From: Cristatella mucedo
Taxonomy: Eukaryota > Bryozoa > Phylactolaemata > Cristatellidae
Assembly: GCA_009760855.2 (NCBI GenBank)
Contig: WPIO01000010.1
Location: 5,293,501-5,357,500, forward strand
Length of the DNA: 64,000 nucleotides
Direction: 5' to 3'
A program made the position numbers and the translations under genes. Numbering within the stretch: the first letter of the stretch is position 1; each line of letters begins with the position of its first letter. Under the pieces are notes generated by a model. The model searched no databases, was not told the DNA's origin, and worked only from the letters and a program-made list of their open reading frames with translations. Below are positions 1 to 64,000 of the stretch, piece after piece.

Positions 1-92
1 CGAAAGCGATAACGAGGGATGAACACGTCGGCGCACGCCGCCGGCACGACCGGAGGTCGTCTTAGCCGCGCACACGCTCTCTGGCCACTCAC

Positions 93-169
93 CGTCGTGA
101 ACTCGAAGTAGTACAGGCAGTTCTCGCTCAGTATGAACCATCGGCGCTTCCAGTTCTTATACCTTCCGC
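93..169 (-). CDS. CYTH: Cytohesin coding exon 9 (PH domain beta strands 1-3)
   Basis: Residues 270-295, [20 protein letters not shown] and then FEFTT. The basic KNWKRRW strand is the phosphoinositide-binding face. The exon starts GCGGAAGG after CTTTTTAG, which gives a two-glycine loop. Donor ACG|GTGAGT; the next exon lies outside the window. Confidence 0.93.
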
Positions 170-1636
170 CTAAAAAGCACAGGCGTCACAGTCAGCCGGG
201 TACGCCGAAAGACCGCGCCGCCGAGGCAGCGCAGACAGGAGAGGAGAAGCAGCTGTAAAAGCAGCAGCGCTTCGAACGACGCTGGGTCGGGGCTCGCCCG
301 GAGCGGCTGCTTGCAACGAGAAGAACAGCAGCGGGCTGATGAGAGGGGCAAGGCTGGCAAGCGAGAGAACGGCTGCATGCAGCGGACGAGCCAACACCGC
401 CAGGGAGCGCATGCATGCATGCACGCAGCAGGAGTGACCGAGACCGGATGATCGGCGGCGGCTGCAGCTCAGGCGTTAACGCACCAGTACGGAGCAGGTA
501 AAATGTGAGCCGAAGCAAACAGAGGCGAATCAGGAGCTCTAGCCGAAGCCAAGCCACGAGGAGGGGGCGAGGGCAAGGTGGTGCAGGCAGCACGTACTGC
601 ATACAGACTCAGATTGGCAGCGATACCTTGGTGGTGAGCATGCCGATGACAAGGTCACGCGAGCTAGCCGGCCCACTACCGTAGCTCGGCCGATAAGCTG
701 CCGGTTGGACCCCATGCTTACAACTAGGCATACATCCCAACTCATGCTCACCTAATGGGTCGCCACCCGCTCACTTGGCGGCCAACTACTGCTACGGCCA
801 CTTTCAGCAGTTACTAGCCATTCCAACTGCTGGCTGCCGAGAGTGAGGCACGCTCCTGATCAGTAAATGCACACCCGCGCACACACGTTTACACACACCT
901 GCCCATTAGTTGAAAGCAGGCACTGCACACGTGTGCACGTGCGAGAACAAATTAAAAAAAGAGGAAAGAGTAGATCACGAAAGCCGGGAATACGCAGCAG
1001 TCTAAATCGGAGGCCGGCCGTTTGTTGTGGCATCGAGTGGCTCCAAACACCTGGCGATCGGGTGCGCAGTCTACACACTGACTGGAGTGACAAAGTGGGG
1101 CAAGAATGATGCATGCATGCATGCTTGGTCCTCGCCCAATGCCGCTGCAGCCGTGTGCTCTTAGAGAAGCAAGCTCCCCGCTTGGAGCCAAGCGAACGAT
1201 CGTATCAACGAGCGACTTACTTATTTTGGATGCACCTGTGTAAAACACCAAAGAACGCACAAGTGATTAACGGCACACTTCCTGTACTGACTAGGCACAG
1301 GCTGCATGCACTACGTGTAAACAGAGCGACACACTTGTGGCCACTACGGGTCACCACCAGGCGCAGCTGGGCCTCGCGAACGAAGGCGATGATGACGAGC
1401 TAACTGCTACAGCAGCACCCTAGGTTGAGCGAGAAGAACCGGTCTACAGCTGCATGTGGCATCGAATAGGGCAGGTGCAAAGCCATGACGACGATGGCAG
1501 TGAATCAGCATAAAGCGCACACAGGCTTGCGCCAAACCCAAGGAAGGCAGTACACAATGATGCACAATGACCGGCGGCAGCCTGCAGCACAGGCACATAT
1601 GAAAGAGATGTGCACACCCTGTGCCTAGGACAAACT

Positions 1637-1705
<69 letters not shown>

Positions 1706-4700
1706 AACCTCAATCAAAGCTGGTGCGACGAATGCCTAGGCAGCACGATGACCTGAGCGGTCGTGCTCAGGCTGCGCCGTCTCCCCCCCCCCCCCCGTGG
1801 GTGCCAACGAGAGCGACTGTCGAGACACTGCCAGCAGTGCAAGCGGTGCTGTTGTGGCGTCGTGTTGCACCGGTGCCTGCCTGTTCGCGTGTAGCGGTGG
1901 CAAATGCACTCGGGACAGCTTACGACATTTACAAGCAGCTTCAGGAGCGGCTCGGCTGCCCACGAGCCACTCACTTTAGCCTGTGCTTATGTCCGAGTGG
2001 GCATTCCTCCAGATTTGGTAAAGGTAAAGGGTAGGGTTCAAAACTTCACGCTATCCCTGGAAAGGGGAACTAAAAATAACCAGCAGGGGATATACGAAGC
2101 CATGAACAGAAAGGGAGTAGGTAGGAGACCTGGGTTCCCCCCAACTTTCTCTCTTTCTCTCCAATCCTCTCACTTTCTCTCCTCTCTCTGTCTGCCGCTC
2201 TCTGCCCTCGTATTTATGAGTACCTGGCCATTATCCCGGATCACATGCTGTGAATTACGACAAGTGATGCAAATGTCACTCGAGATCAGCAGCAAGCACG
2301 GCCTCACCACAGCAGCAGCATTGCTAGAAGGACACCACAGCCAAATGAGTTCCAGCATCAACTTATGCCTCTCAGAGCGGAGCTCTCCAAGTCTCTTCTT
2401 GCAGTAGATCTTCGGGTGCTACCAGTAAGACGCTTACTGATCTCGTGCAAAACAGGGCGGCTAGGGTTGTCTGTCGTGAAAGCCATTACTGACGCTACAT
2501 ACATTCTCAAATTATCAACCTGCTCTGGCTCCACATCGCTTAGCATATAGACTTCAAGATCGTGTCAATCACTCGCAGGTCCCTCTACTCTTGCTTTGGC
2601 CAACCCATCTCAATTACTTATCGCTCGGTTGTGCTCTCATACCACCCACTCCTCCTTTCAACCAGGTCGTTGAGCTGTGTCTAAAACCAACCTCAAATCC
2701 TTTACAAACTGGGGCTTCACATCCCACGGGTCCCAATCCCAGAACTCTCTGACGACTGACGTAAGCCGGGTGCAGCCCCCCACACCGTCAACTGACACCA
2801 TTTAATGTGAAACTAAAAATCCAAGTGGCTCCTCACAGCACATGGTTCATCAATGTCAATCATCCCTTATATGCTTATGCGTGCTACAACGTGCGCATGC
2901 TTGCACCACTGATCGTTCGGCATGCTTTACTTCAGGTTATGTGAAATGTCAACAAAGAGATTTAGTTATCCCAGGGTCCCATAAGATGCAATACTATTAC
3001 TATTGCTGTCAACCATTAAACTTAAACCCCTAAACCGCAGGCATTGTTGTTACAATATTAAAAATCGAACTGGTAGCTTCTTGGCCCGTGACCTGCTGGC
3101 TATAGAATAGTACAGATTTAACTCCAGCTGCCGAAGCACAGGGAGCAGCTATGGTGAAACCACAGCTAGCCATTGACCCATGCGGACAACCAGTCACACA
3201 AAGGAACGTCAATGCCAAAATGCTGGCCACTCGAGGGTAAGTAAATCGACTGCTGCCTGATCTGTGCACTAATCCCACGAGAATTCGAGAGGGAAGCTTC
3301 CAGTCGAAGTGGTCGTGGGGCATCCATCACCCACACAGGAGCCACTGCTTGCAGAACTAAGTGCTGCAGTTATAAGCCTGGAAGGGAGCAGGGTGCTAGA
3401 CAGAACTAGGGCACCGGCAGATCCTACACCCGGACCAGCGCCTCGGTCATGGTGCAGCAGCAGGCAGCTCAGTGCTCTGCTCTGTCCCACAGTCGCTTCC
3501 TCACGTGGCCCATCTAAGTGGAGCAAGCCGGACTGTGTCAGCAGCCAGGGTACGAGGAGATAGCGAGACCACTGCAAGATCGAACACCGAGCCAACACCG
3601 TGACACTATATACTCAGAGCCAACACCGTGACACTACATCCCGAGCCAATAGGAAGCTTCGGCCTACCTTCATCACCTACCTTAACGCCTAGCCTCGGAG
3701 AGGTCGGCGTTAAGGCTGGTGATAATATGTAAGCATGGCACAAGACATATCACGACGATGGTGACAGACCGCATAGAACAGAGCCATGCCAGAGAAAGCT
3801 ATTGACCACAGCTGTGCATGCAAATATTCAGTACTTAAGTGCACTGCTGTTACGTGCACAGTGCCCATGTACAGTGCTCGACAAACAGGCCAACCGTCGA
3901 AGCAGCAAGTGCAAGCTGAAGCAGCCAGCTGAAAAGAACAGCTCAGTCGGCAAGAAAACAGCAGCCTCAGATCGACTCGAAGCAGTGCAGTGACAACATT
4001 CATGTTGGAAGCTGCAAGCACCGGCCGTTGCATGGAGGAATCGCAAGGTGCCACTACACTATGCCGGCTCACGGAAGTAAACAGCCAGCATGGTTGCTGT
4101 ACATGACGATCGACACAGCTGCAGCAGCTGCAGCTGTGTCGTGTGATTGGGTTATTCTCGTGCCATTGGGTGCTTGATGCGGTGAAGGTACATGCTAGGT
4201 AGTGTGGGAGTACGGGGAGGGGGAGGAGGGAGAGCGGCCGGAAGCAAAGATGGGCTGCTGCCTAACGTGCAGCCGGCCGGGTTTGTGGCCACCAACGGCC
4301 GACTTCGTAAACCCATCTCACTCGCAAGGCTGTGCATCAATGTGAGGACATCGACAGCCCATTCCTTACTGTCTACTCCACCCGCCCCAGGACTTCAAGT
4401 GCAGCTTCACCAAGCTCTCACTCACCCTGCTTCCACAGCCAACCTTCCTTGTCCGGGTTGAAGAATGTGTGCATCAAGTCATTGCCGTCATCTTCGGGTA
4501 TCTTGAATGGCTCTTTCTTGATGCTATCGTACAAGCTCTGCAACCGAAACAGGCAGCTACCACCACCGCCACGTGAGGACGGACGCCGTAAAAGGGTGGG
4601 TGCTGAAGCAAACACGTGCGCAACCAAACGCCTCTGCCTGAAGGCGCCCCGGGCAGGCACAAAAAGCGCGGCGGCGGGTATGAGCACGAGTTGAGACAGG

Positions 4701-7700
4701 GGCTGCACGGAGCTACCTCCAGCAGCTCGCGAGGTAAGTCGCCTCCGCCGTGGATTCCTCGATTCATGCTGATGAACCGCTCGACGTCCGGCTTCTCTTT
4801 GACGTTCGGATTGTGGAGGCTCGTGTTCAGCATTATGATGGCGAACGAGAGGATGTAGCATGCATCTATAAGGACAGCGAAATCGAATCGAGATGGCCAG
4901 TGGCAGTGGGGGCACCGCTGCCGCCTGCATCAGATCGCTTTTGCAATGGCGGGCTAATTATCAGCAGGTGCAGACAGACCTGAGGTGAAGACACCCGGGT
5001 TAAGCTCGCAGTAGTGCTGCGCAAAGGCCTCCATCATTCGATCGATCTTCTGGGCCTCGCCGGGCAGCCGGAAGCTCCACAAGAACTGGCGCAGGGCGGA
5101 GACCAGCAGCATGTTCCGGAACTCGTGCTGCCGCACGAACGCAGCGAGGACGGCCAGATTAAGGTCCACCCTTCAACAGCAGCAGCGCTCAAGTGACCAA
5201 CAGCACAGGCATGCCCACTCATCCATCTGTCGATTCGTCGCTCAAGGGAATGAAGGCCGAGGCATGGCCCATCCCATTAGCAGGTGGTGCATGGGCAACA
5301 AGTGCCTCAGTAAATGTCTTGAGCGATCGAACACGCCAATTGACCGGGTGCCTGCCTCGGAGCCGATCGAGTGCTGCTCTCCAATTGTGACACCAGAAGT
5401 GCTCCTTGCAGCAGCTCGGGCACGGTGGCTTGTCGGTCATTTTCACAACTTGGCTGAAGGGAATGTCTAGTCAGTGATGGATGATCGACAATACTTCAAC
5501 AAGTCTTGGCTTTCGGCTTAGAATACATAAAATACATACAACAATTTCTGTGCACTTAATACTACACAAAAGCTTAAATGTTGTACAACAGTTAGCAGAT
5601 TATTTATTGACGGCATATAATTTAATAGGGAAGCGGACCTCCACGGTTTCTAATTAGCTCTCTCTTTTCGTGGCGGCCTGTCAACCTTGACAGTTCTGAA
5701 GCCGGCCAAACAGCTCTTCAGGAGTCGTGGCGGGGTAAGAAAAAGGCCTCACGGTGCTCTAAACTATCCTAAAGATGCTCCATGGATTATAGGTCAAGCA
5801 ATTGACTTGACCAACTAGTGACTTAGAAAGAGGTTTCAGAAAAAACCCTTTTAAAGGCTTTTGAAGTGCTTTGGGTCATTGCTCTGTTGCCAAATATAAT
5901 CGTTCTTGTAGTGTGTCAAATACGATAACCAATTCCGACATAGGAGGAACAGATGCAATACCAAACCATAGTACTAATAATAATTAAACATTTGTATAGC
6001 ACCAGCAGAGAACTAGATCTCTTTCGGCACTTTACATATGATGTATGGGAACGATGTCAATATGGTTTGTGCTAACAGGCACAGCATCAGTATGACAATT
6101 GCACATCCGAATTTCACTGCTGGCTGCATGCAGTTCGAGCGATACATATAATATTCTTTTCACCGAAAAAAATCAATGTTATTTGTTTCCTGTTGGCCTA
6201 ATGCAGCGACTTGGACGTGGTCCATAAAACTCGACTCGAGTCGTCTGCCGTGAAGTAGATGTGGTCACGGCCCTATCTGAGACGATCTGTTCTGCGTTGC
6301 TCATAAAGCCAAGGCTTGCGCTTGGCAAACATCCTAAATATGCCATAGCAGGCTAGCCGTCGATACACTATCTCCATGCTCGTGAGTGATTGTGCCGGTC
6401 GACAGCATATGAGATAGCTGCCGTAGTGACACCGTCCAATGCCAAAATAGAACCTGTTTAAAAAAGTAGAACCTGCTTAAAAAAGTAAACGACAGCTAAG
6501 CTAGTTCGTGCGTTCGTGACATCAAGTCTAGGTTATTGCCATTCCCTTCGTTCAGGAATCGCAGCCTGTGCTCTTACTCATATGCAACTGGTGCAAAACT
6601 ACGCAGCTCTGCTGGCTTGTCGACAACAGCATAGCAGCCACACCATCCTACTTCTGTCTGAGCTTCAATAGCTCCTTACCAAGCATCAAATCAATTTCAA
6701 CATCCCCAGCCTGGCTTATGGGTCACTTCCCTTGCTTGCACCAGCCTTGACCTATCTGATATATTTGCTTTTCCAGTGTTTTGCCCTATACATTTCTCTG
6801 CATCTTGTCGTCTAGCAATCCCGGACACACAATTGAAATCAGTTGGTGATCAAGCCTCAAACTTGTATGCACCGAAAGTACAGAGATGGCTTTCTGCTCA
6901 GGTGCGATGACCTCGCATCCTTAAAAGTCTCAGCTGAAGATGCATCTGTTCCGGTCATCTTCCCGTTTGCCCCAATGATCAAGTCTTTTTTGATCGGGTG
7001 GGCTTTGCATGCATACCTATCCATGATTCGGCACATGTTACTAGCCACTAGTCATACTAACCGGTGGCCATGAGTGTCTTCACATTTGCTTTAGCATGCT
7101 AGCCAAAGCATGGTTCTTCATTGATACAAATTTTGCGTGTTTGATACCTAGCACAGCACTTACCCCTAGGCATGGAATCTCTTACAGCGAGTTGTAAAGT
7201 GCCTGCAAGGATATTAACTTCTCTTAGGGCGCTACACAAACTACCTATTACTAGTATCTCAAAAAGGCGGCGACTTTAGCTTGGCCAGCTCACCACTCTA
7301 TGGCTGAGTTCACGGATCCTGGCTACTTTTCGGTTGCTGCAACCCATTTCAAGCAAGGCCTGCAGCAGTCCCTTCGTGATCCTGTTGAGCAACGTATGAC
7401 CTCCCTGGCATGTTGCACTTGGAACCAAAAGGAGCTTGTGTGCTTGACTAAGAGAAAATCTTCCCTCATGCCCATAGCGATTGCACAGACCCACTTACGA
7501 GGCACAGTGCTGAGAAAGTGAGAGCTTGTTAGGTCTTAGAAGAGATATGTTTAAATAAAAAACAACCGATGGTTGTTCTTAAAGCAGAGCGGAGTACCTT
7601 GCTCCATCTGTCAGCGGCCTCTGTCTGAAGCAGTAATCTGACTTATGACCAGAGAAACAAAAAAAAATTCTTGGAAGGATAGCAACAGTTAGTCGTTTTA

Positions 7701-10700
7701 CCTACTTATTTGCGCAAAACCAACTCGATAAGCATAAGGCAGGCAGCCAGAGATGCACAGGCTCAGTACAGTGTAAGCTAATAGCTAATACCTGGGTACC
7801 AAAGGGTCGTGCTGACGTGACTAGAAACTCACTACAACCTCTGAATGGGTGACAACAGCCAATCGCGACAACAGCTGCTGCTGCTATCTTGTTGTCAAAA
7901 TAAAGTAGACAACAAGATGCCGTCGCCTCTCACAGCTCGAAGTACCGCAAAGTACATACTTTTCGCCAAGGTAGTTTCCTATTGCAGTCTTGTTTAGGCC
8001 TTCACCTCGGTACAGAAACTCGGCAATGTCTTCGGGTGAGTCCTGGAGTAGCCCCTCCTCAATGAGGAACTCAATACCCTACAATGAAAATGCAGATAAT
8101 TTGGAATATCAACTGACAACTATTTGTGCCTAGACAAATAACCAGCATTTGGATCACGATGGAGCAAATAATAGGAAATGGAGAGTGTGGAGTGTGACCG
8201 TAAAGCAAACTGGGAAATTAAATGAGCACTCCAAGGGGACAAGTACCACTGAGGGCTGGCATTTTGATGAGATACAGCTCTATTTTAAGGACCAAATACA
8301 AAGCACGAATTAAACCACCCAGAGGTGAGATCAAAGCTGTAAAGTTGCCACCGGACTACGCAAATCACATAATAATAATAATAATAATATTAATGCACTT
8401 GATAAAGCGCCCCCAGAGAACTTAATCTCGTTCTAGGTGCTTTACATTTGCTGCAAAGGGAAATGCAATTGAATGGTGAGTAAAATTATGCTTAATATAC
8501 AAACGAAATGAATAACATGGTTAGGGGTGACATGCACAGGTTCAGCATGCAAATGTGGTTAGTGGCAGCATGCACAGTGTCAGCACGCATAAGCACAACA
8601 AGGACGAATCACAGGGACCCACTAAATGCTGTCCTAAATAGTTGTGTTTTTAAGTTTCCTTTAAATGTGGTCAGGTCAGGGGATGTTCTGATGCAGGTCG
8701 GGAGGGAGTTCCAGGCTTTGGGAACATACGAGCTAAATGCACGGTCTCCAAAGGATTTAAGGTTTGTACGAGGTATTTGTAGACTGTTGGATTCCGAGAA
8801 GCGAGTGGTACGATGTTTGGCCTGATGGGGTAGTATATCTGACAGATAGGCTGGAGCAATAGAATGAAGGGACCTAAAAGTGAGCGACAAAACCTTGAAG
8901 TCAATCAGTTGCTTGACTGGTAGCCAGTGCAGGTCGGCGAGAAGTGGAGTAATGTGGCAACTGCGACGCTCACGACAGACAAGCCTAGCTGCAGAGTTTT
9001 GCACCAGCTGCAATCGCCTGATCGCACATGCTGGTAGGCCAGTAAGCAGTGAGTTGCAGAAGTCGAGACGAGATGTCACGAATGCATGGACCAACTAAGA
9101 CGTGGTATCCTTATCTAAACAAGCCCTAATTTTAGCAATGTTATGAAGCTGAAAATAGGCTGATTTGACTGTGGAGCTGATGTGGTCGTCTAACGAGAGG
9201 TCGCTTTGAAATATGCCACCTAGATTTCGAGCTGATTTAACTGGAGATATGCTGGCAGAGCCAATTTTGAAAGTCAGCCTTTCCAATTTCTGAATCACAC
9301 TAGGTTTGCCCATAACTAGTAAGTTAGTTTTATCATCGTTTAGTTTTAGAAAATTTGCTGCCATCCATGATCGGATGTCATCAATGCATGCAGCAAGTGA
9401 GTTGAGAGAATTTGAGGTGCTCGAAGGCTGGGAGGGATCAAAGCAAAGGCACATGTTTCTATTAGCAACCCACAATGAGAACAAGAACCAAAGCCTTGCT
9501 ATTGTGGAGAACCGACACTTTAGGCCTGACTGACTTTAGTATAAAATCGCGTCTGACCAGCAACATACATCTCACGTCTCGCAGTAAAGCATAAGTTGAG
9601 GGGTGCACAAATAAATAAATAAATAATGGATAAATAAAAAGGCGTAGCAAAGAGTGCGCACTAGGAAATGGATTGCCACTTGCAGAGGGGCTGTCTGGTG
9701 GCGAGCTATTGTCTTGTAATAGGTGACAGGGCCGCCAAAGCAAAGATCTGCTGAAACTAAGAAAAATGCAGATAGCACAGCATTCAAAAGCAGCATAGCA
9801 TTTTGCATTTGCTAATATGGCCCTGTCTTGGTTTTAGAACGGCATCATCTTTGCTTTGCCTTGGCTATATGCTTTTGGTTTCGCGTGAGAACATGGCCAC
9901 GATTGTCTTTTGTGTGGCCTACCAAACCTTGATCACACTGAGAAGGCCAAAGACCTAAAACAAATGCAGAGTAGAAAACACTACCAAGTAGCCTGTTTTT
10001 TGCCAGCACCTCCATGTTTCCTGTTTGGCTTTTGAACACAGACAAACAACTAATCAGTGCCTTCCAAGGTACTGACCGATTTCGATGCTTAGAAAAAAAG
10101 GTGGTGCCAACAAACGGGATACATTAAAAGTTAAATGTGGTTATGGTCTAGGGCTTGAGGCATGCCAACAATGCAACGACTTTTAAGGTCATTCGGGAAC
10201 AAAAACATGAACTATCTAACAAGAGACATTTCGGGCCAGATTCTCAAAAAGCAGCACAATAAAACGATATGCACCCTGAAAGATGTAATTAAAAGCAAGC
10301 AAAAGTGTATGAAAACTGCAACCAATTCTTTTCTCACTTCACTTATTATGAACGTTGTAAATCCTGTCGATAATTTATTCAGTTTTTGCCGAGAAGATGA
10401 AATCGTGCTAACGGAATGATTTGAGTGCATCTAGAACACTGCACAACATGATAATAATAATAATAAAAACAATAATAAGATTTGCATAAGACCCATACAT
10501 AGCTAATTGAATCTCTTTCTAAGCGATCCCCATATGCTGCAGAGCACACGAGTACAATTAAAGTGGCTCACGAGCTGAACCACTATGTTCACTAAATAAC
10601 CACATTAGCTCACCAGTCAAGTCTGCATATTTTCATCTATGTAACATTTAAAAAATTTGAGCACACTTAGAAAGGCAAGCAGGTCCAAGCATTTTCGACA

Positions 10701-13700
10701 TCCCGTCTAGACTTCTGAAACTCATGCTCAGGTCTTCCTACCTGTGCAATTAAATGCTTACAGCTGGTGCAAAACTCTGCAGCTCTGCTTGCCTGTCGTC
10801 AGTGTCAAAATCACCACATTATACTTCTCACCCATCTGTACTGGCTCCCCGCATTTCAAATTTAAGGATCTGTCACCCACCTTTAGGTCAGTTATTTTCT
10901 TGCACCGGCTTGCCTATCCAAAATACTTCATGATCAGCCTTCTAGTCATACCATATGTTCTTCTGACTCTGGTCGTTTGGTTCTGACCATAATGTACCTC
11001 AAATCCATCGGAGACACTGCCTCAAGTTCATATGCTCCCAAATTCTGGAACTCACGACCAACTGAAATCAAATAGTCGTCTGACCCAATGACATTTATAA
11101 AGAAACTTAAAACCCACCTGATCATTCACAGCCGTTGCTCAATCTGAAATCACTGTCCTTTGTATGCAAGTGTAATATGAAACTGTAATACGACTAACCA
11201 TTAAACACGTTTTCTTTTCATCATATGCAAAGTGCCTAGAAAGAGACTTGGCTCCCTTCCGGAGCTACACCAATGCTTCATTATTATTCGTATTATATTT
11301 ATTACAATGCAAAGGCTGTCGAGTGACTACAGCAGCCAAGCTATCGATCCCGTCACATCAAACGGACAAGGTGTTACCAGGAAAAGATGTTCCTCAGCTG
11401 GACCATCCTTATATTTCGGTAGCAGAGAGGAGATAAGAACTAAGTTTCAGCTGCCAGCTACTTCATAAATAGTCTTACCTGTCTCTTTACCTATCATACC
11501 AGCATAGCTGAAATCCAAGCAAGATAAAAATTTAGATTTACAAGCAAAATAACTGGATGGGCATGTTAAGGTGACCATGGACCTCTAGGTCCAATTAACA
11601 AGTGGACAGGAAGGGGCTACTGTTTTGCTGAGGCTAATTAAATTGCCTTCGGATCAAAAGAAAAAACCAGCCGAGTATAAACAAATTAATGACACATTTC
11701 CCACACTTAACCAGCATCTAGTGCATCCACGGCTTGCTCACCTTCTTGGGGTCCATGTTGAACTTCTTCTTGCCAGCAACCAACTTCTTCTGTCGGCTAT
11801 TACCTTTGCTAAATAAAATACCAAAAACAACCAAGTGCAACGGACGGAATCATATCGCGCCACCAATGGTGCACACGGATGAAACCATGAATACTCAAGA
11901 AAAGTCGAAGTAGTGGTGTCAAAGCCAACGTTTTGGCTGCATCAAAATGCCCAAGTCAACTATTGCTTGATCCTTAAAAGATTTGGCGAAAAACAGTTCA
12001 CACACACAAATGCACGCGCGCGCACACACACACACACAATTTGCCCACATGATGCAAACTGACAAGAGTGAGCAACATAAAGCAGGGGAGTGGATCGTTC
12101 AGCAGCTGGGACATCAATAATCGATCCCGGCAGGAAGCTGAAAAATATTTTTTCTTCCCCAGACTGGCCAACAATGCAAAGCCAGCGGCATACTGAAGTG
12201 CAGGCTGTGCACATGAACTTCCAACTTAATGCCACACCCCGTGGCCGGACAAACCTGCCATGCTCTGAGGGCTGGCTGGTGGTTGGGACATGACGTGCAC
12301 TCGTAGGTCACACGGATTCTGCTAGCTAGCTGCAGTGATGATGAGCACTGCTCTGAGTGGAGCACGGCTTTGATCATTCTCATTTGAGCATTCATCTAAA
12401 TCTTGTAAGTGCAGGTACCTCTGCAGGGGTCATCAAATTCAACAAAAAAAGGCAAGCTACCACATACTTGGTGCAACTCGGCACTGCCTTAATTAGGGAG
12501 TGTCCCATTACCATCAGCACAGCCAGTGCTGTTGGTACTCTCTGCACTCGCCTGACAATGACATGTCTGATAAGACATACAATTCTGTAGAGCTGCAAAC
12601 AAGCCCTAACTGGGGTCACTTCAAATTAGGTTCTACTTGCAACACGAAAGGCACATTAGCTAAAATATGTCAGTGCCTGCCATTGCTGGGTAAATTAATC
12701 TTGGATATTTGTCTTCAGAATTATTATATGAGTGCTAGCAAGCAAAAAGGAAGATAAAAAACCACAGGCTAGGATGGCCACTAGCCCACAGTGGTACCGA
12801 CACAGTGAGTGGGAGCACAGGCACATGCACGCATGCATGCATGCGTGGATGCATGGCCAACAGAGCCAATGTCGAGGGTTTAATCCTATCGACACACTTG
12901 CGACTGAGCAACAAGCTGTACAATTCGTTTGCACATTAAAGCAGTTGCTGCTACACACAGGCAAGTGCAGCTGGGCTACTTCTCAGCAGCCACAGACCAA
13001 ACGGTCATATTGCTGTCGGAAACTATCATCTGTTGATTAGTTGGTTAAAGCCTTGCTGGTTTTAGCCCAGTGGTTAAGATGCTCACCTAGCCCGAGGTCA
13101 AGGTGAATGTATTTCTGTATTAAAGATGGCCGAGGTCGCAGGCTCGAGCCCCTTGGCATATAAAAAAAATACTAGCTGATTTATCAACCCACAGCAGGAT
13201 TCGAACCAACTGCCTAGAGACCGATAATTAGGTTATTTATATCTACCATATGTGAAGCACATGAACACAGACTAAGTTCTCTTAGGATGCTACACAAATG
13301 AACTAGATTAGATTTTTTGTACTGAGCCACCCACACGTCTACCCTTTCAACCGAACGACCAAGTTTTGTCAGCCATGTACTTCTGGGCTGACCTGTGTGA
13401 CCTGGACACTCCTGAAGATTAGGAAAAAAGGACCCATTGCTTAATATTAATAAGCAGCAAGATCAACATAATTGCAAGCGGTGGGGGGGTTATACTCATG
13501 TTTAGGCAAAGACTAGGGCACATTCAGAGGGCATACATTGCATGAAAGCATCAGCCACCATGACAAGCCCCTTAGAGGGGGAATACAAGATGTCTTTGGT
13601 TAGAAGAACTCAAATCACTGATAAAGGGCAGCGAACACGGCCTTCAAATTTTCAATATATAAAAAGATAGTGACCTGCTTGGAATCAGCACTACAATAAA

Positions 13701-16700
13701 CAGAACAAGAAAACCCCTGGTAGCAAGCCACGAACATAATGGTATGACAATAATAAAAATTAATATTTATAAATCAATGCTAGCTGATTAAACAGCCTCA
13801 TTTATATAGTGGCAGAAGAGCCTTTGCAGCAACCGCCCCCTTCCCCGCCTGTGGCATGCAGAAAAGTATTATCAGCGGTCAAAGTATTTCAGGACTCGAA
13901 CCCACGCCCTGGGTCGTGAGATGCAAGCATCTTATCCCAGCGCTAAGGATAAGCAACACAACAGCCATCAGCTTGGAGCAATAGAGCGATGGATTGGAAC
14001 GATGCAATAGCCATCAGAAAAGAGAGATGCTTAAAGGTGGGAGGTTTCAGTGAGGCAAAAATTAAGGTAATCACGAATCAGTGATTCAGTGAGCCAGCAG
14101 AAAACCACAGCCACAGTCTTCACAAAGCAACATTGCAAAACATTCACATGCACAGTAGTCTAGCAGACCTGAAGTCCAAATAGTTAGAGCTGTAGCAGTT
14201 ACAAGATGAGGCAGAAGACGGCCATGCAAGACCGGATTTCTGATCTCACTTGGAGAGAGGGTGTGTGTGAAAAAGCAAAGCATCACCAAGGCAGAGCAGG
14301 TAGTTTTGCCTGGTCAAGTCAATGCAGATGACAATGCAACATGGATGATGTCGAGACATAGCAAGTCAGGAGTGAGTTCCAAGCGTTGGGAGCACGTGAA
14401 CAAAAGGCACGGTCTCCAAAGGACTTGAGGTTTGTACAAGGTATAGGATACAAGTTGGATTCCGAAAAGCGAGTGGTACGATGCTTAGCCTGGTGGGGGA
14501 GTGGATCTGATAGGTAGGCTGGAGCCAAAGAATGAAGGGACCTAAAAGTGATCGACAAAACCTTGGAGTCGATGCGTTGCTTGACTTGGAGCCAGTGCAG
14601 GTCGGCAAGAAGTGGTGTGATGTGGCAGCTGCGACGCTCACGACAGACAAGCCTAGCTGCAGAGTTGTGCACCAGCTGATTGCACAGGCCAGTAGACCAG
14701 CAAGCAGTGAGTAACAAAAGTCAAGACAGGATGTCACAAATGCATGGATCAACATAAATGTGGTATCCCTTCATTTCACTTTACAGCAAATGTAAAGCGC
14801 CTAGAGAGAGATTAAGTTCTCTGAGGGCGCTTTATCAAGTGAATTATTATTATTATTATTGAATTATTATTATCCCTGTCTAAACAAGCTAGAATTTTAT
14901 CAATATTATGAAAGTAGGAAGACTTGATTGTGGAGCTGATGTGGCCATCTAACGAAAGGCCACTTTGGAACATGACACCTAGATTTCGTGCAGATTCAAC
15001 AGGATATGCTGGCAGAGCCGATTGTCATCGTTAACCTTTCTAATTTCTGAATCACACTTGGTTAGCCCACAACTAGCAAGTTGGTTGTATCATCATTCAA
15101 TTTAGGAAAACTTGCTGCCATTCATGTGTGGATGTCATCAATATATGCAGCAAGTGAGTTGAGAGAATTCGACATGCTGGAGGGCTCAAAGCAAAGGTAC
15201 AACTGTCATCTGCATCGACGCGAAAGCCTTGATTTTGCCTTGCATTCACATCGGCTAGAGGAAGAGCATAAACCGTGAAAAGAACAGGACCAAGTACAGA
15301 TCAAGACCCATATTTCAGAGGTACCTTGGATAATTTTTGTCCATTCACATCAATACTCTGGAGTCTCCTACTGAGATAGGACCTGAACCATTGCAGAGCA
15401 GTGCAAGTGATGCCCAGGCGGGATAACAGGCGCTCAGGAAGGACTTGGTGATCGATAGTATCAAAAGCTGCCAACAGATCGAGCAAAACAAGCAGAGATA
15501 CTCTACCCATGGCTACATTCCTAAGTGGGTCGTTGTAAACCCGATAGGCTGAAGTGCCGACAAGCCTTTCCCCGTGACACTTTAATTCACATGCACAAAG
15601 AAAATGCAATCTACGGTAGGACAGCTGGAGCTTTTCTAACCCATCTGACATATATTGGATATGTTGGCAGCTGCTCAGACAGAAGCTGCTTTTTCAGATG
15701 TGAACCAAGTGCTCGAGCCAGGGAAAGTGTAAATGAAACTGATTCAATAACAGCTGCCAGAAGAAAGTTCCACAGTGAAACTGCTCCAAGCAGCCACCGG
15801 CGGCTGTGGGCAAGCAGCATGGAAAAAGACCAGAATGGTGTTCTGGTGTGACTAAGCAGTCATTGCAGTGACTGGACAAGTACACCAGCAGTGGGATCAC
15901 AGGCCGGCAATCTAAAGACATACTAACTTTTCTTATTGTACACAAGCTTGCAGCACTTACAGCAGTATGCCTGAGCAAAGATGTACAGTTTGCGATGTGC
16001 ACATAGAAAATGAGCTCGACGTGACCAGCACTGTTGCATACACCACAGCTATGCAAGCAAAGATTGCTGCATGTTCCACCGATCTGAGCCAATAGCAGAA
16101 AGGCTACCACTACATCTGACCTCAGGCAATTGATTACAACTAGCACTAACCAGAGCATTCTGTTCAAGTAACTCGAAACTCATGTCCCAATCTGATAGGA
16201 TTATTAGCTAGGAGGTGTGCAACAAAAGGTCGAGCTAACATATCATAATATCGCGACACAAGTGCAGACTCACCCTTCCTCTGGCATGTCCATACGCTCT
16301 ATCTCTTGGGTAACGGCTTCGATTTCCTTTCTAAGAAGCTGCAAACCAGATTTCATTGCACATAACATTAAGACACTGGACTTGATGAAGCAAGCACTGA
16401 CGATGGTCAGATGTACTGAACCGATTTCGGACAATGCCTTTAACTAGATCAAGTGCTCAAAAAGCATAGACGGGATTGTAACACCCTTGAAACCACGACG
16501 TAGGCAAACCTTACCTCAATGTCTCTAATCAGCTGGGTTTTACGGGTGCGTATCTGATTAAGCATTTCTTGCTCTTCGGGTGACAGATCTACAAAATAAT
16601 GGAGCATAGTTCATGAGACTTGGGGGAGGTTTAGATAAAAGTCAGAAGAAGGGCTTTGCTAGCAGAGCACCTGGAAACAAAGGCATAGAAATTTTCCTCG

Positions 16701-17194
16701 CAGCTAGTAAATGGCGGGACGCGCTAACATTCTGGAGGCTACACGAAGGTTGTAAATGCTGCACGGGCTACCGGAGGGGGGGGGTTCATTAAACATACGA
16801 GCCGCAGGATACGGACGGGGGCAGGGCAGGGCAGGGCAGGGCAGGTCAACTTTTCCCCTACTGATAGTAAGACAGAATACGTCTAGGACAAAATCTGAAG
16901 GTAGGAGTTGAGGAGTAAACCCTAGGGTGCCTTCCCCTGCAGTGCATGCTTAACTCGCAGCAGTAGTTCCAAGCGACTCAGATGAATATCACACACTCAT
17001 GTAGTCACGCGATAGATTATAAATTACAATATTACGATACGCAAAGTGTTTAGGTCTAACCTAGGCGGCGGGCTGTGCCGGAACTTAGCAGCTATTTCCT
17101 GTATCGCGTAGACGGTACTGGCCTAGACAGTTACTGCTGCTTAGCCCCAAATATACCACATACCTGCGGAGTCCGTGCTTCCATCCATTGTCAT
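93..17194 (-). CDS. CYTH: Cytohesin-family ARF guanine-nucleotide exchange factor (5' nine exons; 3' end outside window)
   Basis: Cytohesins load GTP onto ARF1/ARF6 at membranes, recruited by a PH domain that binds phosphoinositides. Nine exons can be joined on the minus strand, all with GT-AG borders and matching phases: 17194-17164, 16588-16515, 16338-16274, 11808-11742, 8078-7960, 5170-4980, 4865-4717, 4537-4426, 169-93. They give about 295 residues of the roughly 400 usual for the family: start MTMDGSTDS, coiled coil about 12-56, linker with [10 protein letters not shown] (70-79), Sec7 about 80-255, then the PH domain from about 262. The catalytic glutamate finger lies in FRLPGE (E157, the same place as in human cytohesin-1). 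Other Sec7 hallmarks are [10 protein letters not shown] and the [10 protein letters not shown] linker. The PH start reads [15 protein letters not shown]. The remaining PH exons and polybasic tail should lie to the left of position 1. The single invertebrate-type gene cannot be assigned to one vertebrate paralogue. Identification is very secure; exact splice borders are by eye. Confidence 0.95.
170..2399. other. Cytohesin intron 8, left part; no gene
   Basis: Non-coding. It contains short GCATGCAT runs near 410-424 and 1108-1124, a small CA-rich patch near 870-930, the TC microsatellite listed separately and a C12 run near 1786. The reading frames here are low complexity and match nothing I recognise. 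Confidence 0.6.
1639..1703. repeat. (TC)n microsatellite, about 65 bp
   Basis: An uninterrupted CT dinucleotide run within a cytohesin intron. It generates artificial Ser-Leu or Arg-Glu reading frames with no coding meaning. Confidence 0.97.
2400..2790 (+). mobile_element. Decayed LINE (CR1/L2-type), 3' part of reverse transcriptase ORF
   Basis: Weak but repeated similarity to the C-terminal part of the LINE family A ORF: a CAAAACAGGGCGGCTAGG stretch equals the conserved [10 protein letters not shown] block, followed by remnants of the ADLHWLPVK block and of the [14 protein letters not shown] block. Frameshifts and stops are frequent, so this is an old fragment. Confidence 0.55.
2791..4425. 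other. Cytohesin intron 8, right part; no gene
   Basis: No coding sequence recognised. Near 3590-3650 a unit around GAGCCAACACCGTGACAC occurs twice in tandem. The remainder is unique-looking sequence. Confidence 0.5.
4426..4537 (-). CDS. CYTH: Cytohesin coding exon 8 (end of Sec7, start of PH)
   Basis: Residues 233-270, with [12 protein letters not shown] and [15 protein letters not shown]. The last base supplies the first glycine base of the PH glycine loop. Acceptor TCGGTTGCAG, donor CAGG|GTGAGT, exit phase 1. Confidence 0.95.
4717..4865 (-). CDS. CYTH: Cytohesin coding exon 7 (Sec7 ARF-binding groove)
   Basis: Residues 183-232. Carries [18 protein letters not shown], the Sec7 motif lining the ARF-binding hydrophobic groove, then [18 protein letters not shown]. 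Acceptor CCTTATAG, donor GAG|GTAGCT, exit phase 0. Confidence 0.95.
4980..5170 (-). CDS. CYTH: Cytohesin coding exon 6 (Sec7 catalytic core)
   Basis: Residues 119-183. Contains [19 protein letters not shown]; the Glu of LPGE is the catalytic finger that expels Mg2+ and GDP from ARF. The acceptor (GTTGAAG|G) is weaker than the others but keeps the frame exactly with exon 5. Donor TCAG|GTCTGT, exit phase 1. Confidence 0.95.
5171..5621. other. Cytohesin intron 5, part; nothing recognised
   Basis: Intronic sequence between exon 6 and the Tc1 fossil. No repeat or coding signal identified. Confidence 0.5.
5622..5970 (-). pseudogene. Tc1/mariner transposase fossil (C-terminal half)
   Basis: Read on the minus strand across frameshifts, the piece shows the family order: a VWGC-like block ([12 protein letters not shown]), the WQQxNDPKH block holding the second catalytic aspartate region, a SQSxDLxxxEHLxDSL block holding the third acidic residue, and the C-terminal NRGGPLPY followed by a stop. 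This is the usual end of Tc1 transposases. Several stops and at least one frameshift interrupt it. No terminal inverted repeats were found, so only an internal part remains. Confidence 0.7.
5972..6045 (-). mobile_element. LINE family A 3' tail fragment
   Basis: An AAT-rich start followed by GAGAACTAGATCTCTTTC and GCACTTTACAT matches the 3' end of LINE family A in reverse orientation. Only the tail remains. Confidence 0.6.
6046..6559. other. Intronic, no gene
   Basis: Nothing coding recognised. A 19-bp unit (AGAACCTGTTTAAAAAAGT with one change) is tandemly duplicated near 6450-6487. Confidence 0.5.
6560..7250 (+). mobile_element. Old LINE family A-like copy, 3' part
   Basis: The LQLVQN(S)AA block (AACTGGTGCAAAACTACGCA) and neighbouring ORF blocks are recognisable at 6575-6780. 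A diverged 3' tail at 7186-7245 (TTGTAAAGTGCCTG, then TTCTCTTAGGGCGCTACAC) closes the copy. The tail variant with GGGCGCTACACAAA also appears in the SINE at 13040-13310. Confidence 0.65.
7251..7959. other. Intronic, no gene
   Basis: No repeat or coding signal identified between the LINE fragment and cytohesin exon 5. Confidence 0.45.
7960..8078 (-). CDS. CYTH: Cytohesin coding exon 5 (Sec7 helices A-D)
   Basis: Residues 80-119, starting [11 protein letters not shown] and containing [19 protein letters not shown], a hallmark of the first half of the Sec7 fold. Acceptor CATTGTAG, donor AAAA|GTATGT, exit phase 2. Confidence 0.95.
8079..8371. other. Intronic, no feature
   Basis: Short intronic stretch upstream of a LINE insertion; nothing recognised. 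Confidence 0.45.
8372..9452 (-). mobile_element. LINE family A (CR1/L2-type), 5'-truncated copy
   Basis: Reverse orientation. The 3' end is an (ATT)n run followed (in element sense, preceding) by the conserved tail GCAAATGTAAAGCACC...GGGGGCGCTTTATCAAG. The ORF part reads from [16 protein letters not shown] through [20 protein letters not shown] and [17 protein letters not shown] to the C-terminus FRTAFSGSL. One stop replaces the Lys before LVHAF and there is at least one further substitution, so it is not functional. It is truncated just upstream of the CFDPSQ block. Confidence 0.9.
9453..10439. other. Intronic, no gene
   Basis: Contains an (AAAT)n stretch near 9610-9640. No coding exon recognised. 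Confidence 0.45.
10440..10560 (-). mobile_element. LINE family A-like 3' tail fragment
   Basis: Begins with (AAT)n and continues with TGAATCTCTTTCTAAGCG and a CATATGCTGCAGAGC end, matching the LINE 3' tail in reverse orientation at low identity. Confidence 0.5.
10590..11310 (+). mobile_element. Old LINE family A-like copy, 3' part
   Basis: Recognisable blocks in order: CATCCCGTCTAGACTTCTG (SRLDFC), CAGCTGGTGCAAAACTCTGC (QLVQNSA), TTTAGGTCA, TATGCTCCCAAATTCTGGAA (APKAWN), then a 3' tail at 11220-11310 (GCAAAGTGCCTAGAAAGAGA) ending in ATTATT-rich sequence. Stops are abundant. Confidence 0.7.
11742..11808 (-). CDS. CYTH: Cytohesin coding exon 4 (linker to Sec7)
   Basis: Residues 57-79, lysine-rich, ending [10 protein letters not shown], the conserved linker just before Sec7. 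Acceptor TATTTAG, donor AAG|GTGAGC, exit phase 0. Confidence 0.92.
11809..13039. other. Cytohesin intron 3, part; no gene
   Basis: Contains a short CA/CG-alternating run near 12012-12038 and a GCATGCAT run near 12830-12845. No coding signal recognised. Confidence 0.45.
13040..13310 (+). mobile_element. tRNA-derived SINE (family B) with LINE-like 3' tail
   Basis: Box A-like TTAGCCCAGTGGTTAAGATG and box B-like GCAGGCTCGAGCCCC lie about 75 bp apart, separated by GAGGTCAAGGTGAATG. The 3' end (CATATGTGAAGCACATGAA, then AAGTTCTCTTAGGATGCTAC) resembles the LINE 3' tail. A piece of SINE family A (TAGCTGATTTATCAACC to about 13215) appears embedded in it. Confidence 0.7.
13311..13782. other. Intronic, no gene
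   Basis: Nothing recognised apart from a G7 run near 13483. Confidence 0.4.
13783..13965 (-). mobile_element. tRNA-derived SINE (family A), diverged
   Basis: Reverse orientation. The 3' end AGCTGATTAAACAGCCTC is followed by the body and a box B-like GACTCGAACCCACGCCC and head CGCTAAGGATAAGC. It is a diverged member of the family seen complete at 58331-58515. Confidence 0.75.
13966..14337. other. Intronic, no gene
   Basis: Nothing recognised between the SINE and the next LINE copy. Confidence 0.4.
14338..15555 (-). mobile_element. LINE family A copy containing reverse transcriptase core, with nested insertion
   Basis: Reverse orientation. From 15555 down: the RT block [19 protein letters not shown] with palm aspartate, the [18 protein letters not shown] block, a region with internal deletion, then [23 protein letters not shown] and APNAWNS blocks. 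The extreme 3' end is missing. A nested tail-only LINE sits at 14770-14871. Frameshifts abolish function. Confidence 0.85.
14770..14871 (+). mobile_element. Tail-only LINE insertion nested in an older LINE
   Basis: About 100 bp: GCAAATGTAAAGCGCCTAGA, the TTCTCTGAGGGCGCTTTATC block and ATTATT repeats, opposite in orientation to the host LINE. The flanks TATCCC are repeated on both sides and look like a short target-site duplication. The host LINE resumes exactly after it (CTGTCTAAACAAGC). Confidence 0.75.
15556..16273. other. Cytohesin intron 3, 5' part; no gene
   Basis: Lies between the LINE copy and exon 3. No coding or repeat signal recognised. Confidence 0.45.
16274..16338 (-). CDS. CYTH: Cytohesin coding exon 3 (coiled coil)
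   Basis: Residues 36-57, [20 protein letters not shown]. Continues the amphipathic helix of exon 2. Acceptor TGGTTTGCAG, donor AAGG|GTGAGT, exit phase 2. Confidence 0.9.
16515..16588 (-). CDS. CYTH: Cytohesin coding exon 2 (coiled coil)
   Basis: Residues 11-35, beginning [17 protein letters not shown]. Leucine and isoleucine heptads fit the N-terminal coiled coil that in cytohesins mediates dimerisation and binding of scaffold proteins. Acceptor TTTTGTAG, donor GAG|GTAAGG, phase 2 entry and phase 0 exit. Confidence 0.9.
16589..17163. other. Cytohesin intron 1
   Basis: Bounded by exon 1 and exon 2 splice sites. Contains a short (GGGCA)n run at about 16819-16842 and nothing else of note. Confidence 0.6.
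17164..17194 (-). CDS. CYTH: Cytohesin coding exon 1 (start codon)
   Basis: Encodes [10 protein letters not shown] and the first base of codon 11. The ATG at 17194-17192 was chosen because it is the first in frame and joins directly to exon 2 in phase; a second ATG two codons on is the alternative start. The donor is CAG|GTATGT. Any untranslated upstream exon was not identified. Confidence 0.85.
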
Positions 17195-19377
17195 TTCTCG
17201 ATGAGTGACGAGCTACGCAACTGAGTCAACAATTCAACGGAGCCAGGTTTGGTGTCGACGTAGGCACACAGCATAGACTACAAAACGTCAGCTACGCAGC
17301 GAACCCCCAGTAGCGGAAGTAATGTCAATGGGGTCGGCGAGAGCTCAAACTGTGATGGCCGCCACTTCCTCCTGTAGGCTTTGTACTTCGTATGCTGCTT
17401 CAGGACTGCATTAGCAATCCCACAGAAATTAAATAAGTGTAGCTGATGCTATGAACTCGATTTAATAACTATGCAACGCTAAAGCAGTAAACGCCACTAG
17501 AGCCGAATTCCCTGCGTCGAGTCCATATGGACGGAAAATTGTATAGATGGTGAGGCAATTGCAACGAATCGCATGCTGCGGGTGATACTGTACACTCTCC
17601 GTACCTCTCTGTGATTCTGAAATATACCGTGCTACTTTGATGCCATTGACTTGACGCTATATTTAGGTATGGGTACTCGTGATTGCTATGGCGTTCTGCT
17701 GTAGGGGTTCGCGCGCAGACGGCGGCGCGACGTAGATGAACGATGCCCCCAAAAGCGATTTGCGGTGCTGACGACGACGGCTGTATTGTATCGTAAGCAG
17801 GAAAACGCAGGAAGCGAGCGTACATACGGAAGTAAGTAGCCTTCGTGGAAGCAGCTCCGAAACGCGCGGAGAGAAGAGAAAGAGAGTGAGAGGGAGAGAG
17901 AGAGAGAGAGAGAGGGGGATAGTGTCCGCGAAGGCCGGTGGACAAGCTGAAAGTTCTCGCTACAGGACGAGCGGGTCACGCGATCACAGTTGACACGTTG
18001 CAATTAAATCTAGCTTAGCCAGCCGATACTGTTCAAATGCAGCGCCTCACGATGTGGTACTCAGCGCTCCCGTTGGCCCGGCGGATTGGTGTGAGTTCGG
18101 CATGGGCTGTACAGTATTGTGGGCGTGGCCACGCCAACACTGCTACCATCTGCATAAATGCTTTTATTTTCGCAGCTGAAAATCGTTAGCCGTGCTTCGA
18201 GGCGCCAGCTCCATCCGTATTTTTCGTGCGTCTGCAAGGACTGCCACCCCTTACCTTCGCTGCATTTGTGACAAAGGACTTCCGTTTAGAGGCCACTTGT
18301 AAAAGTACTGCTTTAGTGGTCACATTGCTTGAATACCGCGTTTGGACCTTCGGGTTTTGGTCCCTCTCCTGGATTTTTCATGACTTTCTGACGTCTCGTC
18401 TGCGGCCTGCATAGCTGCGTACATTTTGGCCATGTACTTTCACGTACTGTACATCCAACCTGGTCTATCGTGTCGGCCTCGAAAGCTTCCTCTTTGATAG
18501 AAAACTTGAACGCGTAATTTTTGGGTTATTTCTTAGGTAGAAAAGAAAAGTAGTAAATAAATGCCTTTACATTCATTAATTGTGCTGCTTCAGCGATGAT
18601 TCTCCAGTCAAAATGATTGGGTGCAGTTCAACGGGGTTATTGGCTCGCAATAAACAACTAGTGCTAAGGGGTGCATAGCTCTCTGCTACTGAATTTCAAA
18701 ACTACAAGCGGGGACTCCAGTTACTTGACAAAAATTGATGGTCGTGAAAATTTTGGAAGACATTTTATATTACTGCGATACAACATATCAAGTTCGAGGA
18801 AATGTATTTCACTTTTAGGTCACCTCCTTTCTCTTGCTCAGGCTTACCTTAAATACTAAAATCCTCAAATCCTAAATTCCTATCGTACCAATAGCATCTC
18901 TGGCTCAAGTCGCAGACTGCGCATCTTGATGACATATAAAAAGGGAACTAGAACCTTCGCTGTTCCTCTTAGGATTTGTCCATGTGAGCTGTCTTTCATG
19001 TGCTAACGTGTGCTGGCATTGTGAACGTTATCACTATTTAGTTGATACCCTGTATTCTTTCCTTTCCAAGATACGAAAGTATGCTAAGTGTCTGCACCTG
19101 CAATAATAAAGTGCGCATACAGACACACAGCTCTCGCGGAGTGCTATGTGTACATTTCATTCTCATTTAGCGGATTTCGTGTTGATTTTCCACCTACCGG
19201 TTGTTCTGCCAAGAATAACAGACAGAAAAATTCCAGAAGAGTCTTTGCCCTTCTCCTGTCCCAGCTCGTTTCACTCTGCAGGATAAGTAACTTCCAGCCA
19301 CACCCATCATCGCGTCATCTGGTCCGCCAGCCGCCGGATCGATTAAAGCAGTCATGCAAAGGTCAGCAGACTCAACA
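17195..19377. other. 5' flank of cytohesin; no gene recognised
   Basis: The cytohesin promoter or 5' UTR is expected in the first part. No TATA box could be tied to it with confidence. A GGGCGTGG motif lies near 18121, and a GA microsatellite is at 17893-17914. No coding exon recognised. Confidence 0.45.
17893..17914. repeat. (GA)n microsatellite, short
   Basis: About 22 bp of alternating GA inside a longer purine-rich stretch upstream of cytohesin exon 1. On the minus (gene sense) strand it is a CT tract; whether it acts in the promoter is unknown. Confidence 0.9.
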
Positions 19378-19379
19378 GC

Positions 19380-19635
19380 CTTATTTACGCGTCTTTCGAG
19401 GGTCGACGAATTACCGCAATCCATCGAAATCCACAGCAATCCACCGCAATCCACCACAATCTATCCACGGCAATCCACTCTAATTAGGCGAAAAATTGAC
19501 CAGACACTAGCGTTTCCGAGCTCAAATTTTGTGCTGATATTGTAGTACCTGTTCGATTTGTCTATTTTTACAATTTCATGTCGCTGCACGCACGCAAACG
19601 TGTGCAAATTAGCTTCGGCGCCGGACGCCTGTACC
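19380..19635 (+). repeat. Left arm of the inverted repeat bounding the satellite
   Basis: Matches the reverse complement of 22858-23065. Shared landmarks in order: GTCGACGAATTACCGCAAT, CTAATTAGGC, GAGCTCAAATTTT, GATATTGTAGTAC, GTTCGATTT, and GCTTCG followed by GCCGGA. The left arm also has a local expansion of a 10-bp CAATCCACCG unit at 19420-19475. Confidence 0.8.
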
Positions 19636-20542
19636 GCAACCCACCGCAATTCATTCTAGTTTCCGTCAGATCCACCGCAAGTCAGTTGCACACAGCTCCG
19701 AAAAATTTGGAATATCGAACTAAGCTACGCGTACAATTTACCCTGAAAATTTTGCGAGATTCCACTCACTCGTTCTCACGAAGTCCACTGAAATAGCATT
19801 GCACTGGCCTTGGCCAATAACGCAATCCACTGCATTTCACAGCGAAGTTAAAAAGAAATCCTGTTCGAAAAGCGTCTCCTTTGATTGCATACGACAGCAC
19901 ACTCTACGGAAATTGTATTTAAAAATTTCACTCGCATTGGCACGGTGGTTCTCGTGCAATGCGCTGCAATCGACTGCAGTAGCCCTGGCCAATACCGCAA
20001 TCCACTTCAATCCACCGAATCCTCCCGCAAAAAAACTCGTGATAGATTTCGCCGAGCTCCAGTTTTGTTGCATATTAAAGTGCACCGTGCTGTGTGCACA
20101 ACCACGGAAAATTAAAAAAAATGTGCATTCTCGCTTTGTGGCAATGGGCAGCAATCGCCTGAAATGACCTAGGAAACTGCCGCAATCCACTCTAATCCAC
20201 TGAAAATCATCATCAAATCGCCACCACGAAGCTGTATTGACATTGCACATAGCAATAGACTAATTTCAAAGTGCACCCACAAAATTTCTCTCCATTGTGC
20301 ACACGCGTTCTCATGCAATTCACTGCAATCGACTGCAACGGCTCTGTCCTATACAGCAATCCACCTTAATCCGCTGCAATCCGCCGCACAGCGACCAGAA
20401 CGCCTACACTTGAAACTCTAATTATGATTGCACGCTGCTCTACTCTTCGGTTATTGTGTACTCGTATAAATTCACTGTAATTGCCTCGACCATTCTGCAA
20501 GCAATGCACTGCAATCGACAGCAACTGCTCGGACCTGAACGT

Positions 20543-20727
20543 CAATGTAATTGCTCACTGGGTAAGACGGTTGCTTTTCACGACCTCGGCCCGAGGTCGT
20601 GGGTTTGAATCCTGCGGTGGGCGATCCTTTATCGCCACTGCAAGCGGTGGTGATAGCCGTAAAGGCTCTTTTGTCGCTATACAAAAGGAGTCTGTTAAAT
20701 CCGATAGTATTTATTTTTTTAATGCAC
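20543..20727 (+). mobile_element. tRNA-derived SINE (family A) inserted in the satellite
   Basis: Head with box A-like sequence near 20550, box B-like GTGGGTTTGAATCCTGC, the body block TCGCCACTGCAAGCGGTGGT and the 3' end GTCTGTTAAATCCGATAGT with a T-rich tail. It splits one satellite unit, so it inserted after the array formed. Confidence 0.85.
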
Positions 20728-22394
20728 CGAAACCCGTCGCAAAACGACCAGAATACGTACACTTTAAGCTCTATTAGTGATTTCGCGCTGCTCCAACCTT
20801 TGGTTATTGTGTAATCGCACAATTTCACTGCAAATGCCTCTACCATTCAGCAGCAATGCACCGCAATTGACTGCAATGGCCCGGGCCAATACCACGATCT
20901 ACAACAATGTGATGCAAGATGCCCTGAAATCGGTTTCGCAATGCTCCAATTTTGAATGAGTGTTACCAAGCACACTGGTTAAAGTCAGCCACATCGTTTT
21001 AAGCATTTGAGCTCGTACAATCTCGGGAATTTTGGCAATCTACGGCATTGGCTCGGCTCGAAGCAGCAATCCACTACAATCCGTAGCAAGTTGACCACAC
21101 AAATGCTGCACGAAGTACCGATTGTCATCTCATTTCACGTTTCTTCGTGCTAAAAGTGAAATTGTTACAGGGCAACGATCAAATTTATCTTAACTGTCAC
21201 AGCGCACTGTGTTTAAACTGCAATCACATCCTTTCAACCAATCGCGAACGTACAATTGCGAGCAGTGAATGACAATCGACAGCAATGGACCGGGCCAGTA
21301 CCTCAATTTGCGGCAAATTGACAAGAAATTGGCAGAACGAAACCCCAATTGTCATTACATACAAAATTCCGCTGCGTCCAAAGTAAAAGCTTAGCATTTT
21401 CAAGATCCTTTGCTCGTTAACTGCCAGCAATGCACGGCAATCCACAGCCATGGTAGGGGCCGATAGCGAAATCCGTGGAAAATTGACAAGATTGGCTGCA
21501 ATAAACTGCAACTCTCATTCCACGTAACATAAACATGTGCGCGCATAATTTTCACCTATTGTGTGCTTTCAATCGACGACAACCCACGGCAATCGACGGC
21601 TATGGCCCGGGCAAATACGCCAATCTATAGCAGTCTGTTACAAATGGACCGACAGTTGCTGAGAAAAACTCAAAAGTTTTCTTGCGTACTGCACTACACT
21701 GCATTAAAAGTGCAGCCACACCCTTTTTAAAGAATCAACAAAGGCACAATCGAGGCCAATGCACGGCAATCGACGGCAATGGCCCGACTTCTACAGCAAT
21801 CTGTTTCAAATTTGTTGGAAATTTGGCTGTTTGAATTTGTAATTATCCTACCACATAACTCTCACTGTGTGAGCGCACATACTATCATTTTGCGCGTTCA
21901 ACCTTTGGCAATACACGGCAATCGACGGTAATTGCCCGAGAAAATACAACAATCTATGATTGTTACAATTACAAACGCAGGTGGTGGGAGAAAATCCAAT
22001 TATTCTTGCGTATTACAGTGCGCTGTATTAAAAGTGCAACCGAATCCTTTCAACCAATTGCGAACGTACATTCGAGGGCAATGCACGGCAATTGATGGCA
22101 ACGGCCTGGGAAAGTACGGAAATCTATCTGTCGTAAGTGTACATACTCAGCTCAATTCGTGAGACCAGGGTATGCGTCAAGCCATCATGCAAGGTGAGGG
22201 AGACCTTGTGGTTAGCTGGAAAAACATGTCACCGGCCCTCCATAGCCAGGTGTGGTGAGCATTAGAGTTCCGGTGAGTGCTAAAACATCGGCAGTAAGGC
22301 GAGAAGCTACATTAATTAGTAAAATTTTGGCTTGCACAGGTTTAATAATGTTAAAATGATTGATATTTATTTATCGTGCTCTACCTGAGGGCTG

Positions 22395-22480
22395 TGGAGG
22401 AAGTTTCCAGGGCTGCGAAATTTCAGTTTGCAGGTCACAAGTTTCCGGGGGTGTGAACTTTCAGTTTGCAGGTCACTGCC
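22395..22480. repeat. Two tandem copies of a ~39-bp unit
   Basis: Both copies end in TTTCAGTTTGCAGGTCAC and begin with GTTTCC. They lie between the direct and inverted parts of the satellite array. Confidence 0.7.
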
Positions 22481-22857
22481 AAGCCATTAGGGACCTCGTC
22501 AGTCCGACAAAGAAACATTTTAAATTAAGCATATTACATTAAGTATAACATCGCACTTTAAAAAATGCGAAGCAATACCTTACGAATACTTTAGTTTTGA
22601 ACAGCGTAGGTGTAGTTGATTTGCAATGGATGGCATAAGATTGCTGTATTGGCATGGGCCGTTGACTGCAATACATTGACCGAGAGCTAGCATTTTCAAT
22701 GGCATTTCCTGGATGCACCGAAAATAGAGTATACACGAACAAGAAATCTAAATTTGAGCGTCACCCAGCAGCACCCAGTCTATTTTTAATGGACCGTTAT
22801 AGATTTATGTATTTTCCCAGGCCGTTGCCGTCGATTGCTGCACATTGCCCTCGAATG

Positions 22858-23065
22858 TACAGGCATCCGGCGTCGAAGCTCATCTGCACAAGTTCGCGTT
22901 CGCACAGCGGCATGAAATTTTGTGGATAGATAAAATCGAACGTGTACTACAATATCACCGAAAAATTTGAGCTCATCAACGCTAATATCTGGTCGATGTT
23001 AGCCTAATTAGTGTGAATTGCGGTAATTTGTCGAACCCAACTTGCTGGCCGTCAAATTAATAAAA
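22858..23065 (-). repeat. Right arm of the inverted repeat bounding the satellite
   Basis: Reverse-complement counterpart of 19380-19635, lacking the local 10-bp expansion. It starts with the inverted satellite core near 22820-22860. Confidence 0.8.
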
Positions 23066-23070
23066 GTCAA

Positions 23071-23969
23071 AAGCTCTTTCCTCGTTGTTCGTGAAAATAT
23101 CTTGAGAATATGACTGCCACATTGGAGAATATAACCTCGCCACTCCGCGTCACTCAGCTCTGATGTTTCTATGGTCACTAAAATTACTGTTTTTTGTTCA
23201 GACCTGTACCGTTGTACGCAGTTTTCACCTTCACACAGCCAGCCACTTGTATCCTTTGCGACGGCGTGCTTAAGTTCCCAAACAGCACTGCCGATAACCC
23301 GGCTGGCAGAGGATTTCGCTGCCCCTTCAGTGAATCTTGTCTACGCTCCGCCTGCATTATTGAATGGTTCATCTGTTGTTGTTGGCGCATGCGATTGTGC
23401 TAGAAAGAGATGAGAAATAAAATTATCGTTCTTCCGGCGTTTGTTCCGAGACTACCGCTCGTCTAGGCGCCTGCGAAGCTAGGACGAGAGGGATCTATGT
23501 GAAAGTGACGCTTCACCTAGGCTTGGCTACAAAGGTGAGGTATTTTGGGCTAGGCTGATTTTTCACGCCTGCGTTGGTAATGTACATGCTTGAAGCATGC
23601 CTTTCGATTTTAACGGGTATAAAGAGATACACTGTTTGTAAAAGTGAGTACTTAAGGCTGAGTTGCTCTGTCAAAGCCTTTGATTCCGAAAAATACCTTG
23701 CTGAACTTTAGCGAATGATGAAGTGGTGATTAGCCTAACTCTAGGCGAATTCCAGATCAGTACTTAGCCAAACTCAAGGCGAGCATTGCTGGCTGAATCC
23801 GCTTCAAAGCCAGTGTGCCTATACTATACCGAGCGATCAATTGACTTAACAGTGAAAGTGTGAAAGTTCACCTGAAATTATGGTCAGTATTTTATATGCC
23901 GTTTCGTCGTGTGCAGACGTTGGCCTCCTGCTACCGAGGACTACATGGCTCTACTTTAAGGGCTATTGG
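23071..23969. other. No gene recognised
   Basis: A possible terminal exon (acceptor TTTTTTGTTCAG near 23202, AATAAA near 23416) is visible, but no frame in it resembles a known protein. The rest is unremarkable. Confidence 0.35.
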
Positions 23970-25905
23970 ACTTATTGCAGCAAAATATTCAAGTGCGACA
24001 GGCCGTTATTGATTGCATGAAGCGTTTCAAATTCACGCTGACAACCAAACAGCAGTCAGGTCCACTCATTTCTAGGCAGTCTGGAGAACTTCGTCTCGGT
24101 ACAAAACGCTAATCATACGGCACATATCGGTGGCTTGGATCCTGGATCTCGTTATCCCTAAGGATTTCTGCTCCCACTGATTTGCTGTGTGCCAGCTGAC
24201 CATGCTGAGGTCTTCTTATGCAGACCCTATACTATAACCTCTCTGATCTTTACTGGCAGACAAACGTAGTCCAGCCATAAACACGACTTTTTATGCTTCT
24301 TCAGCTAACTAGGTTGTTCCAAGTCCTTCAAATCGGCCTTCGTTAGACAGATACTTGATAATCCCGGATTAGATTCCGAGGTCATGCCAATCTATCGCCC
24401 AATTTAATTTACTCATTTTTGTCAGAGGTTCTCGAAAAGATTGTCACAGAGCAGCTTTCAGCACACATTGAAAAAGCGAATGTGTCAAAATAATTTCAGT
24501 CGGGATTTGAGTAAAACCACTCTACTGAAACTGCTCTCCTCCCCGTAAACAATGAAATCCTATCTATGCAGCAACGATGACGAGAATGTCACAGTCCTAG
24601 CCCTTCGAGATCTATCAGCTGCCATCGACACCACTATTGACCATAATATCATACTTAAACGATTGAGAATAACGATTGGTCTTGCAGACGAGGCCGTCGT
24701 GTGGTTCTAATCGTACTTATCCGATTGTATTCAGTCCGTTTCGAATGGGGGTCAGGTCTTATCAACCAGAGCAGTAACTCGTGGAGCCCCACAAGGATCA
24801 GTCCTAATCCTTTGCTGTTCTCCACTGGTACTGAACCTCTGGGGAAAGTGACTCGGGCGCATGGAACCGACTATCACTGCTATGCTGGCGATGCCCAGCT
24901 GTATTTCTCATTTAAATCGTCGGAAACTGATGCAGCGACTGATAAACTGAATGCTTGCCTTTCAGACATTCGATCCAGGATCTCGGAAAATTTACTTAAA
25001 CTTAACGACAAGAAAACGGAGCTGCTACTCACAGGACACCCCAAGCGTGATACTGGACCAGAAGACTTTGCTCTTCTAATAAGTGATGCTGTTCAGCGAC
25101 TCACACTGCCTGCTCGGAATTAAGGCTTCTTTTTTCAAAAATGCCTACTTTGGAAGTTTCATTAAGGAGACTGCATCCACAGCTATATCCATCACGTCCG
25201 ATCCTTATTTGACATTAGGGACTATGTAGCACGTGGGCATGCAAAACATGTAACTGGCTCACTGATTCTGTCTCGGCTAGATTGCTGCAGTTCTATTTGC
25301 CTCGGCTACCGAAAAAAAGCAAATGGGTCACTGCAGCTGGTGATAAATGTGGCTGCGAGGCTTGTTTGAAAATCCCAAATGTTTGATCGCATGTCTTCTT
25401 TGCTGAAGAAGCTTCGGTGGCTTCCGGTTGATCGACGGATATAGTCAAGTTTTTGGCGCCACCAACAAAGCCCGCCACGGCTTGGCTCCTTCAAACCCAG
25501 CTGAACTGCTGCACCAGAACAGCTTCCTTGTGCCCTCAAGTCCTCTATTGAAAATAAATTAGCTGTCTCAGTCCTTCGCTTAAAAACTGTTGGCCAATGA
25601 AGCTTTTGCTCTGCAGGTCCCAGACTTTGGAACTCAATTTAATGATTCTTACGCAACGACATCTCTCCTGCTGCCGACTGTGGCACATCCTGTCCAGCCG
25701 TCCCGAGCTGGTACTTTTATGCTACTCACAACCTTAACTGCCCTCCTAACGCAGACATTTTTCTCATTTCCACCTGTTGCGTGAGATGAACTCTGCTGGC
25801 GATAGCATGCGTACTGAAAGTGGCCTAAGCTTCGAGTTCGCGATAGAAAGCGTTCCCTCTTCACACCCACTTAATCGCTGTGGCTTTGTTGAGTTACACA
25901 TGGAG
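23970..25905 (+). mobile_element. LINE family B (CR1/L2-type), decayed copy
   Basis: Endonuclease remnants at about 23975-24240 (a LLIA-like block, then DLV and SAD-like remnants), a deletion, then the reverse transcriptase. Visible RT blocks are ALRDLSAAIDTTIDH, RLRITIGLADEAVVWF, TRGAPQGSVL, YAGDAQLYFSF (the YADD catalytic box changed to YAGD) and LLKLNDKKTELLLTG, then SRLDCC and NVAARLV. The end resembles other family B copies (CGTGAGATGAA, then GAGTTACACATGGAG). Stops and frameshifts show it is dead. Confidence 0.88.
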
Positions 25906-26934
25906 TGCATTACACAATGCAAGTATGGGCGCTCTTGACTGTTAAAATGCTTTGCCATAATCGCAAAACCTGATGTACATTGGTGCTGATTCTGGGACTG
26001 TGACGTAGCTGCGTAATGAAGCACAACCTTAACTAATGGCTTTCGCGAGTCTGCAGTACTGTGCGTGCTGCGGCTGTTCCAAGGACTGCAGTTACAAAGC
26101 TGCTACGTGTATTCGTAGCAGTATTTATTAATTGCCAAGCATTTTCAGCTTTTTCATTGCCCACTTTTTCGCCTACTTTAGTTCCAACGTGAAAGCAATA
26201 GCGGATGCATGTGAAGGGTGTTTTATTGCACTGGTTCATGGTTGAATGTGCAGCCGCTTGGCAACCTGAATACTTGATGACTAAAACCAATAATCTTAGG
26301 GAAAGATGATTCCTACTGGTCGATCCCCGGCATGCTGAGAAGACAGCATCAATATAGTAATAAAAGAAAGAACGCAGAGGCAAAGTTTAATCGCTGAGTA
26401 GGACCATTTTAGCCGCTCTCACACAACAAAAGGCCCTCTAAAATAACAAACGCGTTGGTTCATGAAAGGATCTGTAGCCCTTTCAAGCAGCAAAGTTAGG
26501 CAAATTATAACTATTCGCCTGTAAATGCAGCTCATTGGCAATATTTTTTCTCTCTCTCGCCTGCTGAGAGAGAAGATGTAAAAAATGACCAAGTTGAGGA
26601 GATTGTCCCGGAAAGCAGTCTTACTGATGATCGGTTAAAATGTTCTTGCTAACAACAGCATTCACCACAGCGACTACCTGAGTTTCCTGGAAAATGGCCT
26701 GAAGAACATGACCAGTAAAGGTTTGGGCTTAAACCAAGTTCTCCCATGCCACTAAATACCTCAAAGAAAATGCCCGTATTAAAACTAATGAGTTTATTCT
26801 CATTACGAATGTAACTAACTGACAGATTAGCTACTGCTAGATCTTCTTAAGAACTTAATGATTCATAACATGTCAAAGTATGTTATGAATCTGCCTAAAC
26901 TTGTTTACAGAGGAGTTTTCGGAGTTCCTCGCTA
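25906..26934. other. No gene recognised
   Basis: A stretch at 25911-26020 (AAGTATGGGCGCTCTTGACTG and GTACATTGGTGCT) recurs at about 52150-52240, so it belongs to an unnamed low-copy repeat. A perfect 12-bp hairpin lies at 26855-26887. Confidence 0.5.
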
Positions 26935-29575
26935 AAATATTTGTGTGTGACAGCTCGTTATTGATTGCAGGAGACTTCAATATTCACGCTGACAAACCTA
27001 TGAACAGCAGCCAGGTCCACTCGTTGATTGGCTGTCTGTAGAATTTTAGTTTGGTCCAACACGTTAATCATACCACCCACGTCGGGGACGATATCCTAGA
27101 TCTCGTGATCACTAAGGATATCTGCCCCACTGACCTCTTAATGTGCCCACTGACCCTCTCGGATCATTGTTCGGTCTCGTTTAGTGTTCCTGCGCTCGTG
27201 TACGTACAGGGTAATGTTGAACTTGTATAGCGACGTAACTTAAAAGACATTGACACAGACAAATTTTTAAGATCTGTTTATGATGCAGGTCTTATTGACC
27301 TGCACCCAGATTCGACCAACAGCCTCGATACCCTCAGTGATGTAGTGAAAATGACACTTAGGAGTGCTCTTGACAAGAATGCTCCCGTTAATTCTATGCG
27401 TGTACAGAGTCGATGAGTGTCCTCTCAATTTACAAACAACTTCAAAAGATGAGCCTCGTTAAGCGCAGGCTTGAAAATCGTTTTAAGAAATCGGCTCTGA
27501 TGCAGATCTAGTCAATTTCAAGGAGTTCCTTCGTGTTTACACCCGGAAGCTTAAAAAGCCAAGGCTTCTTTTCTTTTTCTTTATCTTCTTTTTTCACTCA
27601 AAAACTGAACTCCTGCCAATTAGACCCAAACAGATTTATAAGACGCAAATAATTTACCGGCCAATGCTGACAGGTCTCTCTCCCCAGATATTAACGGCTC
27701 ATCCGAAAAAAATTTCAGCCTTCTTTAATAAAAAAATTGTGCACATTCGTGCCTCCATAAAGCCCTTCCGAGTAAAGCAATAGCGGAATCACAACCTGTG
27801 ACCTCCCTTAAAAGATTTTCCGAGGTTTCTGCATGCGATGTGGCTACCTTTAATAAGGTCTAGTAAAAAGAGCTCGTCTCCTGAAGATCCTATACCATCA
27901 TCTCTGTGGTCTTCACTGGCAGACCAACTTAGCCCTGCTATAACCGAGATTGTTAATGCTTCTTTTGAAAAAAAGGGGTCATATCCAAGTCCTTCAAATG
28001 GGCAATCGCTAAACCGATCTTCTTAAAAATCCTGGATTAGGCGCAGGAGTCCTTGCAAAATATCGCTCAGTTTTTCTTCTTTTTTTTGGTCAAAGATTCT
28101 TGAAAAAATTGTCACTAAGCAGCTGGTAGCACATATTGAAAAAATGAAATGTCAGAAACATTTCAATCGGGGTTCAAGAGGCAGCACTACACTGAAGCTG
28201 CTCTCTTCCGTTTTAACAATAGCATCCTATTCGTCAACGATGACGGGAATGCTACTGCCCTAGCTCTGCTAGATCTACCAGCTGCCTTAGACACCATTGG
28301 TCACGATTTCCAACTTGAACGATTGAGAATAACGATCGGTCTGGCAGACGAGGCACTAGCGTGGTTTCAATCATGCTTGTCTGATCGTGTTCAATCCATG
28401 TCGTGTGGGGTCAGGTCTCACCACGAGACCAGTCACCCGTCAAGTCCCTCAAAGGTTCGTCCTCGGTCACTTGCTGTTCTCCATTTATAATCAACCTCTG
28501 GGAAAAAGTGATTGAGGCGCATGAAATAGGATATCACTTTTGTGCTGACGATACTCAATTGAATTTTTCATTCAACCGTCGGAACCTGCTGCAGCAACTG
28601 ATAAACTGAATGCTTGCCTTGCCGATATGGGATCCTTGATAACAGAAAATTTTCTGAAACTAAATCACGATACAAATGAACTGCAGCTAACTGCTGCTCA
28701 TAGGAGACCCTAAGCATGTAGCTGGATTAGAAGGCTTTGCTCTTCTAATAGGTGATGCTGTTATGCGACCATCACCACGTGCTCGGAATTTAGGTGTCGT
28801 CTTTGAGAGCTGCATACATTTTGAAAGATTCATTAAGAAGATTGCTTCCCCAACTAGCTATCACACTCGATCTATATCTAAGATTAGATATTGTCATCCA
28901 CGGTGGCTTACGAAAAATGGCTTCTTAGTTCTTTATCGGCTAGATTAAAATTCTCTTTTGGCTGGGCAACCAAGAGAATTAACTACTCCACTGCTTCTGG
29001 CTTTGAATAAGGCTGCAAGGCTAGTTTGCAAATCCCAGAGGTTTGAGCCTGTGTCTTCTTTGCTAAAAAAAGCTAGGATGGCTGCCGGTTGATCAACGGA
29101 TACAGAACAAAGTTCTTATGCTGACCAATAAGGCCTGCCATAGCTTGACTCGTTAACTAGCTGAACTACTGCACCAGTTTCAGCCTCCTCGTGCTTTCAG
29201 GTCTTGTATGGTAAATAATTAGCTCTTCCATTCCTCCGCTTAAAGACCGTTTGCGACAGAAGCTTTAGCTCTGCAGGTCCTAGAGTGTGGAGCTCGCTTC
29301 CACGATTCTTACGCAACGACAACTACTCTCCTGCTGCTGACTACGGCACATCCTTTCCAGCGGTCCTGAGCTGCTACTTCCATGCTACTCGCTACCTCAG
29401 CTGCTCCCCGACTCTGCTATTCTTCCCACTGTCTCTTTGTTGCGTGAGATGAAGTCTGTTGGCTACAGAATGCGTACCGAAAGCCGCCTAGGCTGTGAGT
29501 GAGCTATTAAAATCTCTTATGCGTAACTTCCATATATTCTTTGTAGCTTTGCGGAGTTACAGAAGGAGATACATG
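26935..29575 (+). mobile_element. LINE family B, longest copy (endonuclease end plus reverse transcriptase)
   Basis: The endonuclease C-terminal half is readable: SSLLIAGDFNIHADK, ILDLVITKDICPTD and LTLSDHCSVSF, the SDH catalytic motif of AP-like nucleases. The RT follows with ALALLDLPAALDTIGHD, RLRITIGLADEALAWFQSCL, CADDTQLNFSF (YADD changed to CADD) and the C-terminal blocks to the 3' end CAGAAGGAGATACAT. The clade (CR1/L2, APE-type endonuclease) is inferred from motif order. Several frameshifts and stops make it non-functional. Confidence 0.9.
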
Positions 29576-30849
29576 AGGATTCATAACATGCTCAAAGCAT
29601 ATTATGCATTAAAAACATACTGGTTACTTAAATCATACGAATAAAATCTAAAGTTTTGCATATAGCAGCGACATAAACAGAGTGCCGGTGCAAAAAGTCT
29701 ACGCATCATGGGAATTGACATAAGTCTTAAACATCCCCGAGTTTTGCGAAATCACGGCTAAAAATACTATTAAAGTGTAAGATGAATACGAGGAATTAGT
29801 AACTGTACCAATTGTGCATGTTTCCATCTTGATTGGACTACTAGGCGGACTAAAATTATGCACAATAAACTTCTTTGGTGGTTTCACGTGGGTGCGGAAA
29901 AGGTTACGGTTTTCGAACGGTAGTTTTTAGCAGCACAATCCGAAGATAGTGAAGTAAGATTCTTTGGTGTGCCAGAAATACCTCTCTAAAAAAAGCATCT
30001 TTAAAAAACTGTACCGGGCGCTAGTTTGAGGAATGTCCAGGGTTTGAGACTTCTTGTTTTTCGCATGCAGATACACAGACCAAATCTGGTTTTAGAATGT
30101 TCAAGAAATTGGTAGTGCAGTTAGAGCAAGAAACCAGCTCACTACGTTCTCTTATGTAAAAAGAGCCAAAGAGCTACAACTACAACACTGCTTTACAAGT
30201 GTTGGCAAAATTATGAGTTGCCAAAGCCATGGTGACCTGCATGGTTTATAATGTGTTCCCTGAAATTATGAACGGTAGTTTTTTTAATACACGAATTCAA
30301 AATACTGAGGTAGTTAAAACATAGGATGGATATTCAAAGAGTTCTTTAATTCCATAATTACCAGAAAACACTGTTCAATTTTTTCTTTCCATCGCGTCAT
30401 CAATTTTTAACACATCTACGAACCCTATCAAACTTATGGTTGTGAATGCTCAAATTAACATCCTTCAAACTCTTGATAATTTCTGAATAAATTCCCGGCT
30501 CGGTTGATGGGATACATTTTATTGAGTCGGATACTAAATGCATCTAGTAAATCTTACTTCGCAGTGCTCCGAAGGTACTAGAAAGTAATATCCGTTGAGA
30601 ATGGTGACTGTATTGGTAGTCAGACATTGCCCCAATTACTACAAAAGTAACGTCATTGCGTTTAGTTTTCACCTGGTAAGATAACTTGATTGGTAGCTAG
30701 CCCTGATGTTTTGCAAATATTGCTAACTCATAGCAATCCTATGCTATGGTGAAAATTTGTTGGCCTGCAGTCCATAAAACTGAATTATTATATTTTATAA
30801 GTCGATCACTAGGATGAGTTGATTTTTTTGGGCCAGAACTATGATTCAT
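29576..30849. other. AT-rich, no gene recognised
   Basis: No coding exon, RNA gene or known repeat was recognised. Confidence 0.4.
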
Positions 30850-31012
30850 TTTTATAACACCCTATGATGACTTCGTCTCTATTCAGGTGCTTCACATTTG
30901 CTACGGGTCTCGAGCCCATGACCTCAGTCATTCACCTTGACCTCAGTCGTTAAGGGCTATCACCTTAACCACTACGCCAAACCAGTGGTGATGAACAAAA
31001 CCTTGCTCTAGT
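30850..31012 (-). mobile_element. tRNA-derived SINE (family B) ending in a LINE-like tail
   Basis: Read on the minus strand: box A-like TGGCGTAGTGGTTAAGGTGA, the internal GAGGTCAAGGTGAATG block, box B-like GGGCTCGAGACCC, and directly after it a 3' tail GCAAATGTGAAGCACCTGAA continuing to AGGGTGTTATAAAAATG. That tail parallels the 3' end of LINE family A. Confidence 0.8.
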
Positions 31013-31285
31013 GACCACGTTGCTGGACATACATTTCGGGCGCTAAAAATCCTCACAGTATGGCGGCCACTACTGTAAATTCCTTTGGGTTGTAAGAGGG
31101 TTTTCTACGATGCGAAAAATATTACAGTTATACAAAGTAGGGGAACATATTTATTTAATAGTTTTATTTTAATAGAATAAAGTGATTCAATATTAAATTA
31201 AATATTTATTGCATTAATCGTAAGTCGGGTTTATGCAGCGAGTCTCGCTTTCTACCAGCATCCTACCTTCCAGAATCTTCGGTAT

Positions 31286-31709
31286 TGTAACGGCGGCGCC
31301 AGCTAAACCAGCCGAATTAAGGCGCTTAGTTAATCGCGATTTTGTGATTATAGGATAGTTTATTGGAGGCCTTATAAAAGGCCGGCGCCCTGAGATGGGG
31401 ATGTTGTGAATTCGAGACTCGACCCAGGTCTGCCGACAGTTTCAGAAGCACGGCAGTGACAATGTCCGTTCATACCGAAGAGTATTAAGTCCGTATGCAT
31501 AATACAGGCAAGTCTATTTAACAGCAGCGGGCGGTTACAGACGTAATCCAACGACAGTATGGCCTACAGCTCACGTCAGCACCAATGCCAACGCCTCGAG
31601 TCTCGAATAATTACTGCCCTATCTCAGGCACCGGTCTTTTATACAGCCTCGGCAATAAACTATTCCGTAATCGCATAATCGCGAATCTTAACTAACCGCC
31701 GCCGTTACA
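31286..31709. mobile_element. Inverted-repeat (foldback-like) element, 424 bp
   Basis: Begins TGTAACGGCGGCG and ends CGCCGCCGTTACA. The arms (about 31286-31430 and 31588-31709) remain similar well past the tips: TAGTTAA, CGCGATT, ATAGTTTATTG, TATAAAAG, CCTGAGAT and ATTCGAGACTCGA occur in both in inverted order. Each arm carries an inward-pointing TATAAAAG. No clear target-site duplication was found. It could be a miniature DNA transposon, or a solo LTR-like piece given its TG..CA ends. Confidence 0.65.
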
Positions 31710-32124
31710 TTAATACGTAACAAAATCTGGAGGGAGGCGGTCCAAGCCTTAGACCGTGTCCAAGCCTAAAGAATTAAAAAGTAGGAAGAGGAAGTAATAA
31801 ATACTAAAGAGTGAGTAGGAAGCGAGACTTAAAGGAAGACTGACCGCAAACTTCCTACAAAAAGAAGACCGAAGTAGAACAGAAATAGATAGGAAGCTGG
31901 TGCGAAGCTTTCTCAGCGACTTGGCTAGCTGAACGTTCTACCTTAAGGAATAAATGTGGTGTTTTTTCAACGAGCTCCGCACGAGGAGAAGAGCTGCTCG
32001 CAGTCAACAGTGCATTTGGGTTATCGACTTATCGCACGGCTGCGGCGCCTGACAGCAGGTCAAGGTCAAGGACGATGACGTCCGCCCTCCGGTAAGCGGC
32101 TTTCCTAAACGTCGTTCGCAGTAG
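31710..32124. other. 5' flank of the sarcosine oxidase gene
   Basis: A purine-rich stretch (31750-31900), then the probable promoter and 5' UTR of the oxidase. No TATA box was clear in the last 150 bp. An in-frame TAG immediately precedes the first ATG. Confidence 0.4.
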
Positions 32125-33318
32125 ATGGCCGACAGTGCCGGTGGTGCTCGGAGCGAGCATTTGCGGACGGAAATGGAAGCGCAGAGGTACGACGTGGTTG
32201 TCATTGGCGCTGGCGTCCAGGGCAGCGCAGCGGCTTACACTCTGGCCAAGCGTGGCGTGAGAGCGCTGCTGCTCGAGCAGTTCCACCTGCCGCACTGTCG
32301 CGGGAGCTCTCACGGCGCCACGAGGATAACTCGCAAGGCGTACGAGCAGGACTACTTTGTAAAGATGATGATCGACGCCTACGCTCTGTGGGAGGAACTG
32401 GAGCGAAGCACCGGCGAAGCTTTGTTCAGGAAGGTCGGCCTGCTCACTGTGGAAAACAAGCCGGGAGCAACGGTCAAGGTCATCGAGGACAACCTGGGCC
32501 GCCACGGGCTCAAGTACAGCAGCATAGCGGCGGACGAACTGAAAGCTCGGTATCCCCAGCTAGCTTTGCCTGACGGCTACGTTGGTGTCTTAGACGACGA
32601 CGCGGGGACGCTGTACGCGCACAAAGCTGTGCAGTGCTTTCAGAAGGAGTTCGCGAGGTACGGCGGAGTCCTCAGAGATGGTGAGAAGGTAGAGAGCATA
32701 ACTCCTGGCCATCTGCTACGAGTCAAGACTTCTAAGTCGACGTACGTGGCCGATGGCTTGGTAGTGTGCGCCGGCCCGTGGGCGGGACCGCTGCTCGAGA
32801 CCTTGGAATTGCGATTGCCTCTCCAGCCGGTCACATGCGACGTCTGCTACTGGAAGGAGAAAGTGGAGGGATCGCACGCGGACCTTCCTACCTTTATGTA
32901 CTACGGTGATTACGGCGAAGTCTACGGCTTGCCTCCGAACGAGTATCCAGGAATGCTTAAGATATGTCTCCATAGAGGCGTACCGTCGCAGCCCGACACG
33001 AGGGACGCTGACGCAGCGGCACTGGAAAGGCAGCATGAACATTTAACCCGCTTCGTCGAGCGACATTTTCCCGGCTTGGAATCGAAGGCTGCCATTCGTG
33101 AAAGGTGCATTTACACTCTCACCCCGGACAATATATGCATTTTGGATCGCCATCCCAAATGGAACAACATTGTGATCGGTGCTGGCTTCTCGGGGACAGG
33201 GTTCAAGCTGGCCCCCGTGGTCGGAAAGATTTTGACCGACATGGTACTCAGCGAGCAGCCCGTGTTTGATCTGGCTCCGTTTAGCATATCGCGATTTCAG
33301 CCACAATCCAAGCTCTGA
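32125..33318 (+). CDS. PIPOX: Peroxisomal sarcosine / L-pipecolate oxidase, intronless
   Basis: Flavoprotein that oxidises sarcosine or L-pipecolate (with L-proline also possible) using O2, producing H2O2 in peroxisomes. The 397-residue ORF is complete. It shows a Rossmann FAD motif VVVIGAGVQGSAAAY (25-38), the flavin and substrate motif SSHGATRITR (61-70), K279 and H283 in LKICLHRG, matching the oxygen-activating Lys and nearby His of bacterial monomeric sarcosine oxidase, C328 in RCIYTLTPD at the position of the Cys that binds FAD covalently, and the second FAD block GAGFSGTGFKLAP (352-364). It ends in SKL, a perfect PTS1 peroxisomal signal. Human PIPOX has about 390 residues. The first ATG directly follows an in-frame stop; Met17 is a possible alternative start. 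The gene is uninterrupted and GC-richer than its flanks. Substrate preference cannot be read from sequence alone. Confidence 0.95.
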   Translation: MADSAGGARSEHLRTEMEAQRYDVVVIGAGVQGSAAAYTLAKRGVRALLLEQFHLPHCRGSSHGATRITRKAYEQDYFVKMMIDAYALWEELERSTGEALFRKVGLLTVENKPGATVKVIEDNLGRHGLKYSSIAADELKARYPQLALPDGYVGVLDDDAGTLYAHKAVQCFQKEFARYGGVLRDGEKVESITPGHLLRVKTSKSTYVADGLVVCAGPWAGPLLETLELRLPLQPVTCDVCYWKEKVEGSHADLPTFMYYGDYGEVYGLPPNEYPGMLKICLHRGVPSQPDTRDADAAALERQHEHLTRFVERHFPGLESKAAIRERCIYTLTPDNICILDRHPKWNNIVIGAGFSGTGFKLAPVVGKILTDMVLSEQPVFDLAPFSISRFQPQSKL

Positions 33319-36120
33319 TATGACTGTTAAGCTGTGGCTGTTGTGCAGCTTTGACGCGACTTTGAGTGAATGCACGCGGTTCAGAACTGACTGAAGCTGA
33401 GCTCAAGCTGTCGAAGTTGAAATTTACTGTGCGTAGTTAGTTGCAAAGCCTGCCGACCCCAATTCTTAGCTTACAATCGGTAGCAGCTTGAATTTGTCTG
33501 ATCGCCCAGTACTCGCTCGAATGACGGTAATCTTTCATTTGCATGTTTCTGGTATCGATAAGTGATTGTGGCTTAGCGCTACCCATAGCAGTGATGGCTT
33601 TCCGAAAGTCATGCTAATTAGCAGTACCACTGTCATAAAGTTTGGGACGCAGTTTCATGTCTGTAAAATTGTTAGTCTGTTCGTCTTCTGAGATTTTAAA
33701 CGTTTCAGCTTTGTTAGGCAATAGTAAGGCTTTCGAAGTGCTTGTTCGGCGAAGCAGAGTGCAATTTACATGTGGTAGTGCTCAGCTAAGCGCCTGCCTA
33801 AATTAGATCTCGTCTGAACTCAATCTGTGTTCACAGTAGCGCAAAGTCACGACGGCGAGCTGTTGTTATGCTGAAAATCTTTCCATAGCCCTCTCAAAGC
33901 CCAAGCGGCTTTCGGCAGCCATCAGAAGTTATCGCATGTAATAGCGAAACCGTGTGAATACTGGAATTCATAGTGCTCGAGTTGAGCCCACAGGCGCCCT
34001 CACGGAGCACGGAGAACCGATGCTGATATACTCGAGGAATATAAAGCGGCCTTAAATTATAGGGTAGTACACGGCAATCATTTAAAGCAGCAACTTGCCT
34101 CTATGGTCATTTAAATAACCCCAGTCATTCGTCAAGATTCGTGGACCAAAATATTTCCTCTCTCTGACCGGCCACGTTTCCTTAGCTAGTCGATTGTCTA
34201 CCGCGAGTGTTGAAGGAAGTAGGCAGCCACTGATGCCTTCGATTTAGTCTTCGTGAACTGGCGGCCGGCCACATTTGTCCGCGAGGAGCCAGCATTTACT
34301 TAAGCAGGCTGAGAGAAGCGGCCAGCCAGTCAGGCTCGCTCGGCTAACCAGGCAGTGCGTCCAGCCGACTTCTCGCGACGAGGTGAAGTCTCGGCAGTTT
34401 GTGAACTGCAAATGGACGGGCTTAGGACGCGTGTGGCAAGCAAGTTCTCTCAAAATCGGCGTGCGTGGACGAGCTGCAATCCAGACTGCACGCTTTCCGA
34501 AGTACTCGGCCCGCTTTTCGCCTAATGCGCCAGCAATATCAAAGGTCAATGGCAGCGGGAGGAGGAGGAGGAGGAGGAGGAGGAGGGGGGGTTGAATTAA
34601 ACGCCGCTTGGTTCCTCTGTAAGTAGAATGAATGTAAGTGAATTCGAGTCGCCAGGTGATACAATTTTGCTCACGAGCGACGAATTAAGGGGTCGAGTAG
34701 AAATGAGCTAGTGAAAAGGATCGGAAGAGTGGGCCGCGAATGCAGCGGGATGTGGAATCCTGCATTGTCTTTTGTCTGGCTGTCGCAGAAAGAGTGGTGA
34801 GCCTTGAACTTTGAACTAGTGAGTCTGAAGCGCTCGATATCTAGGCGCTGCTTCCCCTTCGGAGGCCAAGCTATTGCGAGCTTCCGGTGTTGCCAAAGAC
34901 CCGTGCCGCTCGCTCTCTTCCAAGGCAATCGGCAGAGACCAAAATTGGCAGCTCAGGCCAGTGGCTTTTGTACTACCGACACAAATCCACACAAAAGTAG
35001 AGGCGGACCACTGGCAACACATTCGACAGTACGCGTTGGACTGGCAGTCACAAAAAACGCCCAACAATTTACCCGCATGCATGCAATCGATGCGAATGGT
35101 CTCACGTGGCTACGTCGCAAACGACCGGAGGCCCGTTTTAGGCCGGCTTTTGCTGTAGACCATGGTGGATTGGGTTTACTTCTTTAGGATCCGGCAACAA
35201 TGGAAGGGTAATGAATGACCTATTATGCCCATATTGTTCGCCAACGGTCGATCTCCCTTTCGATCGCACGAGCGAACCTGGATGCTACTGTCGATGCCGA
35301 TGGGTCAACGGACGACTCGGTGCCAGGCGCGGACGTCCGTACAGCTGGCTGTCTGTGCATTTCGCTAAGTTTAAACGACCTGAACTCTACCGAACTGGAA
35401 CTAAGAGGTAAATATAAATTGTCGATAAATACCCAATCTGATAATACCATTCTGCTTCTTTAAGTGAGTTATTTTAGTACCTCATCTCATACCTCCCCCC
35501 TCCCCCCCCCGAGAAAGCACCCGATGCCTGGGATGATTAGAGGTGTGCACGTGTGTAGTCAAACAAATTATATCGTGCATCGGTACGCGTCCGAGTTGCA
35601 AAGTGCTTTCTTTCAAGCCGAACAAGGCCGAGGCATGGCTAGTTGCCACAAGACTGACGACAGGATTTAGCAACTTGTAAGCATCAATGTAACACCGGCC
35701 GTGGGCATACTGCAGAGTGTCGGAGCAATATTTGCTTAGCATAGGCATACATGGTGACAACTGACAACTGTTGAGCAGGCTTGTAACACGTGTGCACTAG
35801 TAAGCATGAGTGCTATTCAGTAGGGCTACTCCCGATATTGTATATGGTAAAGAGCTCGTACATGGCAATCGATGCTAATCGGTACACACAGGAACGGATC
35901 TCCAATACCTGACAATTAACGTTGCAATGTTTACAGTTGGCACGAAATATGTCTTGGAGTTGCAATTCGCGCAGAGTTGTTAGCGATGGCAAGAATTTTT
36001 TTATGGGAGAGTCTTGTAGTGTTCTAACAAGATTATCGGTTAGACCACATCTTTACTTTGATGCTTTTTTCGCTCGATCTGTTTATAAAATTAGCTAATA
36101 CTGTTTTACTCTGACCTCCG
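33319..36120. other. 3' flank of the oxidase gene; no further gene recognised
   Basis: No AATAAA was found close after the stop, so the poly(A) site is unknown. A (GGA)n run lies at 34556-34588. Several 60-130 codon frames at 34275-35463 have no recognisable family and no consistent splice structure. Confidence 0.4.
33884..33925 (-). mobile_element. LINE family B 3' end scrap
   Basis: CTCAAAGCCCAAGCGGCTTTCGG is the reverse complement of the family B 3' block with CGAAAGCCGC and GGCTTTGAGAG. Only about 40 bp is recognisable. Confidence 0.5.
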
Positions 36121-36123
36121 TGC

Positions 36124-36156
36124 ACTCCGAATCAGCTTTGCCCATAGATACACTAG
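36124..36156 (+). repeat. 33-bp repeat, copy 1
   Basis: A stretch starting ACTCCGAATCAGCTTTGCCC differs at one base from 38354-38386. The 3' end (ATACACTAG) resembles the head of SINE family A, so this may be a SINE 5' fragment. Confidence 0.75.
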
Positions 36157-36194
36157 TAATGCCCCAATTGTTTCAATGTTGGACTAAAAAAAAA

Positions 36195-36335
36195 TCCTAG
36201 CTGATTAAACAGCCTCTTTTTGTATAGCGAAAGAAGAGCCTTTACGGCTATCACCACCGCTTGCAGTGGCGATAAAGAATCACCCACCGCAGGAATCGAA
36301 CCCACGACCTCGGGACCGAGGTCGTGGGTTCGTAG
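36195..36335 (-). mobile_element. tRNA-derived SINE (family A), truncated with a palindromic break
   Basis: Reverse orientation: AGCTGATTAAACAGCCTC, the body with CACCACCGCTTGCAGTGGCG, and box B GAATCGAACCCACGACC. Beyond it the sequence turns back on itself as a perfect 17-bp inverted repeat around a 2-bp centre (CGAACCCACGACCTCGG and its complement) instead of continuing into the head. Confidence 0.85.
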
Positions 36336-36560
36336 GATATCGATGATGTCATTCCGAATTTGAAGTTTAGATATAGCCGTTTAACTGGTCTGCTACTATT
36401 AGTTCCAGCATCTTCGAAAGGACTGGCAGTTGTGAGACTGGACAGGATGCTTTCACTCAATTAATTGCAGAGCTATACCCCTCCTAGAGAGGAACCCTCG
36501 GCAAAGCTTAAAAATTAAAGATCGAGGTAGTGAACACGCTCACCAGCATAAATCAACCAG

Positions 36561-36702
<142 letters not shown>

Positions 36703-36799
36703 CCAAGTGAGCACATGACCAGTATGAGCATCGTAATTCCGAATATTTTGGGCAGATACCTGCAGGAAATGTCCTTACCGTAGAATTATTCACTCATTT

Positions 36800-38012
36800 C
36801 TCGGTTTGACTTTCAATTGTGGAGGTGCGTGCTAGGTCCGGTTCTTTTCACGGTTTATACTCTCCCTCTTGCTAATGTGATTGCAAAGCACAATCTAGGC
36901 TTTCACTTCTATGCGGATGACACTCAGTTGTACCTTTGCTTTGATCCCTCCCAGCCTTCGAGCACCTCAAATTCTCTCAACTCCCTTGCTGCATGTATTG
37001 ATGACATCCGCACATGGATGGCAGCTAATTTTTTAAAACTAAATGACGATAAAACTAACTTACTAGTTATGGGCAAACCCCGCGTGATTCACAAAATGGA
37101 AAGGCTGAAACTCAAAATTGGCTCTGCCAGCAAATCTCCAGTTGAATCAGCTCGAATATAGGTGTCATATTCCAAAGCTACCTCTCGTTAGACGACCACA
37201 TCAGCTCCACAGTCAAATCTGCATATTTTCAGCTTCATTACATTGCTAAAATTCGGGCTTGTTTAGATAAGGATACCACATATAAGTTGGTCCATGCATT
37301 CGTGATATCCCGTCTCGACTTCTGCAACTCACTGCTCACTGGCCTAACGGCATGTGCGATTAGGCGATTGCAGCTGGTGCAAAACTCTGCAGCTAGGATT
37401 GTCTGTCGTGAGCGTTGCAGTGGCCACATCACACCACTTTTCGCTGACCTGCATTAGCTACAAGTCAAGCAGCGGATTGAATTCAAGGTTTGGTCGCTCA
37501 CTTTTAGGTCACTTTATTCTTTGGCTCCAGCCTATCTCTCAGATATACTCCCCCATCAGGCCAAGCATCGTACCACCCGCTTTTCGGAATCCAACAGTCT
37601 ACAGATACTCCGTACAAACCTCAAATCCTTTGGAGACCGTGCATTTAGTTCGTATGCTCCCAAAGCCTGGAACTCCCTCCCGACTTGCGTCAGAACATCC
37701 CCTGACCTGACCACATTTAAAAAGAACTTAAAAACACACCTATTTAGGACAGCATTTAGTGGGTCCCTGTGATTCGTCCTTTATGTGCTTATGCGTGCTG
37801 ACACTGTGCATGCTGCCACTAACCACATTTGCATGCTGAACCTGTGCATGTCACCCTTAACCATGTTATTCATTTCGTTTGTATATCAAGCATAATTTTA
37901 CTCACCATTCAATTGCATTTCCCTTTGCAGCAAATGTAAAGCGCCTATAACGAGATTAAGTTCTCTGGGGGCGCTTTATCAAGTGCATTAATATTATTAT
38001 TATTATTATTAT
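36800..38012 (+). mobile_element. LINE family A, 5'-truncated copy with intact 3' end
   Basis: Starts inside the RT at [19 protein letters not shown]. The catalytic box FYADDTQLYLCF is intact. It continues through [18 protein letters not shown] and [13 protein letters not shown] to FRTAFSGSL and stop, then a 3' UTR, the tail GCAAATGTAAAGCGCCTATA with GGGGGCGCTTTATC, and (ATT)n. One frameshift (after ESARI) and one stop (in the ADLH block) are visible. Confidence 0.93.
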
Positions 38013-38353
38013 GCACGACTTCACCAAAACGAATTTTATCTACAAAGAGGCTATATCAATAATGGCTGCTTGAAAGTTAACAAACGTAAGTACTAAGGCA
38101 ATAAATCCGAGACTCCAAACAGTAAACAGTCAGATCCGGTACCACCACAACAGTTAAAATCCGAGCGCCGGATGGCTTTGTCATCTTTATATGTCCTGCC
38201 CAGCAATCAAAGGAAATTAATCAAAAGCTATCCGGATTGACACACAAAATAAGGCACCACCTCGATTACCTTTTAATTTTCCAAACCCATCGTGATCCTT
38301 GAGCACTTCTTTCGTTTGGTGACATCTGGTTGTCTCTTTTCCTTTCAAAATCT

Positions 38354-38492
38354 ACTCCGAATCAGCTTTGCCCATAGATACGCTAGGTGAATGATTCTTT
38401 ATCCCCGCTGCAAGCGGTGGTGATAACAGTATATTCTCTTCTGCCGCTGTACAAAAGAGGCTGTTAAGTCAGATAGTTTTCTTTTTATTATT
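38354..38492 (+). mobile_element. SINE family A, internally deleted copy with the 33-bp repeat as head
   Basis: The 33-bp repeat (38354-38386) is followed directly by the SINE body GCTGCAAGCGGTGGTGATAA and the 3' end AGAGGCTGTTAAGTCAGATA with a T-rich tail. The box A/box B region is missing. Confidence 0.7.
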
Positions 38493-39154
38493 ACGCTCTA
38501 GCCACGGGTAAGGTACATTGGTGTTCTTAGTCAAGTTAGCCTCGAGAGCTTGCCCTTTCGGCCTCTTTTAACCTTATAACTATAGTATACCAAACTCGCA
38601 GCCGTTTGGTATGTCGGTATGCGCTCTTTGTCGCCTGGATGATGTTCTGTCGATCGAGATCCCCGAGGACGAAACCGGTGAGCAGCATTTCAGGGCCCTT
38701 GGGTGTTGACCTCTTCATACCCACTAAGACTGTAATGAATTACCCTGCATAGCCACTCTGAGACCTAAGTTGGAACTAAGCGTTATCGCAAAGAAGTATT
38801 TGCTCGGAAGCCCGAGAGCCATTGCCAGGAATATTCATGAAAGACTCGATCTTTTATGATGGTTGTGGTCAGATGCAACGGGTGTGCTTCGGCTCGGACA
38901 GACACCCTATCGATTGGGGGAGCAGGAGGGCTTATGCCCACTCAATACACGACCGGGCGATTTCGTTAAGATAAGGTAAGCAACATTTGGGTCTCTGTCT
39001 GCAAGCTCACTGAGCTGCTTGCGCATGATAGTTATTGCGATCGAGTTCCAAGCTCAAGCTAGCGGCTTACTGAGGTGGGCGGCAGGGGTCTTTGTCTGAT
39101 TTACGTCAAATCCGAGTATCGGTCAAGGCCAGGGTATCCTGTACGGGTTGGCTG
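38493..39154. other. No gene recognised
   Basis: Unique-looking sequence without coding or repeat signals. Confidence 0.4.
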
Positions 39155-39475
39155 TAACAATCAGAAGCTTTTGCTCTGCAGGGCGTGGAACTCACGTACA
39201 TAATTCTTGCGAAACGACCTCTACTCTTCTGCTGCCGAGTGTCGAGCCATCCTTTTCAGCCATCCTAAGCTGCTATTCCACGCGACTCTTTGCCTCAACT
39301 GTCCTACAGACTCAATTATGCTTTGCACTTTTTCTTTGTTTCGTGAGAGATGAAGCCTTTTTGCTACTGAATGCTTACCGAAAGCCGCTTAAGCTTTGAG
39401 AGCGCTATAGAATGCTCTCGTGCGTCATTACACCCACATAGTCTTTGGCTTTGTGGAGTAGCAGACGGAGATACA
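39155..39475 (+). mobile_element. LINE family B, 3' end copy
   Basis: Aligns with the 3' ends at 29260-29570 and 54960-55275: AGCTTTTGCTCTGCAGG, a TGGAACTC block, TACTCTTCTGCTGCCGA, TTTGTTTCGTGAGAG, ACCGAAAGCCGCTTAAGC and the terminal CAGACGGAGATACAT. Confidence 0.85.
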
Positions 39476-41984
39476 TCATGCCAGGCTTCTCTGTATTAAG
39501 AGGTGTTGTGGCCCATTGACGTGGCTCTACCTAAGCTATGTCACGGCAGCCGCAGCCTGCCGTTGGTAAGCTGATCAGGGTTGCCCACGTGACTTTTACC
39601 AGGCTACTGCCAGTTACAGCCTGGCGGAGGTAAGCTGATCGGGTCGTGCGGCGCCATGCAGGAAAAGCACGGTAGACAGCCGATCTGGCTGTGCGATAAA
39701 GCGAAAGTGTCATTTGCATTGCGGCTATTCGATAGAGCAAAAGTTTGCCCAATTTAGGAGTCTCATTTACATAGCCGTAACCAAGCCCTTTCGGCCACTA
39801 GCCCGGCTTGCAATGGGCAATGGAGGATTTATTGCCAGCTGCACGACTCGACTTACAATCGGGTCGCAAAGTTCAAGCAACTTAGCTTCAGGCTGCAAAC
39901 CAGGGGCCGTGATATCGTTCCAGCCAGTGGTGTCAGCTCTCCAGTGACAATGTGGAGTCGGCGTGCGCGGCATAAGTGATCATAAATATTCCTCGCTACT
40001 CCTCTTCATCACTCCAGTTTCAAGCGTGTCTCTCAGGGTGACGGTCAAGGACTTCGACGATCCATCTGCTGGAGAAAGGGCCTTTTCCATATCACCCAGC
40101 AAAGTTCTACGCAGCGGTGACAAAGTGCACTAACCGTGGCTATTCGACCAGAAACGCTAGAATCGGACCGAGACCTAAATAGTTTATGGTTACATTGAGC
40201 CTTTGGTAACCCCCCCCCCCCGAATCCCACGAGGGAATTGCAGGCTTAGGTAGTGACTCTGGAGGTATTTTGGCGAGCACGTCAGACGGAGCGCTTATGG
40301 AGCCCTCATTCGTCATGTTTCTCCAGTGGGGATCTACACTTTTTTAGATGGATCGACCAACGGACCAAAGTGCATTCAGCGTGCAGGGGCAGCTTTCATT
40401 TTTAGGGAGCTTTATCGTTTACTTTTAGAGGAGTGTTGTAATTTTTAGAGGTTCTGAAAATTATTTTTTTTCCATCAAATAATGAGCGGCCTTTGGTAGG
40501 CAGCTTCACGCTCCTCTCCAAGTTGGAGTAAAATACTTGTTTATCGATTGAAAGTTCTAAGTGAGGCTGCTTCTGGGCGGCAGAGTTTCAGGCTTAATCA
40601 AAACGCGGAACATCCTACAGCAAAGGGGTGAAGTATTTTTCTTGAAAGAATTCGTTCGGCTCGCCACCTCTCTATGTTCTTCCAGAGATGGAGACCTCTA
40701 CCTTGTTCAGTAGGAGCTTCGTAACCCTGCCGAGTAGGGGACCTTACGTCCCAGCTTCAGGTCTGGATTATTGTTATACGACGGTTACAAAGAGGCATCC
40801 GCGAGGGACTACTTTCTCTGTAGAAAGTCAGGCTCTCCCGATATTGGACAGAGCCATTTTTGTAGAGGGGCTGGGTAGCTCTGTTTCTATCTGCCGGGGT
40901 GATAACTCAGGGCCTGCTTCCAGAAGAGGTTGCCATTTCTCAATAAAAAACAAAAAGTAAAAAGGAGAAAAGTAGAAAGGAAAGGGATCATGGCGTCTTC
41001 CAGGCGGACCAACTTTGACGCATATCCCTCCACCTTTACCCACAGGAACCACCGGACACAGATAACGTTCAGGCAAAATGTTGGCTCTCCCCCCTCAGTG
41101 CGAAGCTGACGTAATGGCTACAAGTGAGACGGATAGGGAGAGCAAGCTTTCTGGGTGCCGGGGATGTGGGTGCGACCGCCGGTGCGACAACGCATAACTG
41201 AAGCCAGATTGGCGAAGAGCCAAGGCGCTTAGAGTTTTGAGAGGTTCCAGCCTCGACTAGAAGAAGGCCAATTGCATTCGTGGCTGTTTGCGCTACGACG
41301 GAGTAGGCTCATGCGTGCGTCCGATTCTAAGAACATGTGGCGTGCAACTGCCCCCTCTAGTGCTTCCGTCACTGCTCAAACTAATGGGGGTGTGCGAATG
41401 AACGATATCTCTTGGCATGCGATGTCTTTGCCCGAAGACGGCGCAGGTGATTGCTGAATACCTATGTCGCACCATGTCAGCTACACTTGAGAGAAAGCAT
41501 TAGCAAAGTACTTGCCGTGCACTCTACCTGCTTATATGCTTGTAGGATCAGTCAAAGCACGAGCCAAAGATGCCGACATTTCGTAAAAAATCAATTCCTT
41601 ATCTCAGGTAAGTGTGACTCTATGCTACAGCGGACAGCTGTATGTTTGTACGCGAGGATTACTTTTAGATTTAGGTGACAAATGTTCCTCTAGAATGCGG
41701 CTTCAGAAGAGTGGCATCTGACCCGTTCGCCTGCCATTTAAGTCATGCGTTTGGACTGACTCACCAGAATGGGTAAAGAGGTAGCAAAGCCAAGATTGCT
41801 TTGGGACTCAGACGTCCCAGAATCATGCAGAACTATCGATATTCCTAGCGGTGCCATGAGCGACGTGGGATCGCCGTTTTTTTCTGCGTCCTTGACTTGG
41901 TGTTCTTGCATGGCACGCCTATCTAGAGCTTTGAGTAAAAGAGAAATGAAAACAGTAGTGATATAGAATTCCGTATAGAATCAT
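39476..41984. other. No gene recognised
   Basis: A roughly 60-bp unit around GGTAAGCTGATC is duplicated at 39555-39650. A C-rich run lies near 40210. Moderately long frames exist at 40688-40960 and 41272-41457 but match no family I know. The region could be an old, unrecognised repeat. Confidence 0.35.
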
Positions 41985-43572
41985 CCAAGCCCCCCTTCCA
42001 CCATTCCTGTCAAAGACACTAGAGGAACGAGTCGTGGCAGACCAGCTGAACTCGGATATTGAAATTTCAAACCTTGCTAGTAAGTTCCAGTCTGGCTTTA
42101 GAGCTAATCACTCCACAGAGTCAGGATTGCTTAGGGTGTACAACGACCTACTTTGGAATGCAGACGTGGGTTGAATACCTCTGCTTGTTTTGCTCGATCT
42201 TACGGAAGCTTTTGATACTATCGATCACCAAGCCCTTCTTGAGCGCCTCTCATCTCGTATGGGCATCGCTGGCACTGCTCTGCAATGGTACAGATCATAT
42301 CTTAGTGGGAGACTCCAGAGTATTTGAGTATTGAGAGTATTGACGTGAATGGACACAGATCATCCGAGGTACGTCTGAAATACGGGGTACCTCAGGGGTC
42401 CGTGCTAGGTCCGGTTCTTTTCACGGTTTATACCCTCCCTCTCGCCGATGTAACTGCCAACACAATTTGGGCTTTCACTTCTATGCGATGACACTCAGCT
42501 GTACCTTTGCTTTGATCCCTCCCAGCCTTCGAGCACCTCAAATTCTCTCAACTCCCTTGCTGCATGTATTGATGACATCCGCACATGGATGGCAGCACGT
42601 TTTCTTAAATTGAATGTTGATAAAACTTACTAGTTATGGGCAAACCAAGTGGGGTTCAGAAATTGGAAAGGCTCATGCTCAAAATCAGCTCTGGCAGCAT
42701 ATCTCCTGCTGAATAAGCACGAAATATGTGTCACGTTGAACATGTTGTCAAGTGACCTTTCGTTAGACGACCACATCAGCTCCACAGTCAAATCTGCCTA
42801 CTTTCAGCAAAACAACCTTGCTAAAATTCAGGCTTAATTAGACAGGGATATCACATCTAAGTTGGTCCATGGTCCATTTGTGACATTCCGTCTTGACTTC
42901 TGTAACTCACTGCTTGCTGGCCTACCGGCATGTGCAATCAGGCGCTTACAACTGGTGCAAAGCTCTGCAGCTAGGCTTGTCTGTCGTGAGCATCGCAGTT
43001 GCCACATCACACCACTTCTCACCGACCTACACTAGCTCCCAGTCAAGCAACGTATCGACGTCAAGGTTTTGTAGCTCACTTTTAGGTCCATTCATTCTTT
43101 AAATCCAGCCTACCTATCAGATCTACTCCCCACAGGCTAAGCATCGTACCACTAGCCTTTCGGAATCTAACTGTTTACCTATACCTAGTAAAAACTGCAA
43201 ATCCTTTGGAGACCGTGCATTTAGTTCGTATGCTCCCAAAGCCTGGAACTCCCTCCCGACCTGCGTCAGAACATCCCCTGACTTGACCACATTTAAAAAT
43301 AAATTAAAAAAACACCTATTTATGACAGCATTTAGTGGGTCCCTGTGATTTGTCCTTAATGTGCTTATGCGTGCTAACACGGTTGCATGATGCCACTAAT
43401 TACACTTGCATGCTGACCCTGTGCACGCGACCCCTAAGCATGTTATTTTTTGTTGTTTATCAAACATGATACCACTCACCTTCGATCGTATTTCCTTTGC
43501 AGCAAACGTAAAGCCCCCAGAAATAGATTGAGTTCTCTGAGTGCGCTTTTTCAAGTGTATTATTATTATTAT
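41985..43572 (+). mobile_element. LINE family A, longest RT copy, decayed
   Basis: The RT begins with SKFQSGFRANHSTESGLL-like sequence, then [55 protein letters not shown], a damaged FYADDTQLY box, and the C-terminal blocks to FMTAFSGSL-like sequence. The 3' tail GCAAACGTAAAGCCCCCAGA and ATTATT repeats follow. Many stops and frameshifts. Confidence 0.9.
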
Positions 43573-44344
<772 letters not shown>

Positions 44345-44509
44345 GGCTGCTTTTAAAGGAAAAGAAATACCACGAAACCCTGCTTTCAGCAGCATAAGTG
44401 AAGTAGGCAAGTCGCTGACTAGAGAACTAATGGAAGACGATATCGACTTGACGCTCATCAAAAAGGAAATCAAGGAACTTGTTGACGCCCATGAGCTTCT
44501 TCCTCTGAC
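44345..44509 (+). CDS. HVCN1: Proton channel exon A (N-terminal cytosolic region)
   Basis: Acceptor CTGTTTCAG, donor CTGAC|GTACGT. Encodes residues 1-55 including the acidic helix MEDDIDLTLIKKEIKELVDA. Entered in mid-codon, so a 5' exon is missing unless translation starts at the Met at 44430. The link to the channel rests on phase agreement (AC|A) and position; this part is poorly conserved in Hv1. Confidence 0.75.
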
Positions 44510-47500
44510 GTACGTAGATTTTAGAAATTCAATATTGATAGCGCCACATAGCTGCGTAACTTCCTGAAACTGAGAAAAGCAAGTCTGGTTAGTGATTGAA
44601 TTTAAAGTGAGTGCCTCGTGAGCTCGGCCGCGATGAATTCATTTGATGCTTGACAGCTGACCTTGACGGACCGAAAAACAGATACATACAAAGATTAATA
44701 TACAGATGCATATCAATAGAGATATAATGACCAACAGATATTCTAAAATCTACTTGTGTGACTTGCACACAATTTTGCATGAAGCGCCCAAAATGAATTG
44801 CTCGCAGACAACAGTCAGAATCATGAAAGCTGAACGAACTTGATACTCGCCTATACGCAAAACTAATGGCTAGATGGTGCTTCTATGCGAATCACATGTC
44901 ACAGCGGTAGTAAAAATAAAAATGAGACAACGACAAAAAACATATAGGATCTCATAACTTGGATATTCGCTGCAAATAAAAAATCTTGTAGCTAGATTAT
45001 AATATAAAGTTCGACGCGTGATATCTATCGCCAACGTATCGAGTAAGTCAGCTTTACAAAACGCTGTTTTAAATTGTGCCTCAAGAGAGTGCAGCCACTG
45101 CAATGCAGCAATAGACTTTGGTCCTTTTAGAGGCAATTTGTACTGATAATAGCTTAGTTTTGTGAAAATATATGAAAGTATGTGCAAATTTATTAGCTGC
45201 TACGTTAAATTAAATATGGCTGACATTTGTGTCAATTTCGGAGAAGATATTATAAGATTTTGTCACGATTCGTTAGAGTGCTATGTTTTCCGGTATGTTA
45301 TAACGGCTTATTTTAGGCAATCGTACATATCTTTTCAGATGCAATGAACAACTCCTTCACTTCTTGCACAGTCTTCCATTAGAAGTATTTGTGATAGTTC
45401 TCATAGTCATCGATGTCTGCCTGATGCTGGCGACGATAATCATCGAGGTTTATGTTGACGAGGGTGAGTCATGTTTGATAATGTAAACTGGGTCAAATGT
45501 GATGTAATATGTTGGACATGCTATACTCGTACAAACCAACCATAGTAGACTGCCAAGTTTCGGTCATGGAAATGAGAAAATATTTGTCCGCTAAAAAACG
45601 CCTGCCTTAGATAGCGTATTGCACGCTTCCAATGTTTAGTTAAAATAAATGGCTAGGTCTACTTTGCTAGCGTAAATCGCTATGAAAAAATGTAGTCGTG
45701 TAAAAATTATGCATTAATAAAAGACGCCAGATACTGGGACTGGTACCTCACCCAGCTGAACGTGTGCTTCATCACTGAACTAAGCCACCAACTAGTGAGG
45801 CTTTACTTTACTCTTTTAAGTCTGGTACGTTTACAAATTGCAATTACTTCTTTTTCCTAACTTCATTGTTGCGTGCGCTAGAAATACAATGGCTCAAGAA
45901 TACACCGATGAACAAACATTCCACTTTCATTCTCCATTCGCTTCCCCATTAAAAATATATCTGTGATCACCATCACCACGACTGCATGTAGCGGAAGAAG
46001 AATTATTCGACAGCGTATGCGTCTAAGGACCTATACACTGAGAAATTTGATTTATATACTTGAAAGTTTTTGAAGTTCGTATGAAAGAGGACAATTTTTG
46101 GCAGAGAAAATGCGACATGGGAAGTGTGGCTTCTGCAGCTCTCTGTAAACGATGCGTCTAAAAATAGGTGTGGCGAGCCGCGGATGTCCGTGTCTTGTAC
46201 TGAACCGTCTACTTAGGTGTCCGCTCTCAGTCACGAAGTCAGTCACGAAGCGAAGATTATCGTGCTATTTAGGGCGACGAGCTATGGACTGCAGTGCTAC
46301 ATCGTGTGTGGCTGATTTCACAAGCTCCACACTTCACACATTCCATTGCAGCAACTCTGTCAAGGAAAGAGTCTGTCATCGACGAGTACTTTCAATACTT
46401 GACCTTACTAAGTAGCACCAACTCTTGTCACGCGATTCACTCATCAGTGTCAGCCAACTTAATGGACTCGAATGCAGCTTACGCGGCTATAGCAGCCATC
46501 CTGGAAGCTAACTCCGAAGCGAGTAAGTACGTCTGGTCGATTGCAAAGTGAGGGACGGCGCGGATCCACGTCGAAACGGATAAAAAATGTACCTCGTCAT
46601 CCGTGCATAGCCAAGCAGCCGCGTAGGAGCCGCTCGGACATAAATCTGCGTTTTCGATGACGCAGCGATCGAAAGGCTATAGTCGTCGCAGTCGCCCAGT
46701 AGCCGTTGCCCCTCGCCCTCACTATTCCTGTAGAAATGCATCGGGGTAGGACCTTGCGAAAGCCTATCAGTAGGGATGGGCAGCTGGTGCATGCCCAACC
46801 CTTCAGTGTGTGCACGTGTGCAGGGGGGGGGGTTGTGTGACTAAGTTGGCTATACCGGGCTGATCTGGCCCGAAGGCGATGGCTAGTGGATGGCTGCCCG
46901 TGAACCTGTCTCACCTGAGGTGGTCAGTAAGATGGCTAGTACTGGTCGCTATATACCGAAGGCCGACCGAAGACCACTTGTTCCCAGCTGCTGTAATCGG
47001 CTCGCTATCGATCAGAGCTCAGTGCTGGCGAAGGGTCTGCTAGCACGATCGAGCTCAGCAAATTCGAAGCCTCCTCATTGCTGCTGATTCATCCGGCCCG
47101 GGCTACGCTCTGTTGTGTGTGCAGCAGTCAGACAACGCCCTCCAAGCTAAGCGCTCTCGGAGACGCTTTTAGGAGCATGATATCAGCTCAGACAAGAAGC
47201 AGCAACAGTCCCGTTTTTATTAAGTGCCCTCATTTGCAATGACTGCATTGCTGCGTGCTGTGCGAATGGGCTGCAGCAGAGACCGACGACGACGACATGC
47301 TGCTTGCCGGAAAAAACCGCGGGAAAAACGCGCGGAAAACCCAACTTCATCCGTTGGTCTTAAGAAAATCTGTTTACATGGTTTTTTCACTGTACCCTGT
47401 AAGCTTGGCGCTTATGCCTCCAAAGTGAGTACATTTTTAGGCAGAGTGCCTTTCGTTTGCTGGCAGAGTGCCTTTCTTCAGAGACTGGCGCATTGTCTTG

Positions 47501-50500
47501 CCGCTCTTTTGTCTCCATTATCGTCATATTTCTCATCCTCTTAGAGAGATACCGAAACCCCGATTCTTAACAAAAGCTTTGCTTCACACCTCCGCCGCAA
47601 CTTAGATACAAGCTTTTGACAGTAAAACCTCTCTTTAGGCATCTTTCTGACATGCATGCTCTGTCCGTATTCATAGCAATTTACAAAAAGAATATCTGCA
47701 CCAGACGTAATGCACATGATCCTCTAATGCATATACGTATACTTTTTTGACGGGTTAGATACAGATATAAAGTCATGTTGTCAGCTGCTAGACTTCAGAG
47801 CTCATTAATTCGAGTGACTATGCAAGCGGAATGAGATTTAAATAAGTGCATTGATCAAAACTTACTCTTAATTTCTGCTCTGAAGGCTTTAAAATAAAAG
47901 TACGTTACTACGGAATTTTCCTTGTAAATTAATGCTGTGAACTGCACCATTGTAAGTAAGAGGGACAGCACTTGTCCACTCAAGTTTCCCTGAATCCATT
48001 AACAACCACTAGAAGGCCATTACGGAGAGTCGTGTTCGTCAAGTAGCTCACAGATGCGATGCATTATATTTGTGTAAAGCCTATGCAAACACCTATGACA
48101 TAGTAAATTATGGCACTCATTAATACCTCAGGTCTATGAATTAAACGTAATAAAATGAAATTTTATTCTAAAAGTGTTTGATAAAGTTTACTATACAGTC
48201 TTCTGCTGCGTTTTGGTGCTTGAAGCTGAATTTTGGTTAGTGTGAAGACATACCAGAGTGGTTCGATTTTTTTTTCTGCGGAATATGTTTTTTATTGCCA
48301 GCAGACGAAATGTAGGTCCGTTTGCTGTAAGGTAAGTTTCTGATCTATCCAAAAGACCCAGAAATGCAATGAAATACCAGTGCAAGCTATCTGCTTGATC
48401 GGCCAATTGCAGCATATTCACTGCATTTTTTAGAGTCCGGCTGCACCGCAATGACATCCTTAGGTGAAAGAGTATGAAGCTGAAATGAGCTACCAAATCA
48501 GTGAAAGCAATTTACACTGACAAAATACCTCACCTAAATACCGAAGTTGTAAATCATTGCAAGCTAAAGACACGCTATTACGTAGAAAACGCTCTGAGCG
48601 TTTAAGAAACGGCTAGTATTTCAGTCATCATGTTGGCTGCCTCTGAAAGCGGTAGAACCACCTCTTGAAAAAGATACAATACTACCAGCATAGCGTGACT
48701 GCAGGTTTGAGGCTTTTTCGGGGGGGGGGGTAGAACACAAACCTTCGTATTTGGCTGTCACAGACCAGCCGTAAAATCATAAGATGCCGAGGGATCCAAA
48801 AGTTTACACCACACATTTCGTGGTATAATTTCAATCCACTCTCTCGTACTCAAGCTCCAATCATCGGCGCTCTACCATTAAAGCACTATAACAACCGGTG
48901 CCATTCTGCCGTCTCTCCTCAAAAGCTTGGGGTTTTTCGTATGCGCAAACGGAAAGCGAGCTTGGCTTGGTGGTGGCCGGCAGCATTGCCAGCAAGGGCC
49001 CCATTCAATCGACGTCGGTCCTCCTTTATGCCCGCCCATAAGCCTGGGAGCAATTGTTCGATTCAAGGCCATTAGGTGCAGCAAACCTGCGCCGAACACG
49101 TTGCACATATTTAGAGCATCACATTGCTTAGTTTGAACGTATACAAACAAAAATGCCTCGGCTGTAACGGTACTAGTGAAGCCTGGTTCGTGTTCCAAAG
49201 TGACCTTTCACTACACGACCACATCAGCTCCACAGTAGTCAAGTCTGCCTACTGTCAGCTACACAGCATTGCTAAAACTCGGACTTGTTAACACATGGAC
49301 ACAACGTCTAAATTGGTCCATGCATTTGTGACATCCCATCTTGACTTCTGTAGCTCACTGTTTGCTAGTCAACCGGCCTATGCACTCAGGCACTTACAGC
49401 TGGTGCAAAACTCTGCAGCTAGGCTTGTCTGACGTGAGCGTTGCAGTTGCCACATCACACCACTTCTCGCCGACCTACAATGTCTTCCAGTCAAGAAACG
49501 CATCGAATTCAAGGTTCGGTCACTCACTTTTAGGTATCATTATTCTTTGGCTCCAGCCTACCAATCAGATCTACTCCCACCAGGCTAAGCATCGTAACAC
49601 CCGCTTTTCGGAATCTAACTGTTCGCCCATACCTCGTACAAATCTCAAATTCTTCGGAGACCGTGCCTTTAGTTCGTATGGTCCCAAATCCCGGAACTCA
49701 CTCCCGACTTGCGTCACGACATCTCATGACTTTTGAAAATTTAAAAAGAAACTAAAAACGCATCTATTTATCACAGCATTTAGTGGATACCTGTGATTCG
49801 TCATATATGCGCTTATGCGTGCTGATACTGCGCTTGCTGCTGCTATTAACCACGCTTGCATGCTGACCCTGTGCAAGTCACCCCTAACCGCGTTATTCTA
49901 GAAGTTTATTGAGCATGCTACCACTAACTATTCGATCGTGCCTCCCTAGCAGCAAATGTAAAGTGCCAGGAAAGAGATGGAGTTCTCTGAGTGAGCTATA
50001 TCAAATGCATTATCATTATTATTATATTACTAAATGCTTGAAATACTGGTGATTCCTAAAACCTTCCCGGTCAATGGACAATAAAAATTGCGAATGTTTC
50101 TCAGTTGGCTTAGTTGTTCAGCCAACTTTCTTGCTGTCTGCATTATCAGTTTACCTGTCAGAAAGACAGCCCTTGACGCTGAAGCACCCACTCACGAGCC
50201 CAGCATCCAGGTCTCATTAGCCAAGCGTCTCTTGTGTAGTGCTGGTTGGCTATAACAGGCCAACTACGTGGCCCCTTGTGCTAGAATGCTGCAGCCTGAC
50301 CGAACGAGAGCCTAGTTTGGCACTCCTTGCTGCTCGAGTAAGTCCTCCACCTATTGCCTAAGCCTCAACCTGCCCCATTAAATAACGTGCGGGTTGCATC
50401 TCGACATTTGCCTAGTCGCTGCCTACAGCTCATTTTCGTGTCGATTTTCTGCATTCGGGCAGCGGTTGATAAATGAAGTAAGCAAGCGACGGCATGGCCG

Positions 50501-50548
50501 GTCATGGCAGCGTGCTACTGCTTGGTACACATGAACCTCATTGCAGGC

Positions 50549-50602
<54 letters not shown>

Positions 50603-53600
50603 CATATGAAAAGTACGAGGTAATGTCTAATGAGAGGTTCAAATGCATTCGGATATGTATTTTTGGCAGATTCATCTAGTCACTCGAGGCGAAAGAGATC
50701 TGCTGATGGTGTGTCGGCGACTGTCAGCGTCAGTCAGTCAGTCAGTGTGACGCTGGAGCAGGTCGTTCATGTGATGCACTATATAAGTATTGCTATACTT
50801 TCGGTGTTGGTGCTGGAAGCTCTGCTGAAGGTCATCGCTCACGGCAAACATATACTGAGCTTTAAAATGGAGGTGAGTGGCTGTGACTAATATGTCCAGG
50901 CATTGTGGCTGGAGTAATTTGAGGCATACTGGATTGAATTAGGATCTTCGATGCTGCATGATCCAGCATTGACTGCTTACCTATGAGAAAGCGTGCAGCC
51001 CAAACATGAACTCCTTTCAAGTACCCTGAGGCAATAATGATAATAATAATAATATTGCACTTAATAAAGCGCCCTCAGAGAACTCAATCTCTTTCTAGGC
51101 GCTTTACATTTGCTGCAAAGTGATACGCAATAGAATAGTAAGTAAAATCATGCTTGAAAAACAAACAAAATGAATAACATGGTTAGGGCTTACATGCACT
51201 GGGTCAGCATGCAAATGTGGTTAGTGGCAGCATGAACAGTGTCAGCACGCATAAGCACATCGAGGACGAATCACAAGGACCCACTAAATGCTGTCCTAAA
51301 TAGGTATGTTTTTAAGTTTCTTTTAAATGTGGTCAGGTCAGGGGATGTTCTGAGGCAGGTCGGGAGGGAGTTCCAGGCTTTGGGAGCATACGAGCTAAAT
51401 GCACGGTCTCCAAAGGATTTAAGGTTTGTACGAGGTATTTCTAGACTGTTGGATTCCGAAAAGCGAGTGGTACGATGCTTTGCCTGATGGGGTAGTATAT
51501 CTGAAAGATAGGCTGGAGCCATAGAATGAAGAGACCTAAAAGTGAGCGACAAAACCTTGAAGTCAATCCGTTGCTTGACTGGTAACCAGTGCAGGTCGGC
51601 GAGAAGTGGAGTAATGTGGCAACTGCGGCGCTCACGACAGACAAGCCTAGCTGCAGAGTTTTGCACCAGCTGCAATCGCCTGATCGCACATGCTGGTAGG
51701 CCAGTAAGCAGTGAGTTGCAGAAGTCGAGACGAGATGTCACGAATGCATGGACCAACTTGGACGTGGTATCCTTATCTAAACAAGCCCTAATTTTAGCAA
51801 TGTTATGAAGCTGAAAATAGGCTGATTTGATAATCAATAGCGGTTCAGTTTTACTGTTAGCCTTGAACCGGCTGCAAGCTAATTCAGCCAGATTATGACG
51901 TATATTTATTATTTGTGGTTCCTGAATTGTAACGGATAGGAACTGATTGTACGATGATCGATAGCCGAGGTGAAATAAAAGCCGGCGGGCGCCACGAGAT
52001 AGACCATCTGTTATTTTTCCGATGTTGGCACTGGAGCTGATATGAGCTAGGCCACTGAGCCTTTGGGGTATTCCATGGCCGCTGCTGAACACCTATAAGC
52101 CTCCTTTGCTGTCGAATATACTTATCTAGGTTACGGATACGGACTCGTTACGTTAAAGTATGGGCGCTTTTAACTGCAGTGCTCTACTACTGTCTGCATT
52201 CCTATGTGCATTGGTGCTTCACTTATAAGTTACTGGCCGTAGTACAATGATCAGGTGTCATCGGTATTTGTTGGGCATCGATTGAGACTGACGCTGCACT
52301 GTTAAGAGCGCTGTGTTTACGACCTTGTTTTGCCCAAACGTGGAAGTCGTATACCACGCTTCTAACACTACGTCTGGTAGAAAGCTATAGCTACCGTCGA
52401 GAAGCAGTATCTCTTTATTGATTGCCAAGAGGTCTTACGACCTTTGGGGTGATATGAAACCTCCATCCCCGCAGACCGAACTGGAAGGTATATTCTGATT
52501 TTGGCCGCCTTGGGATTAAACGAATATTCAGAACTAGGGAAAATGAGCAGCAGGGAATTGAATGCGTTATTTATGTTAGTTACAAGATACCTTACCACAC
52601 TAGACAAAATTATGAGCGTGCAGCAATCATGAGATCTGCGAAATCAGCTAAATGTAAAAGTGCATTTAACCAATTTACCTAGCTGTTGCAAGAGGTTACG
52701 ATGACGGAGCCTAATTTAAAAAAATGCATTTTAGGTAATGGATGCTTTGGTGAATGTAGCGTCGCTCATTATCGACATCCTACTCACCGACGCTTCCATT
52801 GTCGGGGCCATCGGAAAAGTGCTCGTTATACTAACGCTTATATGGAGAGTAGTTCGCATATTAAATGGTAAGTTATACTCCATTGCCTGCAGCTTGCGCG
52901 ACTGGACGTTAAGCATTCCGGAAAAAAATACGATTTTAACGAGGCCACGATTTTTCCATTTCAGCTATAATAATAACTTCCAGAGCACGCTATAAATTCA
53001 GAATTAGCCTACTGAAGAAAACGAAGCAAATTATCGAGGAGAAATTGGAATCGTTGGAAAATTATGTGACTCGAGCAAAGCGCGAAATGGAAAGGCTCAG
53101 TCAAATTGCTACATTCTACGGAGCGCCAGCGTACGAGGTCAAGGTGTTCACCGATTGTGAGTGGCGCTAAATGGCGAAAGGGCGCTGCGGCTCGCGCTCG
53201 TCCTAGACAGACACGCCGTCCTATGCGCAGTTAGCTGCGGGCGGTGCCTAGTAGTAAATTGCGGCTTGACTGAGCAGATTTCATCGTAACGTCTCGCAGC
53301 CTGTAGCTTGACAAAGTCGTGCGGACTGCGGCTAAAAAATCAACTAATTCAACAGCTCACTCATCTAGCGGCAGAAACGCCTTAACGACTTTCACGTCGC
53401 TCGCTCGCAGCGGGCACTGCAGAATTGCTTGCCACATGACTTAAACTCAAGAGAAGACAGGCGTGGACTACATTATAAGTGTAGAACGCCCGAAGAACGA
53501 TCAGTCGCATGCTTTTATCGTCATTGAATACCTATCCGCGGTCAAGTGCATCGCAAGCAGGCATAGAGAAGCTAAATTAGTCAAGCTGTCTCAGGATTAT

Positions 53601-53727
53601 TGCTACGTTTAAACACCGCTTATTTCTTGCTGTTTTTACAGTCTCGGAGAAAGAAACTACTACTAAATCCGCGATTCAAGCGTCTCTGATGCAACTGCTG
53701 CGGGTAAACGACGCTATCGTCGGGTGA
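44345..53727 (+). CDS. HVCN1: Hv1-type voltage-gated proton channel, 5' end incomplete, with altered S4
   Basis: Hv1 channels are voltage-sensor-only, usually dimeric, H+-selective channels. Six exons join in phase: 44345-44509, 45339-45463, 50670-50872, 52735-52867, 52965-53156, 53642-53727, giving about 300 residues counted from the first full codon. S1 is VFVIVLIVIDVCLMLATIII with D80 at the selectivity-filter site (human D112). S2 is HYISIAILSVLVLEALLK with H133, E146 and K150 (human H140, E153, K157) but L143 where human F150 sits. S3 has E164, D167 and D178. S4 is ILTLIWRVVRILN, with R202 and R205 matching R2 and R3 and L199 at the R1 site. A coiled coil follows (about 222-257) with KREMERL aligning to human EQEIERL. 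The S1-S2 loop is long and contains RRKR. A start at Met 44430 is possible, but an upstream exon is more likely. The related TMEM266 is less likely because the Hv1 S4 and coil are so well matched. Function as a proton channel is inferred. Confidence 0.93.
45339..45463 (+). CDS. HVCN1: Proton channel exon B (S1)
   Basis: Acceptor ATCTTTTCAG, donor GAGG|GTGAGT. Encodes residues 55-97: a short amphipathic lead, then S1 with the conserved Asp of LIVIDVCLML and Glu91 at its outer end. The position of human Glu119 is Thr87. Confidence 0.93.
45464..49189. other. Proton channel intron 2, part; no gene recognised
   Basis: Several 60-110 codon frames are present on both strands, but none resembles a protein family. 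G-rich runs lie near 46823 and 48720. Confidence 0.45.
49190..50035 (+). mobile_element. LINE family A, 5'-truncated copy
   Basis: Starts at the DDHISST block (ACGACCACATCAGCTCCACA), continues through [29 protein letters not shown]-like sequence and the 3' UTR to the tail AGCAAATGTAAAGTGCCAGG with GTGAGCTATATC and (ATT)n. It lies in the proton-channel intron and is broken by stops. Confidence 0.88.
50036..50669. other. Proton channel intron 2, 3' end
   Basis: Non-coding apart from the TC/TA microsatellite. Confidence 0.45.
50551..50601. repeat. (TC)n(TA)n compound microsatellite
   Basis: About 28 bp of TC followed by about 22 bp of TA, roughly 70 bp upstream of proton-channel exon C. Confidence 0.97.
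50670..50872 (+). CDS. HVCN1: Proton channel exon C (S1-S2 loop and S2)
   Basis: Acceptor TATTTTTGGCAG, donor GAG|GTGAGT. Encodes the long serine-rich loop with RRKR (50687-50698), a short repeated TCAG stretch giving VSVSQSVSV, then S2. If a later acceptor were used the loop would be shorter, but no good one keeps the frame. Confidence 0.9.
51032..51832 (-). mobile_element. LINE family A, 5'-truncated and best preserved copy
   Basis: In reverse orientation within proton-channel intron 3. The (ATT)n end and tail GCAAATGTAAAGCGCCTAGA are intact. From [20 protein letters not shown] to FRTAFSGSL the ORF is open without a stop. The 5' truncation lies just upstream of KSAYF. This copy and the one at 8372-9452 are very similar, so they are probably among the youngest in the window. 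Confidence 0.93.
51833..52734. other. Proton channel intron 3, right part
   Basis: Contains at about 52150-52240 the second copy of a repeat also seen at 25911-26020 (AAGTATGGGCGCT and TGCATTGGTGCT). Otherwise nothing recognised. Confidence 0.45.
52735..52867 (+). CDS. HVCN1: Proton channel exon D (S3 and S4)
   Basis: Acceptor GCATTTTAG, donor AATG|GTAAGT. Encodes VMDALVNVASLIIDILL (S3) and VLVILTLIWRVVRILN (S4). Two S4 arginines are present; the first site of the usual triplet is Leu, encoded by CTT at 52837-52839. Confidence 0.95.
52965..53156 (+). CDS. HVCN1: Proton channel exon E (coiled coil)
   Basis: Acceptor CCATTTCAG, donor GATT|GTGAGT. Encodes AIIITSRARYKFRI, continuing S4 into the cytosol, then the coiled-coil dimerisation region ending near MERLSQIATFYG. 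No cysteine is present at the place of human C249. Confidence 0.93.
53642..53727 (+). CDS. HVCN1: Proton channel exon F (C-terminus and stop)
   Basis: Acceptor GTTTTTACAG. Encodes FSEKETTTKSAIQASLMQLL and the end RVNDAIVG followed by TGA. This tail extends beyond the human protein; its inclusion rests on phase and the good acceptor. Confidence 0.75.
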
Positions 53728-54885
53728 GGCGCGCCAGCGATCGGTCAATACTCGTAATAGACTTTGCAAGGCACGATTGCTTGCTTAAGTCCAGGTATCG
53801 TAGTTGCCGCTCACTTACAAATGCGATTACCTCATTTGTGAACCCGAACTGATGATGGGTGATAAGCCGAAGTATTTGAAGCATTTTTTGGTGCACGCTG
53901 GGTCATTTTTCTTCCGCATAGCCACATCGAGTCTAAGCATCAGCACAGATTTTCGGGTCCCTGCCCAAGAATATAAGTTCAACGTGGTCGCCATGAGCTA
54001 CATCGAGCTCATATTTTCTTTACCGTTCACCATAAGGTCACCTGTCCACAGTCGTCAAGGGTGATTGGCTGGTTATTGCTTGTAGATGGAAATGGCTGCA
54101 CTGTATATGAATGTACTAAATGCGTGCCCGTGTGAGCCTTGGGGAAGACCGTTTGTATCTTCCTTCTCTCATAGCGAGCCCATCTTGACTAATGAGTGAT
54201 GCAATAGTTGTTAGGACTATTGATTTTGGTATTGGAGGCACCTCTGCAATTATGTAATCAACCAGAACAATTTCCCGGTGCCAAGGGATTTCGCGAAACC
54301 ACCCCCCCCCCGGACGCTACAATTTCTCAATGGAAGCTTGGCTGTCGGTTATTTACGAATCTTTTCATCCGCGTCACCAGCGATTTCGAGGCAACAGCAT
54401 TATTAAGCGTACCGGGACAGCCCAGCCCAGTGAAGGCAGACACATCTCGGGATCCATGTCGAGGCCTCAAGCATCGACACTGAGTCTTCTACTATCGCAC
54501 TATATTCACTGCGTAAGAGGACGGAAAGAGCTGGGAAAACTTTGCAAGCCTTTTGCTTTGGTCATCTATGGCGCTGAATTCGTTCAACACCATTTTTCGT
54601 TCTGTCTCGCATTACCTTGCGCTTAATAAGTGGTCGATCTGCGTGCTAGTGATTTCTCGTTTCCATTCCATTTAACCCGCCTCTGAAAAGCGACTCAATC
54701 TATACCGTACCCAATCACCCAGTATGTGAAACCCAGGTGTCTCGCTGCCGCTCCGTACCTGCTTCAAGGACAAGCTACTGCTGTTGGCGTGTGCGACGAC
54801 AGATTCATTCCGAAATCAGACGTGTTGGCTGTGAAGTAACATAGAGCGCACGAGCTTCGGACGGCAAGATGTAAAATAGAAAAAA
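53728..54885. other. 3' flank of the proton channel; no gene recognised
   Basis: No canonical AATAAA was found in the first kilobase, so the transcript end is unknown. A C-rich run lies near 54301. Confidence 0.4.
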
Positions 54886-55425
54886 TAGCTGATTTAGCGG
54901 CCTCTTTTTGTATAGCGACCACAGAACCTTAAAGGCTATCCCAACCACTTGCAGTGGCAATAACCTTTAGCTCTGCAGGTCCTAAACAGTGGAACTCGCT
55001 TCCACAATTCTTACGACAGACGACATCTACTCTCCTGCTGCCGACTATGGCTCATCGTTTTCAGCGGCCCCGAGCTGCTACTTCCATGCTACTCACTAGC
55101 TCAACTGCTCTCCTGACTCTGCTATGCTTCCCACTTTCTCTTTGTTGCGTGAGACGAAGTCTGCTGGCTACCGAATGCGCACCGAAAGCCGCCTAGGCGG
55201 TCAGTGCGCTATACAAAACTCTCCTGGGTAACACTCACGTAGTCTTTTTGACTTTGTAGAGTTTCAGACGGAGATACATAAAAATAAACACGATAAAGGA
55301 TCGCCCACAGCAGGATTCAAACCCGCAACCTCCGAAAGAGGTCAGGAAAAGCAACCGCCTTACCTTGCCTAACCTAGCGTGCCATCGCCTTACCTAGCGC
55401 CTAACCTAGCGTGCCATCGCGGCAC
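54886..55425 (-). mobile_element. SINE family A interrupted by a LINE B insertion
   Basis: The 3' part lies at 54886-54962 (AGCTGATTTAGCGGCCTC to CACTTGCAGTGGCAATAA) and the 5' part at 55284-55425 (GATAAAGGATCGCCCACAGC, box B TTCAAACCCGCAACC, head). The two parts abut exactly when the LINE at 54960-55283 is removed. The head carries a ~31-bp tandem duplication ending GCGTGCCATCG at 55357-55420. Confidence 0.85.
54960..55283 (+). mobile_element. LINE family B 3' end inserted into a SINE
   Basis: From CTTTAGCTCTGCAGGTCC to CAGACGGAGATACATAAAAA, 5'-truncated. It is flanked by ATAA on both sides, which may be the target-site duplication. Confidence 0.85.
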
Positions 55426-55714
55426 ATGCACGCAGCCAGACCAAGGACGGCGTCAGGCCGAGTGGCGCCGCTCTCGGAAGCCGCCGGTGGCCGAGCCGGC
55501 CACAAAGACCCGATCGGGCAAGAGCTTCGGGCTTATATCTTAGCAGCGAATTGTATTTCGCAAATGCAGCCGGCAGGCAGATGGCTGAAGCGCGCTAAAC
55601 TCGAGGGCTCAGGAAGGAATTCTCGTGACGTGAGGGCAAACCACTGGAATCGGTTAGAGACTCCATAGCATTGATGTCAAGGGCGTAATTTATCGCAGAA
55701 ATCTTTAAAGTACG

Positions 55715-56920
55715 CTGTGACCCTGGGCTCCGTTCTTGGTCCGCTTTGTTTCACAAATCATGCTCTCCTTCTTGCCATGTATTCACCAAGCACAAGCCAT
55801 GTTTTGGCTTCAAAGTCGAGAATACACAGCTGTAATTAAGCTTTGATCCCTCCCTGCTTATCAGCACCTTAAACCCCCATAACTCCCGTGCTGTATATAT
55901 TGTTAACATTCGCAATTGCAATGGCAGCAAGCTTTCTCAAATTAAATGACGATACAACTAAATTAATAGTTTGGGTCAAACGTAGTTGGCAAACGTGTTT
56001 ATGACATCCTATGATGAATTCTATAACTCACTGCCTGCTGGTCTATCAGCCTAAGCAATCAAGCACTTAACGCTGGGGCAAAACTCTGCAGTTTGACTTG
56101 TCTGCCGTAAGCATCTCAGTTGCCAAATTGCACCGCTTCTCACCGACCTCCACTGGCTTCCAATCAAGCAGTTCATAGACACCAAGGTTCAATCACTCAC
56201 TTTTAGGTTCATTCATTCTCTGGCTCCAGCCCACCTGGCTGAACTACTCCCCTGCCAGGCTAGATGTAGTACTATAAGCTCTTCTAACTTGAACCATTTA
56301 GCTGTGCCTCGAACCAGCCTCTAATCTTTTGGTGACTGTGCCTTTAATTAGAATGCTCCAAAATTTTGGAACTCACCCCGAGTGACGTCACTACACCCCT
56401 TGAGTTGAAATTTAAGAAGAAGCTCAAAACTCACGTGCTGTATTGGCGTTGCGTTCGCTGATGGTTGTTATTACGTAGTCAGGTTAAGACTATTTTTAAA
56501 CTACTGTAGTTGAGAGACAGACAGCGAAAAGTCCGATCAGGCCGAACGACAGGCAGAGAATGGTGCATCCACTTAGCCCAAGCTGCGGGAGAGAAGTGTC
56601 CTTTGTCTCCCAAAATAAGACGGACGTGGGTTCGGGCGTATGGGACATCGAGAGAGATTCTCTTCACAGCTGGAAGCGATTGGGTAGCAAGTGGTTGCTA
56701 CAGTTTGTCACACCAGTTGCTGGGTTCTTGAAATGTGTCCTGTGTGTGCTTTTGCATGCCGAAACTGTGTATGTTACCACTAATCATGCTATGCTTGTTA
56801 ACAATGCGCATGCTTCAATTTATCATGTAGAAGGTACAGCGTACACAAAGTGCTTCAAAACTGGTCAAGTTTTCTGAGGGTGCTTAGCTAATATACTATC
56901 ATTATTACTATTATTAATCC
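55715..56920 (+). mobile_element. LINE family A-like, heavily decayed copy
   Basis: Blocks in order: GGCTCCGTTCTTGGTCCGCT (GSVLGPLC), TTTGATCCCTCCCTGC, TTTCTCAAATTAAATGACGA (FLKLNDD), GCAAAACTCTGCAGTTTGAC (QNSA), CCTCCACTGGCTTCCAATCA, TTTAGGTTCATTCATTCT, and a 3' tail near 56840-56915 (ACAAAGTGCTTCAAAA, TTTCTGAGGGTGCTTAG) ending ATTATTACTATTATT. Confidence 0.8.
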
Positions 56921-57119
56921 GCTGCGGATGGTTAGGTCCCGCCACATGAGGAAATCAAGCTCTGACGTTTTTTCATCATACAAAATTGGACCTCACACCA
57001 AGTAGCTGATTTTTACAGCTATCCGGGTAAATAGATAGATAGTATTTTTTGATTGAATCAACTTCTCATTCTATAAGAAATCCATTTCAAAGCCTGGAGA
57101 CTAAGATTCGTGCTAGTTG
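56921..57119. other. No feature recognised
   Basis: Spacer between two LINE fragments. Confidence 0.4.
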
Positions 57120-57475
57120 ATTAGCCAACAGCGCTGATCAGCAAAGCAACGACGGGCAATGTAATCCTTATCAACATATGCACAACCAAAAAGACTACAT
57201 AGATATGAAGGAGAGTTTTCTATGGGCCACTCAAAGCCTAGGCGACTTTCGGTAGGCATGCAGTAGCCTATGTAATTCATAGCACGCAGCAAAGAGAAAG
57301 TGGGAAGCATTTTAGCTGAGTCGGGAGGGCAGTCGAAGAAGTAAGCACCATGAAAGTAGCAGCTCAAGACGGTTGGAAAGAATCTTCCGCATTCAGCAAC
57401 CGGAGAGCAGACGTCGTTGTACAAGAATTGTGAAAGTGAGTTTAGGACTTGCAGAGCAAAAGACTTCGATTCCCA
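57120..57475 (-). mobile_element. LINE family B 3' part, reverse orientation
   Basis: The reverse complement shows the family B order: TTTTGCTCTGCAAGTCCTAA, CACAATTCTTGTACAACGAC, GCTACTTTCATG, CTTCCCACTTTCTCTTTG, ACCGAAAGTCGCCTAGGC and AACTCTCCTTCATA. Diverged and without an open frame. Confidence 0.75.
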
Positions 57476-58014
57476 AAAATGTCATCAGTTACACGGAGGA
57501 GAGCAGCTTCAGCGAATTGGTGTCGCTTGAATTCTGACTTGAATTTTTCTGACCATTTATTATTTCATTGTGTGCTACGAGCTGCTCAGCGTCAGTTTTT
57601 TCACGAATCTTTGATAACGAAGGAAAAAAAAAAGTGGGCGATAGTTTGCCTGGACCTCAGGATTTTTAGGTATCGGTCGAACGACGGCCGATTTGAAGGA
57701 CCTTTGAACAACCCCGCTACCCACAGAAGCATAGGGTCTTCGACGTAACATCGCTAAAGTAAAAGTGCGCTTCTGCGGAAGTATAGAAAAGAAGGTTGGG
57801 CAAGGTACCGCAATTTGTTGCCGAAGCGAAGCCAGCATTTATTCGGAGAGACTTTGGAACTTCGAAACTTGCAGTTAGAACGTGTTGGCTGTTAGAACAT
57901 AGCAGGCAGTTAGCCTACGCATTCGCCTACCAATCACAAGCGGCGATCGCAATATTTGGCCTACGATCCTATACGTTGCTTGCTGTAAGAAAGCTGGCGC
58001 CGCCGTTTCACTGG
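57476..58014. other. No gene recognised
   Basis: Spacer sequence; no exon of the downstream gene was identified. Confidence 0.35.
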
Positions 58015-58322
58015 ATACTCATGGAGGCCCATGGAGTAGGATATCACTTTAATTCTGACGATACTCAGCTGTATTTGTCATTCAAACTGTCAGAATCTGC
58101 CGCAGCAACTGATAATCTGAATGCTCGCCTGGCCGATATTCAATCCTGGATGTCGGACAATTTCTTGAAGCTAAACGACGATTAAACTAAACTGCAGCTC
58201 GGAAGATACCCTAAACGTGTGGCTGGATTAGAAGGCTTTGCTCTTCTAATACGTGATGCTGTTGTGCAACCATCACACCGTACTCGGAATTTAGGTATTG
58301 TTTTCGACAGCTTCCTAAATTT
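58015..58322 (+). mobile_element. LINE family B internal RT fragment
   Basis: Reads EAHGVGYHFNSDDTQLYLSF (catalytic YADD changed to NSDD), then [16 protein letters not shown], stop, and GLEGFALLIRDAVV. It is cut at its 3' side by the SINE at 58323. Confidence 0.88.
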
Positions 58323-58515
58323 TAAATAAAAAAATAAATAAACCTTAGCTGATTAAACAGCCTCTTTTTATATAGCGACATAAGAGCTTTTACGGCTATC
58401 ACCACCGCTTGCAGTGGCGATAAAGGATCGTCCACCGCAAGAATCGAACCCACGACCTCTGGACCGAGGTCGTTAAAGTAACCGCCTTACCTAGTGTGCC
58501 ATCACGGTCCTTAGG
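58323..58515 (-). mobile_element. tRNA-derived SINE (family A), full-length reference copy
   Basis: On the minus strand: head TGATGGCACACTAGGTAAGG with box A, box B GTGGGTTCGATTCTTGC, the body ATCGCCACTGCAAGCGGTGG, the 3' end GGCTGTTTAATCAGCTAAGG and a (TTTA)n tail. Pol III boxes and the A+T-rich tail define a tRNA-derived SINE. A short internal palindrome around CGACCTCGGTCC is typical of the family. Confidence 0.9.
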
Positions 58516-58765
58516 CCCCCTTCCTTTGATGTCTGTGCCCCGCGCTCAGCTACAGCACTGAAGTTGACTACAATAAGCTATTTGACCATGGGATATTGAC
58601 AGTGTTTGAAATACAACCTGAACTCAACAATGGCCTTTGCAGCCTTCGGGATGACCGCCGATCGCTGCTCAAGCGAAATACATAATTCTAATACGGCGGC
58701 TGACGGAACGCTTTCAGACCGCGCTTGCGGATTCGAGTCGCAGGTGTTCCGTTTATCTCTTACAG
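58516..58765. other. Upstream intron of the GC-rich terminal exon
   Basis: Ends in the acceptor TTTATCTCTTACAG. The upstream exon was not found in the window. Confidence 0.4.
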
Positions 58766-59939
58766 ACGTCGAGTCGATCGCAAGAAGAATGCCACCGATG
58801 AGAAGACGCGGACCTCGTCGAGGCTGCCCCGCCACCAGCACTCGTCGCTACCCGACCTGTCCACGTCGATCTACGATCGCCGCCTGGCGGCGGCGGCGGC
58901 GGCGGAAAGTCCGCACTTTAGCGGGTCGACGATGGAGTCAGACTCTCGCCGCTGGCGGCGGCGTGGCGGTCGAGCCGTGGCGCAGCCTGCAGCAGCAGCC
59001 GCTGCCGACTCCGCGTCGAGCGGCGGCGAAGAAAGGGAGCCGTCGCGCCACGGCTGCGCCGCCGACGCGGGCCTCGGGCTCGCCGCCGCGCGGTCGCCTA
59101 GGCGAAGCGAGAGCGCCGGCGAGGTGGGCGGCGAGCTCGGGCGGCTGCGGCGGCGGTGGCGGAGCAAGTCGTGGCCGAGCGGCGCGTACAATCGGACACG
59201 CCGGACGGCGCTCGGTGGCCAGCTCGCTCGGCAGCGAGGGCTCGGGCGCGACGAATATTTTGAGGTGAACGAAAGCGGAAGCTCTCCGCATACGGGATCC
59301 GACAGGCTCGACGCGCCGGAACCTCGGCGACAGCGGCGGCAGCGGACGACAATAGAAAGCCGAAGAGCAGAGGCCGCCGTCGTCGAGAGCGTCGTCGTCG
59401 AGGTGACGACGGCGCTGACGGGCGAGCGGACGCGTCGAAGTGGAGGAGCGGAATCGACCGCAGTCACGTGTGCGGTCGATTCAGCCGAGAGCGAGGCGTC
59501 GGATCGCCACGATTCAGACGAAGCCAAAATGGCTGCGGAGGAGGCAGCGCTGGCCGAGCCGTCAGCCGGTGAGCTAGCCGTCTCCGTAATGACGGCGGCT
59601 GCCTGCTGCCGAGAGGCAGCGGCCGGAGCGGGCGATACCTCGACGAGTGGCGCGCTTCGAGCGCCGCCACAGCAGCCGATCGCCTCGGCAAGCTTCGGCG
59701 GCGGCGGCGGCGGCGCAGTCGTCGCCCTTCGGAAAGCCGCGAGGCCGAGCAGCGCATCGAGTTGCGAACGACGAGCAGACTCGGATTCGATGCGATGTCG
59801 GGCTTCGGCATCGACAGTAAACGCTCACACCAGTGGGTGCGGTGTCGAGCAGGTCGGCGCGAAAGTGTTTCGAGGCGCGGCGGCGCAGCAGGAGGGCGTT
59901 GCGTCGTCGATGGAAGATGCGAGCGTGACGCACATGTGA
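58766..59939 (+). CDS. Probable terminal coding exon of an unrecognised gene, GC-rich
   Basis: A good acceptor is followed by an open frame of about 391 codons to a TGA at 59937-59939; an in-frame AATAAA-type 3' end follows at 60418. The start RVDRKKNATDEKTRTSSRLP and next LPRHQHSSLPDLSTSIYDRR look like real protein, Ser/Arg-rich and possibly phosphorylated. Further on the product is low complexity: Ala6 tracts, a Gly6 tract, Arg-rich and Ser/Ala/Glu-rich parts, ending MEDASVTHM. I do not recognise the family. High GC gives long frames on all strands by chance, so the later part is uncertain; an alternative frame near 59190-59260 (RRSVASSLGSEGSGATNIL) also looks protein-like and could mean a frame change or an internal intron. 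No membrane segment is seen. Confidence 0.45.
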
Positions 59940-60417
59940 CCGGCTGAAGAGCAACGGCGAGAGGTGGACTGCTCCTTAGAGACACGGCTCGCCGCCCGCC
60001 GCCCCTCCTTGCTCATAGCAGTCTCAGGCCGCTCACTCGGCTTCTCACCGATTCGCTCTCAGCGACGACTAGCGAAGATCTCTCTCGAGCTGGAATTGCG
60101 GGGTGAAACTACGCGCGTTCGCTTCGAGCGACAGGCTGACGAAAGTGCTGTGGTATCTATCGGATAGCGGGGCAACGGGCGCCGAATGCGATTTCGCTAC
60201 TTGGCAGCCCCGAAACGAAGCGTGGCGGCGCCCACAGAGCGTCGCTGCCGACGGCTTGGCAGCCGTTGGCGGGTGCCGGTTGTACGCTTCCGGGTCGAGG
60301 CGATGTGTTGCAATTTTACAGCAGACCAATTCACGGCCTGCTTAGGCTCGCCAGGACTGCATTAAGCTCTCACCGAAAACCCAACTTGGCGAGAGTACAA
60401 GGCGAAACGTTTTTGCG

Positions 60418-60423
60418 AATAAA
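60418..60423 (+). promoter_or_regulatory. Poly(A) signal AATAAA
   Basis: Canonical hexamer about 480 bp after the stop at 59939, followed by a G/T-containing stretch (GCTGTGATGTTAACTGCTG). Supports a transcript ending here on the plus strand. Confidence 0.55.
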
Positions 60424-60591
60424 TGCGTTTTTCGTCACTCCGTAAATGCTGTGATGTTAACTGCTGAGCACAAGATATTGCACACAAGGAGAAGAGGGAG
60501 GAGTAGAAGGGAAGGGGCGGGGAGCACGAGAGGAACAATCATGGCGGGCGGACGTAGGAACGTTGGCAACAGGTCAATGGTAGTGCTAGTG

Positions 60592-60778
60592 CAGTGGTCC
60601 TCAATCTTCCTAATGCCGCGACTCTTTAATACTGTTCCTCATGTTGTGGCGAAACCCAACCGTAAAATTATTATGTGCAAAATGTCGAAACGCGTGTTTT
60701 CCGACAGCCTTGAAAAACCCCTGTGAAAGGGTTGTTCGATCCCCAAAGGGGTCGCGACCCACAGGTTGAGAACCGCTG
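60592..60778. mobile_element. hAT miniature transposon resembling SPIN/URR1, 187 bp
   Basis: Starts CAGTGGTCCTCAATCTTCCT and ends CACAGGTTGAGAACCGCTG. The terminal inverted repeats match as CAGyGGTyCTCAAyCT. An 8-bp flanking duplication, TGCTAGTG (60584-60591) versus TGTTAGTG (60779-60786), is the hAT size. Internal blocks GTTCCTCATGTTGTGG, AACCGTAAAATTATT, TGTTTTCCGA, CCTGTGAAAGGGTTGTTCGA and CCCAAAGGGGTCGCGACCC correspond, as I recall it, to the ends of the SPIN non-autonomous (URR1) consensus, with the middle deleted. It has no ORF and needs a transposase in trans. Confidence 0.88.
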
Positions 60779-60786
60779 TGTTAGTG

Positions 60787-62199
60787 GGTCTGTAACAAAC
60801 GTGGAGCTGAATAGGTGAAGGAAAAAATACACTTCTATGTATCCAAACGCAACTACACGGTGGGGGTGAATGCAACTTCTCTGCAGATATTAATATCTGG
60901 ATTACGCATATTGAAAGAACTTGGAGTAGTAGATACACTGTAGGAATAAGAAACGCAAGCTCGTTTTCAAAACGACGCAACAATAGACCGTCATTCCAAT
61001 GAGCTGCCAATCAGCAAGCTATTGCTTACCGAGCCTAAAAAGGAAAACCGGGCGGTGTAAACTTCGTGAATTCTGAAGGATCTGTATTAAAAACAGGCCG
61101 GCATACTATCCGCGGTGTTATAGCCGGCGTGCCGTTCCTTGCACTTGCACTGCGCAAGTCCTTCCACTGCTATTTGCGCCACGCTGCAGGACGATGCTGA
61201 AAATCGGGTCCAATATGAGCAGCCCGTGTTGATTCGCTCACTATTCATCGGCTCCGGATCAACTGCCTGCTGTTCACGACAAAGTACGCAATCGTGCACA
61301 TTCGCTCGGCGTCCTGTCGCAGCATCGTCGGCTGTGGGAAGCGTCTTGTGAATTTCAAGAGTGCCCCACTTACATATAGCACCGGCAACTTCTTGCAGTT
61401 ACTATAGCTCGCTCGCGGTCAGCCGAACTGAGGCCAGAAATTGTCGTCGCTTCATTGATATCCAAATTTCTCGCGGTCAGATGCGACCCAAGAGGCAGGA
61501 TAGAAAGCGGCCGAATGCGACACCAGCGTCCTCCAGCGGAGAGCGATGGGCTCGGCAGCGAGAGCAGCACAGCGACCTGAACAGGTTCTCGGAAAAAAGG
61601 TCAACATGGAAGACGCGAATGAGCGTTGGTTGACTTTTGCTAGCGCATTATGGACAAAGCTGTTATTATGCGAAATGACCTGTCACAATGCCCTAAGGAC
61701 CCCGGCTTAAGACTTCAATAGATCAGAGAAAGAGCAATGCTTTCTTAGATGAATTGCCAATAGCACGGCCTTAGATGTCGATGATCAATTTATTGCACTA
61801 GCGGCACGATGTTGCCTTCCAATGCTGATCTACGTGCCCGTGGTTGCTAGGTGGGGCAATCCTTTCGCATATGTTCGGCCACAGGCATGTGAAATCCACT
61901 GTTCTGGCTTCTGGCACACATCAGAAATCATATGTGTGAAGTCCCGATCAATATATTGGTGGTAAAAAGGCGAGGTTCTACTAGCTCACATGCACCTCAG
62001 ATGGTCCAACATCAGGAAACAGGTAGGACGACTCATATAAGCACCATTCAAGTGATTCAAAGATGAGCTCGGATGCGTAAGCATGCGCGGTAATATTAAT
62101 GCTTAGCTCAAATGATTGACTTGAAGATTGTTGTATTAATTTGGCTCCGGAGGTGGCAGGTCAAGCGGAGTCTCGCGGAGACACAAGCGCGGACGTGAG
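60787..62199. other. No gene recognised
   Basis: Frames of up to about 120 codons occur on either strand, but none resembles a known family or shows a clear exon structure. Confidence 0.4.
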
Positions 62200-62300
62200 C
62201 GTAATAATAATAATAATGATAATAATAATAATGCACTTGATAAAGCGCCCAGAGAACTCACTCTCTTTCTAGGCGCTTTACATTTGCTGCAAAGGGAAAA
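62200..62300 (-). mobile_element. LINE family A tail-only copy
   Basis: An (AAT)n run, then the reverse complement of the tail (GCACTTGATAAAGCGCCC, TCTCTTTCTAGGCGCTTTAC, ATTTGCTGCAAAGGGAAA). Only about 100 bp, as in the nested copy at 14770-14871. Confidence 0.85.
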
Positions 62301-63227
62301 CGAGACTCTCAGTTTATTCTCTCGCACGTACTAATATGTACGAGCTGGCTGACTCGCCGCAGATGAGGGAATGCAGCGAAATGGCGGGAAACATCCGCTA
62401 CATCGAAGGCCAGACGCAGCGCCGAGTCAACTGACCAACCACCTGGTGCAAGTGAGGGCATGCATTAGTGGCCGGACGCTGAGCTAAGTACAAAAGCAGT
62501 AGCATACTTGAGCACCTTAAGGTGCGTTTACGTGACAGACTTTCTCGCAGATTTTGGACCGATTCCCCACAGATTTGGGCTACTACGTCATCATATGTCA
62601 AAGTATTTTGGGGGAGGAGCCAAGTCTGTAGACTCATCAGCAGGAGAATCTGTCAACTTTTTAGTCCAGCCGACCAATCAAAACCCCGGAGCTCATCGCG
62701 TACTCCGTACGACCAAAATAAAATGGCTCGCATTCCTAGGATCGAGTTGAGGCGTTCAGAGCAAGTCCTTGAATATTGAATGGTTACGCATTGTAACCAA
62801 TGCTTCAGCCTTTTCTAAATAGCATACGCCGTGCGTCTGTTTATCAAGTACACCAACAAACTCGTAACGTGGAACATCACTTAGCACTCTACATCCACAC
62901 ATCCATATTGGCGAACGTCACTCGGTACCACTGCCTTTCGCGAAAAGCTTCCTGTTTATTCTTTTCACACTAATCTGCAATGATGACTGCGGCGGCTCAC
63001 TCAGTATCGGCCTGTGCTGGCTTGGCGTCTCTGGGTAAACCCTCTTTCATACCGGCCTCCCGGAAATAGAACGTGGGCTGTAGGCGGGACTAAGTCGGCC
63101 GTCGAATCTGTCGTAGCCGGAACTAAATCTGCCATGTCAGCATCCTAATGAGGCGGAAAGTCGGCGTCTGTCCGGAGGAAAGTCAGCCTTGTAAGCAATG
63201 CATTATGAGGCGAAAGAAAGCACGACG
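62301..63227. other. No gene recognised
   Basis: Spacer between two LINE insertions; nothing coding recognised. Confidence 0.4.
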
Positions 63228-64000
63228 TAATGATAATAATAATAATAATGCACTTGTTAAAGCGCCCTCGGAGAACTTGATCTCTTTCTAGGTGCTTTAC
63301 GTTTACTGCAAAGGAAATGCGATCGAATGGTTCGTGTTATCGTACTTGATAAACCACATGAATAACATTGTTAGGGGTGACATGCACAGGGTCAGCGTGC
63401 AAGTGTGGTTAGTAGCAGCATGAACAGTGTCAGCAAGCATAAGCGCATAAAGGACAAATCACTGGGACTTACTAAATGCTGTCATAAATAGGTGCGTTTT
63501 GCGTTTTTAAGTTCTTTTTAAATATGGTCAAGTCAAGAGATGTCGTAACGCAAGTCGGGCGTGAGTTCCAAGCATTGAGAGAAAACGAACTTAATGTACG
63601 ATCTCCAAAGGATTTGAGGTTTGTACCGGGTATAGGTAAGCAGCTTGTTTCCGAAAAGCGGGTGGTACGATGCTTGGCCTGGTGGGTGAGTAGATCTGAT
63701 AGGTAGGCTGGAGCCAAAGAATGAAGGGACCGAAAAGTGAGAGACAAAACCTTGAAGTCGATCCGTTGCTTGACTGAGAGCCATTGCAGATCGGCAAGAA
63801 GTGGTGTGATGTGGCAACTGCGATGCTCACAACAGAAAAGCCTAGCTGTAGAGTTTTGCACCAGCTGTAAGCGCCTGATTGCACATGCCAGCAGGCCAGC
63901 AAGAAGTGAGTTACATAAGTCCTAACGGGATGTCACAAATGTATGGACCGAAGTAGATTTTGTATCCTTATCTAAAAAAGCCCAAATCTTAGCAATGTTA
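63228..64000 (-). mobile_element. LINE family A, 3' part, continues beyond the window
   Basis: Reverse orientation from (ATT)n and the tail GCAAACGTAAAGCACCTAGA upward through the C-terminal ORF blocks ([41 protein letters not shown]) to the window edge. A small insertion near 63493 repeats TGCGTTTT. The frame is damaged. Confidence 0.9.

What the first reader, a model, noticed from the sequence alone, without database searches (positions are those of the whole stretch)
60584..60786. SPIN/URR1-like hAT element in an apparently invertebrate genome
Both ends and the 8-bp target duplication are nearly intact, and the internal blocks match the SPIN/URR1 miniature elements as I remember them. SPIN is a documented horizontally transferred family, patchy in tetrapods and reported in a triatomine bug and a pond snail. 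Near-identity of the ends would suggest a recent arrival. Its presence here could help to place the host and its parasites.
Basis: partly seen in the sequence, partly recalled or inferred. Interest (0 to 1): 0.78.

Follow-up and report, generated by a model that had tools for sequence, protein, structure and literature searches.

The report
SPIN jumping gene in an invertebrate
This is a short copy, unable to move on its own, of SPIN, a DNA transposon known for having crossed between distant animals; it is one of at least hundreds of scattered copies in the genome of an invertebrate probably related to molluscs, so it widens the host range of a known element but is neither a new kind of thing nor, on this evidence, a fresh arrival.

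Summary
Window 60592-60778 is a 187-bp element with 13/16 matching terminal repeats and a 7/8 target duplication; among lengths 100-400 no other place in the window, and none of 40 shuffles, gives that. The 572-Mb host genome holds many copies (40 scored of 2,052 candidates; exact end motifs 116 and 144 times); most aligned copies have 8-bp duplications centred on TA. Their consensus matches the rodent SPIN relative URR1 as I recalled it (79/81 and 84/84 bases in the end blocks) and mouse primers printed in papers (17-19 of 20). Longer copies carry the recalled SPIN interior. SPIN membership is well supported but rests partly on recall. Mitochondrial code and gene order point to a lophotrochozoan, not a vertebrate. 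'Recent arrival' is not supported: this copy is 10.7% from consensus and the best copies found reach only 96%. No transposase-bearing SPIN copy was found, in capped lists. Most likely: a deletion derivative moved in trans by SPIN transposase after a past horizontal transfer.

The parts
60584..60591 (.). left target-site duplication TGCTAGTG (central TA)
   Evidence: 7/8 match to the right copy
60592..60607 (+). left terminal inverted repeat
   Evidence: 13/16 against the right end
60592..60672 (+). 5' end block (81 bp)
   Evidence: host consensus vs recalled URR1 79/81
60673..60694 (+). short middle (22 bp) where the internal deletion lies; not URR1-like
   Evidence: 14/22 against recalled URR1; longer host copies carry the recalled interior here
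60695..60778 (+). 3' end block (84 bp)
   Evidence: host consensus vs recalled URR1 84/84; the printed mouse primers align here
60763..60778 (-). right terminal inverted repeat
60779..60786 (.). right target-site duplication TGTTAGTG (central TA)

Best explanation
The element is a non-autonomous (MITE-type) copy of the SPIN family of hAT transposons. It keeps both SPIN ends, which a transposase would bind and cut, but almost none of the interior. It was inserted by cut-and-paste, leaving an 8-bp duplication centred on TA, by a SPIN transposase supplied in trans from a longer copy. The family entered this invertebrate (probably lophotrochozoan) lineage by horizontal transfer, spread in a burst to at least hundreds of copies in several deletion-length classes, and has since decayed. 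Shown: anatomy, target duplications, copy family, near star-like divergence, longer deletion derivatives, invertebrate host. Shown only against recalled and short printed references: SPIN identity. Inferred: movement in trans, the burst, and the horizontal transfer itself.
For: TIR+TSD pair unique in the window (lengths 100-400) and absent from 40 shuffles. Of 39 other copies the duplication is 8/8 in 12, 7/8 in 17, 6/8 in 2; in these 31 the left copy has T at position 4 in 30 and A at position 5 in 30. At all 17 positions outside the middle where the window copy differs from the host consensus, the recalled URR1 agrees with the consensus (read off). Printed mouse primers vs consensus: Ate1_R1 18/20, Ate1_R2 18/20, Kcnq1ot1 19/20, Elmod1 17/20; four other primers of these papers 10-15/20. 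Ate1_R2 was not found by its match. A recalled 75-nt interior piece, absent from the window copy, has 40 scored matches of 92 candidates, the best-scoring 91% over its full length; a recalled 125-nt deeper piece has 40 of 80, the best-scoring 90% over 122 nt. L078 matches 120/126 of the recalled SPIN beyond position 84; its alignment scores 176 against at most 15 for 30 shuffles. Copies of 187, 304, 327, 498 and 509 bp were read directly. Mean pairwise divergence 10.7% vs twice the consensus distance 11.5%.
Against: No SPIN reference could be fetched: exact-pattern scans of viral contigs and genome contigs gave 0 and blastn of phages none, so the long comparison rests on recalled sequence. Of 12 SPIN words searched in printed papers only two were found at all. 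How URR1's interior joins its 3' block is the least certain part of my recall. No transposase-bearing SPIN copy was seen: 0 of 138 hAT dimer-domain matches lay within 6 kb of 100 (of 116) exact 3' ends or of the 80 interior hits, and 0 of 46 DUF4371 matches near 164 listed SPIN places; these lists are capped. A 3-bp difference from the recalled interior and a different middle show the host family is not identical to URR1. 8 of 39 copies show 5/8 or less in the duplication. No tree across hosts was built.
Confidence: 0.92

Rival explanations
1. Vertebrate (for example rodent) DNA contaminating the assembly carries the element.
For: The SPIN ends match mouse sequence printed as primers.
Against: The 40 scored copies lie on 27 contigs, 23 of them longer than 2 Mb and the longest 24.8 Mb (lengths); 31 of the 39 aligned besides the window copy have duplications of 6/8 or better. 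CpG observed/expected is 0.87 in the window and 0.83 in a 200-kb sample. The commonest copy type has a middle unlike recalled URR1 and the three longer copies aligned lack the same 3 bases of the recalled interior. The genome's mitochondrial contig reads AGA and AGG as Ser, AAA as Lys and ATA as Met in cox1. No direct search for other vertebrate repeats was made.
Confidence: 0.02
2. An ancient, vertically inherited Buster-type hAT family of invertebrates that merely shares ends with SPIN.
For: This genome has other hAT elements (138 dimer-domain matches). No SPIN transposase was found, and the references are recalled.
Against: The 84-bp 3' block is identical to recalled URR1, the 5' block differs at 2 of 81, and longer copies match recalled noncoding SPIN interior: by inference too much conservation for separation since protostomes and deuterostomes parted.
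Confidence: 0.05
3. A recent arrival.
For: Many copies keep both ends and 12 of 39 an 8/8 duplication.
Against: The best of the 40 candidates scored with the consensus (of 2,336) are 96% identical; three copies not chosen by similarity to the consensus are 87.4, 89.3 and 92.5% identical to it. No transposase copy was found.
Confidence: 0.06

Closest known systems
SPIN (SPACE INVADERS) hAT transposons and their SPIN_NA MITEs
   Same: Terminal repeats, end blocks and (in longer copies) interior as recalled; 8-bp duplication with central TA; dispersed non-autonomous deletion derivatives
   Different: Host is an invertebrate of lophotrochozoan type; the copy class of the window has its own 22-bp middle; a 3-bp interior difference; no transposase copy found
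URR1 (rodent MITE family of the SPIN group)
   Same: Consensus end blocks 79/81 and 84/84 against the recalled URR1; primers from three mouse loci match 17-19/20 (that these lie in URR1 is inferred)
   Different: URR1's interior (recalled) is missing from the window copy and present, with a 3-bp difference, in longer host copies
SPIN-like hAT of the snail Biomphalaria glabrata (PMC5440852, passage seen)
   Same: Lophotrochozoan host; a hAT transposon with significant identity to SPIN; the passage says no intact transposases were detected among its DNA transposons
SPIN of Rhodnius prolixus (PMC11614815, passages seen)
   Same: Vertebrate-type SPIN in an invertebrate, ascribed to horizontal transfer
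   Different: Blood-feeding insect; the passages call the transfer recent and count fewer than 5 SPIN copies in piRNA clusters

Membership tests
hAT superfamily | 8-bp target-site duplication flanking short terminal inverted repeats | tested here: met
   Window 7/8; other copies 8/8 in 12, 7/8 in 17, 6/8 in 2, lower in 8 of 39
hAT, Buster-type | target duplication of the form nnnTAnnn (recalled, no call) | tested here: met
   T4 30/31 and A5 30/31 in left copies, 29/31 and 28/31 in right copies, among the 31 of 39 with >=6/8
SPIN | terminal repeat CAGYGGTTCTCAACC (recalled) | tested here: met
   Consensus ends CAGTGGTTCTCAACCT and CAGCGGTTCTCAACCT; mouse primer Ate1_R1 18/20, its first base lying outside the element
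SPIN | high identity to the family consensus beyond the terminal repeats | tested here: met
   163/165 over the two end blocks vs recalled URR1; L078 120/126 beyond position 84 vs recalled SPIN; Ate1_R2 18/20. The references are recalled or 20 nt long
SPIN | an autonomous relative encoding SPIN transposase in the same genome | tested here: inconclusive
SPIN | patchy, horizontally transferred phylogeny | not testable with these tools
   No animal genome other than the host was searchable
MITE | short, non-coding, high-copy, shares ends with a longer parent | tested here: met
   187 bp, many copies; shares ends with copies of 304, 327, 498 and 509 bp; the full coding parent itself was not found

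The most novel reading that the evidence does not exclude
SPIN invaded a lophotrochozoan lineage outside the freshwater snails already reported, possibly a phylum in which it is unknown, and lophotrochozoans served as a long-standing reservoir between tetrapods and their parasites.
Probability: 0.15. Interest if true: 0.65.

Novelty: new member of a known kind. Interest (0 to 1): 0.45.

Why it matters
SPIN is a standard example of a transposon moving between distant animals. A further invertebrate host with several SPIN length classes, its copies some 3 to 13% from the consensus, adds a data point on when and through whom it travelled: invasions of several mammal lineages are put at 15-46 million years (passage of PMC5857283). 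Once the host is named, dating these copies against host neutral sites would say whether it was invaded before, with or after them.

Tried and rejected
Looked for a real SPIN reference: exact patterns in viral contigs and genome contigs 0 hits; blastn against phages no match (plasmids and E. coli not tried); Rfam gave 3 matches far below gathering scores. Paper text search with six SPIN words of 13-15 bases found two papers, both on mouse Ate1 with the same primers, through one of the six words. A second search with six words of 12-17 bases found four papers, all through one 12-base word; I opened the two on mouse and, from their titles, took the other two (a Staphylococcus protein, shrimp feed) as chance without opening them.

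Tick, other arthropod and vertebrate hosts were considered. The arthropod cuticle domain gave 0 and molluscan haemocyanin 0, but no control genome rang for either, so neither excludes anything, and the second does not favour a mollusc. The phylum stays open. A search for 18S rRNA gave no usable answer and was not repeated.

The abundant 640-aa hAT family (L075) was tested as the autonomous partner and rejected: best match to the 15-base SPIN end 10/15 and different likely termini. L077 has SPIN interior but my end search did not find its termini; it is left out of the length classes.

Full report
Observation. Window 60592-60778 is a 187-bp element. Its 16-bp ends match in inverted orientation at 13 of 16 positions and it is flanked by TGCTAGTG / TGTTAGTG, 7 of 8. 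A scan of 19,183,934 start/length combinations (lengths 100-400) found this one alone at those thresholds, and 40 dinucleotide shuffles gave none.

Family in the host genome. The window is G000:C11:5293501-5357500 in a 572-Mb genome of 688 contigs. The element has 40 scored matches among 2,052 first-look candidates; the 39 others are 85-88% identical to it. I fetched those 39 with flanks. The duplication is 8/8 in 12, 7/8 in 17, 6/8 in 2 and lower in 8; in the 31 with at least 6/8 its centre is TA in nearly all (T4 30/31 and A5 30/31 left, 29/31 and 28/31 right). This is the Buster type of hAT duplication (recalled). The consensus of the 39 is 187 bp. The 39 differ from it by 3.2-8.6% (mean 5.8%), the window copy by 10.7%. 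The 39 were found by similarity to the window copy, so they lean to low divergence; the two copies in a systematic 200-kb sample are 92.5 and 87.4% identical to the consensus over their aligned lengths. Mean pairwise distance (10.7%) is close to twice the consensus distance (11.5%), as expected of a burst from one source. Searching with the consensus gave 41 matches (40 of 2,336 candidates scored), best 96%.

Copy number. Two copies in 200 kb would mean about 5,700 in the genome, Poisson range roughly 700 to 21,000 (my arithmetic). An exact 27-base 3' motif occurs 116 times and an exact 28-base 5' motif 144 times, with 0 for the reversed control patterns. 12 and 10 of the 40 aligned copies hold them, which, these copies being the less diverged ones, gives at least some 390-580 copies (my arithmetic).

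Is it SPIN? No SPIN reference could be fetched. I therefore typed the rodent URR1 consensus from memory, in the same script that first computed the host consensus; until then I had seen only the window copy and the 16-base ends of the others. The two agree at 79/81 (5' block), 14/22 (middle) and 84/84 (3' block) positions. At all 17 places outside the middle where the window copy departs from the host consensus, the recalled sequence sides with the consensus, so the recall was not shaped by the window. The join of URR1's interior to its 3' block is the least certain part of that recall. A test that does not rest on memory: primers for mouse DNA or RNA printed in PMC2767504 (passage; the same in PMC2837401), PMC6221546 (passage) and PMC10259482 (passage) match the host consensus at 18, 18, 19 and 17 of 20 bases, while four other primers from these papers match at 10-15. 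Three were found because they contain a SPIN word of 12 or 15 bases; the fourth, Ate1_R2, was not, and still matches 18/20. That these primers lie in URR1 copies is my inference. Ten of the 12 SPIN words searched occur in no paper of the library, and one 12-base word also occurs in two papers that look unrelated.

Interior. The window copy lacks the recalled SPIN interior, so that interior is an independent test. A recalled 75-nt piece has 40 scored matches (92 candidates) in the host genome, the best-scoring 91% over its full length, and a recalled 125-nt deeper piece 40 (80 candidates), the best-scoring 90% over 122 nt; by position they merge to 66 copies on 47 contigs. Of four such loci fetched, three hold copies with both ends, of 509, 327 and 304 bp, with duplications of 8/8, 6/8 and 8/8; in the fourth, L077, I found no ends. 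L078 matches the recalled SPIN at 196/209 positions, and at 120/126 beyond position 84. L080 is a 498-bp copy (its duplication, read by eye, is 7/8). L081, part of a copy of about 0.9 kb by spacing, shares interior with L080 (85% over 156 nt) and with L076 (76%). I read these as deletion derivatives of a longer parent.

Autonomous copy. None was found. hAT dimer domains gave 138 matches (150 of 766 candidates scored) and DUF4371 46 matches (150 of 237 scored); none lies within 6 kb of the SPIN places listed. 55 of the 138 share one score; 15 of those 55 have open frames of 635-642 aa, and one read in full (L075) encodes a 640-aa BED-finger hAT transposase without SPIN ends. The lists are capped, so absence is not shown.

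Host. CpG observed/expected is 0.87 in the window and 0.83 in the 200-kb sample, unlike vertebrates (recalled). The 21-kb mitochondrial contig C688 fits code 5: in cox1, AGA and AGG fall where I know Ser to be conserved, AAA at Lys, ATA at Met. On one strand it has cox3-atp6-cox1-nad3 and nad1-nad6-cob-nad4L-nad4-nad5; nad2 and cox2 lie on the other (gene names by my reading of the translations). The second block is the reverse-strand block described for solenogasters and said to correspond to that of chitons (passages of PMC11488289); nad6-cob adjacency alone is common in lophotrochozoans and also in arthropods (passage of PMC2728741). In permissive tRNA calls K, A and N follow cox3 and I precedes nad3, remnants of the KARNI cluster described for chitons and several other molluscs (abstract of PMC11488289). 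I place the host in Lophotrochozoa, mollusc or near it, without naming a phylum; molluscan haemocyanin was not found (no working control).

What is known. In the open-access library SPIN is reported in mammals (PMC5857283, passage), in Rhodnius (PMC11614815, passages), and a hAT of about 1,000 copies with significant identity to SPIN in Biomphalaria (PMC5440852, passage); a pond snail is recalled from Gilbert et al. 2010. My searches (seen as listings, with 30 of 66 papers shown, 15 of 19 and 10 of 67) showed no title or abstract start reporting SPIN in another lophotrochozoan.

Verdict. A genuine SPIN-type MITE in an invertebrate, a new member of a known kind. On the evidence here it is not a fresh arrival; its age in years is not measurable with these tools.

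Noticed in passing
window 60705-60716: Eight of the window copy's 20 differences from the host consensus fall in consensus positions 114-125, seven of them transitions: a local cluster of change in one copy.
   Followed up: no
window 32125-33318 (+): A 397-aa uninterrupted FAD-dependent oxidase frame (Pfam DAO), best PDB match monomeric sarcosine oxidase; it shows no intron.
   Followed up: partly
window 8609-9535 (-), 14319-14720 (-), 36784-37710 (+), 49332-49736 (+), 51271-52092 (-), 63472-63921 (-): Several broken pieces that look, by eye, like one non-LTR retrotransposon protein; of the three scanned, the 36784 piece matches Pfam RVT_1 and the 51271 and 8609 pieces match no family.
   Followed up: partly
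L075 and the 54 other places of the same score: A hAT family with 55 dimer-domain matches of identical score, 15 of them with open frames of 635-642 aa: apparently young and perhaps active in this genome; the one copy read has no SPIN ends.
   Followed up: partly
G000:C688 (L072, L073, L068, L074): Mitochondrial contig of 21 kb with identical repeats of 2.1 kb (direct) and 1.8 kb (inverted) and genes on both strands in an unusual order.
   Followed up: partly
G000:C166:4375626-4376390, C83:2826-3735, C549:2641741-2642010, C299:634220-634540: Partial cox1 matches on other contigs, possibly nuclear mitochondrial insertions.
   Followed up: no
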